A DNA stretch of 64,000 nt, from NCBI RefSeq assembly GCF_010093815.1, contig NW_022985552.1, positions 1,765,827 to 1,829,826 of the forward strand, given 5' to 3'. The stretch comes from Pseudovirgaria hyperparasitica (Eukaryota; Ascomycota; Dothideomycetes; Acrospermales; Acrospermaceae). Position numbers and translations under genes: made by a program. The first letter of the stretch is position 1. Each line of letters begins with the position of its first letter. The notes beneath the pieces were generated by a model. The model had not been told where the DNA came from. It saw nothing but the letters and a program-made list of their open reading frames with translations, and searched no databases. Shown piece by piece: positions 1 to 64,000 of the stretch.

Positions 1-189
1 CTTCTGTAGGCTTGTCTCGGATTCAGACTCTGAAGGTGTGCCGTAGAAACGCTCGCGGAATTCCGATACGCCCTTGAGCTCGTCGTCGGAGCGCTTCGGC
101 CTCGGTGGGTTCGGCCATACCCAGTCGTTCCGGACGTTGTCCTGATAGAAACGACGAGCCTGCCGGGCAGCGCTCTGGTTTGTGTCCAT
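1..189 (-). CDS. Unrecognised protein, N-terminal 63 residues only
   Basis: An open frame starts with ATG at 187-189 and runs off the left edge without a stop. The 63 visible residues are hydrophilic: a start MDTNQSAARQARRFYQDNV, then a Trp/Pro patch (WVWPNPPRP) and a Glu/Ser-rich stretch near the window end. There is no signal peptide or membrane segment in this part. I do not recognise the family; the start looks like that of a cytosolic or nuclear fungal protein. It reads in the same direction as the phospholipase D gene, which ends about 570 bases further right. Splicing inside the visible part cannot be excluded but is not needed. Confidence 0.5.
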   Translation of the reverse strand, partial: MDTNQSAARQARRFYQDNVRNDWVWPNPPRPKRSDDELKGVSEFRERFYGTPSESESETSLQK

Positions 190-757
190 TGGGAAACGGC
201 TGAGGAACGACTGTGAAAGAAATCGTATAGTATGGCCAGCGAAGTGAGCGAGTGGAGAGTGAAGAGTGGTGGGCGTGCACAATTGCAGCGTGTAGACGGC
301 GTGCTTGGAAGCTGGTAGTGGTGACGGTGCACGGGCTAAAGTGTGGGGGGAGTATGGGCCAAGGTTCAAGGGAGGTCCGGAAGCCGGTGGTCTAGCCTTG
401 TCTTGCAAAGACTGAGGCTGGGCCCTAGCTCCAACGCCGGTGAAGCTGTCGCGTGTCGCGTTCGTGCGGTGAATGTTGATGCCAGAGCATTATTTAGAGG
501 TGGCAGAAGGGTGGTGTGAGAAAGTGTGTATATTAGTAATGCAGTTAAAACCTGAGCAAAAGTGTAACTAGCGGTCGTCGTCTTTCGGGCCTACGAGACG
601 GTCACAACCCCATAATAAGCAATAATAAGCCACGATATAATTATGATGGTTCGAGGGCCGGATGATCCAGCAAGGCGTCTCAGGCAACAAGGCAGCTAGG
701 CAGCCAGGCAGGTAATGGGCTGACACCAGATCAATTATCTTGCCGCCCGTCTAAAGT
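190..757. other. Intergenic spacer, 568 bases
   Basis: This is the promoter side of the truncated left gene and the 3' flank of phospholipase D. It is AT-rich around 530-660 and holds only short simple repeats such as the AGGCAG/CCAGGCAG run near 690-715. I see no gene here. Confidence 0.6.
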
Positions 758-3551
758 CTACGTATAGATACTCTCCGTAATATTGTTGACCTGCAAGCCC
801 TTTTCCGCCATCTCTGCATTCTCCAGGAATGTCAGAGGCATCCACACCAGGTGGCCTCGGATCTTGTCCAGCTCGGTCCTGATCTGCTCGACGCTCTTGT
901 CCTTGCCGAAGATATGGCCTTGTTTCTGCGCACCGGGAGGCAGGAACTTGGCATAGTCATCAAAGGACTTGATGGCGTCGTCCGGATCTGCGTGGAACAA
1001 GTCTCGGAACACTTCTGTATTTGTCGTGGCTTGACTAGTCCACATGTTCCACACATCGTCTGAGAGAGGGTCGGCGACAAAGTCCCAGTCTTCACCCTCC
1101 TCATAGCGGTTGGGTGAGTGCGTAGGTGGCTCGGCGTTTGGGTCGTCTTTGGCGTCAAGGGGAAGGTTGGGAAGCAGTCCAAGGTGCTCCATCCATAGTG
1201 TCCGGCGAAGTGTTGCAGCGTGGTGACCAGCCTGATACGACCGACCGTCCATTTTTGACTCCAAAACCTTCGTGTCGGTCATGACAATCGACAGTTCGGA
1301 GTCGTGGTAGCCGAGCTGTGACCGATCGTTGATGTTTGAGCTCCCGCAAACAGCAATCTTGTCATCGACGATGAGAAGCTTCGCGTGGATGTAGAGCTCC
1401 TCTTGCACGTAGTTGTCGATTTCTTGCTGAGAAGACTGCTCACTCCATCCCAGCTCGCTGACCTTCTTCTCTCCCTTAAGCGCACTCTTTGCGATACTGT
1501 CTTTGGACTCTGGTCCTTCCGCCTCCCCGCTAATACCGGCATGTTCACGCGCTGCTTCAAAGCGGCGTTTCTTATCGATCGTAGCCTCTTTAGCCGCATC
1601 GTTTGCATCGTCCGAGTCATAGCCGCCCTCACTTTCGCTCGATGAGTCTCCCGCTGCGCCTGAAACTCCAGTGCCCATGATCTCCTGCGCCTCGGCGCGC
1701 TGGACGTCTTGATACTTGACCCCGGACTTCTCCTCTTGTACCTTCATAGCTGGGGTAAAGTTCAGGCGATCATAGGAGCGGAGATTGAATACATAGACGT
1801 GTTCTGTAGTCATCAGTATTGATCTTTACGCTACCATATAGTAGCACTCACGAGTGGGATCAACGCCCTGCGCCTTGATTTGTTCCATGATACTGTTTTT
1901 GCCGCGATTGATAGACTTGTATTGATAGTCCATGATCGCGCGTGTTCCCATTGCAGCGTCATCTCTGAGGTCGCCAGCAAAACCAGGAATGGCAGGAATG
2001 ACGATTATCACTCTAAACTTCCTGTTCTCCTTACCAGCACGTACACAAGCATCGACAATAGCCTTGCCAATTTGGTTGTGAATCGGAGTCTGATCCTCAC
2101 CAGTCGCGGTGACTATTCATGTATCAATACCGTTCAGGGGACTTTTCTCGGAATCGACTCACTGAAGAATTGGTTCTCAATGTAAACATAGTGCTGTGCG
2201 TTACGAATGACTTCGCAGTAAGCATTCTGAATGCTGTGCTCGGGTGGGTCAAGACCGCTACTCCAGTCGGCACTACTCCGTACAATCTGAGCGTGGACAG
2301 TGCCCTGATCACTGCCAATGTTCTTGCTACTCAGTGGTGTCAGAGGGTGCTTGACGTATTCACCGACAGGGTATTTTGGTCGCTGAACCCCGACCAGATC
2401 CTCATCGTCACCCTGACGGCCTTCAAGCTCGAGCCAGTCGAATGGCTCGTCTCGCTTGTATTTGTCGCGCTTGCAAAAGTTCCAGCGTAGAACAAAATGC
2501 TCCGCAATGTCGTAAACACACGGCCCAACAAGTGCCATTGCAACGTCATGCCATGGCATACGTCCATACTCGGCCTTTGATAGTTCGTTCGTCTTCCAGT
2601 CCTCTACGGTCTGGAAATCCATGATGCGATTGTTGTTGAAATCTTGTCCTGGAAAGATTTCGTTCTGCACGCCGGCCGGGTGCACATCCGAAAGTGGATG
2701 GTCCTTTGAGTCCCATCTTCCGAAGCAAAGGTCAAGGCCACCAATGAACGCCAAATTATAGTCAATCACTATGAACTTCTCATGATGTGCCTAAGGTGCT
2801 GTCAGCTTCGCGAGTCACGGTTCGTCAGAGGAGAAATTCATGGCATACCCAGTAGAAAGTCATGTCTCCGGCATTCTCGAAGACGTTATGATCCGGATGG
2901 CGCATGATCTTGATATTACCATACCCTGGCGTGCCCTCTGGACATAATGCTCGTAGTGCGTGCTTCGTGTGCGCGCTGTTGCAAGTCAATGCTTGCTGCA
3001 CCTCCTTGTACACGATCACGTAGATTTTGACGCCAGCCTCTGCTTTTCGCTTCAGCACCTGATCAAGCCTCCATTCTTGGTTAAAGTATGGCGGCCTCCG
3101 TAGAAACTGTTTCTGTCAGGTGGAGGGCCGACCAGATCCACGGAATTGAACTCACCAGCTCTGGGGAGAGCCACCAATCTGCGATATAAATAGTCTCTTT
3201 TGCCTCTTCTAGTGCGGTCGACACTGCCCAGTAGTAGTCGCGACCGTCCACGTACCACTTGACATTGTTACCGTCACGTTCGGGCGCAAAACTCCCAAAG
3301 CGATGCTCTGCTGCTATCCTTTTCCTCTTCTCGTCCGTGATCTTCTCATGCTCCTCGTCATGGCGATGGTTGGAGTTGATGAGGTTGGCAAACTTGCCGA
3401 TCTTGTGCTTCAAGTGCGTAGCCTCCTCCTTGAAGCCGCCGATGTGCGTATCCTTGAGCTTCTCTCGCAGGTCTGAGAAGGGATGCTTCAGCGTGTCCTT
3501 GATCTTCTCTGATTTCGAGCCCGGGCCTGCAATATCGGTCTTACTCGTCAT
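758..3551 (-). CDS. PLD1: Phospholipase D (two HKD motifs), 862 aa, five exons
   Basis: Cleaves phosphatidylcholine-type lipids to phosphatidic acid and head group. Exons by splice and frame: 3156-3551, 2849-3106, 2163-2790, 1852-2112, 758-1803; introns are 48-58 bases. The joined protein is 862 residues. Both catalytic HxKxxxxD motifs are present: H221-E-K223...D228, brought together by the third-exon acceptor, and H654-A-K656...D661. Other family blocks are visible, such as YIENQFF and the GSSNINDRS block after the second motif. No PX or PH domain precedes the catalytic core, so the architecture is that of the shorter mould PLD (Aspergillus PldA type) and not yeast Spo14. Between the second catalytic half and the motif lies an acidic Ser/Glu/Asp insertion at about residues 555-625. 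Membrane recruitment therefore probably relies on the basic N-terminus; that is inference. Confidence 0.93.
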
Positions 3552-6500
3552 GTTTGATGCGGTGCTGAAGGTGATATACGTGAAAGTCTACAGGCAGCAC
3601 GTCGACCGAGATGTTGTCCAATCACTGCAACCAACGAACGACAATGAACGACGCAAAAAGCAGTATACACGTGAATGCAGGCGAGTGAAGAGACTGTCGT
3701 CGGCAGGCGTGTCCTTGTTTCTCACACATGTACTAGGCCCTGTAGGGTGGGACCTGGATGTACGTCATGCCGGCTGGCGGGGCACCACTGCCTTGGCAGC
3801 TGTCGGAAACGTCTCCCGGGTGCTTGACGCTGATCCTCAATGGTCCAAGCCACAGCTTCGTTCATGTGGCACAGTGGCTGAGAGTGTACAATTGCTGTAT
3901 CAAGCTCGGGCAGCCTGTCAGTCGAAACACGAACTCTGGCTGACAGCACATAAAAGAACATGCGAAGAGATCCCACTCGCAAACAAGTCTTCGTCAGAGC
4001 TCCACAACTCGTATTTATTCAATGCATAACCATCTTGAAGTAGGCCATGAATGATCTGTATGTTGCATTGGATACCAGAACGCTCACAGGATCTTGTACC
4101 ATTGGATCCTATGAACATGTGCCCTTCGACCGCCGCAATAGTTGATCATAGGTATAGCACATAGTGTACATGATTACATTTACCACCGAGCCTGAAAACA
4201 TATCTCAAAGTCTCAATCCAAGCACAATCCATATTGTTCTAGGACGCAAGAACGCCCATTCAGGCTGTTGATCATGGAGACCGGTCGGATTTCTGTTCAT
4301 GGTCAATGAACGGTGCCACGCCAGCTCTATCCCTAAGACATATCGTCCGTCTGGAACCCGTGCTATGACCGCGCATTATCACCGAGAAGCAGGTACTGCT
4401 CAATGTGATGAGCCCTAGCCAATGCTCAGTTGATTCTTTCCGTTCGACCTAGTAGTGTTCGAATACATGAAACAACAGTACTGTTTCGAAAGAGGCCATG
4501 GAAGCGGACAGAGATGATGCGAAAGACAAGACACGAGAGCAGAATGCTCATGAAACGCAGAGACAGGCGGAGACAGGAAGCTAGTGTACCCAAATCCTAA
4601 AGCCGATCTGTACATCATCACATAATAGACTTGAACCTCCTCTCAAAACAATAGAGAGACTAGGATATGAGCGATTGAACATGATGAAATTAGCAAAATG
4701 GAACCGTTGGGGGAACTTGATTGCATGTTTAATTGGTAGGTAAATTGCTTCTTTACTTGTTTGCTGGTATATGAACAGTGAGATTTGAGGGTTTTGAGAT
4801 TCCTTGACGGGGCATGTGAGTAGTATGTGAATTGAGTAACTTCCTGATGGTATACATGACCGTATAATAATACTGTAACAAAGTGACCAAGTAATACCCA
4901 ACACATCACGCGAAACCGCAGATATCCAAAAACAGTAAAGATACAAAAGATCTGCCACTGGAAGGCAAAAGACAACGCCGTACTAGGCTCTATATATATC
5001 GCGAAACACATCCAGCCCTACTGAAACAGATCCCTAGCACATCGTATCGATCCCACAGAAAAGCATTCCACGGCCCCCGTCCGCGTCTCACGCCTATCTA
5101 CAAATGAAACAAGCCACGCACCGCAAAAACATGCATTCACACAGGGCCACGACGTCGTCTCGCCGCCAGCCATACACTAACAATCCTAGATACGCAGATA
5201 ACGATCACCAAACGACACTCAATCAACGACAGCAAACGGCAATCCTCACATTCCGATAAAGTCCCTTTTCCCGCCCCTCGTGGACAAGGACCAGTAGTAT
5301 CCCTGCCCAGCCAATTCAGCGCGGGACGTTTTTGGTTTCCGTTTTATGCAAAAAACAAAAAAAACGACACTGTTTAGATACGAGCGGGCGAATGGGCGAG
5401 TGGACGGATGGGCGAACGCAGGGCGGCACACATATACTTACTTACTTACTTACACACGTACACACACATACGCACGCACGGGATCCAAGAGCGGCACCGG
5501 CCCGCCAATGGGAGTTTTGGATCTGACAGCTTGTCAGATTGCCTGTCTGGCTGTCGGTCATCAGGAGTGGCAAAGGGGCGTCGTCGAAGGGGTGCCAGAG
5601 GGGTGTGAGCATGAGAGTGTGGCACTTTCAGCTCGACAGGCTCTGCGGCGTCTGTCTGTCTGGCTGTCTGGTCTTGTCTTGTCTTGTCTATCTGTCTCAT
5701 TACACACACACACATACGCATACATACATACATACATACATACATACACATCACCGGCGTCAACACCACCAATCCAGCAGTCCAGCCAGCCAGCCAGCCA
5801 GTAGAAGCAGAAGCAGAAGCAGAAGCAGAAGCAGAAGCAGAAGCAGAAGCAGAAGCAGAAGCAGAAGCAGCAACAACACATGCCGTAACACCCACCTCAC
5901 CCACCACTATCATCCCCCATCACTCAAACACGGATAACTTATTCCTCGTCCACCATACCATACCATACCACACCACACCACACCATACTATCCAGGCAAA
6001 GATGATACCCTTTCCTTCCCCTGTCCTATATAACACACAATCACAAACACCCATCCACACCCCCCGCGCCCCTCTCCTACGCCATCTCTCCCCACCCCCC
6101 TGCGACTTGCGGGACAGGAAGACAGGGACAGGGGGTTCACGCAGGCGCAGGCGAAGCGTTGCTCAGAGGAGGCGAACGAAGGCTGTCTTGGCTGCGAGTG
6201 AGTGAGTGAGTGAGTGAATGATGGATTGTGGACGGCCAGTGTCAGGGCCAGTAGAGAGTAGGTACAAGGGGTGAGGAGAGGGACCATCCTCCCCCCTCCG
6301 TCTCACTCTCACTCTCACGCTCAAACAGTAGGCAGTTGTGCTTCACATTTGATACATGGCCAGACAGGCAGGGGGGGAGTCACGACATGGCTGGACGACA
6401 GAACACAACAGTCAACAGGACAGTAATGCTCGGCCGAATACGCAGTTGAATGGATATATCCTCTGTTGTGTCGCGGGGACGCAAGGGGTAGTAGGTATTA

Positions 6501-6759
6501 CGGCGAGAAATTCTGCGGAGACAAGATGGCAGAGAGCGGGAAAAGAGTAGAGAATATGCGAAACCAGGGGAAGTATGTACAATATATCAGTGAAAGAAGG
6601 ATATGCGAATCAGGGACCGGGCGTGTAATGTTAGTTTATGTGTGAAACGCAAGTAAGTACGAAAGAAAGAAAGAAAGAGAGAAAAAGAGAAGAGAAGGAG
6701 ACGAAAAGAAAACCATCCACCCGGTGGCGGCAGAGGCGTCAGAAAGGGACCTCAGTTGA
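3552..6759. other. Gene-poor spacer left of the transposon
   Basis: About 3.2 kb upstream of phospholipase D with no supportable gene. The first 500 bases are ordinary sequence and probably hold the PLD promoter. From about 5340 on it becomes microsatellite-rich: CTTA runs near 5430-5450, CA/TACA runs at 5701-5750, CCAG at 5783-5800, AGAAGC at 5803-5868, CACAC/CCATA runs near 5955-5990 and GAAA near 6660-6700. Frames across these repeats give only low-complexity peptides. Confidence 0.55.
5803..5868. repeat. Hexanucleotide microsatellite (AGAAGC)11
   Basis: Eleven perfect copies of AGAAGC fill 66 bases, directly after a CCAG tetranucleotide run. Read on plus it would encode alternating Glu-Ala, but no gene structure surrounds it. 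Confidence 0.95.
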
Positions 6760-6767
6760 CAGAACTC
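6760..6767. other. Left target-site duplication of the TIR element
   Basis: CAGAACTC lies immediately outside the left terminal inverted repeat and recurs exactly at 7497-7504 outside the right one. Eight bases is the duplication length typical of hAT-superfamily transposition. Confidence 0.75.
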
Positions 6768-6869
6768 GAGGGTTACTCAAGCGTCCAGCTGTATTATGTA
6801 TACTATACGAGGCGGCTATTATACGTAATATCTAAGCCGTCTTACTAAGTAATATAGAATAAGCTTAAA

Positions 6870-7310
6870 GCACGTGTATATCCGTAGCCTATAAGGTTTA
6901 AATTAGTCAAAAACACGTGTAATTAGTGTTGTGTGTTGTTTTGAAGCCTGTGAGGTCAAAATCAGTCAAAATCAGTCAAAAACACGTGTAATCAGTGTTG
7001 TTTTGAAGCCTGCAAGGTCAAAATCAGTCAAAATCAGTNNNNNNNNNNNNNNNNNNNNNNNNNNNNNNNNNNNNNNNNNNNNNNNNNNNNNNNNNNNNNN
7101 NNNNNNNNNNNNNNNNNNNNNNNNNNNNNNNNNNNNNNNNNNNNNNNNNNNNNNNNNNNNNNNNNNNNNNNNNNNNNNNNNNNNNNNNNNNNNNNNNNNN
7201 NNNNNNNNNNNNNNNNNNNNGTCAAAATCAGTCAAAATCAGTCAAAATCAGTCAAAAATACGTGTATATATGTTATTTTAAAGCCTATAAGGTTAAAATT
7301 AGTTAAAATT
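6870..7310. repeat. Internal satellite with GTCAAAATCA core, RIP-decayed at both ends
   Basis: The repeating block contains CACGTGTA, TGTTTTGAAGCC, AAGG and then several GTCAAAATCA decamers. Inner copies at 6930-7038 and 7221-7255 are intact. The outermost copies (6870-6910 and 7256-7310) carry TTAAAATTA in place of TCAAAATCA, and TTATTTTAAAGCCTATAAGG in place of TTGTTTTGAAGCCTGCAAGG. The changes are CpA to TpA or TpG to TpA. Confidence 0.85.
7039..7220. other. Assembly gap (182 Ns) inside the satellite
   Basis: A run of Ns lies exactly where the GTCAAAATCA decamer array is densest. The assembly probably collapsed or broke on identical copies, so the stated gap length need not be real. Confidence 0.98.
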
Positions 7311-7496
7311 ATATATACTATAGAGAGAGAGGAGAAGGAAGAGAGGGAGAGAGAAAGAGAAAGAGAGAAGAATAAGAGGCGGATAGAAGTGTACCAGAGA
7401 TTACTTCGGCTAAACTAATGACTACATGATTACTCAGTAAAGCTTTGTTTCGAACATTTAGAACACTAAAATACGCTGGACGCTTGAGGAACCCTC

Positions 7497-7504
7497 CAGA
7501 ACTC
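7497..7504. other. Right target-site duplication of the TIR element
   Basis: CAGAACTC directly follows the right inverted repeat and matches 6760-6767 exactly. Confidence 0.75.
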
Positions 7505-8616
7505 ACTTCCCTCACAGATGGACACTACTGCTAAAACTGCAAACACGCTTCTCACAGCACACGCCGCCCCCTCCCTCACTCACCCCCCCCGAGCCGCCCG
7601 AGGACGAGGGGAGGACGGCGGCCGGCCGTGCGAATCGCAGATCGCAGATCGCGAATCGTAAAATCGTGAAATCGCATAATTGATTGGGGAAGGAGGGGCG
7701 GGTGGCCCACAAAGGGTGCGGGATCTTAGTTACTTGCTCTTTCCTTGCTTTATCTTGTCGTGCCTGGCGTTGCGTTGCGTTGCCTTGACAATGCGAGGTT
7801 GGGTGTTGAGGATGGAGGGATTCATGGCTGGCTGGGCGCTGGTATGTGTATGTATTGATTTATTTTTTGTTCGTGCCTATCTACTACTTGCCTGCCTATC
7901 GGTCTCCTCCCCTTTCTTTCCCGTCTCTCGTCCTAGGTATGAGTATGGCATGAGGAGTATATGTCATAGCAATGAATCTCTCCTAACTTGTAAACGAACA
8001 CACAATATCATCATCACTTGATTCATGCATGCAAAGTGGTGTCAATGTGCCAACGTGCCAATGTGCCAGTGTGCATGCAACCTGTCGGCCAGCAGACCGA
8101 GCCAGCCAGCCAGCCAGCCAGCGAGCGAGCGAATCTGCCAATCTGCAAGACACGAGGAAAAGAGAAGAAAAAGAAAAAGACAGAGACAGAGACAAAGACA
8201 CAAAGAACAAGACACAAAAAAGCGTTAAGAAAATCCAAGAAAGTAAAAACAAGACAAAAACGAGAGCAATATTTGTCAAAAAAAAAACCCTCCCCCAATC
8301 GTCGTCACACTGCAGAAACTGGTCGGTGCCAAAACCAAAAAAAAAGCCCGGAAGCCAAAAACTCAAAAAACTCTAAAAGCCGAAAGCCAAGAATGTAAAA
8401 TAACGTGCCTAGGAGGAGGAGGGGCTGGGATGCAATTGCAATACATACATATGGAAAGACATACGATATAATTACATGACATACAATTCCTTCTTCTTCT
8501 TCTTCATCTCCTTCTTATAGGTAGGTACATAACAACTGCCCACTACCTCTCTCTCTCATCATCTCTACCCGCCATCTCGCCTATCTGCCTGTCTGCTGCC
8601 CGTAGTCTCGATATGG

Positions 8617-8652
8617 CGCACGCACGCACGCACGCACGCACGTACGCACGCA
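8617..8652. repeat. CACG tetranucleotide repeat
   Basis: About nine copies of CACG with one T substitution, followed by CACT/CACG variants. Confidence 0.9.
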
Positions 8653-9226
8653 CTCACGAGCCCAGCCATACGGGACGAAGTCCAGAATTCCAAATGGTTC
8701 GTCTCGGCATCGGCAGTCTGTCTCGCCTGTTTTCTCCCCCCGTGCTCTCGTCCCCTCTTCGGATCTCTCCTGCGTACTGTTTGGATGTTGACGTTGGGGC
8801 TTTACCTGGGTTGTGTGTGCGTGTGTGCATTGGCTTGGTTGTTGTAATTGGAGTACGGGGATAGTATTTATCTGGCTGTCTGGTTGACTGGCTAGCTATC
8901 CGGCAAGCAAGAACTACATACTACATACTACATACCACCACGAACCAAATACCAACGACCAAGCCCGCCCGCGCAAACAGACGTTTGAAAAACTCCAGAT
9001 CCAGACATTCATCGCCAACGGCCGTGTGTTTAGCGCTTCGGGGGCTTGAAGGGCTTGTGGGGGGGTGTAATTCAGTTCGGAAAGGGCAAGATCAGATCTG
9101 CACGAACGGTTTTATTCTTCTTTCTGTTTTTATAGTTTTTTTTTTCTTGGGCGAACATCTCGGCATAGCTATGTGCGTGCGTAGGTTCAGTCGGTCGTTT
9201 AGAGGTTGAAAAAAAAAAGGGGTTGA

Positions 9227-9256
<30 letters not shown>
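9227..9256. repeat. Trinucleotide repeat (GAC)10
   Basis: Ten uninterrupted GAC copies follow a run of A. No gene structure is visible around them. Confidence 0.95.
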
Positions 9257-9257
<1 letters not shown>

Positions 9258-9730
9258 TAATTGTTGAGAGACAACATGCGTCTGTTCTATTTCATTCTAT
9301 TATGCCCCCCCGTGTATCTATCCATCCTTGATCAATACTAGGTACTACGAAGAAGGACAAAAGACTAGAAAAGTCCCGACTGTTGTTGACACAGGGCACG
9401 GCACGCACACCCACGCACGCAATGACAGACGTTCGGCCGAGGGTCTGGTGTGTCGTAGCCAGCTAGCCGACCTGCCATTGGCTAGTAAGACACTTTCCGC
9501 GGAGTACAACAGGACCTGTTCCTGTCTAGACATCTAGATGGTCACATGTGTACACAGTGTGCGGATAGCAGGGCAAAGAAAGGCAGGGTAGGGTCAGGGT
9601 CAGGGCAAGGTAGATGGATGGATGGATGGATGGAATAGGCAATAAACCATCTAATTGCCCAGGTCAAAGAACCCCTGCCCGGAGTAGAGCGGGACAGGAC
9701 ACAGCGGTCGGTTGGGATCAGAAAGAAAGA

Positions 9731-9758
9731 AAGCAAGCAAGCAAGCAAGCAAGCAAGC
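9731..9758. repeat. Tetranucleotide repeat (AAGC)7
   Basis: Seven AAGC copies follow GAAA copies and lead into an A-rich purine tract. Confidence 0.93.
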
Positions 9759-11868
9759 AGGAAAGAAGAAAGAAAAAAAGGATGAAAGTTTGGGATTGGC
9801 GATGTTCCCCGGGATCATGGGTTATCAGAGTTGTTCGCCATGGCAGACAGGCACGGGCAGAGCAGGGCGATTAAGGGCAGGGCAAGTAAGGGAGCACGGC
9901 AGCGCTAGTCCCGAAGCAGGGAGTGCAAGCCTTTGGTGAAAGGAGACTCGGGGTCGGACATGGCGGGGCGTCCTCCTCCTCCACGACGACGACGCGCAGT
10001 CAGTAGTCAGGTCCCCTGTCCGGCTGTTCGTGCTGCACATACAGGGTCGACCGAACAAATTAATACCAGCATGGGTGGTGGCTTAGAAGGAAAAGATTTG
10101 TTATTACAGTATAGTAAAAGTAGCACCGGAAGGAATGAAGGAATGACCTCTATTAGCGAGCCAAGCAAGAAAAAGAGAGAGAGGCCCAGCTGAAAGGAGA
10201 TTAACGAGGAGGAAGAGAGAGAGAGAGATTATGCCGAAAAGCTATAAACGGAAATGCTCGGTGCGAAGAGATGGGGTAGGAATGCTGGGTCCTGGTCCTG
10301 GTCCCTTGGGATAGTGTAGTAATTAGTAGAGAGGACGAGCAGAGTAGAGTAGAGTAAGTGTGTGGAGTGTGTAGAGAATAGAATAGAGAGTTATTGGAAA
10401 AGACCGGGATAGCTGCGATCAAAGAAGATCAAGGGATCTGATGCAGAGCAGATGCATCATCCCATCATCCAGCATATCCATGCCATGTCTTCTACCCTGT
10501 CCCCCCCTCCCCCCCCCCCCCTCCTTTGTCTCGTTTCCCGAAACCCCCCAATGACAGGCCAAGCAGCTGGACGGTGACGTTGACGTTGCTGGGGCTCCTT
10601 GCGCGCCGGGCGGCAGCCCGCCCGTTTGATAGGCGTAGACCCAGATTACTGAACACTTGGGTACTTGGGAGCAGCTAGTCGGCCAGCCAGCCAGCCAGCC
10701 TACCAGTGCCCAGTGGGAGCAGCCCATCACTTTCTCGAATGCTAAACCGCGAGTCGGTCGTGCATGTTCCCATGTTCCATGTCCACATGTGTAATGTCAT
10801 CCACCACACTCGAAGTGAGCGGCGGCTAAACGTGAGAGATGGGAAAAGATGGCATTGTGTTGTGTTGTGAGCGAGTCATAGCTGGCCTGATCGGCGCCCG
10901 TCAATGTGTCGCGCAACCAGCAAGCAGCGACGACGGCGCGCGAAAAGATGGCAGCGGGCAAAGGCGATCAGGTCCCCATAATAATCAATAATATATATCC
11001 AAAAGACATGACTCTTTTCTCAAGTCGCAATGTCGCTTGGTTGTCGTTGTGCATTGTTCAAGAAAACAGGAGGGAGACCAGGCACGAGCATCCGAGCAGA
11101 TGGCGTCTACCCGCTGCTGTCGCTGCTGCTGGGGCTCCGTGCTGTCGGGTCCAGCAGCAAGATTTTTGACACCCGTTGCCCGCGCGTACTGTAGGTGCCA
11201 GCTGTGTGGTGAGTGGGTGGCTGTGGCTGTGGCTCTGCTCTTTGCCGACGACGCCAGCACTTGGATCCACGGGCATATGCTGCTTCATTACATACGATCC
11301 GTTTCACATCCATGAATGGCATACGCTGCTTAATCAACACAATCATACATACCAGCACACATTGCTATGTACCGTACATCTAAACAAGGAGGAGGAACGC
11401 GCGCGCAGAAAGGCCAGTCATGATTGGCCCCGGAAGCAGCGGCGAGAGAAGGGCCTTTGATATGCTCTCGTTAATCTGGTGATGGAAGAAGCCGACGACG
11501 ACGACGACGACGGATGATGGCTGGATGGGATGTTTGATCTATGTTGTGGATCCAGCAGCAAAGCAGCCCCCCTCCCCCTGCCAGTCCCTTGCCCTGGCTT
11601 GTCCGAGATGGTGGGATCCCAGAGATCTATACAATCTCCATCGTACAAAGAAACGGAAACCCATTTCTGGTCGCGCGCACAGATCCATGCTCGAACTAGC
11701 GAGGGATGTAAGTAGTCGTAGGTACCTCGATTGACTGGCATGGGGATCCCGTATGGGCATGCTTGTTTGGGAAAGCACAGTTGTTGTTGATGTTACACGG
11801 AATGGAATTGCAGGTGATGGCATGTCTCATTTCCATCAGTCGCAGCAGCAGTGTACATCCGGTATGGT

Positions 11869-11938
11869 ATCCAGCATCTAGCATCCAGCATCCAGCATCC
11901 AGCATCCAGCATCCAGCATCCAGCATCCAGCATCCAGC
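11869..11938. repeat. Heptanucleotide array (ATCCAGC)10
   Basis: Ten head-to-tail 7-base copies span 70 bases; the second copy reads ATCTAGC and the others are perfect. Because seven is not a multiple of three, the reading frame rotates every copy, which argues against a coding role. Confidence 0.95.
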
Positions 11939-12689
11939 ATCCACAGCATCCAACATCGATGATCATGATGCTGCTGCTGCTGCTGCTGCCGCCGCCGCTA
12001 CTGCTGCTGCGGCCCGGGTCTATGCTGATCGCTCATTCAGGCACAGCGTTTGCTCCGTTTCTAAGACGGGGGAGATGGGTTGTTTTGCACGACATTGCCT
12101 ATGACAGAGTACGACATGTGTGTGTGTGTGTGTGTATGTGTCCCAGCGCCCAGGATACCTTTATCGTGACACTTGCCAGACAGTTTCCGGTCCTCTGTGT
12201 CGGGGCCGGGATGGGCGAGGACGAGGACGAGGACGACAACGCGGCATCACACACGTTGCGTGTGTTTTCCTCAAGTGTCTTTGCGTGTAACATTGCCGTC
12301 GTCGTCGTACATGATGATGGCATGGCATGGCATCCCATTCCATCCCATTGTCCACTATAATAATACCTAGTACATACTACCAGCACCACCAGGGCAGTTC
12401 CCGGGAAGGACCGTTCCCTTGGCGCGGAAACCCCAAACAACAACAGGAAATTCCAACTGCTTGATCCAGCCATTCCACCACTTTACTTGCCTCCCGTGTG
12501 TCGTGTGTCAGGCTGATGCTGGGATTATCATTAACTTGGGGCGTGAGTGAGTGAGCACGACAGAGGAGGCGGCGGTGGCGGCGGCGGCAACTGGAACGCA
12601 TGGATGGAATTTGTACTGTCGGGACGGCCGTTGTGTCTCTCTCTCTCTCTCTCTTTTCCTTCCCAAGCTCACGGGAAAGCCGGGGCAGA

Positions 12690-12773
12690 GTATTAGCAGG
12701 CATGGATGGGGTATTACCAGGCATGGGCCCGGTACTACAAGGCATGGGGCAGGTATTACAGGGCATGCAATGC
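12690..12773. repeat. Degenerate 21-bp tandem repeat, four copies
   Basis: Four units start at 12690, 12711, 12732 and 12753. Each begins GTAYTA and carries GGCATG near the middle, with several point differences. The period is a multiple of three, so each strand can be read as a seven-residue peptide repeat: MPxNTxP-like on minus, YYxAWxR-like on plus. No gene model extends from either reading. Confidence 0.8.
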
Positions 12774-15700
12774 ACTTGACTTGGGGCCGACGGCGGCAGT
12801 TTGGTTGGTCATAGCTAGCCCTGAAGTTGGGAAGAGTGTGGGGGTCTTCGGCCGAATGTGCAATCTACTACTACCTACTGTACTAGCGAGCCTAATGAAG
12901 TGTGTGTGACAGGCGCGCAGATTGAAGCACAGGCAGCGCACACCACGTCACATACCGCCCGGGAACTACCACGCCTTCAGCCTAGTCTAACGGGCACCCC
13001 CAGCCTGCTGGAATTGCAAATCCATGCATCACCTAATTACCTCCACCTACCACCAATTACCAACACACTACCATCTCTCCCTTATTTAATCACTTACCCT
13101 CGTCTCGTTGTTGTCACCCATGCGCCGCTCTGGCTGGATCCAGCAAAAACTGGCGAATATGGCTTTTTTGCCCAGGGAAGCAGGGAGCAGGGACTTGCCG
13201 CAGGGAGCAGGCTGTCAACTTAGTGCCCGCCCAATCATAGCTTAACCCACTCCCTCTCTCTCTCTCTCTCTCGCTCTCTCGTCCACTTCGTCGGGTCCTT
13301 CTTCTTCACACTTCACGCGGCACAACAGCCACATGTACATACACATGTACATGTATATATATATATATATGTACTTATATATACACATCTACACAAACTC
13401 ACGCGCGCACATTCTACAGAAGAATGTGTAAGCGTCTTGAATGTTCCTCACTGGCATCTCCGTAGTCTGTCCTCCACGTGGCTGGCCTCCTTTCTTTCTT
13501 TCCTTTCTCTCTCTTTTGTCCACGACTCCACACGCGCCCCCCTCGGGCCAACAGCGCGAACGGGCGCGCCGGGGCTGCTCAACGGTCATAGGCAAGCAAC
13601 CATTAATTAAGGTAACTAAAGTAGCCATATACTAACTAGCACCGGAGCCTCGTTGAGAGCACGGACAGGACAGCGCCGCGTCGACAAGAAAGACAAGGGC
13701 CAGGATGACAGGTTTGACAAGTCTGAGATAGATTAGCTATACGAGCTGTGTGTGTGTGTATGAACGAACTTGTAAGAAGAGGGGGAGGGGGGGCCGTATA
13801 GGGAGAAGCGTAGGAAGCGTTCCATTCTCGACTGTCAAAGTCGTATTGGTAGTAGCGGTAGCAGCATTATTATCACTATTCTTATTGTTATTACTATAAT
13901 AATAATAGTAATAACACACTACGACTACGACTACCACATGTGTACTTTGTTTTGTGGGTTTGTGCCAGGTCAATGACGAGGTGTGTGGACCGGGGGCAAC
14001 TTAAAGGGGGGCTATGGGCGCGGCATTGGTGTTACCCGTTTTGGAGCAGCCGACATGGATGGACATGGACGTGGACGTGGTAGAGAGTAGGTATCATTTA
14101 TTATAGAGGTGGTAGCGGTGGTAGAGGTGATTGTGGTGGTGGCAGATGGTGGCAGATGATGGTCGTCGTGGTGGTGAGAGTGCAGAGTGCAGCAGCAGCA
14201 GACAAGACACACAGACCCGTAAACAAGACAGGATGCGGCTGCATTACCGGGATCAGGCCGACGTTTGACCGCGGTTACCCTGTCTGGTCAATAAAGTATT
14301 TCAAATTCTGTCCAGTCCGAAGCTGATTGGCCAGAAGGGGGGGCTCCTTCCCCGCGGCGAACAAGGGTAAACAGAGAGAGGCCAGCATGATGCCTGAGCG
14401 CTGAGGCGGCAACTTTGGCGTAACAGTAACAGCAGAAAAACGTTGAACCAATGCTTCGGGTGCCTGCCCGTCTTGGATGCTTCGATGCTTGTTGTCACCA
14501 CCACCACCACCACTACTACTACCATAACAACCGCATTCACTTCAACATCCTACCTACTGCTGCACGGTATATTCTAATGCTACACCACTTACCACCATAT
14601 ATCCCCTTTTCCGCTTTCGTCCCTCTTGCCCTGCTTGTCCTTTTCGTCGTTGTCGTCGTCGTCGTCGTTGTCGATGTCGTGGCCTCTCGCTGCACTGGCA
14701 CAATTCACCACTTCCGGCCTAGCGCTGGCAGGATCTGGCTTTCGGAACTTGCACAGCTGATATATTATTCGTATGAGGATGAGCATGCTTGAGGATGATC
14801 GATCTCGCATCTTGCATCTGCCTCGCATGGGACTGCGATAGCCGCCCTCCTCTGATCAGGCAGGGAGGGAGAGAGTGAGACGAGTAAAACTTGCAAGCAA
14901 ATGCCTGTCTGCCTAGGGACCCTTGCCCTGGACGACTTGCCAAACAACCTTACTATCCACGGGTCCCGTCTATCTATTAACAACTAACAACAACTAACAA
15001 TAACTTACCCCCTATCCATATTCATTCTTTTCTGCTTGTCAACCTTTACTCCTGCATCCTCTAGCCCTGCTTCATCCTTCTATCCCTTCATGCCTACCAC
15101 CACCGCTGTTAATATTATTATTGATCCTTACTCTTACGACCGAAAGAGCGGATCCTTACAATTCTGTCCTTCTGTGTAATAATCAAAACTCATCACACAC
15201 TGCCTGTCAGTGTGAGCGCTCTGTCGGATCTGCCCTCCGCTAGCCCCTCTCAATATAAGCCTCATCTTCAATGGAGCACAAAGACAGCCACGCTTCCGAT
15301 AAAACTGCGACACGCCGACTTGCTGTTTCCGTGTGCCGCTTCCGCTACCTAACTAGCTGTAATCCTCCTCTTCCGTACGTATACCACCTTGTCGTCGCTT
15401 GCTGGTCCACTGCCAGCCAACCAGCCTGCCTGCCGAGGTCTGTGTAATGGCTGGCTTGCTGGCTTGCTGCCCGCCCGGATCATGTTTTGCGGCCGTGTCC
15501 ATTGGGATGCGTGGGGGGAATGAAAGCATTACTCGGCCAGCGCCATCATGTTTTTTCTCCGCATTCACCCTGCCTGACTCGGCCTTCGTTGACGTTGACG
15601 TTGACGGAACGGGCTTCCTGGCGCTCTGCGGGAGGCCAAACCATCACGAAACCTTCGTGCAGCCTGCCAATCATGTCTCCCTACACTTTTATCATTTTGA

Positions 15701-16533
15701 CTACCACCACCCCGGTGCCACACGGTCTTGAGTCTATCTATACATATCCGCTACTCCAAACTCTCCCTGGTCATGATACATCATACCCTCAATCACGGAT
15801 TGAGGACGTCTTGATGCTTGTCGTCGTCGTCGTTGTTGTTGTTTTGGTGCTTTGTGGTTCGTCCGAGCAGGCATTCCTCATACTATCATCATCTATGTAC
15901 GAGGACGATCCGCCGCGGGAGAATGGAAATGACCACAACCCTGACGCCAGCATTGACGACTGCCAGGGGATGAATGGATGGGGCAAGGGGAGGGGGGGCC
16001 CCCCCCTGGGTGCGTCTCGAGTGTACGAGTCCTGACCCAGACGTACCCTAGACACCCGCGATGTGCTACATGGGCTTGTATCCATGGCCTGCAGCATCTC
16101 GCTCCCAGCGATCTGGAATTTCCTCAGCCTTTCTCCCCTGCTCGCCCAAAGCAGCCTCCGTGACGAGTGTGCTTGTGTATATGGGTCTGCACGCCCTCCA
16201 CCAACTACTACAACTATTACTACTACTACTACTACTGCCTCATCCTCTACTCTCTCTCACACATTCAATTCTCTCCAAACAAATCACCCGTCGCCGTCTC
16301 GACTGCACGCTCCCGTCAACTCTACTTCGCCCTTCCACATAGATCGATCTCGTCAACGCCCGTCTTCCCATTAGCCTCCCTTGCCGTCCGCACCAGTCTC
16401 CTACTAGACTTTCAGATCGCCCTTCACTGCCAGCGTCTCTTTAGGCCTGCGCCATCACGCCCAAAAAGGTGTCCAACGTCTTGCTCCTCGGCCTTGCTGC
16501 AGTGACTGTTTCTGTCCTAGTCCTGCTCCATCC

Positions 16534-16866
16534 GTAAGTCTACTACCGTCTACCCCATCGCCTACGCATCAAGTGTGTGCTCTTCTTATATCGCCCGCTG
16601 CGTCCTGTTGATCAAAGCTTCCACTAACACAAACCCTCAGTTACAGCCTACGACAACTCGGACCACAGTCAGCTACCCGGTCCTGCACGCTCCAACGTTG
16701 AACCAAAGGTAAACAAATCATTTCTCTTGCGCCGTCTAGTGACCAGAGTGTCCATTCTCTTTTGGATCTCTGTCGCAATCTCACTTACGCTGTTACTATT
16801 TCTTTGCTTGATAGACCACCACCGAATCGACACTAACTCACTTGTATAGTCTTGAATATTTCTGCA
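16534..16866 (+). other. Probable spliced leader of flbD (5' UTR introns)
   Basis: A GTAAGT donor at 16534 pairs with a pyrimidine-rich CTCAG acceptor ending at 16640. A second GTAAAC donor at 16709 can pair with GATAG ending at 16816 or TGCAG ending at 16866, seven bases before the ATG. The stretch has no long frame of its own. Introns in the leader are inferred from the splice signals only. Confidence 0.4.
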
Positions 16867-16872
16867 GATAAT

Positions 16873-18111
16873 ATGGTCAACCAACGTCGTGGTCCTTGGA
16901 CCCAGCAGGAAGATCTATATCTTCTCCAGCTCGTGCAGCGCGATGGTGCCTCAAACTGGGTCCGCATCTCACATTCCATCGGAAGCCGGTCGCCCAAGCA
17001 ATGCCGGGAACGCTTCCACCAGAACCTGAAACCCACCCTGAACCACGACCCCATCACCCCAGAGGAAGGCGAGCAGATTGAGAAGATGGTGCAAGAAATG
17101 GGCAAGCGATGGGCTGAGATTGCGAGGAGGCTAAAGGGCCGAAGCGACAACGCGGTGAAGAACTGGTGGAACGGAGGTCAGAACAGGCGACGACGCGGAG
17201 CCGATCACCGCCAGTCCGACAGCAGCGATATGCACGCATACACACTCGACCACCACCACATTGACAGCAGTCGCCGCCCTTCGCTCCCCGTTCTCGACAC
17301 CCGATCCTCCTCCTCCTCCTCCACCTCCTCTTCCGCCTTCCCAAACCCAGCATACTACGCCCAGCCCTCACAAGCCCGCTACGCCCTCCCGCCAGCAACA
17401 CATTTCCCCTCATATCCACACCCGGGCCAACGCCCTGCCCCCATCAGCATCCACGCCGCCCAGCAATCCAGCCGGCCCGGCTACGCATTCGACACCCCCA
17501 TGCCCTCACCCTCCGTCTCCGTCATCTCCGGCGAAGGCGCGCCCCCTTCCCTCGTCACAGACTCCGGCTCCGAATCCCGCTCGCCACACTACTCCACCTC
17601 GCCAAACGAAATCTACACCCTGCCTCCTTCTTCTTCTTCCTCGTCCTCCCTTGCCCCACGCTCTCAGCGCAGGCGCTCCAGCATCCTCCGTTATCTGCCC
17701 AAATCCGGTGCTGAACTCGGCGGCGACGACGATGCGGTGTTCAAGAAACTCCACCTTGCGCCCATTGCTCATCATGACGTTGACTCGCCCCCGCTTGCAA
17801 TCTTGACTCCCGCGCCCGCCTACCACCACCAACAGCATCACCACCACCAATATCAGCACCAGCACCACCAACAACAACAGCTCCTCCTCCCAAGCCCGCA
17901 ACACATGGTCCGCGGCGTCCCGGCCGAGCAGCAGCACTTCCCCCAACTGCCTAGCCCGCGCGAGATGGAGAAGCCCGTCTTCCGCGATCCAAACTATGCG
18001 TCCTGCTGGTCACATACAAATACGAATACGAATACCCACACAGTGACGAGAACGCCGCCGCTGCCTGCTGTGGAGCCGAAGAAGATGGCTCTGTCGTCGA
18101 TTCTGGCTTGA
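16873..18111 (+). CDS. flbD: FlbD-type R2R3 Myb transcription factor, 412 aa
   Basis: DNA-binding regulator; in Aspergillus FlbD helps switch hyphae to conidiation and sexual development. The start chosen is the first ATG (M-V-N-Q-R-R-G-P-W), seven bases after a possible leader acceptor. Two Myb repeats fill residues 6-105 with regularly spaced Trp residues; the blocks SPKQCRERFHQNLKP and EMGKRWAEIARRL are those of the FlbD family. A basic run of Arg follows the second repeat at about residue 106. The remaining 300 residues are low complexity: Ser runs encoded by TCC/TCT, Pro-rich parts and a His/Gln run at about 318-340. The tail is longer than in Aspergillus FlbD as I recall it. One uninterrupted exon carries the whole protein. 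It follows a 13-kb gene-free region. Confidence 0.9.
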   Translation: MVNQRRGPWTQQEDLYLLQLVQRDGASNWVRISHSIGSRSPKQCRERFHQNLKPTLNHDPITPEEGEQIEKMVQEMGKRWAEIARRLKGRSDNAVKNWWNGGQNRRRRGADHRQSDSSDMHAYTLDHHHIDSSRRPSLPVLDTRSSSSSSTSSSAFPNPAYYAQPSQARYALPPATHFPSYPHPGQRPAPISIHAAQQSSRPGYAFDTPMPSPSVSVISGEGAPPSLVTDSGSESRSPHYSTSPNEIYTLPPSSSSSSSLAPRSQRRRSSILRYLPKSGAELGGDDDAVFKKLHLAPIAHHDVDSPPLAILTPAPAYHHQQHHHHQYQHQHHQQQQLLLPSPQHMVRGVPAEQQHFPQLPSPREMEKPVFRDPNYASCWSHTNTNTNTHTVTRTPPLPAVEPKKMALSSILA

Positions 18112-18432
18112 TCTTCTTGCTTGTGGGTTTGTCTTGGAGGAGGAGGTTGTTGTTGTTGTTGTATGTGCTTATTGGATGGACTATTACTACTACTGTATGT
18201 GGAAAAACCTGTTTTGGTCGTTCTGGGTGTTTTTTTGGGGGGGGTGATTTGATACATATATATATATATATCTGTACGTCTGACATGAGCGTGGCGAGCG
18301 TGGGCGTTGGGATGGTGTTTTGTTCGTGTGCGTTCTTGCGTCTTGCGGCTTGGGCTTTGCAATGCAATGCGATGGAGAAGCTTTTGTTTCTGAAGGGCTT
18401 CTTGTTGCCGATTTTTTGTGGGCCTGGATGAT

Positions 18433-18462
18433 GGGGATGGGGATGGGGATGGGGATGGGGAT
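18433..18462. repeat. Hexanucleotide repeat (GGGGAT)5
   Basis: Five perfect GGGGAT copies lie downstream of flbD, in its probable 3' flank. Confidence 0.93.
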
Positions 18463-19331
18463 CAATCACATTTGTGTTTGTTGTTTTCCTTTGCAAAGCA
18501 TATCGTTTTACCATACTATACCATACTATACCATTATCGTTATCGTTGTCGTTGTCGTTATCGGTATCGTTGCTTATATAACATTGTTGCATTGCTGTTA
18601 TATCGTTGTTATTGTTGTCTTACGACGCCTTCTCTTGTTTCTGTGCCTTTTTTTGGGGGCTAGAGGGTTGGGCTGGAGGGGTGATGGAGATATATGTGTC
18701 CATATGGTATGGGTATGGATTTGTGTATAGGCGGACATGCTTGGGTGTAGATGATGTATATGCGCATATGTACGCATTTTTAGATATATGAGTGTTTGAG
18801 TGTTTGTTTTGAATGTTATTGAATCCACTACTAAATGCCCGATGCTAGTCTAATCATCCATGTAATCCATCAAGTAGTTAATCTTACTGTGTGGTACTTG
18901 CAATAAATATCAAGAACATCATTTGCCAAAATGAGTATATATTGTAGGTGCATTACTCTGTATGATCTATGTTATATATTCTATGTATATTCTATGCATC
19001 TTCTATACGTTTCGTCAAGAATATAGAACTGTCTATCAAGACTCGGTTTCTTGGGAGTGATTACTATACTACTGTATACTGTATACTACGGTATGCCTTC
19101 CGTGCCCTACTGGGAAAGGACAGTACAAGACAGGCTAGGACAGAACATACAGGCTAGGACAGTACAGAACAGCATAGGCTAAGTGCACATCGCGGATGAT
19201 GCCGCTGCTCAGCGTCATCGAAGGTGGGTAAGTAAGTAAGTAAGGGTGTGATAGTTACTACTGTCAGTTTCAGCGTCGGGCTCTTTGGGCTGAGCTGGGT
19301 TGGGCTCGTCCGGTGGTAGATATGAACGGAC

Positions 19332-19367
19332 GGACAGACGAACGGACAGACGAACGGACAGACATAC
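19332..19367. repeat. Dodecamer repeat, three copies
   Basis: Three copies of GGACAGACGAAC; the last one ends ATAC in place of GAAC. Confidence 0.9.
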
Positions 19368-21626
19368 AGACCGTGGGGGGTTTCGAGGGTCGAGGTTCAA
19401 GCCTCAAATCCCCAAGCCTCAAAACCGCGAGGCAATTAGATATCCGCGAGTTCGATCCATGTACATGTTTATAGTGTATTTACCACCCACGATCGCTGGC
19501 TGGCGGGGGGCTGGGCGGGCGACAAAGGCACGAGGACGGCGACATAGGCAACATCGCATCAACTCCCCCGAATGATATCCTTTTCCGGACGTCTGCATCG
19601 ACAGTCGACGTCCCAAGTCTGCGCCTGCGACCGCATTCATCGAGTGGTGCTTACTCGAGTCTCGAGGCTCGAGGCTCGAAGAGGGACCCCCCTCCCCCCG
19701 TTTACCTCTCACCACCACCACTACCGTCCTGTATCATCATCGTACTGCATCATCTCGCACGCTCTAGCGCCGCCGACGAGTCGAAAAGAAGCGCCAACGG
19801 TCGCCTGGCTAAGCTGGCCGATACGAGGTGCTAGGTGCAGGTCGAGGTCGCTAAGGTTTGCAGGAGCAATTTTTGCGAAAAATAAAAGATGGCTGATTTG
19901 CCGATTTGGGACGAGCCGGAGGCGGCGGTCTCGTGGGCACTAGAAGCATAAGCGACCCCCCGCGAGGACGACGGCGGAATTCCTGCTTGTCGATCATGCC
20001 GTATTCTTCAATCTGACGGCGGCGGGCTGGATCAGCGCGCGCGCGTCGTCGTCGTGCGATGGGCGGCGCGGCGGGGGGCCCGACCGATGAGATCGGGCAC
20101 TCTCACTGCCAGACGTTGGGGACGGCGCGCGATGCAATGCGACGGCGATGCTGCCGACGCATGGCATAGCATAGCATACGACGCCAAGCGCATCCGTCCA
20201 TGGACTGGCGTCGCGCTCCCGGCCGTTTCGCGATAGGCCGGCGCCAGTGGACGTTTTGTGGTTTGATGCGCTCTGGTAGTCATGCCGGGGGCAGATCGTG
20301 TTTTGGGTGGTGTCAACAACGCTGAAGCCTGACGACAAGTGGTGATCCCGCCACTCCCTGGGACCAAGCTCATGAAGGTGCAGCGGGGCGAGAGTTTCGA
20401 TCCTGAAGCCGCTCTATTGTTTTGGACGACATGGCATGAAGATGCGATGCCTGCCCTGGCCTGCCCTGCCCTGCCTTGGGTGTGCTGTAATGCATGAAGC
20501 CAGGTCAAAGTCTATTCGTATCTCTCCACAGATACGGTAGTTGCCGCAGCCACGTCTCGTTTCGCTCAAGCCTGTCTATCTGTCGTCGAGGCGCGAGGCT
20601 TGCATTGCCCGTTCAGGCGATTCTCTTCGAAGCACGCGTCCAGGGCTTTTTCCGGGTGTCGTTCTCCACACTCTCTATACACAACGAGCGGCGAGCGCAT
20701 CGGCCGAGGCGTGGGTGGACGTGTTCCCACTCCAGTGAGTGGTTCCGACGGGAGAGGTCCAGCCGTGTCCTTTTCGAAGCCGCTGGAGGCGTTGCCTTAT
20801 TGCTGATGTGGGGAAGCCGAGGATGCCCAGATCTACCATCCTCCTAGGCCATAACTATAACACAGACTATACAAGCATGCGGCTGCTCCAGTATCGCTAG
20901 AATGGAGGTTTCCGTGCGTCGTTGTTCTTTTTTCTCGCCATTCTCGCCAGGCTCGCCAGGCATTTTGCTTCGCCGAGGCAGCAATGCCAATTTCAGCGGC
21001 CACTGGGAGACGAGACGCACGACGGAATGCGCTACGGCCTGGCCGAGGCGTGAACGAGAGGGTATATTGATTCCTTGAGATATTACAGACTTATCAGAAT
21101 CGACCACTGAAAGGATTCATGTCGACCGTTGCGCTTTCGGAAGTCCTACCTGCCGGTCGTGTCCCCCGCGATCTAGAACATCAACGTACAAGTGACTAAG
21201 TCTGCATCATCACATACATTACGAGGCCGACTCATCTCACGTCATATCAATCGCACCCGACCAGAAGGCTGCTCTCGCGACTCTCGCTGACACGTTCGGA
21301 GGAAGAAAGATGTTTTGTGATTGTTGTTGTTCTGTAGAAAGTGGGCGGAAGTCGCGGAATTAGACTTCATTAGCGTGTAATTTCACATCTCTTGGCACCC
21401 CCGAAATGGATGACCTCACGTCCTCGTGTTGTATGTGAACGCATGTTTGGCATCAATCCACGGGTAATCCGCATCACATTCTCAGCAACAACACAACGGT
21501 GTATCATCAGATGGACCCTATGGAGAGACTTGTTGTATATGTGTCTCGATAACATATGTGGTTGATACCTGAGCTCATCATCCTTTCGTGCAGGGCTCCT
21601 TTGCGGATCAGTACAGGGTGATACAG

Positions 21627-23709
21627 ATGTCCGGATCCTATCAACCCAGTCCCGATGCGGAAACTCAGCCACCATGGACAACAGCATTCTTAGTTGGGTT
21701 GACGATATGTGATGCCTGCTGTCTCATACTGACCCTGTGTGCAGTCACAACGCGACGTAGCGTTCGAGCTCCCCATTGATTTCATCACCAAGCCCGGTGT
21801 CTCATTGACTGCGGCTTGCTTTGCGAGCAACCGGTTCGAAGACGATGCAATCAAACTATGCGTCTCGAATCTATTGGCGATGGGATTCAAAAGGTTGGTA
21901 GTGGACCTCTACTGGGATGCCGGTCGGGCCGTCTGGAGTCTATGTCCAGCAGAGGTACCGGAATCGGCGTCGACAGGAGATGACACATCCATCGCCAGTG
22001 CACCTTCATCAAGGTCGACGGCTTTCATCGCAAGTGGTGTGCTATCAGACGACCAGACTGGGTCACCACCAGCTCCCACCGAAGCTGGGGCCGCAAAAGT
22101 CATGGCGAGACAAGACTCGTCCGCAGGTCTATCAGGATCGAATTCCCCATCAGAGATCAGTTCTCCTGTAAGCTCGACGACGACCACCATAGTGACATCT
22201 CCTTCGCCTATGGCAACATATGTCTCTAGTAGTAATGGCAATGACGAAACGCTGCTTCAGATCGGGCCCTACAGCTGCACAGCTACAAGCAGCCTATCCC
22301 TGCTTGCAGACATCCTATATGGATACTTTCAAGCGTCCGAAACTACAGTCGTTGTCGATCTAACCATCCTTGAACTCAACATACATGCTGCTGCATCAAG
22401 CTCGAACCCTAGCAGTCCGGCAGCATCTCCCGCCGATTCTCAACTCCCTCAGGGCACCCAGCTGCTAAGTGGCGCACTCAATGCGAACCTGTCCGCAAAT
22501 ATATACACCCCAACAATGCTCGACATCGATCGCGCGAACCTCAACCAAAGCTGGTTCGAGATCCCTGGCCCGGACGCACCTATCATCCCCTATCTTACCC
22601 TCGAAAAAGACGGCAACACCTACTCGACGCCTTCAGGATGGCCCACGGAGACCTTCACCAACTTCGACCGGTACTCCCGGATGATTGCGTACATCGGCAG
22701 AGTGGACCCCCAGATGTCGAACTACAACTTCAGCGGAGACGCAGATACCATCTTCATGTCTGGGACCATGGAAGCAGTGCGAAACGTTACACTCAGCACC
22801 GACGGTGCCATACGCTCAGGATGCTTCTTTGACAGAACAGTCCCCGCAATCACAGAAGCCACAAACAACTCCTGGGCTGTCACCTCAAACCTGAACATCC
22901 CCGCGAGCGGAACCCTCAGCGACAGCACCTTCTCCACCCTATCCAACCTCTCGTCCTGCGGCATCTCCTCGCTCCTCAACCAGACGCTCGCAGGCCAGTC
23001 CGCCGACACAGACCCAGCCACATACCGCGCCTTTGCCAACGCAGCAACAATCTGGTCCTGGGCCCCCGACCAGCCCAACACCACCGACCCAGCCAGCAAA
23101 GACGACACCAACAACAGCATCAACTTCGACGACAACAACGACGACACCACCGGCCAACAAGGCCTCCTCTGCGCCGCCCTCTACCCCTCCCTCAACGGCC
23201 GCTGGAAAGCAACAAACTGCCAATCCCACCACCACGCCGCCTGCCGCATCGCCTCCCAGCCCTACGCCTGGACCCTCTCCCCCTCCCCAGGCCCCTTCAC
23301 CGACTTCGCCTCCCCCTCCCGCTGCCCGCCAAACAGCTCCTTTAGCGCTCCCCGCTCCGCCCTCGAAAACACCTGGCTTCTCTCCCTCCTCATCGCCGAC
23401 ACCGACGAAGACCATCACACCACCCGCAACGCCTCAGACCCCATCTTCATCAACTTCCAAGCCATCGACCGTCCAGACTGCTGGGTCGTCGGCGTAAACA
23501 CCACGTGCCCCTACCTCGAGGACCCAAACGAGATTCGCACCCGCACCGTCGTCGTGCCTGCCGTCGCGGCCGTCGTCATCTTTGCCGTTGCGGCGCTCAT
23601 GTTCTTCATCAAGTGTGCGTCGAATCGCAGGAATGCGAGGCGCGGGAGGCGGCGGAGAGGGAGTGTCGGTGGGGCGGATCGCGGGGATTATGAGGGTGTG
23701 CCGAGTTGA
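21627..23709 (+). CDS. MTC6: MTC6-like maintenance of telomere capping protein, 676 aa, two exons
   Basis: Fungal membrane protein named from a yeast telomere-capping screen; its biochemical role is not known. Exons are 21627-21692 (22 codons) and 21745-23709. The 52-base intron has a weak donor, GTTGGG, but the junction restores the conserved start PPWTTAFL-SQRDVAF. Residues 20-90 hold the diagnostic block with TKPGVSL and MGFKRLVVDLYWD. A long lumenal or extracellular middle part follows, rich in Asn/Thr/Ser, with many N-x-S/T sites and Cys pairs including HHAACR. One strong membrane segment (VVVPAVAAVVIFAVAALMFF) sits near residues 625-645, followed by a short basic tail. A classical N-terminal signal peptide is not obvious. 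No telomere repeats are seen nearby. Confidence 0.9.
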
Positions 23710-24470
23710 GGCTCCTCTTGAGAGATGGTGGATATGACATGACATGGGGTGTCTTGTTTGCTCGTCTTTTGGTGTCGGGTCGATGGCTTAGCTTCGCTCA
23801 TGTGTGGGAGACGAGACGTGTGTTACGACTGCAATTGTACACTAACTATACTTTTCGTCATTCGAAAGAAGGCATTCATTGAGGAGACATCAACATGATA
23901 TCCGAAGCCGTCGCAGTGCACTTGTAGCAAGTCAGCGGCCCATGGGACATACCGAGCCATGGCTCCCTCCACAGCGCATCTGCCGCTATGTTCATATCAC
24001 GACGGACGTACATACAACTAGTCAAGAGCAGTGCATCATGTCACATGTACACATAACAACAGCCAGCATATTAAGAGAAAGGTAAGGTAATATATTCAAA
24101 TTGACCAAAATACCTAAATTTCAGCCATTCGTACATGAATTCAGATAGGATAGGGAGGGAGAGAGGGAGGGAGGAAGGGAACGAGAGAGAGAGAAAGAGA
24201 GAGAGAGAGAGACCAGAACCACCAAGCAATGCCAAACGTCCATCCATAAAACACACCAATTCCGACACTGGAATATAGGGACGATAACCCGAGAACGAAG
24301 AAACCAAATCGCTGAACCCCTGCGTGTGTGATTCTCATACCAAACAAACACTATCATACAACAACGCCAAACAATCTATCCAAAACCCAAATACCTCATT
24401 CAATCCCAGCAGACCTTGAGAGCTAGTAAAAGCGTCAGCAAAATTCTCGCTCGCAATCAGGATTCAGGCA
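23710..24470. other. Convergent 3' spacer between MTC6 and ppo
   Basis: The 3' flanks of two genes facing each other. A GA-rich tract at 24147-24212 is the main feature. I see no gene. Confidence 0.6.
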
Positions 24471-27400
24471 TCACTTACAGCACGGCACCGGAAAATACGA
24501 ATCCCAATTCTCCGTCAAGTACTTGTGGTAATGGACGCTCTCAGGCAGCGTGTCGCCTTCGAAAAACCTCTTCGTCGTCTTCTTGACTTCTCCCTGTGGT
24601 CCTCTTACCGGAGCCAGGTTCTCCAGGCGACCGACGACCTTGAGCATCGACGTGAGCGAGATCCTGGTCATCTTGAGGCCGAGGCACTGGTGTGGGCCGG
24701 CGCCAAGGTGGATGTATGACTCTACCGGGCGATTGAGGTTGACTTTGTCCGGGTCCGGGAATATGGCGGGGTCATGCGAGGCGCTTCGAAGGTTGACAAA
24801 CACTCGTTCTCCCTTCTTCACGTGCATTGTCTTGTCGCCGTCTTGTATGCTTGTGTCTTGAGTGACCTGTCGGATGACGGCAGTCTCGCCATTCAGACGC
24901 GATGCCTCGAGGACGTAGTGCATCAGTTTGTCGAAACTCGCGTCGTCGTCCAGCTTCGAGAGCCTGTGGATCTCGGGGAGGTGCTCTTGGCCCCTCGTGA
25001 AGAAGTAATCCAGAATCTGTCCGAACAGTTGGCCTTGGTTAGAAACCATTCCGCCCGCAGTACCCAAGATCTGACCCCAGACAAGATCATGCACTGACGT
25101 ATCCGTATCCAGGAGCCGCTTGATGAGCTTCTTGCCGTAGTCTTGGAGCGGAGATGATTCTGGCCAGATGAGCTGCATGGCCGAACTTATGATGCCGCCT
25201 GCCTTGATTTCTTGGACGTTTGCCTCGACAAGCTTACCAAGTGTCTGCGTTGCTTTGGCGGCCTTTTGTCGCAGCGAAAACGACGAGCCTGGGTCGAGGT
25301 CGAAGAAGATGGCAGCGAATACAGCAGTCATGATCAGATAGAGCTCGTGCTCGGTGAAAACACCCGGTCTGTTGTCCGTCTTGAGTGGAAGCATGAAGAG
25401 TTCCGCGCAGAAGTGAACGTGTGCAAGATTGCCAACGTCACGGACGATGTCCACATGCTTCTTACCAGCAAGTTTGTAACTCTTCTCGTGCAGAAGCTTC
25501 TGTGTGATGTGTTCGTAGTATTTGCGCACTTCTTGGTTCCAGCCATCGATATAGAGAGCCTTCTCCATCCTCTTACGCGACTCCGTGTTCTGGTACCCGT
25601 CTCCGGCAAGCATGAAGTTCTTGGCCGGCTTACCCATGAGGAGCTCCATAGCTTGTCCCCAAGTCACGTTGAATAGCTTCTGATCACCTAGTATCTGATC
25701 TGCGGCCTTGTATGAGAAAGTCATGTGGTGCTCGCCCTTGAACTTGGGCTTCTCCCACGTATAAAGATGGTCAGACTCGAGATCTTTAAGCGCGACCTTC
25801 ATCGCGTCCGGCGTAGTCATTGGGAAGTGAGCATAAACGGAGTTCGGTTCGAAATGGTCGGGGAAGGCGCGGGCAAAAAGCTTGTAAAACACACAACCAT
25901 TATTGACGTCCAGATCAAAGTCAACTTCCTTGTAACCCCAGTTGGTGAGTTTCCTCGGGTGATAGTCAACAGTGTAGAAGCGATCACCTCTGACAAGTGC
26001 AACAGCGTCACTCAGTACCGCTCTGGAGACTGTGTAAGACGGACAGAGGCCGGAACCTGGTGCCATGGGTTGTTTCGCTGACTCGGCAACGATTCCTGGG
26101 TATATCTCCACCAGATCTGGATGATCATAAAGGTTCTTCAGTTCGTCAGCTACCTGGGGGTTGATATCCTCGAACGTCCGGTGTGGTTCCAGACCGAAAT
26201 GCTTCCTGAACTCGTTGAGAGTGGCAAGGTTCCACGCACGGGACTGCTTGATGCCTAGAATCTCGATTGCTCGCATCACCGCCGGCACGCGTTGAGCGCC
26301 GAACGAGTTTGCACAATCCTCGATGCTCTCCGTGATTATCTTAACCAGGTCGTCGTCCTTGAAGCGTCCCGTCTTGTCATCCCTCTTCAGGCCCCCGAAA
26401 GTACGCTGAGCAGGATCCTTTGGAGATTTCTCATCTATTTCCTTCAGCTTCGCGAGGAACTCGTACTCTCCAATAGTGTTCGCATCCCTGTCACCGAATA
26501 GCTGTTCCCATAGCTGCTTTGTCCACTCCTCGTCACGCTTGGACACGGTGGCGTGCCATCGATAGACCAGGTTGAACTCGGCGGACACCTGGTTGCCGAC
26601 GCCTAATTCTGGACCATCCTTGATGGGAGCTCTTGGGTTAAGCTGCCATTTGCTGTTCGTTCGGTTAAGGTTCAGAATCGTGCGGACATAGTCAATGAGG
26701 ATGATATTGATGTAGAGGCCGCAGGTGATCAATCGGCCAGTCTGGAAGAGCGCCTCCTCATACTTCCTGTCCTTGATTGTGTCTTTCCAGTCCTGAGTCT
26801 CCTCGGGGAACTTTTTATAGACTTTATCTTTGGGATCTTTGAGCTTGGAGAACTGCTTGCCCTCGTCAATCGCAGCAAGCTGTTCGACCACGTAGTTGTG
26901 GAAGCGATTGAACATGACCAGTAGCACGCTGACACCAGGAGGAAAAGACAGAAGTCGCTTTTCGGAAAATGTGTCGGGTTTAAGCTTTCCGTCCTTGAAA
27001 GTTCTGATCCTATCCTGCTCTTCCTGGTTGCTACCGTACAGCGGAGCCAGATCTAGGTACGAGGATGTGAGGGACATGGAGTAGTCCTTGTGGTCTGTAC
27101 GGAAACAGTCATGCACTATGATAGAAGCTACGTAAAAGAGCACCGAAGAAATACGGTTAGGATGTTTGTTTGCCTCATAGTCGTAGTGTTCCGGACGAGC
27201 CATCAACGCATCGAAGAGAAGGCCGGGATCAGGCCTGGCGCCAGGCTGCACGGTCATAGGCTTGACCGACCTGGCATATGGCATGTTTGCCGCGCCCATT
27301 CCGGGGAACTTTAGACTCTATGAATTGTTAGTTGGTTCAATCCCGGGTTACAGGAGACATGGAAAGTTCTCCTCGCATCTTACATTATACGAGCCATCAG

Positions 27401-28146
27401 CAGTTCTGTATGCATACTGATCGCCCAAGTACGACTGGGGAGGGTGTTGTAGGTCATTCCACAGTTGAGTTACAAATGAGTCGGTGATCTTCTTGCCGTT
27501 TGCTGACCCTTGAGGAAGACCGGCGGCCGCCTATGGCATTCATTGTCAGTTGAAGTATTACGACTGTTTGAATATGTCGAACCTTGATCAAGCCCTCCAT
27601 CAGATATTGCTTGTCGTCAATCACTTGTCCAGTCGCGACTTTATGTTGCATGGCGATCAGGCTGGAGATATCGGAGACGCCCAGGTGAGAGAGATCTTGC
27701 AGGCCGCTTTCGACCTGCTTGATAAAGTGCCATTTCTCCTCTTCGTCGAGATCAGTCCCGTTGCCGGTGCCCCTTGGTATCGGCTTGCGAACATGGCTGA
27801 TCAGCTCTCCAAGCTCCCTGAAGCCTGCGCCGATGCTGTTGCGCGTCTTCTCGAAGTCGGACGGCTGCGTAACGTGCGGCGGCTCTGGTGCGGATGCGCC
27901 CATATTGTACGAGTCCTGAAAATAGCGATCCTCGGACCGGTGGCGATTCTCGTGGTTCTCTCTCGCAGCCTGGGCCTCTTTCGAGTCTCGTGATGCTTTC
28001 GATTCGCGTGACTGCGTACGGGGGATTAATGCTTGCGAACATGGTCTGATGGGTTCTGGGACGCGCGGTATGTATAGAAGCTGGGAATCGCGGGAGAACA
28101 TGAATGCTGGGGTGATAGTTCTCCTCCGAACATCGCGCGAAGGCAT
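24471..28146 (-). CDS. ppo: Psi-factor/linoleate oxygenase (haem peroxidase-P450 fusion), 1185 aa
   Basis: Oxygenates linoleic or oleic acid to hydroperoxides in the peroxidase half and isomerises them in the P450 half; the oxylipins balance sexual and asexual sporulation in Aspergillus. Exons are 27583-28146, 27384-27530 and 24471-27317 (introns 52 and 66 bases). The peroxidase domain spans about residues 200-680, with a distal-side VHD near 305-307, LDLAPLYG, and YRWH at 489-492 giving the catalytic Tyr and proximal His. The P450 part keeps the Asn-Gln motif SNQGQ (about 996-1000), ExxR as EASR (about 1041-1044) and the haem-thiolate loop HLGAGPHQCLG with Cys near 1115. Both activities could thus be intact, fitting a diol synthase more than a dioxygenase-only Ppo. 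The first about 90 residues are charged and poorly conserved, so the true start may be the later Met in NMGAS. Confidence 0.92.
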
Positions 28147-30976
28147 AATGTAGAGTCATAACCAAGAGGTAAATTGCGCGAGAGACAGAAGTTGAGGGTT
28201 TAGGCAGATACAATCGGTCTTCAGGACATTGCTTCCAAGGTGTTGAAACGGGCCCAACAGAAAAGGGGATACCATGGTCAACAGCCATGTTGAGACGTGG
28301 AGGTAGGAGCCATGGAGTCAGGGAAAATACGACTCACCTGTATCTACTTTCTGTGGCCAGACGTTGCTGCCTTCGATAGTGAGGTTCTGATACGGGGGCA
28401 AAGCAATCAGTGGTCTATCCAAGCCCTCCCAGAAGAAGTGGTAAGCCGGAAGACTGCTAAGCTACCAAAAAGATATCTAGTAAGTAGCACGAGATGAAGC
28501 AAAAGAAAAAAAAAGTAGTGTAGCGACAAAGAAGTGGAGGCCGAAGGAGTTGTCTTATACTACCTACCGGCCTCACATCATCTTCACCGAGCCCCCCATG
28601 CCATGCCACGCGTGGCTGCTGGCTGGCTGGCTGCTACATTCACCCTACACCGAACAGGTTCATACTTCTTTCGTATGTCTGCATCCAAACCCCGGCCAAG
28701 CCCTACATAAATGGCTGCGGCTGAGCGCCAGACCCAGCTCTGGAAAAGGTCGTTCAGTCAGCACCACCGAACCGTCTGAAATAAACGGAGAAACACCAAT
28801 CAGACGCGGGCGCCCATCAACAACCCCAGCGACGACGTTTTTGCACATGATGCAGCAAAGGATTCCCGCAGGAATCGCAGGTTCCGATCACGTTACCACG
28901 CGGCGGGAACAATGCAATGCCAAATGACGTTGCGAAGAACGAAAGAATTACTGCAGTTTGTTGTATTCATCCATCCGGAGGCCCTGGAAGTTGACGTCCC
29001 TCCCTCGTCCACTCACCGAGGTACCGGTGCCCGGCAATCCCTGCATGCAGCTGCCCTGAACACTGGGATTAGAAGCCCAGCCAATCAGAGCACGATCAAT
29101 AAACATGATACAATAACATACGAACAAGATCTATAAAGCTGCATCATCATGCAAGCCTCAGCACGCAACGACTATTCCAAAACACTCTCGGCACATCACA
29201 AGTGGTTCTAGGTGTCTTGGAGATGAGTTGATAGCTGACAGCACCCACACCCACACACACACACACATATCAGGACAACCTCCCTCAGAAAGCCGCTCGT
29301 CTCGGCCCTATCTGTGTCGAACAGTTCCTGTCAATCCGGATTGCATGCATGCATGCATGCCTGCCTGCACGTACGAACGAGCCCACGGTGAATCTCGACC
29401 GTACAACCGGGCCATGCTGCTGCTGCTGACCAGGAGTCCAGGAGCCCCTCAGCCCTCCCCCATGGGATGCCTGCAAGCAGCTCGGACGCCTCGTCTAAGC
29501 AATACACTCATGGTGATCTCATACCAATACCCAACACACGACGGCTGACTGTACCTGCCTGCCTGCCTGCACCCACCAACAGGACCTACGAGGACACACG
29601 AATAGAGGCCGCTCAACAGGCTTCTCCGTCAAGGCAGGCAGGCAGCAGTCATGGCAGAGGGGCACACGATGCTTGCTGTCTTGTCACCGCTGCTGGAGCC
29701 TACAACCGTGCCCGTGCCCGTCTCAGCAGTCAGTCAGTCAGTCACAGTCATTGCGCATGTGAAGGGGGAGGCCAGAAGAGTGAGTAGGCATTCATCTAGG
29801 CATGTCTAGAATACCGACCAGAAGTTCCGCGTAGAACCTGTACCCAGCCTCAGACCACGCTCATCATAGACATGGAAAAAGCGATGATGATATATATGCA
29901 TCCATTCGACGAGTACTACAAGTAAGTAATTACCTCGAGCAAAGAATGATTATAAAAAAGGAACGAAGACGATGAAGTATATGATATGCTACATAGTATA
30001 GACGTGTAGTTTATATTACGCTTTCCCGGACGGACCTCCAATGGCCATCCTGTCTGAACCGCAGCGTCGGAAAACATATCTGTCTGTCTCCTCCGCCCAG
30101 TAGTCACCCCTCGAGTACAGCTGGTCTGCTCTGGTCTGGTCTGGTCTGGTACAGCAGGTAGGTACTGCAGGTAATCAGGTAGGTATGTATGTAAGTATGT
30201 AGGCACTACGTGTATATAAGTAGTACAGCCCCGCTTACGCGAACGGGGAACCGGGGAAGAGGGAACCGGGAAGGGGGGACCGGGAAGAGGGAGGGAGGGA
30301 AAGGGAGGGAGCAGCCCGGTAATCAACCCAAGCGGGCTCACCGCTGCCTGCGTGCGTGCGTGTGCCGGCCACTTAGACACACTCTCGCTTCACCTACTTA
30401 CCTACTTACCCACCTACCAACCAACCCACCACCTACAATACATACATACATACACACCCCCAACTCCCCTTTCTTCGGCCTTCAGCCAGATTGTAGTACA
30501 AGCAAGCAAAGGTGCGCGCGGAAGAAGTCGCTGCGTCGTCACACACCACCACCACCACCACCATCACCGCAGCTTTGCTTGTCAGGGCAATCCGATTGAT
30601 TGATCGATAGTAGTGGAGTGACTAGCTGAGGGCGAGGCTGAATTATTGGGTTGCAGCCTTGGTGATGTAATGTCTTGGTATGCTGGATGTATGGGTATTT
30701 ATTCGCCATAGAGTATATTGTATATATATAGATAGATAGATCCACGCCGAGTCTCGCGCTTGTCACGATTCATGGTCGTTGTGTTAGGCAGCACCGCCTC
30801 GTAATCCTGCCGACGAGACCCGTATACCCCGTATACAGTTATTGCCAGTATGAGTCGCCGCAGTGCAAAGACTGCCCCCCATACCATGGTCCATGGTGTC
30901 CCGACGGTCCCGCTCCGACAGATATCGTGACCGCCCGCCCCGTCTCTCCTGCTCGCCTCCATGCAGCTCCTCCATC
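28147..30976. other. Spacer between ppo and TSC13, promoter of ppo
   Basis: About 2.8 kb with no recognisable gene. It contains CA and GCAT short repeats (29250-29370), GGTCT runs near 30120-30150, GTATG runs near 30180, a GGGAAC-type purine tract at 30240-30310 and CACCAC at 30541-30565. The part next to 28146 should hold the ppo promoter. Confidence 0.5.
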
Positions 30977-32004
30977 TCAGTATATCCCCGGAAGAATGGC
31001 AAACCGCTTCTTCTTGTACTTGTCCGGGAACTCCTTTCTGTAGCGATACTCACGCTTCTTCGCCCACGCCGCCATTTGTCCCACCGCCGGCACCATAAAC
31101 ACCGCCGTGCTCGCACTCATCGTGCACAGCATGATCCCAATCCACGCAACCGTCTCCCACATGTAGTTCGGGCACGTCACAAGCTTGAAGCCATAACCCT
31201 GTGGAATCCCGCGCTCCGTACTACCCGGCTTGCGCAAGTTCCGTAGCGTCATGTGTGCGCGGAAATTCTCAAACTCGCCAATGACGAACAGCACGATGCC
31301 CGCATACATGATGCGCGGGTCCGGATGCGTGGCAGCGAGCGCGGTAGGTGCGTAGGTCCAGTAGGCGATGTTGAGGCCTGCAATAAGCCAGTAGTGGCCT
31401 GAGTTCTTGTAGACGTTGAAGAAGGGCATTGTGGCGAGCGAGAAGCGGTGGACAAACAGGGTCTCGAGCTCGCGCTTGAGGAAGTGGAGGGTGACGAGTA
31501 TCATGGCCATGAACTGCTGATGCGAGGCAGGCTCGGTCGCGTTGCGGTATATGTAGGGGCGGAGGAAGTAGATGAGGGGGTGGATGAGCATTGGGCCGGC
31601 ATATTCAATAAGGTAGCAGGTTTGCCAGCCGATTTGAGGACCTGTGGGAAGGACCTGTTAGACTGAGAATTTGGTGTAGAGGGGGTTGAGTGTCCTACCT
31701 AGATCCTTGACGTTGATGGTGCTCTGGTCTCTCAAGCCGGTGTCGTGTACAGTTACATCCTTCGAATTCGGGATGGCGGCGCCATCGCTACCTTTGGTGA
31801 TTCTCAATCGGTGGATGGAGAACTTGGATTCCGCAGCAATCTTCTTGTAGAGCTGCTCAGCGGTGTCGGATGCTGAGATGTTCGTTTCTTCCGGAAGGCC
31901 TCGAATGGGCTTGCCTGGACAATTGTGAGCAGTTGATGCCTCTAGTATCATATAGTCAACATACCTCGAGGCCTTACAGCTAGGGACAGCTGTTTGGACG
32001 TCAT
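30977..32004 (-). CDS. TSC13: Very-long-chain enoyl-CoA reductase (TSC13), 306 aa, three exons
   Basis: Catalyses the last step of each very-long-chain fatty acid elongation cycle in the ER membrane, reducing trans-2-enoyl-CoA with NADPH. Exons are 31965-32004, 31699-31914 and 30977-31641; introns of 50 and 57 bases both interrupt a codon after its first base. Residues 1-85 form the ubiquitin-like N-terminus typical of the family. The rest is the steroid 5-alpha-reductase type C-terminal domain with several hydrophobic segments and the blocks NSGHYW, GEFENFRAHMTLR, GIPQGYGF and CPNYMWE. It ends with basic KYKKKRFAILPGIY, matching family C-termini. Length is that of yeast and mould Tsc13. Its start lies 412 bases from the stop of the upstream UIM gene. 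Confidence 0.95.
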
Positions 32005-32416
32005 TGTTGATTGTTGAGGGAGAAGTGTGCGGTTGAAGTTCAACGTCTGGGGAAGCTTACGACTTTTTGGTTAACAAGCGGCACTTCCCGCCGAGGATCA
32101 TGAACGTCAATTTCCCCTACCATCACGTGAAGGAGCAAATGATAGCAACGCACATGCAACCAAACCGGCTGTATAATACTGAAACATGAATCAATCGCTT
32201 TGAACGTCCACTGTCTGTCTTCAAGCCATGGCAGAGATGCCTTCATGCTTGTTGTCTAGCGCACGACAGCGAATCAACGAGAACTCGACATTCATAACAC
32301 ACTCGCACCGGTGCACACGACATATCGAGAACCAACATTTGTGCATTGTCTATCAGTCAAAGAGATACGCATCTGCCCTAGGAGCTCATAGTCGTCATGT
32401 CACAGTGGCCATCCGA
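32005..32416. other. Promoter region of TSC13
   Basis: 412 bases between the TSC13 start and the stop of the UIM gene, both on minus. I see no gene and no repeat. Confidence 0.6.
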
Positions 32417-33721
32417 CTATGCTTGTGCGTCGAAACCATCCTCCCAACGTGAGACTTCATCAGTAGCCGCGTCAAACTCTGCCGTTTTCTCTCCGTTCTG
32501 GGCCCAAGGCGTGTATGGCGGTGCCTCCCCAGTAGCGGCATTCGAGTCTTGATGTGCCAGCTTCGCATCCCATTTCTTGCCCTCTGTGGCGCTCCACTTC
32601 TGCCAGTCTGCATGGTGCACTGGTGACACCGTCCGCTGGTCGATTGATACTCGTTCTCGCTTCTGAGCATCTGGATCTCGCTCCCCAGACCAGACTATGG
32701 CGGGAGCAGTGTCGGCATGGATGAGAGGAGGAGGCTGTAGTGTGAGTGCAGGTGCAGGTGCAGGTGCAGGCATGGGCATTGATGGACGAGAATGCAGGAT
32801 TGGGGGCGATATGAGAGTGTGTGTTGGGGAACGGACTGTAGGAGTGGCAATAACGGCGGCGGGCACAGGACGAGATGGTGCTGCCCACTGGGTGCCATTC
32901 TGGCTACGTCTGATGGCCTCCTCAAATTCACGGTCGAAATTGTCTCTCACCTGGGAAGCTCTCTGTGGCTCTTGCCGGCTCGCTCGGATTGCCTCTGCCA
33001 AGTCATTATCAAAAGTATGGCTACTGCTAGGTGCTGACGAGGGCTCTTGCTGACTGGCACGAATTGCAGCCTGTAAATCTTCATCAAAGGCAGTGATTGC
33101 CGGGGGTACTCTATGCGGCTCTTGTTGACTAGCGCGTATGGCTTCTTCTAGATCATCGTCAAAGGTGTCACTGGGCTTAGGTGTGCTCTGTGGCTCTTGT
33201 TGGCTTGCGAGGATGGCGTCTGCCAGATCTTTGTCGAGTACAGGAGGCTTGGGCTGTTGCAAGCCTTCCTGGATGCTGAGTTCCATGACTCTACGTAGTA
33301 TCTCCGCTTCATTCTCCGTATTACTAGGCTCTGGGGTAGTCCGAGAGTTGTCTTGGTGAAAGCTCCGCGGTACGTGGAACTGACCACCAGTGCTTGGCCC
33401 CCAATCTCGATAGTCGCCTGGTACACTGTCTTGCTCTAGGGCACGTAGCTCTGCTTTCATCCTTGCTCTTTGCCGACGCTCCTTCACGGCCAGTATATCG
33501 CAACAACGCATCACGGGTGGCCCACCCAAACATTGAGGGTCATCTTTGCTTCTATGCCCGCGACAGTGCGTATTGGAACATCGACGTGGTCCAAAGCCTT
33601 CGTAATTGGCGAAGCAGATACCAGAATCGCATCTTTTGGTCTGTCGGAGGTGCTCACATGCATATTGCCGTGGAAAGTCGTTCATCCATCTGCCGTTGAT
33701 CTGAAGAGGGCCGTTATCCAT
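32417..33721 (-). CDS. Tandem ubiquitin-interacting-motif protein with Cys-rich N-terminus, 434 aa
   Basis: One exon; the first in-frame ATG is at 33719-33721. Residues 20-75 are Cys/His-rich (C22, C31, C36, C48, C53, H56, C64, C73, C74); the C-x8-C-x4-C start resembles a zinc finger but fits no family I can name. Then come six ubiquitin-interacting motifs of the form acidic-x-acidic-L-x-x-A-I-x-x-S. The first, degenerate one is at about 137-153. Five regular ones start near 163, 188, 213, 238 and 263, with an exact 25-residue step. Cores are DLADAILAS, DLEEAIRAS, DLQAAIRAS, DLAEAIRAS and EFEEAIRRS. The C-terminal third is Pro-rich and disordered. Such arrays usually bind polyubiquitin chains. 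No catalytic domain is seen, so an adaptor role is inferred. The ATE1 stop lies about 210 bases upstream on the same strand. Confidence 0.75.
   Translation of the reverse strand: MDNGPLQINGRWMNDFPRQYACEHLRQTKRCDSGICFANYEGFGPRRCSNTHCRGHRSKDDPQCLGGPPVMRCCDILAVKERRQRARMKAELRALEQDSVPGDYRDWGPSTGGQFHVPRSFHQDNSRTTPEPSNTENEAEILRRVMELSIQEGLQQPKPPVLDKDLADAILASQQEPQSTPKPSDTFDDDLEEAIRASQQEPHRVPPAITAFDEDLQAAIRASQQEPSSAPSSSHTFDNDLAEAIRASRQEPQRASQVRDNFDREFEEAIRRSQNGTQWAAPSRPVPAAVIATPTVRSPTHTLISPPILHSRPSMPMPAPAPAPALTLQPPPLIHADTAPAIVWSGERDPDAQKRERVSIDQRTVSPVHHADWQKWSATEGKKWDAKLAHQDSNAATGEAPPYTPWAQNGEKTAEFDAATDEVSRWEDGFDAQA
32923..33297 (-). repeat. 75-bp coding repeat giving the UIM ladder
   Basis: Five regular units of 25 codons, preceded by one degenerate unit, encode the UIM array. 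Neighbouring units share the acidic-Leu-x-x-Ala-Ile core and a Ser-Gln-Gln-Glu-Pro end, but synonymous and linker positions differ, so the duplication is not recent. Confidence 0.7.
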
Positions 33722-33933
33722 AGTTCCGGTCACAGAGAACGTGTCAGAGATGAGGATATGCCGCTAGTACGAACTGAAAAGGTGGACAGCCTATGCTTGG
33801 AATTGGTCACGCAGTGTTGGAGGCTTTGTGTCAGGTGTGCGTGCACTTATGTTGATGCTCTTACAGCTCGAGCGCCTACACATGATCTCGCAGACCACGA
33901 CTACATAGCTATGAGCGGATCCATACAAGGCCT

Positions 33934-35772
33934 TCAGCGAATCTTAACAATCATGCCTTGGGACACGACTGGCCCCACGGAGGCTGCCAACTCGGCAATG
34001 GTTCCTTTGATGGTCCGGGAATCCGTCACAGATCCGGGATTAAACTTCATCACATCCTATTCTCTAGTCAGTCATCAAGAACACTTCGCAGAGGTAAATG
34101 GATCCAGATTTGAAGTGTACTTACGCCCCACTTCAATACACGGTTCCCCACTGAAACCTTGATTGTCTTCAAATCCACCTGGTCTTCAAGTTCCTCCACT
34201 GACATTACTCCTGGCATGCTTATGGAAAACAAAGAAGCACCCTCGTCAGCCGCGGCAGCAGCTTCCTTTGCGCTCTCATGTGCCGTCTGATGTGGGAGAG
34301 ATGATAGTTTAGCGCGGGCGGCAGCATCTGCAGACTTCTCAATGTCTTCCCTCGACAAGGAGACGTACTTTTTCGTGTCAAGCAGCGCCCTCATCCGGCC
34401 TTCAAGTGGATTCCAGTCAAGTGACTCTGGATCTAGGACATACTGTGGTTTATAGGTGCCCTTGTAACGCATTTTGACGCATGAGTGAATGTAGAAGCCC
34501 ATATAGTAGAACTGGTAGTGGCCCTCCATGGTGAACATGGCCTCACGAAGAGCACTTAACTTGCCAAAGTACCATTGGGAGACAGATTCGTGATAGAGGA
34601 AATACACACTGCTAACACCGTGTGGCAGAAGGTCGAGAACACCAATGGCAATCAATTGACCGTCGAGGCGGTAGCACTGGTGGTAGGAGCCTAGCTTTTG
34701 CTCTTTGCCAGCGATGTTGCGGACCACTTGCTGCAGAGGCGAGTCGCAAAGAAAACGCCTGAAACCGTCGCGAGATATCTCGCTGGGTTGCTCACGATGG
34801 ACATTGCGCTGGTAGTTCTCGAAGGCTTGATATTTTTCTTCAGTGAAGTCGGCAGGCTCAAGAGTGACTTCGAAGCGATGAGCTGGCTCAGGTGGGAGGC
34901 TCAGGTTGGCATATTCGCTTTCGCGAAGTGCATGGGCTAGATCGAAGCTACTTCGTTCGCGCGCTTTCTGTCTATCAAGGATATAATCAGTGGCAGTGGA
35001 TGAAGACCAGAATAGCTGCACATACTCTCTGGATCTCGGACGTAATCTAGCAGATTCTTTGATGTAGTCATCTCCTAGTACGAATTTATTCCACTTGTTC
35101 AGAGCTTGTCTTTGATCCTTCGACGGAGCGAATTCGCTGACAGGCAGCCTTTGTGGCGATTAGTGAATGTAGAGTAGTAGTAGTAATAGTGAGGCATTTC
35201 ATCGGACCTAATGGTGTAGTAAGGACAGCACGATCGGCAGACGTCTTGTTTGTAGAGCAGTGTGCCTGATCTAGGTAGGTCAGAGGACGACGAATCAGCA
35301 TGGGTAGGATAGATATTGAATTAGTGGAAGAGATGGACACGGACCGCCTCCAACCTCTATCAACAAGTTCCTGGTAATGGTCTACATTCAATTGTTTCGT
35401 AAAAACGTAGTATGATGCGCCTAGAGAGTATGACGGTAAGAAACGGCAATTGGAGGATGTGGTAGTGAGGAGCGGTGAGTGAGTGAGAGACGTACTGGAG
35501 TCTGGAGATCTTTGTTTGGTGGAATCATGTTTGCAGTAGCCACATGAAGAAGTATGATAGCCTGTGTGGCACAGGGAAAGGCTTGTCGTCAGTAAGAGGA
35601 AGCGATGAGCGGTAAGAGAGGGTCGCCGTTTCCGGCCAGGGACAGACGGCAGGGACGAACGAGAGGGGCGGTGGAAGGGCACGAGGCGAAGGCTAGGCTT
35701 GTGAGTGGAGAAGAACAGACCTGCGGGTGTTAAGATGGAAGGCGACTCGGGAGAAGGGACCGGGGCTTGCAT
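33934..35772 (-). CDS. ATE1: Arginyl-tRNA-protein transferase (ATE1), 449 aa, seven exons
   Basis: Transfers Arg from Arg-tRNA to N-terminal Asp, Glu or oxidised Cys, creating Arg/N-degrons for ubiquitination. Exons: 35721-35772, 35496-35561, 35345-35420, 35208-35270, 35026-35148, 34125-34971, 33934-34056. Every junction keeps frame and rebuilds conserved blocks. The N-terminal domain has GYHTSSCGYCKH (C24, C27) and CRSCCPYYTIR (C79, C80), the CxxC/CC set reported to hold an Fe-S cluster in yeast Ate1. Next come LNVDHYQELVDRGWRRSG and, in exon 5, DQRQALNKWNKFVLGDDY. The C-terminal acetyltransferase-like domain has GSYHQCYRLDGQLIAIGVLD, SSVYFLYH and YYMGFYIHSC. A 54-base intron (34972-35025) is a multiple of three, so its retention would add 18 residues without a frameshift. 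The first intron (159 bases) is long for this genome. Confidence 0.93.
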
Positions 35773-37896
35773 GGCGAGAGTATAAAAGGGTAAGCGTGGG
35801 TGTGTTTGTGTGTGTGTGAGCAAGACGAATTGGAGCGACAAAGTATGTATTAGCAGTCGGAATAGTCGAATAGCGGGGGGGTTGTAAGGAGGAGGAGGAG
35901 GAGGAGGAAGAAGAAGAGCGGCGTGTTCGAAGCGGGTCTGAGCTCGGGAATGGCAGCCAGCAGCTAGTAGGAAGGAGAGACGAGAATGAGTAGTAGGTTG
36001 CGGCGTTGTCAAACAATATCACAAGCTCGGTCGGATGATTGTCAGAAGGACAATGCACATGATGGCACGTATTAGATGATGAGCTGTCAATGATGGATGA
36101 GCGCAGTGCAGTAGAACGCGAGACCGGGGGGTTCGAGGATGATGAATGAAGCGAGGGGGGCGATTCCTGAAGTGAATTATGCGTATTTAGGAACCGACTT
36201 TTGGGACCCTCGTTCCTCGTCTAGGCTGGCTCGTCCAGCTTCGAGAATGCGGAGAGAAGGTTTTCTCGAACCAGGGATTAAAGAAATTATCCTTCAGAGT
36301 CCAGACAAACACACACACACACACTCAACAGGCACGTCATTGTTCGGGAAAACGAGGGACTGCTGGAGTCGCTAGTAATTAGTAGAAGTATATACAGCGT
36401 GCTATATATGTACGTAGTGGGTGACGGCATCCAACGATAGCTTCATAGTAAGTACATGTTAAGCATGCTAGAGCGTATGGCGGTATATGTCTAGCGCCAC
36501 ACCCCACGACATGGATACAGAAGCTTTGCATCTATAATTACTACAAGTACACAGAGAGAGACACTACTGAGAGCGATAGCCTAAAGTAGTAGTAGAGGTG
36601 GGGGGAATGAATGGTGCAAATGGTAATTAGGCAGGGCACATGTGCATCTATTTGCCTTCTGGGTATAACCTTTCAAACGGCCGACTCGGCTGATGCTGCT
36701 TGAGTGATCAGCCAATGCAAGAGAGTGGAAATGGGATTGGCAAAAGTGCTGACTGTTGACCGACCATCTCCCCCGTATTCTGCATCAATTGCATCGTGCA
36801 CATGGCGAGGATGGAGGAGGATGATGATGATGGATGGATAGGTGCGGTCTTGGCATCGGCCCCCCGTCACCTTACTGTAACTCCTTACCTAGCTACAGTA
36901 CGCTACAGTAAAACTTGACCTTTTACCAGCTCAGCAGCACCTGCAGTGGGACCTGCACCGTACGTAGTCAGGAAATCAGAAAGCCAGCGAGACCAGCAAA
37001 CCCAGCAAATCCAGCAAAACAAGGGGGACCAAACAGGCGGGCGAGGCAGCCGAGAGCGAGGGACAACACGCGCGTCCCGGGGGGGGGGGGTTTTTAAGGG
37101 CGGGGCAGGGGCTGCTGGGCTGCTGAACTAGGTTTATGGGGAGAGAAAGGGATGGAGGGGGCGCCTTGCCCGCCAGAACTGCCACAGCTACTACTTACTG
37201 TACAGTAATTAGGTGGTGGGGGTAATAATCAGGTGGGTGCCTGGCTGGCATTTGGCAGGTAGCAGGTAGCAGGTAGCAGGTAGCAGGTAGCAGCTGGCCG
37301 ACCACGCGCCCCTACACCACCCACCGCCGCAGTGACCGCTCGCTAGTCTGACTCTTTTTTTTTCTTCCCACACACACACTGCCTCTTCCCTCCACACCCT
37401 GATTCAAACGTCCGCCTACTACTACCACCACTACTACTACTACTCCTACTCCTACTCCTCATAAAACTCCACCCACGATGCCTTCTCTTACCATCTTCTC
37501 AAGGTCTTCCCAATCCCCTCAGCCCCGTCCTCCACGGGACTGACGGCTCTTCTGACTCCTCCGACCACTCCTCCTCTGCTCCCATTACCACTGACTGCTC
37601 CTTGTCTCCTCTCCGTCCCGTTTCCGTCTTTCCGCCATTCCTCCTCCTCCTCCCCCGTAACGATCGCCTCCTCGCCTTCGTTACACTCCTTGCAAACTCC
37701 TCTTAACCTGGCCGTTCTCTTCACCCGATCCTGATTTCACAAGTTCACCTACACTCTTTTGTTTCCAACTCGCTGCTGGCCTTGTCGCTTCAGCGTTGAA
37801 CTTGCCCGACCCGAACACCTCACCACCACGACACACGCACCACTCCCATCTCACACACGCGCACACATACACACACACTCTTTCTCTCTGCCCGCC
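35773..37896. other. Divergent promoter region of ATE1 and the Nudix gene
   Basis: About 2.1 kb between genes that point away from each other. It holds GT, GGA and CACA runs, a G run at 37079-37090, a CAGGTAG array at 37256-37290 and CTACTC runs before 37460. The last 400 bases are pyrimidine-rich, as in many fungal 5' leaders. I see no gene. Confidence 0.5.
37256..37290. repeat. Heptanucleotide array (CAGGTAG)5
   Basis: Five perfect 7-base copies lie upstream of the Nudix gene. Confidence 0.95.
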
Positions 37897-38438
37897 ATGG
37901 CGCAGACTCTTTCTATGCAGTCGCGTGTCGGTCGGAGCAATCAACGTGAGTCTGCCTCTCAATCACACACACACGCCTGCCCGGCTAATTCTTCTCTTGG
38001 CATTTAGGCTATGGCTCCAAGGGAGAACGTCTCGTGGCTGGCATCGTGCCGCTCTCCTCGGACAAAAACTACGTGCTTCTGATACAATCCACCCGTCGTG
38101 GAGGCTGGGTACTCCCCAAAGGTGGTTGGGAGACGGATGAAGCGACGGCGCAACAGGCTGCCCAACGTGAAGCCTGGGAAGAAGCTGGCATCATCTGCAA
38201 AGTCACCTACGATCTTGGTTTAATTGAAGAGCAACGTCGACTCGACCAGCTGTCTGCACAGGCTCCAAAAGCAGCCTACTATTTCTTCGAGGCCATTGTC
38301 GAGAAGCAAGAGACGCAGTGGCCGGAACAGCACAAGCGATCGCGACAGTGGATGTCCTATTCTCAAGCAGCGCAGGCGTTGGCGGGAAGGCCCGAGCTGC
38401 TCGCTGCTCTGAATCGCTGTACAATGCATCGACAGTGA
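37897..38438 (+). CDS. DDP1: Diphosphoinositol polyphosphate phosphohydrolase-type Nudix enzyme, 159 aa
   Basis: Small cytosolic hydrolase of diphosphoinositol polyphosphates, diadenosine polyphosphates and possibly polyphosphate (yeast Ddp1, fission-yeast Aps1). Exons are 37897-37945 and 38008-38438; the 62-base intron splits the Arg codon before YGSKGERLVAG. The Nudix box occupies residues 55-78, from G55-G56-W-E through R70-E71 and E74-E75 to G77-I78. It has eight rather than seven residues between the first Glu (E61) and Arg-Glu, a spacing I also know from Ddp1. LPKGGWE precedes it, again as in Ddp1/Aps1. The length is about that of Ddp1. It has no targeting signal. Confidence 0.9.
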
Positions 38439-39398
38439 GAGAGATGGAAGCACTGTAGTATGGTGGCATGCCTGTTTTACTGCATATCCCCCTCCCCCTT
38501 TTTTTTTATTATGTCTTGCATGCTGCTCATGATACCAAAGAGCTTGCCTTTTCTGCCATTGTTTATCTCAAAGTCATTTGAAGTTCACGTCTCGACCCGA
38601 TATACTCTCGGCGCGGTCCATTTGACAAGCAAGTAACACACAACACACTCTATAGAGCGCATCTCTGTCTAATTACGAGACTGGCGCCAGCGCTGAAGCA
38701 GTCGCTGATAGAAAAAGACCTGAATATATGGTCAAAATAATATTCATCGGCTACGGCAGCATGACGGATCTATTGCGCCAATCACAGCCATTCAACACAC
38801 TGCATCTTTTTCACGTGATTTTTCTTGAAACCTAGAACTGTCATTGACATGAACTTGCAGAAGTATAGGGTTCACAGACCAATATCCGAACGCTGCATAG
38901 ATTATACTGAGCTCGCCAGCTCGAAGAACAGTTCTGCCCCCATACGCCTGACGCACTCAACTGGACGCCCTGCTAGACACGTCATCCAAGACCTCCGAAC
39001 GCTCCTGCACATTCACATTCCAGCGACTTGCAAATAGCTCCTTCCATGACAACACGCCCCAACGTGCAGATAGAGAAGTCACCCATAGTCACCCCTAAAA
39101 GTACCCTCCAATCTTATCACTCTTTCCTTGTGCTGTACTTGTCTACTATCTACCTACTACCTACCTACTACCTACCTACCTCTTACTACGTCACTCGGGG
39201 GGAACTACTAGGTACTAGGCTACGTCCCACCAGTCTTGAAACACACTCCTCTCTTCCGTCGACATGTCTGTCCTATCCTGTCCTATGCTGTCCTATGCCG
39301 TGCTGTCCGTATAGCCTGCCACACATGCTGGACACGCATGGGAGTGAGATGGATGTAGACATGTGAGTATGCTTGGGTGCATTGAGAGGTTAGATATT

Positions 39399-39461
39399 GT
39401 GTGTGTGTGTATGTATGTATGTATGTATGTATGTATGTGTGTATGTATGTATGTGTGTATG

Positions 39462-39491
<30 letters not shown>
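39399..39491. repeat. GT/TATG microsatellite
   Basis: A short GT run passes into about twenty TATG units with a few TGTG interruptions. Confidence 0.93.
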
Positions 39492-39492
<1 letters not shown>

Positions 39493-39582
39493 CACTGCTG
39501 TTGCTGTTGCTGTTGCTGTTGCGCTTATTGTGCTGCCGTATTTGCTGTCCTTGGTTCCATCATAATGATAATGATGATTGAT

Positions 39583-39673
39583 GATGAGTGATGAGTGATG
39601 AGTGATGAGTGATGAGTGATGAGTGATGAGTGATGAATGACGAGTGATGAGTGACGAGTGATGAGTGACGAGT
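39583..39673. repeat. Heptanucleotide array (GATGAGT)13
   Basis: Thirteen 7-base copies span 91 bases. The first seven are perfect, the eighth is GATGAAT, and the last five alternate GACGAGT and GATGAGT, showing a higher-order 14-base period at the 3' side. Confidence 0.95.
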
Positions 39674-40254
39674 GATAACCAATGTTCAACACGCACTACA
39701 TGGCTATGCTTCGTTGTACTGCCTTTATTCACTGAATACATAAAACCAAGCACGACCTACCAACAGACACGTCACGTCACATGACAACGTCTTTCGTGGG
39801 CACTACTTTGACGGATGGGTGGGTTGGTGTATATGGTATTTCGCATGTAGTATGTGGCAGTATAGCATATAGCAATTGCAGCTACTGCGTCTCAACACTC
39901 TTTGCACATACGCGCCTTGGCTCGTCTCATCCATTCTGACATTCATTCCTTGATTCCTTGATTGATTGGTTGATTGATTCCTTGATTGATTACTCTGCCA
40001 TGCATTGTCTTTCTGCCTATCTTCCTTTCTCTCTTTCGTTCTCCCGTTCTTCCCTTCTTCCTTTCTTCCTGTCTAATTACGGTATATGTGTTTCCCTCTC
40101 TGCGTCCATGCCAGCCAGGTGTGATATGGCATAGTACCAAAGTCCATACAGCAGACAGAAGGAGGAGCATGATGACCCACAAATCAAAAAGCAACGCCCG
40201 CTCAGAAACGCCTAGCAAGCAAAGGAACCGCTCAGGAGGTTCCAGGACCTATCT

Positions 40255-40292
40255 GTCGTATACATGTATGCATGTATACATGTATGCATGTC
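40255..40292. repeat. Palindromic ATGCATGT/ATACATGT stretch
   Basis: Two copies of a 16-base unit built from GTATACATGTATGCAT are self-complementary over most of their length, so the stretch could form a cruciform. No gene is associated. Confidence 0.7.
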
Positions 40293-40478
40293 ATAACAGA
40301 CTGACTCGACTCGACTTGTTTCAAACTTTTTTCTTTTTCGCTTCGCAATCTATCCCAGAATCACACACAAAGTTGGAGTAAGCTTCTCTCTCTCATCTAT
40401 CCTCTATCCTCTCATCCCTATGCGCCTCCCCTTCACGCACGCGCACTTTTCCACTCGCCACAGGACTCCCTCAACACC

Positions 40479-42077
40479 TCAACACCCCAGCCCCAGCCCC
40501 GACGTGCCCTTGCGCCACCCCGGCTTGCGCTTCAGCGTCTTCTTGTACGCCTCGTACTGCGGCTTGCGATCGCCGTACACGCCGCCCATGTCCATGAGCG
40601 CCTTCTTCTTGCGGTGCGCCAGCACATTCGGCGCCACGTCCAGGCCCAGCTTGCCGAGCCGCTCGCTCAGGCCCTCGTTCTCGAGCTCGCCGTGCGCGAG
40701 AATGTAGAGCAGGCTGACGTTCTGCAGCAGGTGCGGCGCGTGCGCGATGATGAAGTCGACCGTGACCGGGTTGGAGGGCAGGAGTAAGGGGTGCCGGGTC
40801 ACGGCGTGGATCAGGTCTTCCATGCAGATTGGGTGCGAGATGGCGTCGACGGGGATGCGTTTGGGCACTTGGTATTTCTTCTTGGGTGGGTTCATGGCGG
40901 CGGCGGCGGCGGCGGCAGCAGCAGCAGCATCACTCATGGGAAACGAGGGGATGGATGGGAGCGAGATGGATGTATAGTCTGTGGTGTCGCCGTTGGTCAT
41001 GACGGTGTCTTCGCCGGGCTCGTTGTTGGGTGAAGACGTGGGCTCTTCCCGGTCTGTCGCCATGTCCCGGTCGGGCTTGACGACGACGGCCTTTGGTCTC
41101 CTTTTCGAGGGCTCGACGTTGCCGCGTTTGCGCGGCTCGAAGATGACGTCGATTTCGTGCCACGGACACTGGAACCGCTTCTCTGCCGGGTCGGGGATCT
41201 CGCCGGTGCCCTTGATGTCGTCGAGATACTTGAACATCTGCTCCTCGTTCGCGAACCCGTACGCCGCGGCCACTTCGCGGTCTCGCTCCGCGAAGAACCT
41301 GTACTCGCCCGTGCTGGATGAGAAGATTGGCGCGTGCCCACCCTTTCCGATGATGTTGCCTATGTTGAACAGTCGTTCCATAAACGCTTGCTCCGACTGG
41401 AGATCGTCGTGGGCGTACAGGGGCTTGATCCGAAGTGGCGTGTCCGTTAACAGGGTGACGACCTCCACTGACGTTGCATATGGTACATGCCTCGGCGGGC
41501 TGAAGATCCATGGAATCGACTCGCGGTAGGGTCCTAGGTTGACGGTTTGATAGTGTGGCTCGTAGTCGACGTGTCCGTCTTCCCGCTCACTGACGGTAGC
41601 ATCACTATCATTTCCGTCGTCAATCTCCATATGGTCTGGCCGGATTGCGTGCCGATGGTAAGCCATGTCGTATTGTAGTTGAGGACTGTATTGCTGCTGT
41701 TGTTGCTGATGATGATGATGTTGTTGTTGTTGTGCTTGTTGCTGAAGTTGTGCTTGCTGCTGCTGCTGTTGCTGAAGTTGTTGTTGATGATGTTGATGTT
41801 GTTGTTGTTGTTGATGTGCTTGTTGAGGTTGTTGAGGCGGAGGCGGTGGCATCTGATTGGGAATAAATTGTGGTGATGGCTGCGTATTCGTCTGCGGTAC
41901 TTGATGAGGCTGTCCATGATGTACATGATTTACATGATTTGCCTGCTTCACATAACCTGTTTTCTGAGCGTCATGTGCCTGGTGGAGAACTGGCGGTGAC
42001 ACCGCCGGAGGGGTCTGGGCGGGCGAACATTTGTTTATTGCGACGAAACCAGATGTCAAAGGGGCTGGTCCCGGCAT
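40479..42077 (-). CDS. Gln/His-rich protein of unknown function, 532 aa
   Basis: One uninterrupted frame from an ATG at 42075-42077. Residues 50-135 are a Gln/His/Pro low-complexity tract (runs such as QQLQQQQQQQ and HHHHQQQQQQ). Residues 160-300 look folded and conserved-like, with PYRESIPWIFSPPRHVPYATS, an IGNIIGKGGHAPIF block and CPWHEIDVIFEPRKRG. A basic patch follows at about 310-320, then a disordered part ending in an Ala run of eleven (GCC/GCT codons) at about 385-396. The C-terminal 130 residues are helical and Leu-rich and end in a basic tail RKPGWRKG. I do not recognise the family. Basic patches and polyQ suggest a nuclear protein, perhaps a transcription cofactor; this is inference. 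An upstream exon cannot be excluded. Confidence 0.75.
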   Translation of the reverse strand: MPGPAPLTSGFVAINKCSPAQTPPAVSPPVLHQAHDAQKTGYVKQANHVNHVHHGQPHQVPQTNTQPSPQFIPNQMPPPPPQQPQQAHQQQQQHQHHQQQLQQQQQQQAQLQQQAQQQQHHHHQQQQQQYSPQLQYDMAYHRHAIRPDHMEIDDGNDSDATVSEREDGHVDYEPHYQTVNLGPYRESIPWIFSPPRHVPYATSVEVVTLLTDTPLRIKPLYAHDDLQSEQAFMERLFNIGNIIGKGGHAPIFSSSTGEYRFFAERDREVAAAYGFANEEQMFKYLDDIKGTGEIPDPAEKRFQCPWHEIDVIFEPRKRGNVEPSKRRPKAVVVKPDRDMATDREEPTSSPNNEPGEDTVMTNGDTTDYTSISLPSIPSFPMSDAAAAAAAAAAAMNPPKKKYQVPKRIPVDAISHPICMEDLIHAVTRHPLLLPSNPVTVDFIIAHAPHLLQNVSLLYILAHGELENEGLSERLGKLGLDVAPNVLAHRKKKALMDMGGVYGDRKPQYEAYKKTLKRKPGWRKGTSGLGLGC

Positions 42078-44033
42078 AGTTTGCTTTGGCCTTAAAAAAT
42101 TGGCCGCAGCCTCAAAGAACCAGTGAACACGCGAACTTTCTCGCCAGTCGGTCCGGATGCAGACCTCAAGGGATACCTGATATTATGATATCAAAAAAGA
42201 AATGATATGTTAGCTGCCGTGCTAGTGCTATTACAACCCGACTCTATTGATCGCTGATGATGTGGTGGCTCTCGGACGCGCTGCGAGAGGACGGCAGAAT
42301 TTGTTGATGAAGAGAAGTGGGAGTAGGCGCATAAGATTCACTCGCCTAGCTGACTAACGCTTGTGCTCGCGCCCGCACGGTCGAATCACGTTCAACCCAC
42401 GTAGCGGACCGTTCAAAGTGCTCTGCCAACACAACGTACTAAATAATGGAAGCCTTCGACATTGTGTTTACAGCACTATCGAGTCCTGCAACATTGCGGT
42501 ATCACGAAGTCTGTGAATCAGGGGTGTTTACCAATGTGTACTTAATGCCTGACAATGCACACACATTTGACGGTTGGATGGTCCGACACGCAATCCCTGT
42601 TGTACCCGCAGACTCGATGAGAATGAGACCATAGAGGTCGTACGGGCTTCCAGGACCCAAATGTTCGCTATAGAACAGCACATCAACAATTTATATAGAG
42701 TTTTGAGAATAGGGGGCGCCCTCTTCCCTTGCTCAGGTTCTGGTGTCGTTCTTAGACGAGCCAGCGTCGCCAGGAACAGTCCCTGTGGATCAGCTCACAT
42801 CTATCCATCTAGATATTGGATCCCTAACGAGAGCTGATTATTCAACTTTGTGGAATTGTTGTATTGTTTGATCCCCATGTGTGTGTGTGTATACGCGCGG
42901 TGGTGGATGGAAAGCCTGCACGTCGCCGATCGTATCCTGATATGGGGCTATTCCAGTGATACACACACTCTGTGGTCGATCAGCCCCTATCTCGATACCA
43001 ATCAGGTAGGCTAAAAAGCCTGAATTGACAAAGTGTCCATCATGTTCAGGTCAGTGGTACAAGCAAGAATGATGGCGAAGAGCAGCAAACAATTCACGCA
43101 GTGACAAGCACTTCCGGATGCAGACACGTACAGGTACGTGCTACTCAAACAGCAATCGTTGTAACCTCACAGCGTGAATCTCTGCCCAGAGGTTGCGTGA
43201 GTAGAATGCATCTTTCAATTAAGAGAACACGTCATACGGTGAGTGACTGGGAAGACAATGACTTGCTTGCTTGCACATATGCATCCTATCAGGTGAGGTA
43301 TATAGTCGTGTCCCGACGTCCGAGCCAATCTCGAAATAATCTATCGGGTAGTATAGTCCTGTCAATATCCGAGATAGAGTAGAAGTTTACCCGGGCTCCC
43401 AAGACCACATTCACCCTTGGTCGAGTAGCGAAGATACTAGCCACAATACCGGTTATGCAGTTCGTATGGTTGCTCGGGTGGGTCGCGTGCTTTCAAAGAG
43501 CATGTGACCTGTAAGGACGGATGCGGTGATTTCGAGATGCACTCAACTTGATCAATTCACAGACGTACCTGTTGTGACAGGTCGGACTCCGCTGCTAGGG
43601 TGTGACGTCTTCACTTGATGCTTTGTGTATGCCATGTTTCCGCTATCGTCGTGACGTAGGTTTTGGAAGGAGCACGCGATTATATAAGCGAGAGCATTGG
43701 CCAAGACAATTTTTTGGTTTAATGAGCTCGGCGTTATTAAAGTAAAGTTGAATCAACGATCAGATCAGATCCGTTTTACAGATCCTAGAATATAATACAT
43801 TCGAGAACGCCCTTCACCACGCGCCATCACGATCAGCAATACCGTCAGGCATATTCTGTGAAGAGTTGTATACATGAATGGAGACAGCGCTACAATTGTT
43901 CAGACATCTCTCAAATCATCAGCCGCTCATCAAACATCTTCTTACAAAGAGAACGTGCAGTCCACAATATTCGCTCGCTCGCTCGCATCGCTATGCTAGT
44001 TCTCAAATCAATCTTCCACAGTTCCACGTTAGG
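42078..44033. other. Spacer between the Gln/His-rich gene and STU1
   Basis: About 2 kb without a supportable gene or a repeat array. The side next to 42077 should be the promoter of the Gln/His-rich gene and the side next to 44033 the 3' flank of STU1. Confidence 0.5.
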
Positions 44034-47000
44034 TCACGTCCTACTCCTCCTCGCCAGATAGTACGTGATCAGGTTCAGGCTTTGGTCTCTAACCCCATTC
44101 TTCTCCTTGCCATCCCCGTCCTTGTGCAAGCCTAGGATCTTCCAGAATGCCTCTTCGCGCTCCTTCTCGCTTGCACCACTGAGTCCTCCAACGCCAGCGC
44201 CATTCAAGAACCATTCATGTAGTGCAACACAAAATTCCAGATTTGCTTTGCGCACATCCGGCTCTGCATCAGCGAGGAATCGAACTGCAGTATGCCCGAG
44301 TCGCTGCGTTTGTGTGTAGGATAGTGTGAGGCGAGGTGCAGGTTTCGAGGGTGAACGAGACGCAGACTTGACCGGCGATTTTGGTCGCGGTGCTGGTTGT
44401 GCAGAGAGAATGAGAATCTGACTGATCGTTGAAAGAGCAGCAGTCAGCGCGCGAGATGGAAACTCTGACGGAGCGAGGGGCGGACTAAGACCTCCAGGCA
44501 CCTCATTTTCTGGTGATTTGGACGCTTCGGCCGTCGAATCGGCAAAGTCAAGGACGGAGTCGAGAAGCTCTGGCGATAGACTGGCCCGGACTATATCGTC
44601 AGCTGTTCGCTGGAGTTCGGCAGTAATATGAGCGGTTGCCTCAAAGGCCATGCGTGCCCTGAGCACGGATTTGAGCGCTCTTGGATGGTAAGGTCGGGCT
44701 TCTGCTTTGTGCAAAGTGAGCATTGCTCTCGCTGCGGCGAGAGCCTGAGTCTTAAGATTTTGTGCTTTCAATGGTTCACTTTTCAGATTCTCAACTGGCG
44801 TTTCCAAAAAATCAAGGAGGCCAAGCATGAGCTCTGAAAACTTGCTTTCGCCCCAGATGTCAAGATTTGACTTGACAAGCTCCTGAAGTCTCCGAAAGCC
44901 ATGTGCATCAAGATTGCGGTTATGAATTCGTTCAATACCGCTGACGAGAAGACGGCGCGATCGCATGACCTCGGCGCGATCTTGCTCCGTCAAGATCGGT
45001 TTCGGGTTGCTAACGTGACCGTTACTCAGATCTTCCATTGCAGTCGCATTGTCGAGACTTCGCTCGATATTTGCCTCGTTGAGTTGGAGTTCCTCAAGGA
45101 CCGGCTTCTCGTCTTCCGTCATAGGTGCATCCTCATGTCCAATGAACGGATCTTCGTACACCTTCACTTCTTCTTGCTCTTTCTCGGTATTTCTTTCGGG
45201 TGACCTGCGCCTCGGGGTGCGAGACGAAGATGCAGGACTACCGAAGTTCAGCTGCGCGTATGGACCTCTCGGTGAGGCCATAGTCCCTGGTGTACCCAGT
45301 CTCGACCCATGACTCATCATATCTGACTTTACTATAGTGAGCTCCTCTTCCTCGGCCCGCATCAAACCTGTGTCCATCGACATGGGCTTTTCCATGCGCT
45401 TGCGAGCCACCGAAGCGGGCATCTTGCCATGAGGTAGTACCAGAGTCATCTCCTCGTCGACCTTTGAGGGGCTAGCGTTTTGGCTGCTGCCGTGGTGGCG
45501 TTGAGGGCTCTCAGTATTAGGAACTTTGCGTCTCAGGCCTGAATCAACTTTCGCTTTCACTTTACTCGGGCTTGTAGTTGGACTTGGACGGTTCGTGTTA
45601 GCCGGAGTTCGCGGTCGGATCGCGCTTTTTGTATTTGCAGATTTCTTCGTAGTCGTATCCCTGATGGGTGTTGCGGTCGGACTTAGGTTCGGTGTGTCAG
45701 TGTCTTTGATTCTGCGGCTGGCGTAAGGATCTGCTGTGGCAGGTCGTGGAGGTGGACGTGGCCGTCTCATGGGAGCAGACATAAGACCAGATGCTCCGCT
45801 TGCACCAGGTGTCGCAGTAGCTGTGGTCTGTGAACGATTTGCAGGACGAGTATTGGTACTGGATGAGGAATTCGTCGAGGTTGTTCGTGCCGTGCGTGAA
45901 TTGGAAAGGGAGGAGGGCGTCCGATCTGGACCTTTACTTGAAACCTTGGCGGGAGAGAATGTAGACATTGCAGAATTCGGGCGATCTGGAGCATTAAGTT
46001 TTTGTGCTGCTGCTTTTCTTTGCTGAGCTATAGCGTCCCTTATATTTGGCCTTGACCCTGATGGACCAACAGACTTCGAGAAACTCGCGCTCTGATTAGC
46101 GCTTGCTGGTGCATTGGGATTCCGGGGGTCTTTCTCGAGCGCGTCCTTGTATTTCTTCTCAAGCCCGTCTTTGAGACTGGCGGATTATTAGCCACACGTC
46201 AGATAAGTGAAAAGCACAGTACTTACGCCACCGCTTTGCTTGGCCAGACAGGCGCGAAGATCCAGTATGTTGCTCTCATTCCTTCCCGAACAGCTGGCGT
46301 TGGATCTTGAAGCCCCTTTTTCAGACAATTCTCGACAGTTTCAAGTCCACCAGCGTGTTCAAAGACTGACCTGTGCGGTGCATGCTTCTTAATGATAGTC
46401 TTCAACCAGCCGGAAGCAAAGTTCCTCGGTTGTACGTTCTTGTCTTGACAGGCCTGCCAGACATGCTGCAAATTTCTGTTATTGTATGACACATTTTGGA
46501 ACAGGACATCGACGGTAGTGTTAGCGTTGTTGGCAGCGATCTTCTTGGTGGCAGCGGTCATCTTGATAAAGGATTGAAGAAGTATCTCAACCATGTTGTC
46601 CATTGCCGGACCAAGGGTTTTCGCCAACTCCTGGATACATTGACAACCATTTGTGGACATCGTAGTTCTTAGTGAGTTGGCCACTTTCAATATACCGTCT
46701 AGCAAGCTCTTCACCCCAGCGAGGAAAGTAGGCAGGTAGTCTGATGGAGAATTGCCCTTGTTCAGCCTCCGAATTTGCATGACGTTCTTGTCTCTTTGCA
46801 TCCAGTTGCCTTCGGACTCTTTCCCCTCGAAGCACGGAGCCATTGAGCGAAACATATCTTCCAGCTCTCTTTGTGTGTGGGCGTATGCTGGCTCCATTTG
46901 ATAATCAGATGAGGTTGATGGTGCCTCTGACGTCACCGAGGCCGACATTAGAGTCTCCGCGATTCCAGTATCGGGCTGTAAATGGCTGTATATAGAAGAA

Positions 47001-47798
47001 GAATGTGAGGAATGGGTTGCCACCGAAGCTGTGGAGGCATGTAGTTCCGCAGGCTCGGCCTGGCCGCCCATGCCCAGCTGAGCTACTATTCCGGAGACAA
47101 TTGATGATCGTACCGCGAACTTTGACATCTGTTTCTTCAAATCCGACTTTGCATGATCAGGAGCATCCCTTCAAGGTGCTGTTAGTACATCATCCATCCT
47201 CTCCAGCCTATGAGCGCACCTACCGGAAAAGCTCTACTATGGACGTTTTAGCCACGTCTCTTACGCCACCGTCTGGGTCTTCAAGATTTGCTACCAACTT
47301 GGGGACATAAGTCTTGAAAGCCAATCCGTTCTGGCTCATCTTAACCACCCACTGCATACCGGCCTCTTTCGCGCGAGCATTCGTCCCGACAAGTGCAGTA
47401 TCGCGTATCAGTCTTTCGACATCAATCGCACAATACGGCTCGAGCTCCTGTATCGTCTGGCTAGCAGCATTCCTGTGGCTTTCTCTTGCGTCGCCCAGGC
47501 GATCCAAAAGAGCCGGAAAGAGTCTTCCCGCATTCGAAGAGATGGCGCTGTCCTGATTTTGCAGAGTGAGTCGTTTTATGAGATGACCTAGCGCGGAGAA
47601 TCCCGACGAGATAAGGGACGAGGACGTCTGACTCCCAATGGCGAACTTTATGCAGTCGAAAATAATCGGTTGGGCAGCTTCAGGCACCCGCTGATGCTTG
47701 ATGTTGCTTTTGAGTTCGTTGAATTTGGTGAGTTTGGCATCGACAGGTGTGCTGGAGCGCTTGAGGTGCATAAGCACCGTTTGCGCCAGTTCGTCCAT
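44034..47798 (-). CDS. STU1: STU1/CLASP microtubule-associated protein, 1219 aa, three exons
   Basis: Microtubule rescue factor of the spindle and kinetochore (CLASP family). Exons are 47224-47798, 46227-47168 and 44034-46176; introns of 55 and 50 bases both follow the second base of a codon. The start chosen, MDELAQTVLMHL, sits where family members begin. The frame is open for 59 codons further to an ATG at 47975, but those residues look unlike Stu1. The first about 220 residues are HEAT-like TOG repeats (LKSNIKHQRVPE, FSALGHLIKRL, VANLEDPDGGVRDVAK). A second helical array follows a Ser/Thr linker, roughly residues 270-510. Then comes a long Ser/Pro/Arg-rich basic region with SPSK and RTPRRRSP motifs that should bind the microtubule lattice. 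A final helical domain at about 840-1219 is the kinetochore or dimerisation part. The BSP gene diverges 398 bases from its start. Confidence 0.92.
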
Positions 47799-48195
47799 CA
47801 CGCGCGGAACAATTTGCGTGCGTTGTAGTGGATGGGATGGTTCGAGTGTCGACAAGCTTCGGGCGGAAAGAGGGACGTCAGGGTGCAGATATAGCCTAAC
47901 GTAAACATCAACACGCTCCGGCCACGCTAGAGTCCCTGTGCTAGGCCCGATACGTGACCATGACTCGTCCCGCATCTATCCTAACATCTGCTGAGCCGAA
48001 GAGCTTCAGAGGGATATTACTTTCATGCCTTATTCACTACACACGCTTCTCTCGACGTGCTTGGAAATCTAAAGACCTTTGAAATCCTGCTTTCTTCATC
48101 TGCAACTTATCCGTCCTCTGTAATTCGTCTTCACTCTTCCGTCTCTCGACATCTCTCCACATCCTCCTCAATCTTGCAGCACCATATACACACCA
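47799..48195. promoter_or_regulatory. Shared divergent promoter of STU1 and the BSP gene
   Basis: 397 bases separate the two starts, which point away from each other. The right half is CT-rich (TCTTCACTCTTCCGTCTCTC-like), as expected before a fungal start. If the longer STU1 start at 47975 were used, only 220 bases would remain. Confidence 0.5.
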
Positions 48196-49035
48196 ATGCC
48201 GCCCCACCAGATACCCACATACTTCCAAACCCAAACCATGGCTCCGTCCAACATCGTGTCTTCTCCAAGTGCATCATCCTCCTCCTCAAGTCCGCGACCA
48301 ACACCGCACCCCAAGCCCAACCCAGTCCTCCGCATCCATCTAAACGACCTCTCCCAGAAAGGCACCGTCCTCTTCCTCTCCTCCCTCCCCGTCTCCCACG
48401 TCCTCGAAGATGCCGTCGCAACCGTACTCAGACACCTCTACTCGCCACATTCCACATCAGTTCCGCCCACCCGCAGCATAACCCTCATAATCCGTCCAAT
48501 GGACGGCGTAGCATACACAACTGGCCTCCAGATCGACGACGCGCACAAGGAAATCCACTTCAACACGCGGTACATAGAGCAGGTATCTTTGTCGCGTCTT
48601 GCGGAGGAGCTTACCGGCGTGATTGTGCATGAAATGGTGCATTGCTATCAACATAATGGTCTTGGTACTGCACCAGGAGGATTGATCGAGGGTATCGCGG
48701 ATTGGGTACGGCTGCAGGCAGGGCTGGCACCGCCGCATTGGAAGAAGGAGGCGGGAGGACGATGGGATGCCGGGTATCAGCATACAGGGTATTTTCTGGA
48801 TTATTTGGAACAGAGATTTGGGCGCGGGACAGTGATGAGGGTGAATGAGAGGTTGAAGGGCAGGAGGTATGAGGAGAAGGAGTTCTGGCAAGATGTTGTG
48901 GGCAAGAGTGTAAAGGACCTGTGGGCAGATTATCAGCAGAAGTTGGAAGACGACCTAGACGAACAGATCGATGCTAGTGTTCATTGGAGCAGCGCGCAAG
49001 AGCAGAAGAAAGCTACAAAATCATTCAATGCATAG
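48196..49035 (+). CDS. Basic secretory protein (BSP) family HExxH protein, 279 aa
   Basis: Member of the plant BSP family (zincin-like fold), which fungi also have. The zinc motif HEMVHCYQH is complete (H145, E146, H149), and GGLIEGIADWVR (161-172) supplies the downstream acidic residue and the family signature. GYFLDYLEQRFG and the ending with ELW-like VKDLWADYQQKLED also fit. Residues 15-45 are Ser/Pro-rich. There is no hydrophobic signal peptide, so despite the family name the protein looks intracellular. An inner ATG at 48238 (MAPSN) is an equally good start. It is a single exon. The rhodanese gene converges and ends 119 bases away. Confidence 0.88.
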   Translation: MPPHQIPTYFQTQTMAPSNIVSSPSASSSSSSPRPTPHPKPNPVLRIHLNDLSQKGTVLFLSSLPVSHVLEDAVATVLRHLYSPHSTSVPPTRSITLIIRPMDGVAYTTGLQIDDAHKEIHFNTRYIEQVSLSRLAEELTGVIVHEMVHCYQHNGLGTAPGGLIEGIADWVRLQAGLAPPHWKKEAGGRWDAGYQHTGYFLDYLEQRFGRGTVMRVNERLKGRRYEEKEFWQDVVGKSVKDLWADYQQKLEDDLDEQIDASVHWSSAQEQKKATKSFNA

Positions 49036-49154
49036 GGTTATTACAGCCTTGAGTAACGTTCCTGGGGGCCCATTCCAGATTTTTAGAACAATCCTCGTAC
49101 CAGTCTCAAAGCAACTCCATTCCATACGCCTCAGATCGTCTCCTTGGGTGAATC

Positions 49155-49796
49155 CTATGGCTTACTCGTCTGCCCACCCCTTTGCACCCAGTCCATCCAG
49201 CTTCCTCTATACTCCCCCACCTTCTCATACCCACTCTGCCTCGCCAGCTGTGCCGCCGAACTACTTCGCACACCAGCCTTGCAATAGAACACCAACTCAT
49301 GCGCTGGACTCGGTTTCTGGAACCCAAACTTATCCTCAAATTCCTCAGGGTCCATGAAGATCGCGTCGGGCGCGGACTTGACTGGGATATTTATTGCGGT
49401 GGGGATGAAACCGTCGTCGTATTCGGCAGGCTCGCGGACATCTGTATACATTAGCGCCTTGGTACTGGAGTTCATTGATCCAAAGCATCTCTAGGCATAG
49501 TCGAGAAGAAGGAGGATTGTGGGCGGGGAGTGCATACCAATGAGCACACGATCCACACTCGGACTTTTGATCAATTCTTGCACAGCCTCGTAGTCATAAA
49601 CCTTGCTACTTCCACTAGAGCTCGAGTACCATCTCGGCTTATCGACTTGCTTGGATAGAGAAACCGTAACCCTGCTCACGCGTCGAGCTGGCGGTGCTTG
49701 TTGCGGCAGAGCATTTGGGTGGACGATGCATGGGCGGCGAGCAGCAGCTGAAGCTGCGCGAGGCAGAAAGCGGAGAGCAGATCTGGAGGTCGACAT
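49155..49796 (-). CDS. Mitochondrial single-domain rhodanese, 181 aa, two exons
   Basis: Sulfurtransferase that moves sulfane sulfur, probably from glutathione persulfide or thiosulfate, like yeast Rdl1/Rdl2. Exons are 49538-49796 and 49155-49441; the 96-base intron splits the Asp codon of DVREPAEY. Residues 1-55 are rich in Arg, Ser and Ala with no acidic residues, like a mitochondrial presequence. The rhodanese domain covers about 64-175 and has the persulfide Cys in the loop YCKAGVRSSSAA (C140) and the GYEKVGEYRGSWMDW ending typical of the family. Promoter side faces the KH gene 3' end. Confidence 0.92.
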
Positions 49797-50634
49797 TCCT
49801 GGAGGCGAATGTTGATACTTGGGACGTGTGAAATCGTGGACTCGAACAATGGGGTAGTTGGACGAACTCAGACACTTGGGTGTGTTGCTGCTAGGGAGCT
49901 CTAGTTGCCGACGTCAGAGGAGGGACGTGCAGAGTATCCCTATTAATGGGTCTCAGATGCAATCCAACCAAAGAAATTTTATAAGCACGGTCATAATAAG
50001 AATATCGAAATTTGACGTGGGCAATTGCGTAGTTGATCTATACTTCGTGTACATACTGCAAACATCTGACGTCTTCTTTCTCCACTTCGGCATTGTAGCC
50101 TCAAGATGAGGCTATAACCCATGTATATATCAATCTGAAGGCACAGCCAGAGAGGACGAAAAGCAAAGACGCCGAAAGTAACAATGTCAAATGAATCACC
50201 AGACGGCGCCCGAGTGCCGAAGCATTGTCGCACATTAGGTAGAAACATCAGGTACCGCTCCAGTGGCTACGCCTCCTTCATCCTTCCGACTTGAATATAG
50301 ACAGCCAAAGCCATCCATTGAAGCATGGTGACATGATCACACCAAAACGAAACAAGAACCACAGTGGGATATATCGGCGCAAAAAGACTCAGATCAACAC
50401 TCCCGCATAGTCCAAAGGCAAACACAACCACAACCCGTGATGACCGTGATCGTTCTCTACGCCTCTCAGATAATATCGACAAAAAACAGGAAACAGCAAC
50501 AAAACTTTTTGCAAATTCGTTTCGCAAACGGGGTATTCGTTTTCAATAGACAGCCAGAAAGCCAAATGGGTATTCTTTTCATGCGCAAACGCGATGAGGT
50601 ATCATAGGTAATATATGTAAAAAAAAAAAATTCT
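49797..50634. other. Spacer between the rhodanese start and the KH gene stop
   Basis: 838 bases that combine the rhodanese promoter and the 3' UTR of the KH gene. A short run of A lies at 50620. I see no gene. Confidence 0.55.
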
Positions 50635-53600
50635 TTAACGAGGAGGCCCAATGGGGCCCGGGTATCCTGATGCAGAATGAGAAGTACTGGGTCGTCCGCT
50701 ATCGACGGAAGCCCGTGGGTCGTATCGGGGCGTAAGTTCGCCAGATGTACTGGCGCCAAAAGGAAATTTAGATTCATAACGCACTGAAGTTGGAGTCGCC
50801 CATGCGTGCGATGGATGAGCGGGATCCTCGTCAGGGAGGTTTATACCACTATCGTTCCAAGGATTGCGGTAGCCACTTCCCTGGGATTCAATACTAATGA
50901 GTGATGCTTTGGAAGCATTGCTGGAAGCGTGTTTGAAGAGAGATCCTGGCGAATTGGATCCATTTTTGCGACGCTCAAGCATGGAAGAGAACGACCCAAT
51001 GCTACCAGGTTTACGTAGCTTGTCAAGAAATCCAGAGCGTTCGCCAACGTCGTCAGCGAAGTTCACACGGGTCGGGGAGTCTGTCGCCGTAAGATCCAGA
51101 CTCGAATTCGTCTTCTGGAGAAGCTTGGATTCGAAGAATGGAAGAGATTGCTCGAATGAATCAGACTTTGGTCGAGGAATGGCTCCCTTTATAGTCTCTG
51201 CATCCAAACCGTGAGTCACGAGCTTGGTGATCAAAAAGTCGATAGCATCTTTCAGCCCTCCGGCGTTGTTGCGGGTGTAGCACAGAGTCAAGGTCTCTTG
51301 ATCTTTCTCGTCGCTGCTGGAGCCATCGCGGCGTGGACCTAGCTGAACCTCGACAACGTACTGATCCTTGAGCATATTCTTTACGTCTTTCTCGAACTCG
51401 TCTGAGCGTAGGAACGACTTCAGATCCTGGTTTGCTGCAAAGGCAATGTCATGGCTTTCAGGGACCATACCCAAGAATTCGTCCACAGCTTGAGGCACCT
51501 GATATTCAGGTCCTGAGATAGTGATCATGTCGCTAGCTTGCTCAGTGCTTGGGAATGTGATCTTGCAATTCCATTTCTTCTCGAGCTCCTCAATCTCGCG
51601 CATACGAGCAATAAGCTCTCGATGATAAAGACGGTTGACAACGACATGCTCGGAAACAAATTCAGCATCGGACTTTTCAACCATATCCATGATCTCTTGT
51701 TTGACCAAATCGAGATTTTGAGCGTTGCGAGCTGGAGTTCGGCAGATGACATTATCGACCTTGATATCATCGTCTTCTTTACCAAGACCACCTCGATCCA
51801 TAGCATTTGAGAACTTGACAAACACTGAATACTTTTTCATGATACGTTGGATATGTTGACCACCGATGCCGATGATACGCTTGTGGTACTGGTCGGGGAC
51901 GTGGAAGGATATTGCGGCAGGCATTTCTTGCTCCACAAGCTCGAGACCACTCTTAGTAGCTTCGTAGAGCGACCCTCGAACAACAATGTAGAAATTGTAT
52001 TCATTCCAGCCATCGAAGACGATCTGTACCGAACTGTGGCTCATGATCTTGTTGATTTTACCATTTTTCTTGCCACTGACAAACTCTTTATGCTCGTTTG
52101 CAAGCTCGAGCTTGACAGACATGCTGTATTGGGATTTTCTCACGAACGGGATGTTGCTAATTACCATCATTGCTGCCTTGACAGCATCATCTGAGCCGAA
52201 GATATGGAAGTTGACCTTTTCGAAGCAGATCTCCGCGCCCGAGTTGATGCAAATGTCAGAAAGCATAGCTCGAACATCGCTAGGTGTTGGGGGCCTCTGG
52301 TTCGGATCGGGTTGAGTAATGAACCAGGTAGCGCTGTAGAATTGCCCAGCAAGTGCCATGACATCGCGAACAGTACGCTCAACGTTGAGTACATCAGTTC
52401 CTTGGACGCGCAGGGTTGCACCAGGGTGATTGCGATGGTCACCAAGTGGTGGGAGAATTACGCAGGAGCCGTTGGTCTCCATGATCTTCTTAATCTTATC
52501 CATGCGTTCAAGAATCAGGCTGTCAAGCTTGGACGGGGTAACAAGAACGCCCTTGGAATATACTTTCTGCTGGACGGTGAGATCATGGAGCATTTTCTTG
52601 GCTTTGAGAATTGCGGTGCTGTCTTCACTCGTGATGATAATCTGGTCATTTGGTCGACGCTGCGAATCAATGGGTGTGTAGCCATAAACGTGCGGGAACG
52701 GGGGAGGGAAGTAGATGGCAGTGTTAGTTGCTGACTCAATTAGTTTGATATTCTTCTTGGCGCGGCCTGAGATCAGAGGGTGCATGGAAAGCTCAAGTCT
52801 CATCATGTCCACGGAGCGGTGAAGCTGATAATCTGTGAGTTACTGGCAACGATACTCTTGGAAGGATTTAGACTTACGATTTGATCAAGCAAGATAAGTA
52901 TCCGAGTTTTCGCATGTTCAGCCGTTTCATAGTCGCCGTAGATGTGGCATCTCAAACGGTTGTCTAGCTTCGTATCAATGATGCTGCCGTTGAAACTTGC
53001 TGCTTCGTCTAATTGCTTAGGATGCAATAAGAAAATATCCGCCTTTAGGGCATTGGCGACTCCGTCAACATGGCTGCGTATGCTGTCCTTTAGATCGTTT
53101 GTCTCATAATCCATGATCATGTCAAAGTCAATATCGATAGTTGAGCATTGCTACGCATGTGATTAGATGCCTTGTATCGACCACTGGGATAGCATTCATG
53201 GCTCGAGGACAGGACTTACCAGCGAGATTGGAGTTTGAGTCATGATCCGTCCACGAATACTCTGGGCGAGTTCAACCTCAGCAGAGATGCAGACATTGGT
53301 AATTGACGTCCTGAGCGGCCCGCGCTGAAAACCAGGCAGGGGTTTCGGCTCAGAAGATAGCACAGTAGCTTGAATCCGGCCGTCACTGCTATCGGCAATC
53401 TCTTTGCACAACGACCTCAACGCGTCGATATTCTCGATATGCACAGGCAGCCTATGATTCGGGGTATCCTCTGGCGTGCCCTCGGGATGCGTCCAGCGCC
53501 TAAAAGCACCAGGACTTGAATATATTATGTCGTCCGGTTCCGGTCCGGCGAGATTCGAATTGAAGGGAACGTTGAAGGACAAAGTGACGGGAGTGCCAGG

Positions 53601-53759
53601 CGAGACAGCAGGAGAGACAGGAGGAGCGTTCGGTGTCTTTCGGGGGTTGGTTGATGTGAGATCGCCCTGGGATCGAGACATCATGCTGCCAAAGCCCATA
53701 GTGGGCATACGATCCCAGCCGTGCCTGGCACTGCCTGTGATATTGTGAATCTTGTGCAT
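50635..53759 (-). CDS. Multi-KH-domain RNA-binding protein (BicC/Mug60-like), 1000 aa, three exons
   Basis: Cytoplasmic RNA-binding protein with several KH or KH-like modules. Exons are 53220-53759, 52878-53150 and 50635-52824 (introns 69 and 53 bases, all phase 0). The third exon uses a TATCAG acceptor three codons before LHRSVDMMRLEL. The middle part has conserved stretches MHPLISGRAKKNIKLIE and TAIYFPPPFPHVYGY. A clear GxxG loop sits in HKRIIGIGGQHIQRIMKKY (about residues 585-605); other modules have degenerate loops. The C-terminal 200 residues are Ser/Pro-rich with a possible phosphorylated NFADDVGERSGFLDKL segment. The N-terminal 100 residues are disordered with SPAVSPGTP. It resembles fungal KH proteins such as fission-yeast Mug60 and animal Bicaudal-C; orthology is inferred. 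Confidence 0.85.
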
Positions 53760-56055
53760 GGCTGGTCAAAGAGGAGCCCGATCTGGAAGACAGAAGGGCA
53801 GAAGTGAAGGTAACAACAAGAGGACGAGACGAAGGAAGGAAGAGAAGGTGGTGGCAGAGGGTCGTGGAGGTGCGAAAAAGGATGCAGGCGAGGCTGCAGT
53901 GATCCGTAGCAGGTGAGGGCGTGAGGGCGTGGGAGAGAACGGTTTGGAACGAAGAAGACCTGAGAGTGAGGTCAATCCTGGATAGTCAGCAAAGCCGGGA
54001 CCGAACAACGAATAGGAAGCAAGCGGCGGGGGCTTTTTAGTGGCTTGTAGAGCTTGTAGAGAGCCTGGAGGCCTGGAGCTGTGTGAGGCCTGGACGAACG
54101 ACGAATCGCGGGCAGCGATGGGACAAAACAACAAACGACTATTACACCACACACCGCACCCCTTACTCCTTACTCCTCACTCCTTACAGATACAGATGGA
54201 TAATTCTTAGGGATTATTATGGGCCGGAGATGGCCTAAGAGTTAAGACAACATACTACCTACTCTCAGACAAGGAGTCAAGGCCAGACGCCAGCCAGCGC
54301 ACATGGATGCAGTGCAAGGTTGGCCTGTTCTACGCTCCCGTGCTCTGTGCTCTCTTTGCTTTCCTCTCTAGCTATATTAATCCTCACTACTACTCGGGCT
54401 GTTCTTCGCTAGTCACAAAGGAAGTTCGAACTCTCTGCTCTGGCGGCTTTCAACTTGATCAGCCACTGGCTCTGGCTTTGTTTGTGCGCGTCGGGAGGGA
54501 ATGGATGCACTTTCATTGGCGCCGTCTTCCAGCTGCACACCCACCTGTATGTAGGTAACAGTAACAACAGTTTTCCTGTTCTTGTGCCTGCAGTGGGGCC
54601 AAGCCGCAGCTGTCTTATCAAATCACCGGGCATTGTCGCCGTGTTCGCGTTGGCGTCGTGGACGGTCGCGGTCGGGTCGGACGTTCGAGTGGAGGTCTTG
54701 CACGTCAAACGCGATATTCTAGATGACTATCATGATAATGCGGGGTATCCAGAATCCATTATCTAGAATAGTGTACCACGAAATGTACATTTCACCACCG
54801 GCTTTGCTTGAGGGTTGGTAGAAGTGGGTAGAGCTTGGGTAGCGATAAGCGATGCACGATGTATGATGCCTCAGGCTAGACAAATGGGACCCGGATGCCG
54901 GTCAGATTTCTGTGCTTGTGGCTGATCGCTTAATTATGGCTTATGGCTTGATAAGACGGGGGTTAAGTAAGATGGTGTTACTGTGGGAGGCCACCTCGTA
55001 TCGTGACCCATTTTATTCAAAGGCTTGAGTTCATAGCATGTAATTACCAGTTCTTTTTCTTTAATCATAAGGCAGACACAGACTGCTATGAGCCCATGCT
55101 ACACTCAAATGATATGGCGATCAACAGATAGACAGCAACCCCGTCACCACATAGGTCTTCTTTGTCAGCCCAGCAGCATCAGCCCAAAAGTCGTGACGAC
55201 GCAAGCTCCACAATGCTGGGCAAGCCGTGACTTTTGCGGAAAGGCGTGAAAAACACAGCCAAACAATCCGCGGCTGTGCCTATGGTGAAACGCCGTGACA
55301 GCAAGAAGCATGAGGTATCAGCTAACATAATCACCGAAAGTAAACTGTTCCATGGCTGATGGCCTCATGGCCTCCTCCACAGCGGCCAACACCACCGATA
55401 ATGAACTCCAGCTGCCCTATCAATGGTATCATCCACCATCGCTAGTTTCACGCGCGTTCACACCAGCTGCAACAGGCAACACGCAAGCCTCTCTCTCCTT
55501 GCTCATCCAATACTCTGCCCTTGAGACGATTTCCCTGTATAGCAATGATCCGCTCTCTCCTGCGTGCTGCAGACGCTCGCGTCCATGGATCATAATTCTA
55601 GATTTATTTCAACCCCTCTTTCCAGCTGCACTGCTGTAGATGAGCGTGGCGGCGGAGACAAAAAGCAAGGTAGTGTCAATCATGCCCTTGGAACGGCGCT
55701 CTTATCTCGTGAACCAGCAAAGGAAGAAGAAATCACCGGGTGACGTATGCCTATTGAACTAAGACACTTATACACGTGCTCTATCGTGTTGGGATGATGA
55801 CTGTTGCAAGGATGCAAAACCTCGACCTTTGCCGAGTATCCTGAGTGCCGGTACCGGAATCGCGGGCAAACGCCACTCAACATACCTTGTTGTTCTAAAT
55901 GCCTTGCTTTCACACAATTGGCTGCATGTTTGGTAACGTCAAATGGACTGCTATATCCCGACTTGTCGGACAATATATAAAGAGCGGACTCCGCGGCTGT
56001 TGGCACAGCTAGCTAAAAATAAATATACAAACATAGTACAATTCTCGACCAATTG
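53760..56055. other. Spacer upstream of the KH gene
   Basis: About 2.3 kb. The first 400 bases are GA-rich on plus (CT-rich on the KH strand) and look like the KH promoter and leader. Short frames at 54307-54558 and 55352-55639 (+) have no family likeness. I can support no gene. Confidence 0.5.
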
Positions 56056-58524
56056 TTAGCGGTAAACCACTCTTCTCGAAGGCTCCCCATACAGGTCTTC
56101 CTCACCCTCATCCACGTATCTTCGCTGAGAGGTAGGCGCTTGATACGTAATGTGCCGTACACCTTCTTCGTGATGTCTAGATTCCCTCATCACACTGACC
56201 TCTCTATATCCTTGTGCCACAGATGCTCCTCGTCCTGGAAAATCTCTACCTGGGGCGATTGACTGGTGCCTCGTCACATACTCCACGCCGGGCTCACGAT
56301 GAACTACTTCAGGGCGCATGCTGTATGCACGACTTACATAAGCCTGTGGCGGAGGCGGCATGTCTTCATACATAGCAATAGGTTGGCGACTCGGGTCATC
56401 ACGAGCCGTCGAAAATTCGCGGACACGGTATTGCCTTTCAGGTTCAGCGTGCTCAATGTACCTACGTACCGGTGGAGGCATTCGCACAACCTCTTCGTCA
56501 TCATATGTATCCACAGGTCTTACTGACGCGCGTAGCATTGGTTCCCTAGTAGAGCTGCGTTCTACTACGCGTGAACGTTCCGGTAGTGCAGCGTAGTATT
56601 TATTGCCGTACTCATCCACGATGAAAGGTCTTGGAGCTGGTGCAGGAGGTGGGCGCATAGCTCCTGCGTAAGCATCCTCAACATATATTGGCGACCTGGA
56701 TCGGTCGCGGATATACTGTGAAGGGGTTGGGCGCGTGGAAGCCGTACGGTACACTGGCTGTAGGGATGGCTCTACGAATGCGTGTGAGACTGCTCGTGAA
56801 GATCTTCCATCTGCAGGAGGGGATTGCCGGCGAGCATACTGTAGACTAGCGACTCGCCTCAGGTCTTGATCGTCCCTTTCCAAGATTCGTCTGTGACTGG
56901 AAGTCGAAGGCACTCTAGCGACAGTCTGAATTGGTGTAGTGGGTTCGTCGACTTCATAGGCACGCTGAGCTTGTCTCGATTCAACATCCCGGTAATAAAC
57001 AGGTCGTACCAACTCCCTTGGTTGAATGATCTCGAGGTCGCTGGGATATTCATGCAGTCGTCGCCGCAACGGCTGCGGATCCGAGAGCCTGGCGATTGGT
57101 GGTGGTGAGACGGGTTCTTCTTTAATGACTGGCTCAAGGACTGGAGGCGAGCGCGCGACTCTCTTTCCAGAATTCCGTCGCTTCTCTGCCTGTTTCTCTG
57201 CTTGTTCCTCTCTCCTTCGTTTTCGGGGATTTTGGATGCCGTTCTTGGGTACATTGGGGCTCTGTTGACCTGTGTTACGAGGCGACTTAAAATTACCGTT
57301 TCCCTGTTTGTTCTGCCGGCTCGGGCCTCCATTTTCATGACCAGCCGGTGAGCCAGGTCGACTCTTATTCTGTTGCCCATGTTGGTTATTGCGGTTCCGA
57401 GTCCCGCGCGGTTGTTTTGCCGTGGCCAGGGGGGAGATACGAGAAGGCTGCGGGGCGATAGGAGATGTGATCTGATTCCTGAACACAGGTACTGGCTCTG
57501 GTGTTCGGCTGCGCCTTGCATTGCGGGCCTGTTTGCAATTGGTTAGATTGACCTCATACACTGAGTTGATGATACTCACAGACGTATTTACAGGTATGCT
57601 TGGGACATGACCATTTGGAGCGCGTGATGAGTTCAAGTCTGCTGGTGGAGGTGAGTAATCATCATCTTCACTGTGATGAGCACCAGATAGTTCTGGTTCA
57701 TACTCAGGCTCTATCATCTCCAGGTCAGCTGTTGGCTCGTATTCATCGTCGTCATCCGGATCAATGTCTTCAGCCTGAGTATCAGGCATACCTCGCTGAG
57801 TCTCTTCAACGATCAGTCCGGCTTTGCCTTTAGTAGCAATTGACTGTATGGTATGATCATCCTTCCAACCACTAGCGGCCTGTTCGTCTGTAGACCAGCT
57901 ATTTGCTTTACTTGAGTAGTAAGAATCCTCATCGAACGAATCACTGGGTTCTGGATCATCGAAGCCTGACACGGGCTCGACCAGTGCAAGAGCTTTGGCC
58001 AAGATTTCGTCAACGTCAAAACGTATCTCAGAATCATAAGGAAAGTCTTTGTCGCGTGGCAATCCTTTCTTCGCATCATATAGGTCTTTGAGCGATCGTT
58101 CTATTCTTTGGCGTCTTAATTGTGTTTCTGCTCTCACCAGATCATCAGACTTTGTCAAGAAAATTGGATCAAGTTCCGACAGTTGACGTTTCGCCGAAGG
58201 GATAGGAGGCGGTACTAATGCCTTCTCCGTGGAGTAGGGCGGGAACAAGATTGCAGCTGGGTCTTGAGATGTGGGTGAGCGCGTTGTATAGATCGACACG
58301 TTAGTGTCTCCATTAGCTACTGGAACAGACGTTGATGGCACATTCTGCACTGTGTGTTGCATCAATCGCGCAACTACAGATTCAGGTAACCTGATGCGCG
58401 AGTGTCTGCCTGTATAGACCTCCTGTTGTAATATAGAAAGCTTTTCGTAGAAGTCAGCGTATTGCTGCAGACCAGGTGAAGGCATCGAGTGGCCGTTAAT
58501 CAACGGCGAGTCTGTCGAAGCCAT
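56056..58524 (-). CDS. Long basic disordered protein of unknown function, 805 aa, two exons
   Basis: Start chosen at MASTDSPLING; the frame is open 78 more codons, but those look like leader sequence. Exons are 57580-58524 and 56056-57528. The 51-base intron (GTGAGT donor, CTAAC branch, AACAG acceptor) is a multiple of three, so unspliced RNA would also encode protein. Residues 15-60 (LQQYADFYEKLSILQQEVYTG) and 120-190 (LDPIFLTKSDDLVRAETQLR, DVDEILAKALALVEP) are helical. An acidic part follows (DIDPDDDDEYEP, near 270), then a strongly basic Lys/Arg segment with a bipartite-type nuclear signal (NPRKRRREEQAEKQAEKRR). The last 300 residues are Arg/Tyr/Pro/Ser-rich. I do not recognise the family; the composition suggests a nuclear RNA- or chromatin-associated protein, which is inference. 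Confidence 0.75.
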   Translation of the reverse strand: MASTDSPLINGHSMPSPGLQQYADFYEKLSILQQEVYTGRHSRIRLPESVVARLMQHTVQNVPSTSVPVANGDTNVSIYTTRSPTSQDPAAILFPPYSTEKALVPPPIPSAKRQLSELDPIFLTKSDDLVRAETQLRRQRIERSLKDLYDAKKGLPRDKDFPYDSEIRFDVDEILAKALALVEPVSGFDDPEPSDSFDEDSYYSSKANSWSTDEQAASGWKDDHTIQSIATKGKAGLIVEETQRGMPDTQAEDIDPDDDDEYEPTADLEMIEPEYEPELSGAHHSEDDDYSPPPADLNSSRAPNGHVPSIPVNTSVSIINSVYEVNLTNCKQARNARRSRTPEPVPVFRNQITSPIAPQPSRISPLATAKQPRGTRNRNNQHGQQNKSRPGSPAGHENGGPSRQNKQGNGNFKSPRNTGQQSPNVPKNGIQNPRKRRREEQAEKQAEKRRNSGKRVARSPPVLEPVIKEEPVSPPPIARLSDPQPLRRRLHEYPSDLEIIQPRELVRPVYYRDVESRQAQRAYEVDEPTTPIQTVARVPSTSSHRRILERDDQDLRRVASLQYARRQSPPADGRSSRAVSHAFVEPSLQPVYRTASTRPTPSQYIRDRSRSPIYVEDAYAGAMRPPPAPAPRPFIVDEYGNKYYAALPERSRVVERSSTREPMLRASVRPVDTYDDEEVVRMPPPVRRYIEHAEPERQYRVREFSTARDDPSRQPIAMYEDMPPPPQAYVSRAYSMRPEVVHREPGVEYVTRHQSIAPGRDFPGRGASVAQGYREVSVMRESRHHEEGVRHITYQAPTSQRRYVDEGEEDLYGEPSRRVVYR

Positions 58525-58969
58525 TTCCTGGCTTTGAGTCTGGAGCGTCTCTGGCTCTGCCACACTGGACTGTGGTGTGATGCGCACTTCTCTACTGTGT
58601 GATATTATGCTGACAGCTTTGAGATGGGCACAGCATGACTCCGAGACAGTCAACGAAGAGCAAGGTCGGAATGAACGAACACTGTGGTTATGAAGTGAAG
58701 GAGACGCAGGTGTTGAAGTTTGCGATAATGAGATTGAAATTGAGGAGGCCGGGAGCACCTTGCCGAACGCGCAACCCGAAAACAGCTAGCTGCGCGTTGG
58801 CCGCGGGAACCTGCATCATTGGGCGACCGTGACTTTCTTTGTATGAAAGTTAGTGATTCATCTCTATGGGATTTGGTAAATGAAATTTGGAAACAAGACT
58901 CATTAAATTCTGACATACCTGATTTCTAAGAATTCAGAGTTGACCTCTCAAATATAGAGCATTCCAATT
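58525..58969. promoter_or_regulatory. Divergent promoter between the disordered protein and the HAD gene
   Basis: 445 bases between two genes that point away from each other. No repeat or further gene is seen. Confidence 0.5.
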
Positions 58970-59786
58970 ATGGCCAGCCTAGCTCATAGACCAGTTCTAT
59001 TCTTTGATATAGACAATTGTGTATGTTCTATCGCCCCGGTCAATCTCCGATCTGTCAGCTCCCTCCTGTATTGATGCCGTCTGACAACATATAGCTATAT
59101 CCAAAGTCAACCCAAGTTCACAGGCTAATGTCAGATCTCATTGACGCATACTTCGAAACGCACCTCTCGCTGTCTCAAGCAGATGCCAACCAACTACACA
59201 TGCGATACTATAAAGAATACGGTCTTGCCATCGAAGGACTTGTCCGCCACCACAAGGTCGACCCTCTTGATTACAACACCAAAGTTGATGATGCACTGCC
59301 CCTCGAGGGTGTGATCAGACCAAACCCGAAGCTCCGAAAAATGCTCCAAGACTTGGATACGACCAAAGTCAAGCCATGGTTACTGACGAATGCGTACATA
59401 AGTCACGGGAAGCGAGTTGTCGAACTACTCGAGGTTGACGATATGTTCGAGGGCATTACGTTCTGCGACTACGGCGCCGAGAAGTTTGTTTGTAAGCCAG
59501 CCAGAGAGATGTACGAGAAGGCGATGAGGGAAGCAGGCGTCAAGGATACTGGGAACTGCTTCTTTGTTGGTAAGTCTTCGCTCTATTTCTAGTTCACTCG
59601 AGCTGTTAGCCTGACCTGATAGATGACTCTTTCATCAATTGTAAAGCGGCAAAGGAGCTTGGCTGGACTGCTGCGCACCTGATCGATTCGACGGAGCCAG
59701 AACCCACGACCAGAGCCTCACAGTATCAAATCAATGATCTTGAGGAGTTGCGAGACATATACCCGCAGTTCTTCAAATCGGCATAG
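58970..59786 (+). CDS. SDT1: Sdt1-like HAD pyrimidine 5'-nucleotidase, 229 aa, three exons
   Basis: Haloacid-dehalogenase phosphatase that dephosphorylates pyrimidine mononucleotides, and nicotinamide mononucleotide in yeast Sdt1. Exons are 58970-59020, 59095-59569 and 59623-59786; introns of 74 and 53 bases. The first junction falls inside motif I: D13-I-D15-N-C joins L-Y-P. Motif II is the Thr of LLTNAYISHGKR, motif III Lys lies in CDYGAEKFVCKP, and motif IV is the acidic pair in FFVGDDSFINCKAA, which the second junction completes. The cap domain lies between motif I and motif II. Length matches soluble fungal members. Its stop faces that of RVB1 238 bases away. Confidence 0.92.
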
Positions 59787-60024
59787 TATTCCTATATAGT
59801 CCATCTAAGGCTAAAGCTTCACGAGAACGGGCGCACGCCGTAGCATCGACGATACCCAATAAGTATAGGGAGTTAATGGCTTATCCTACATATCATGATT
59901 GGCAATCTTGATATTCCAGGTTGGATAGCGATTGTTTTGTGCCAGATGTGCCAGATCGCCCAGCCCAATAGACTGTGATCCTGTTTTACATGCGAGTACA
60001 CCAAACACCAGATATAAGAAGTAT

Positions 60025-61630
<1,606 letters not shown>

Positions 61631-62439
61631 TGCGGCGAATCCGAGACCGGCACAGAAGTATGTACGAGCAGAATGTGTTGCTAGATGTGATGCGATAGCG
61701 TCGAGTAAGGTAGTGGTGCAGTTGCGTAGAGCAGAGCGCGATTGCTTTGAGGCCGAATACGTTAGTGTTTTCGACTGGGTCAGGTCGCGATCGGATCAGA
61801 TTCCCAGAAAGCTCAGCCAGAACGCGCTAGTCGGAGAACAGCAACCAAATGCTTCTTCGCTAGCTTGGACTGACCACCTAGCTATTATTATCATTGTATA
61901 TTAGCCTTACCTTATGCCAACTCACAGTGAAAGAGAAAAACTTCACTCGAAAGCTCCCACTCATATTCATCCATTGCTTATGAGAGCTAAATCACGTTCT
62001 AGGCGTCAAAATATCCACTATCAAAACAATCGCGCATTCTGAAACGCAGTCAACAAGTCCATGTTATTTCTGCATTGTTACTCGCTAATATACAACTCAG
62101 GCATTCGTGCTATCCCTCACACCAACCTCGCCATGCAAAGACAGCCTGCTCGCATGCTTGTTAGCGACCTTTAAGACCGAATCGCATGCCCGATACCACC
62201 ACCCAAGGTATGTATCGCTGAGGAAACATGGCAGAAGGAGAGAACAATTGAGTCGGAGTATGAAAGAGCTACGTCTCGTTCGCTATCCGACGATTCCGAT
62301 GCTGTCGTCGATAAATCTATTCACAAGAATGATGAGGATCGTTATGTTGGTACATGACAGTGCAGCCGAAGAAGCCTCCAAATTTTGCAGTGCATGGAAA
62401 AAGCTAGGCATACTACTGTATAAGGCAGAAAGGGGGAAT
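61631..62439. other. Spacer between the RVB1 start and the BET gene stop
   Basis: 809 bases holding the RVB1 promoter and the 3' flank of the bromodomain gene. I see no gene or repeat. Confidence 0.55.
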
Positions 62440-64000
62440 CTACTCCTCTTCACTCTCTGAAGCCGCATCATCGTCGCTGCTTGAGTCGTCCTGGTTCGCT
62501 GGAGATACTGGCTCTTCAGATCCTGAACCACCCTGCTTGAACGTCTCGAGTTGACGTTTTATAGCCTCAATGCTGTCTTCCTGTTCCTTCTTGTTCATTG
62601 GCTTGTTCTTCTTGCTCTTGGTCGTCTTGGGAGCTGCAGACTTTGGGGGCTCAAACTCGTCGTCCGAGATCTCATCGTTCTTCTGCATCGATGGTCGTTT
62701 GTTACGGACGAACTTGTACAGCTGACGCAGGACGTCCTCGGGAATCATCTCCATATCTATCTCGAGCTCTTCATCGTTGCCATTCTAAGCAGTGTTAACA
62801 AACAATGTGGTGACGAGTGAAGGGGCCAAAAACTTACGCTTAGGTTTGGACAACCGTTGCGGATTATTTGCATTGCTTTTCCCATGTCGGCTTCACTCAG
62901 TTCACTGATCGACTCCGAAATCTCTTGTTTTTGTTGGAACGTCAAAGGCGTCACGTTCTTGGCTTTCTTGGACTTGCCAGGCTTCGATGATGCCGTTCCA
63001 CCGCTGTTCTTCTTTTGCTTACTGCTCTTACCAGTTTTGCCATTCTTCTTCCCATGCGCCTTCGGTGACGCCTGCTTAGTTGCACTCTCAATAATTTGTT
63101 GTGCTTGGCTATTCAGCATTGCGATTTGTCGTTGTATGTCTAGCAAATCTCTCTGACGTGTGTCTTGTTCGTCATCACTTGCTTCATCATCGTCAGACTC
63201 CTCCGCAGATGAAACTGGGTCTGAAGGTGGCTGATGGTTCGCAATCCATGTTTCTTTTCCAGCCCATAATTCGTTCACTATAGCCTGAAACTCTTTGCCC
63301 ATCTTGTTGATTTCATCATTGTCGGGGTTGAACTTGAAGCAATTGGCGAACATCAGATCGAAGTCGGCTTTAAAATCTTTTGACGTCTGATAATCGCCTT
63401 GCTTGAGCTTCTTGTCTATGGTGCTCATGTCCATAGGTTTCTTGATAACCTTGTGATAAGTCGGGATATTGAGTGCCACAGGATCTACAGGATTCGCGAA
63501 TGGCCAGGAGATTCTCGCGTATTTCTGCTTTTTCACCTCATTCATCACGTGTTCGCAGAATCTCAGTTCGATCTGGAATTTCTTCTTTTTGGGCTTGACG
63601 CTATATGGCAAATCTCTTGGCTTCGGGCGCTGTATCTCTCGCTTAGGTCGGCCATCATTCGTGGTAGAGTCTCTTCGAATGATGGGAACACCGTCAATAG
63701 GAGCATATGTGGTAGGTGATGCCGCAACAGGAGCCGGATGTGGAATGACGGGTTTCTCTGATTTAGTGGTAGATCGACGACGCGTCTCCTTCTTGGTAGG
63801 AGCCGAGGGAGCTGGCTTGGCAGGCTGTGGGACCTGCACACTGCCCCGAGTGGCATTGGACTTTATAGCTCTTGCCATGAATGCTTCTAGAACGGTGCCT
63901 GCAGTCGATACGGGATGCGATGATCCATTGAAAAGAAATGAGTTCTTGACCATCTGGCACATATCAGAGATGAATTCGTCCACTGTGCCATATTTGTCGT
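62440..64000 (-). CDS. BDF1: BET-family bromodomain protein (Bdf1-like), C-terminal 501 residues
   Basis: Acetyl-histone reader linked to TFIID and, in yeast, SWR1. The gene runs off the right edge; visible exons are 62838-64000 and 62440-62784, with a 53-base intron. The first visible residues (DKYGTVDEFISDMCQMVKN) are the end of the first bromodomain. A Pro/Lys-rich linker follows. The second bromodomain (about visible residues 150-270) has WPFANPVDPVALNIPTYHKVIKKPMDM and a FNPDND loop, with the acetyl-lysine-binding Asn in that loop. A basic Lys/Ser stretch follows. The extraterminal NET domain begins TPLTFQQKQEISESI; the intron splits it at NLS-NGNDEELEIDME. The end is an acidic Ser/Glu tail (SSSDDDAASESEEE). 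Order and spacing match fungal Bdf1. Confidence 0.94.

Follow-up and report, generated by a model that had tools for sequence, protein, structure and literature searches.

The 64,000-nucleotide window analysed here, from the ascomycete Pseudovirgaria hyperparasitica, contains on its reverse strand a gene for a protein with a row of UIM-like motifs, subsequently termed UIM-ladder protein (Table 1). The gene is located between two further frames: (i) 34068-34538 (-), encoding the C-terminal domain of an arginyl-tRNA-protein transferase (ATE1), and (ii) 30977-31591 (-), encoding a steroid-dehydrogenase domain, by reading a TSC13/TECR-like enoyl reductase. The coding frame is an uninterrupted single exon of 434 codons (448 codons from stop to stop); since the longest frame arising by chance in 200 Markov sequences of 4 kb each has 292 codons, it is far beyond chance for DNA of this window. 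One full-length match of the gene was found in its own genome (35.0 Mb, 59 contigs). Elsewhere in the window, a single frame at 24471-27299 (-) combines haem peroxidase and cytochrome P450 domains and is presumably of the fatty-acid dioxygenase (Ppo) type, and a bromodomain/BET protein and a multi-KH RNA-binding protein with a Mug60-type KH domain are encoded at 62757-63962 (-) and 50635-52806 (-), respectively.

Table 1 Features of the UIM-ladder gene (window positions) and location of the second Cys/His-start UIM gene (contig position)
Feature	Residues	Position	Strand	Remark
UIM-ladder protein, single-exon coding frame	434 aa	32417..33721	-	
Cys/His-rich module (8 Cys, 3 His)	22-74	33500..33658	-	without Pfam family; AlphaFold pLDDT <50
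Predicted charged helix	70-98	33428..33514	-	AlphaFold
U1, variant UIM (Ala to Val at core), Ser149	136-152	33266..33316	-	predicted helix in both models
U2 repeat unit, Ser173	159-183	33173..33247	-	
U3 repeat unit, Ser198	184-208	33098..33172	-	
U4 repeat unit, Ser223	209-233	33023..33097	-	sole unit over the Pfam UIM cut-off by itself
U5 repeat unit, Ser248	234-258	32948..33022	-	
U6 repeat unit, Ser273	259-283	32873..32947	-	nearly or wholly fused with U5 in predicted helix
Ala/Pro-rich tail	284-434	32420..32872	-	mostly low-confidence; short predicted helices at 371-385
L010/L015, second Cys/His-start UIM gene		G000:C4:135140-136384	-	

The codon-usage score of the whole frame (0.132) is the best of the three sense frames (others 0.014 and -0.084), and a synonymous-codon test, which separates coding from non-coding DNA poorly, yielded z values of 2.2 for the whole frame and 0.6 for residues 1-112. 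Since the codon-usage score of residues 1-112 is lower in the frame of the gene (-0.073) than in another frame (0.114), the exact start of the protein is not proven. The ATG at 33721 lies in a favourable start context (A at -3, G at +4); Met71 and Met88 are possible later starts, with either of which the Cys/His-rich module would be mostly or wholly lost.

All eight cysteines of the protein are confined to this N-terminal module, which also comprises histidines at positions 24, 52 and 56. Equally tight clustering of eight cysteines occurred in 3 of 1,000,000 random placements, and the module is probably metal-binding. Two cuts of the N-terminus (region of residues 1-112) matched none of the zinc-binding Pfam families up to an E-value of 10, and the AlphaFold model does not resolve the fold of the module. 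The adjoining predicted charged helix includes a basic stretch (RRQRARMK, residues 82-89), a possible nuclear signal. At the other end of the protein, the coding sequence of the tail contains a GTGCAG hexamer repeat (window 32746-32770), which encodes a Pro-Ala run and is perhaps a length-variable spot. The original prediction of a Cys/His-rich module ahead of the ladder and a disordered tail behind it agrees with this arrangement of the cysteines and with the low-confidence, Ala/Pro-rich nature of the tail.

The ladder itself consists of five motifs (U2-U6), all four spacings between their core serines being exactly 25 residues, and of a variant motif (U1) with Val instead of the core Ala, the serine of which lies 24 residues ahead of that of U2. 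The ladder as originally predicted, i.e., five motifs at precisely this pitch preceded by a degenerate sixth, is therewith confirmed as a real feature of the sequence. Autocorrelation of the protein reaches 0.39 at lags 25 and 50 and 0.32 at lag 75, compared to a top value of 0.22 in 5000 shuffles (lags 5-79). Across all six frames of the window (127,996 codons), 57 loose UIM cores were counted, five of which constitute the ladder. The UIM consensus (hydrophobic at -7, Ala at -4, hydrophobic at -3, Ser at 0) is matched by five of the six motifs, U1 deviating by Val for Ala. In U2-U6 the hydrophobic residue at -7, Ala at -4, Ile at -3 and Ser at 0 are kept without exception, in agreement with the consensus as quoted in an excerpt of PMC8273247. 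Two or three acidic residues are found at -11 to -8 in each of the six motifs, and Glu at +3 is kept in U2-U5, U6 lacking an acidic residue at this position.

Searching the Pfam UIM profile (PF02809), as suggested along with the original prediction, gave 23.8 bits with the complete protein, above the cut-off of 21, and 27.2 bits with three matched stretches for the isolated array. Together with the consensus positions kept in U2-U6, this score above the cut-off upholds the identification of the repeats as UIMs. Presented as single 27-residue pieces, U4 passed with 22.5 bits and U1 scored 13.6 bits, and the profile did not match U2, U3, U5 and U6. Among the controls, two UIMs of the Vps27-like protein of the same genome reached 24.1 and 23.4 bits, and UIM1 and UIM2 of RAP80 18.4 and 13.2 bits, respectively. 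The low scores of the RAP80 controls indicate that the single-motif test is insensitive, and by this test each individual rung of the ladder is not proven. The related UIM_2 profile (PF23625) stayed below its cut-off of 21 bits with the whole protein (10.9 bits), and likewise recovered the gene below cut-off in a search of the genome (15.1 bits). The RAP80 family profile (PF18282), which matched both RAP80 control fragments, did not match the UIM-ladder protein up to an E-value of 10, and the prokaryote-oriented NCBIfam collection gave no match. A sequence search of the PDB returned a lone match (E-value 0.1), which was judged to be due to chance.

Two further origins of the repeat pattern were considered. 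The array might be a helical repeat unrelated to ubiquitin, for example peptidoglycan-binding-like or simply amphipathic, with a chance likeness to UIMs. Such a likeness would be in line with the score of PG_binding_1 (PF01471) on the isolated array (27.6 bits, cut-off 23), which is about that of UIM on the same piece, and with U3, which as a single motif matched only PF01471 (12.2 bits, below cut-off). In the full protein, however, PF01471 drops to 19.9 bits, only 20 of its 57 profile positions are matched and the repeat has merely 25 residues, and on these grounds a PF01471 identity was rejected. Moreover, U2-U6 without exception carry Ala and Ser at conserved positions of the UIM consensus, leaving a chance likeness improbable. 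For annotation, PF01471 represents a false-positive trap, since the array passes its cut-off and the whole protein fails; the best-matching stretch spans residues 181-200 (window 33122-33181).

Alternatively, the ladder could have arisen by recent tandem duplication of DNA and be functionally unconstrained, as might be suspected from the constant unit length of 75 bases. Against this, the 75-base units share only 44-65 % identity by pair and their third codon positions 24-44 %, compared to 31-81 % for motif residues (62 % pooled over S-10 to S+3), and the array was not among the repeats found by Tandem Repeats Finder. Identity between repeats at codon positions 1, 2 and 3 amounts to 79, 79 and 34 % in motif columns, a contrast disfavouring recent duplication, and to 56, 58 and 35 % in linker columns. 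With its third positions almost randomised but its protein sequence retained, the motif indicates that the repeats are old and under constraint at the protein level; a recent, unconstrained duplication has hardly any credibility left.

Prolines are present in every linker of the ladder (3, 3, 3, 2 and 1 in U1-U2, U2-U3, U3-U4, U4-U5 and U5-U6, respectively), and in U2-U5 a proline directly follows the motif (Ser+4). AlphaFold was run on the full-length single sequence (mean pLDDT 49; helices 136-152, 164-172, 187-200, 207-224, 235-250 and 252-274) and on the array alone (mean pLDDT 62; helices 133-153, 164-173, 184-200, 208-224 and a single one at 235-274), both models being weak, of low confidence and made without an alignment. 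Both runs interrupt the helix at each step from U1 to U5. A continuous helix of 40 residues spans U5-U6 in the array-alone model, Pro252 falling inside it, and a break at residue 251 separates the two in the full-length model. The agreement of linker prolines with helix breaks suggests four separate rungs followed by a U5-U6 pair, the sole pair that could be helical in the manner of RAP80; linkers joining U1-U5 into a single helix, as in a RAP80-type tandem UIM, are not predicted. The original prediction placed the motifs on one long helix and proposed structure prediction to look for its continuity. This part is not supported, as prolines are found in every linker and the two low-confidence models yield separate helices, with only the last two motifs nearly or wholly fused. 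We therefore read the ladder as beads on mostly flexible linkers and not as a rigid linkage ruler.

A rigid ruler, i.e., a ladder that becomes one long helix upon chain binding and thereby selects K63 linkages by geometry, could draw on a pitch that is exactly that of RAP80, on the arithmetic that 25 residues correspond to about seven helical turns and would let the UIM faces point much alike, and on the single U5-U6 helix of the array-alone model. In excerpts of PMC4276913 and PMC2951365 the RAP80 linker is described to turn helical on K63-diubiquitin, and the term 'molecular ruler' is applied to the RAP80 pair in an excerpt of PMC6787221. The number of prolines in the ladder linkers, as opposed to none in the RAP80 linker, and the helix breaks, which affect U1-U5 in both models and in the full-length model also U5-U6, nevertheless render such a ruler unlikely. 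A role as autophagy adaptor, in which the UIM-like helices would engage ATG8 through its UIM-docking site instead of or besides binding ubiquitin, appears slightly less probable still. The UIM-ladder protein contains neither a Rsp5-type PY pattern nor a plain [WFY]xx[LIV] LIR pattern, and the lack of the latter would leave the UIM route to ATG8. In the excerpt of PMC7693032, UIM-like sequences are stated, with reference to Marshall et al. 2019, to be able to bind ATG8, but a UIM does not a priori confer ATG8 binding; in addition, the ladder motifs fit the ubiquitin-binding consensus well and no pointer to autophagy was seen for the UIM-ladder protein.

In place of these alternatives, the UIM-ladder protein is proposed to be a cytosolic or nuclear, multivalent polyubiquitin receptor that reads mainly chain length or density (probability roughly 0.6). 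Each of the five canonical UIM helices would bind one ubiquitin weakly via its Ala/Ser face, possibly assisted by the variant U1. With the UIMs spaced at a constant 25 residues and their linkers mostly flexible and proline-containing, avidity would retain long chains and single ubiquitins would be held only weakly, such that the ladder would report mainly the length or density of ubiquitin chains. Any preference for K63 chains would originate from the last pair (U5-U6), the linker of which is possibly helical as in RAP80, and the Cys/His-rich module and/or the tail may join the bound cargo to a partner in the manner of an adaptor. The original prediction of a polyubiquitin receptor is likely to be correct, judging from UIM identity, pitch and layout.

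Epsin-1 possesses three tandem UIMs with a 25-residue pitch, like that of the ladder, and a proline-containing first linker. According to excerpts of the respective papers, published tandem UIMs behave differently: (i) the UIMs of epsin-1 bind several chain types, not monoubiquitin (PMC3764048), its UIM1-UIM2 pair binding neither K63- nor K48-diubiquitin (PMC4276913, Box 3) and its UIM2-UIM3 pair, with a linker of RAP80-like length, binding K63-diubiquitin (PMC4276913); (ii) S5a and Vps27, in which the linkers are long, bind every type of ubiquitin weakly and without cooperativity, and in ataxin-3 a longer flexible linker raised the affinity for monoubiquitin but may abolish cooperative binding of diubiquitin (PMC2951365); and (iii) in USP25, the tandem UIMs show a preference for K48 chains (PMC5361193). 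Hence a spacing of 25 residues is no guarantee of avid binding, as the UIM1-UIM2 pair of epsin-1 exemplifies, and, with the K48 preference of USP25 in mind, linkage is not readable from the layout. Given this mixed behaviour, multivalent, chain-length-dependent binding with a modest linkage preference is most likely for the ladder.

Searching the own genome for the UIM family resulted in 12 matches in 11 genes, 7 of the matches exceeding the cut-off; named by reading, they include Rad2-like, epsin-like, Vps27-like (two matches), Hse1-like and App1-like proteins. At least two loose UIM cores were counted in seven of the ten other genes (L002, L003, L004, L005/L006, L010/L015, L012 and L013), counts that refer to the open frame within the ~3 kb fetched and miss cores outside of it or in other exons. 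Only one of these seven multi-core genes, L010, displays a spacing of 25 residues (25 and 25), the others having spacings of 245/80, 30/76, 31, 50, 77 and 20. The Vps27-, Hse1- and Rad2-like proteins share canonical UIM cores with the UIM-ladder protein and differ from it by other domains; in the parts read, the Rad2-like protein contains three loose cores 245 and 80 residues apart and the Hse1-like protein a single one, and the cores of the epsin-like protein are 31 residues apart compared to 25 in the ladder. L003 (G000:C7:1243689-1246739, -) has a frame of 508 residues with three loose UIM cores (spacings 30 and 76) and further look-alikes by eye; UIM is its only Pfam match, with 19.1 bits in the frame (below cut-off) and 24.7 bits in the genome search. 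Two UIM-like cores 20 residues apart are situated at the end of the short open frame of L013 (G000:C6:474875-477922; weak match, 15.4 bits).

A new finding is a second gene in the same genome, the three UIM-like cores of which likewise follow a pitch of exactly 25 residues. L010 resembles the ladder gene in a CxH near its start, more cysteines, a degenerate first UIM, cores at the exact 25-residue pitch and a long tail. Its degenerate motif (Met for Ala) lies 29 residues before the next one, compared to 24 in the UIM-ladder protein, and is followed by three canonical cores; a later CxH...CxxC stretch was observed beyond its array. In BLASTP the array regions of both proteins align with 29 identities in 107 positions (E-value 5e-4 in a single comparison), though without the cores being paired throughout in a common register, and the Cys/His heads do not align. 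Neither head has a paralogue in the own genome beyond the two proteins themselves (E-values up to 10), and the UIM score of L010 (13.5 bits) is below the cut-off. Since the arrays align but the heads do not, and given the absence of other head matches and the low UIM score, common descent of the two genes is, on the sequences, possible rather than shown. Tentatively, and with the odds against it, one may speculate that both genes belong to a so far undescribed family of fungal ladder receptors, characterised by a Cys/His-rich head, a first UIM that is crippled and three to five UIMs at the pitch of RAP80. In such a family the shortest chain recognised would depend on the number of rungs, and linkage preference on the stiffness of the linkers (proline or helix), adjusted individually from one rung to the next. 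Searches for relatives in non-fungal viral and genome contig collections, with 3 and 50 stretches matching a pattern, respectively, confirmed none.

The original prediction knew of no named fungal protein with this layout, and indeed the titles and abstract openings of the openly accessible papers retrieved disclosed no description of such a ladder protein; a survey of septal-pore genes contained no UIM terms. Databases may well list orthologues of the protein under the label of hypothetical proteins. To our knowledge, most natural ubiquitin receptors carry few or irregularly spaced motifs, and for this reason the reading of chain length is difficult to study separately from that of linkage. 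With five nearly equivalent rungs at an unchanging pitch, a natural ladder would make length reading testable through stepwise removal of rungs.

Among known tandem-UIM systems, human RAP80 (UIMC1) shares the pitch of the ladder. Counted on the alignment, the UIM cores of the RAP80 PDB chains are exactly 25 residues apart, Ala to Ala and Ser to Ser, and judged from these sequences the pitch is not unique to the ladder. That a spacing of exactly 25 residues recurs in RAP80 and two P. hyperparasitica genes hints that this pitch may suit ubiquitin chains even without a helical linker. Epsins carry an ENTH domain, contrasting the UIM-ladder protein, for which no ENTH match was obtained up to an E-value of 10. 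The likeness to Vps27 drawn in the original prediction does not extend to the pitch, since the two canonical cores of the protein named Vps27-like by reading in the own genome are 50 residues apart instead of 25. RAP80 has two UIMs and a linker without proline, whereas the ladder has more UIMs and proline in every linker. Motif and pitch are known from these systems; the number of rungs and the head without Pfam family look unusual.
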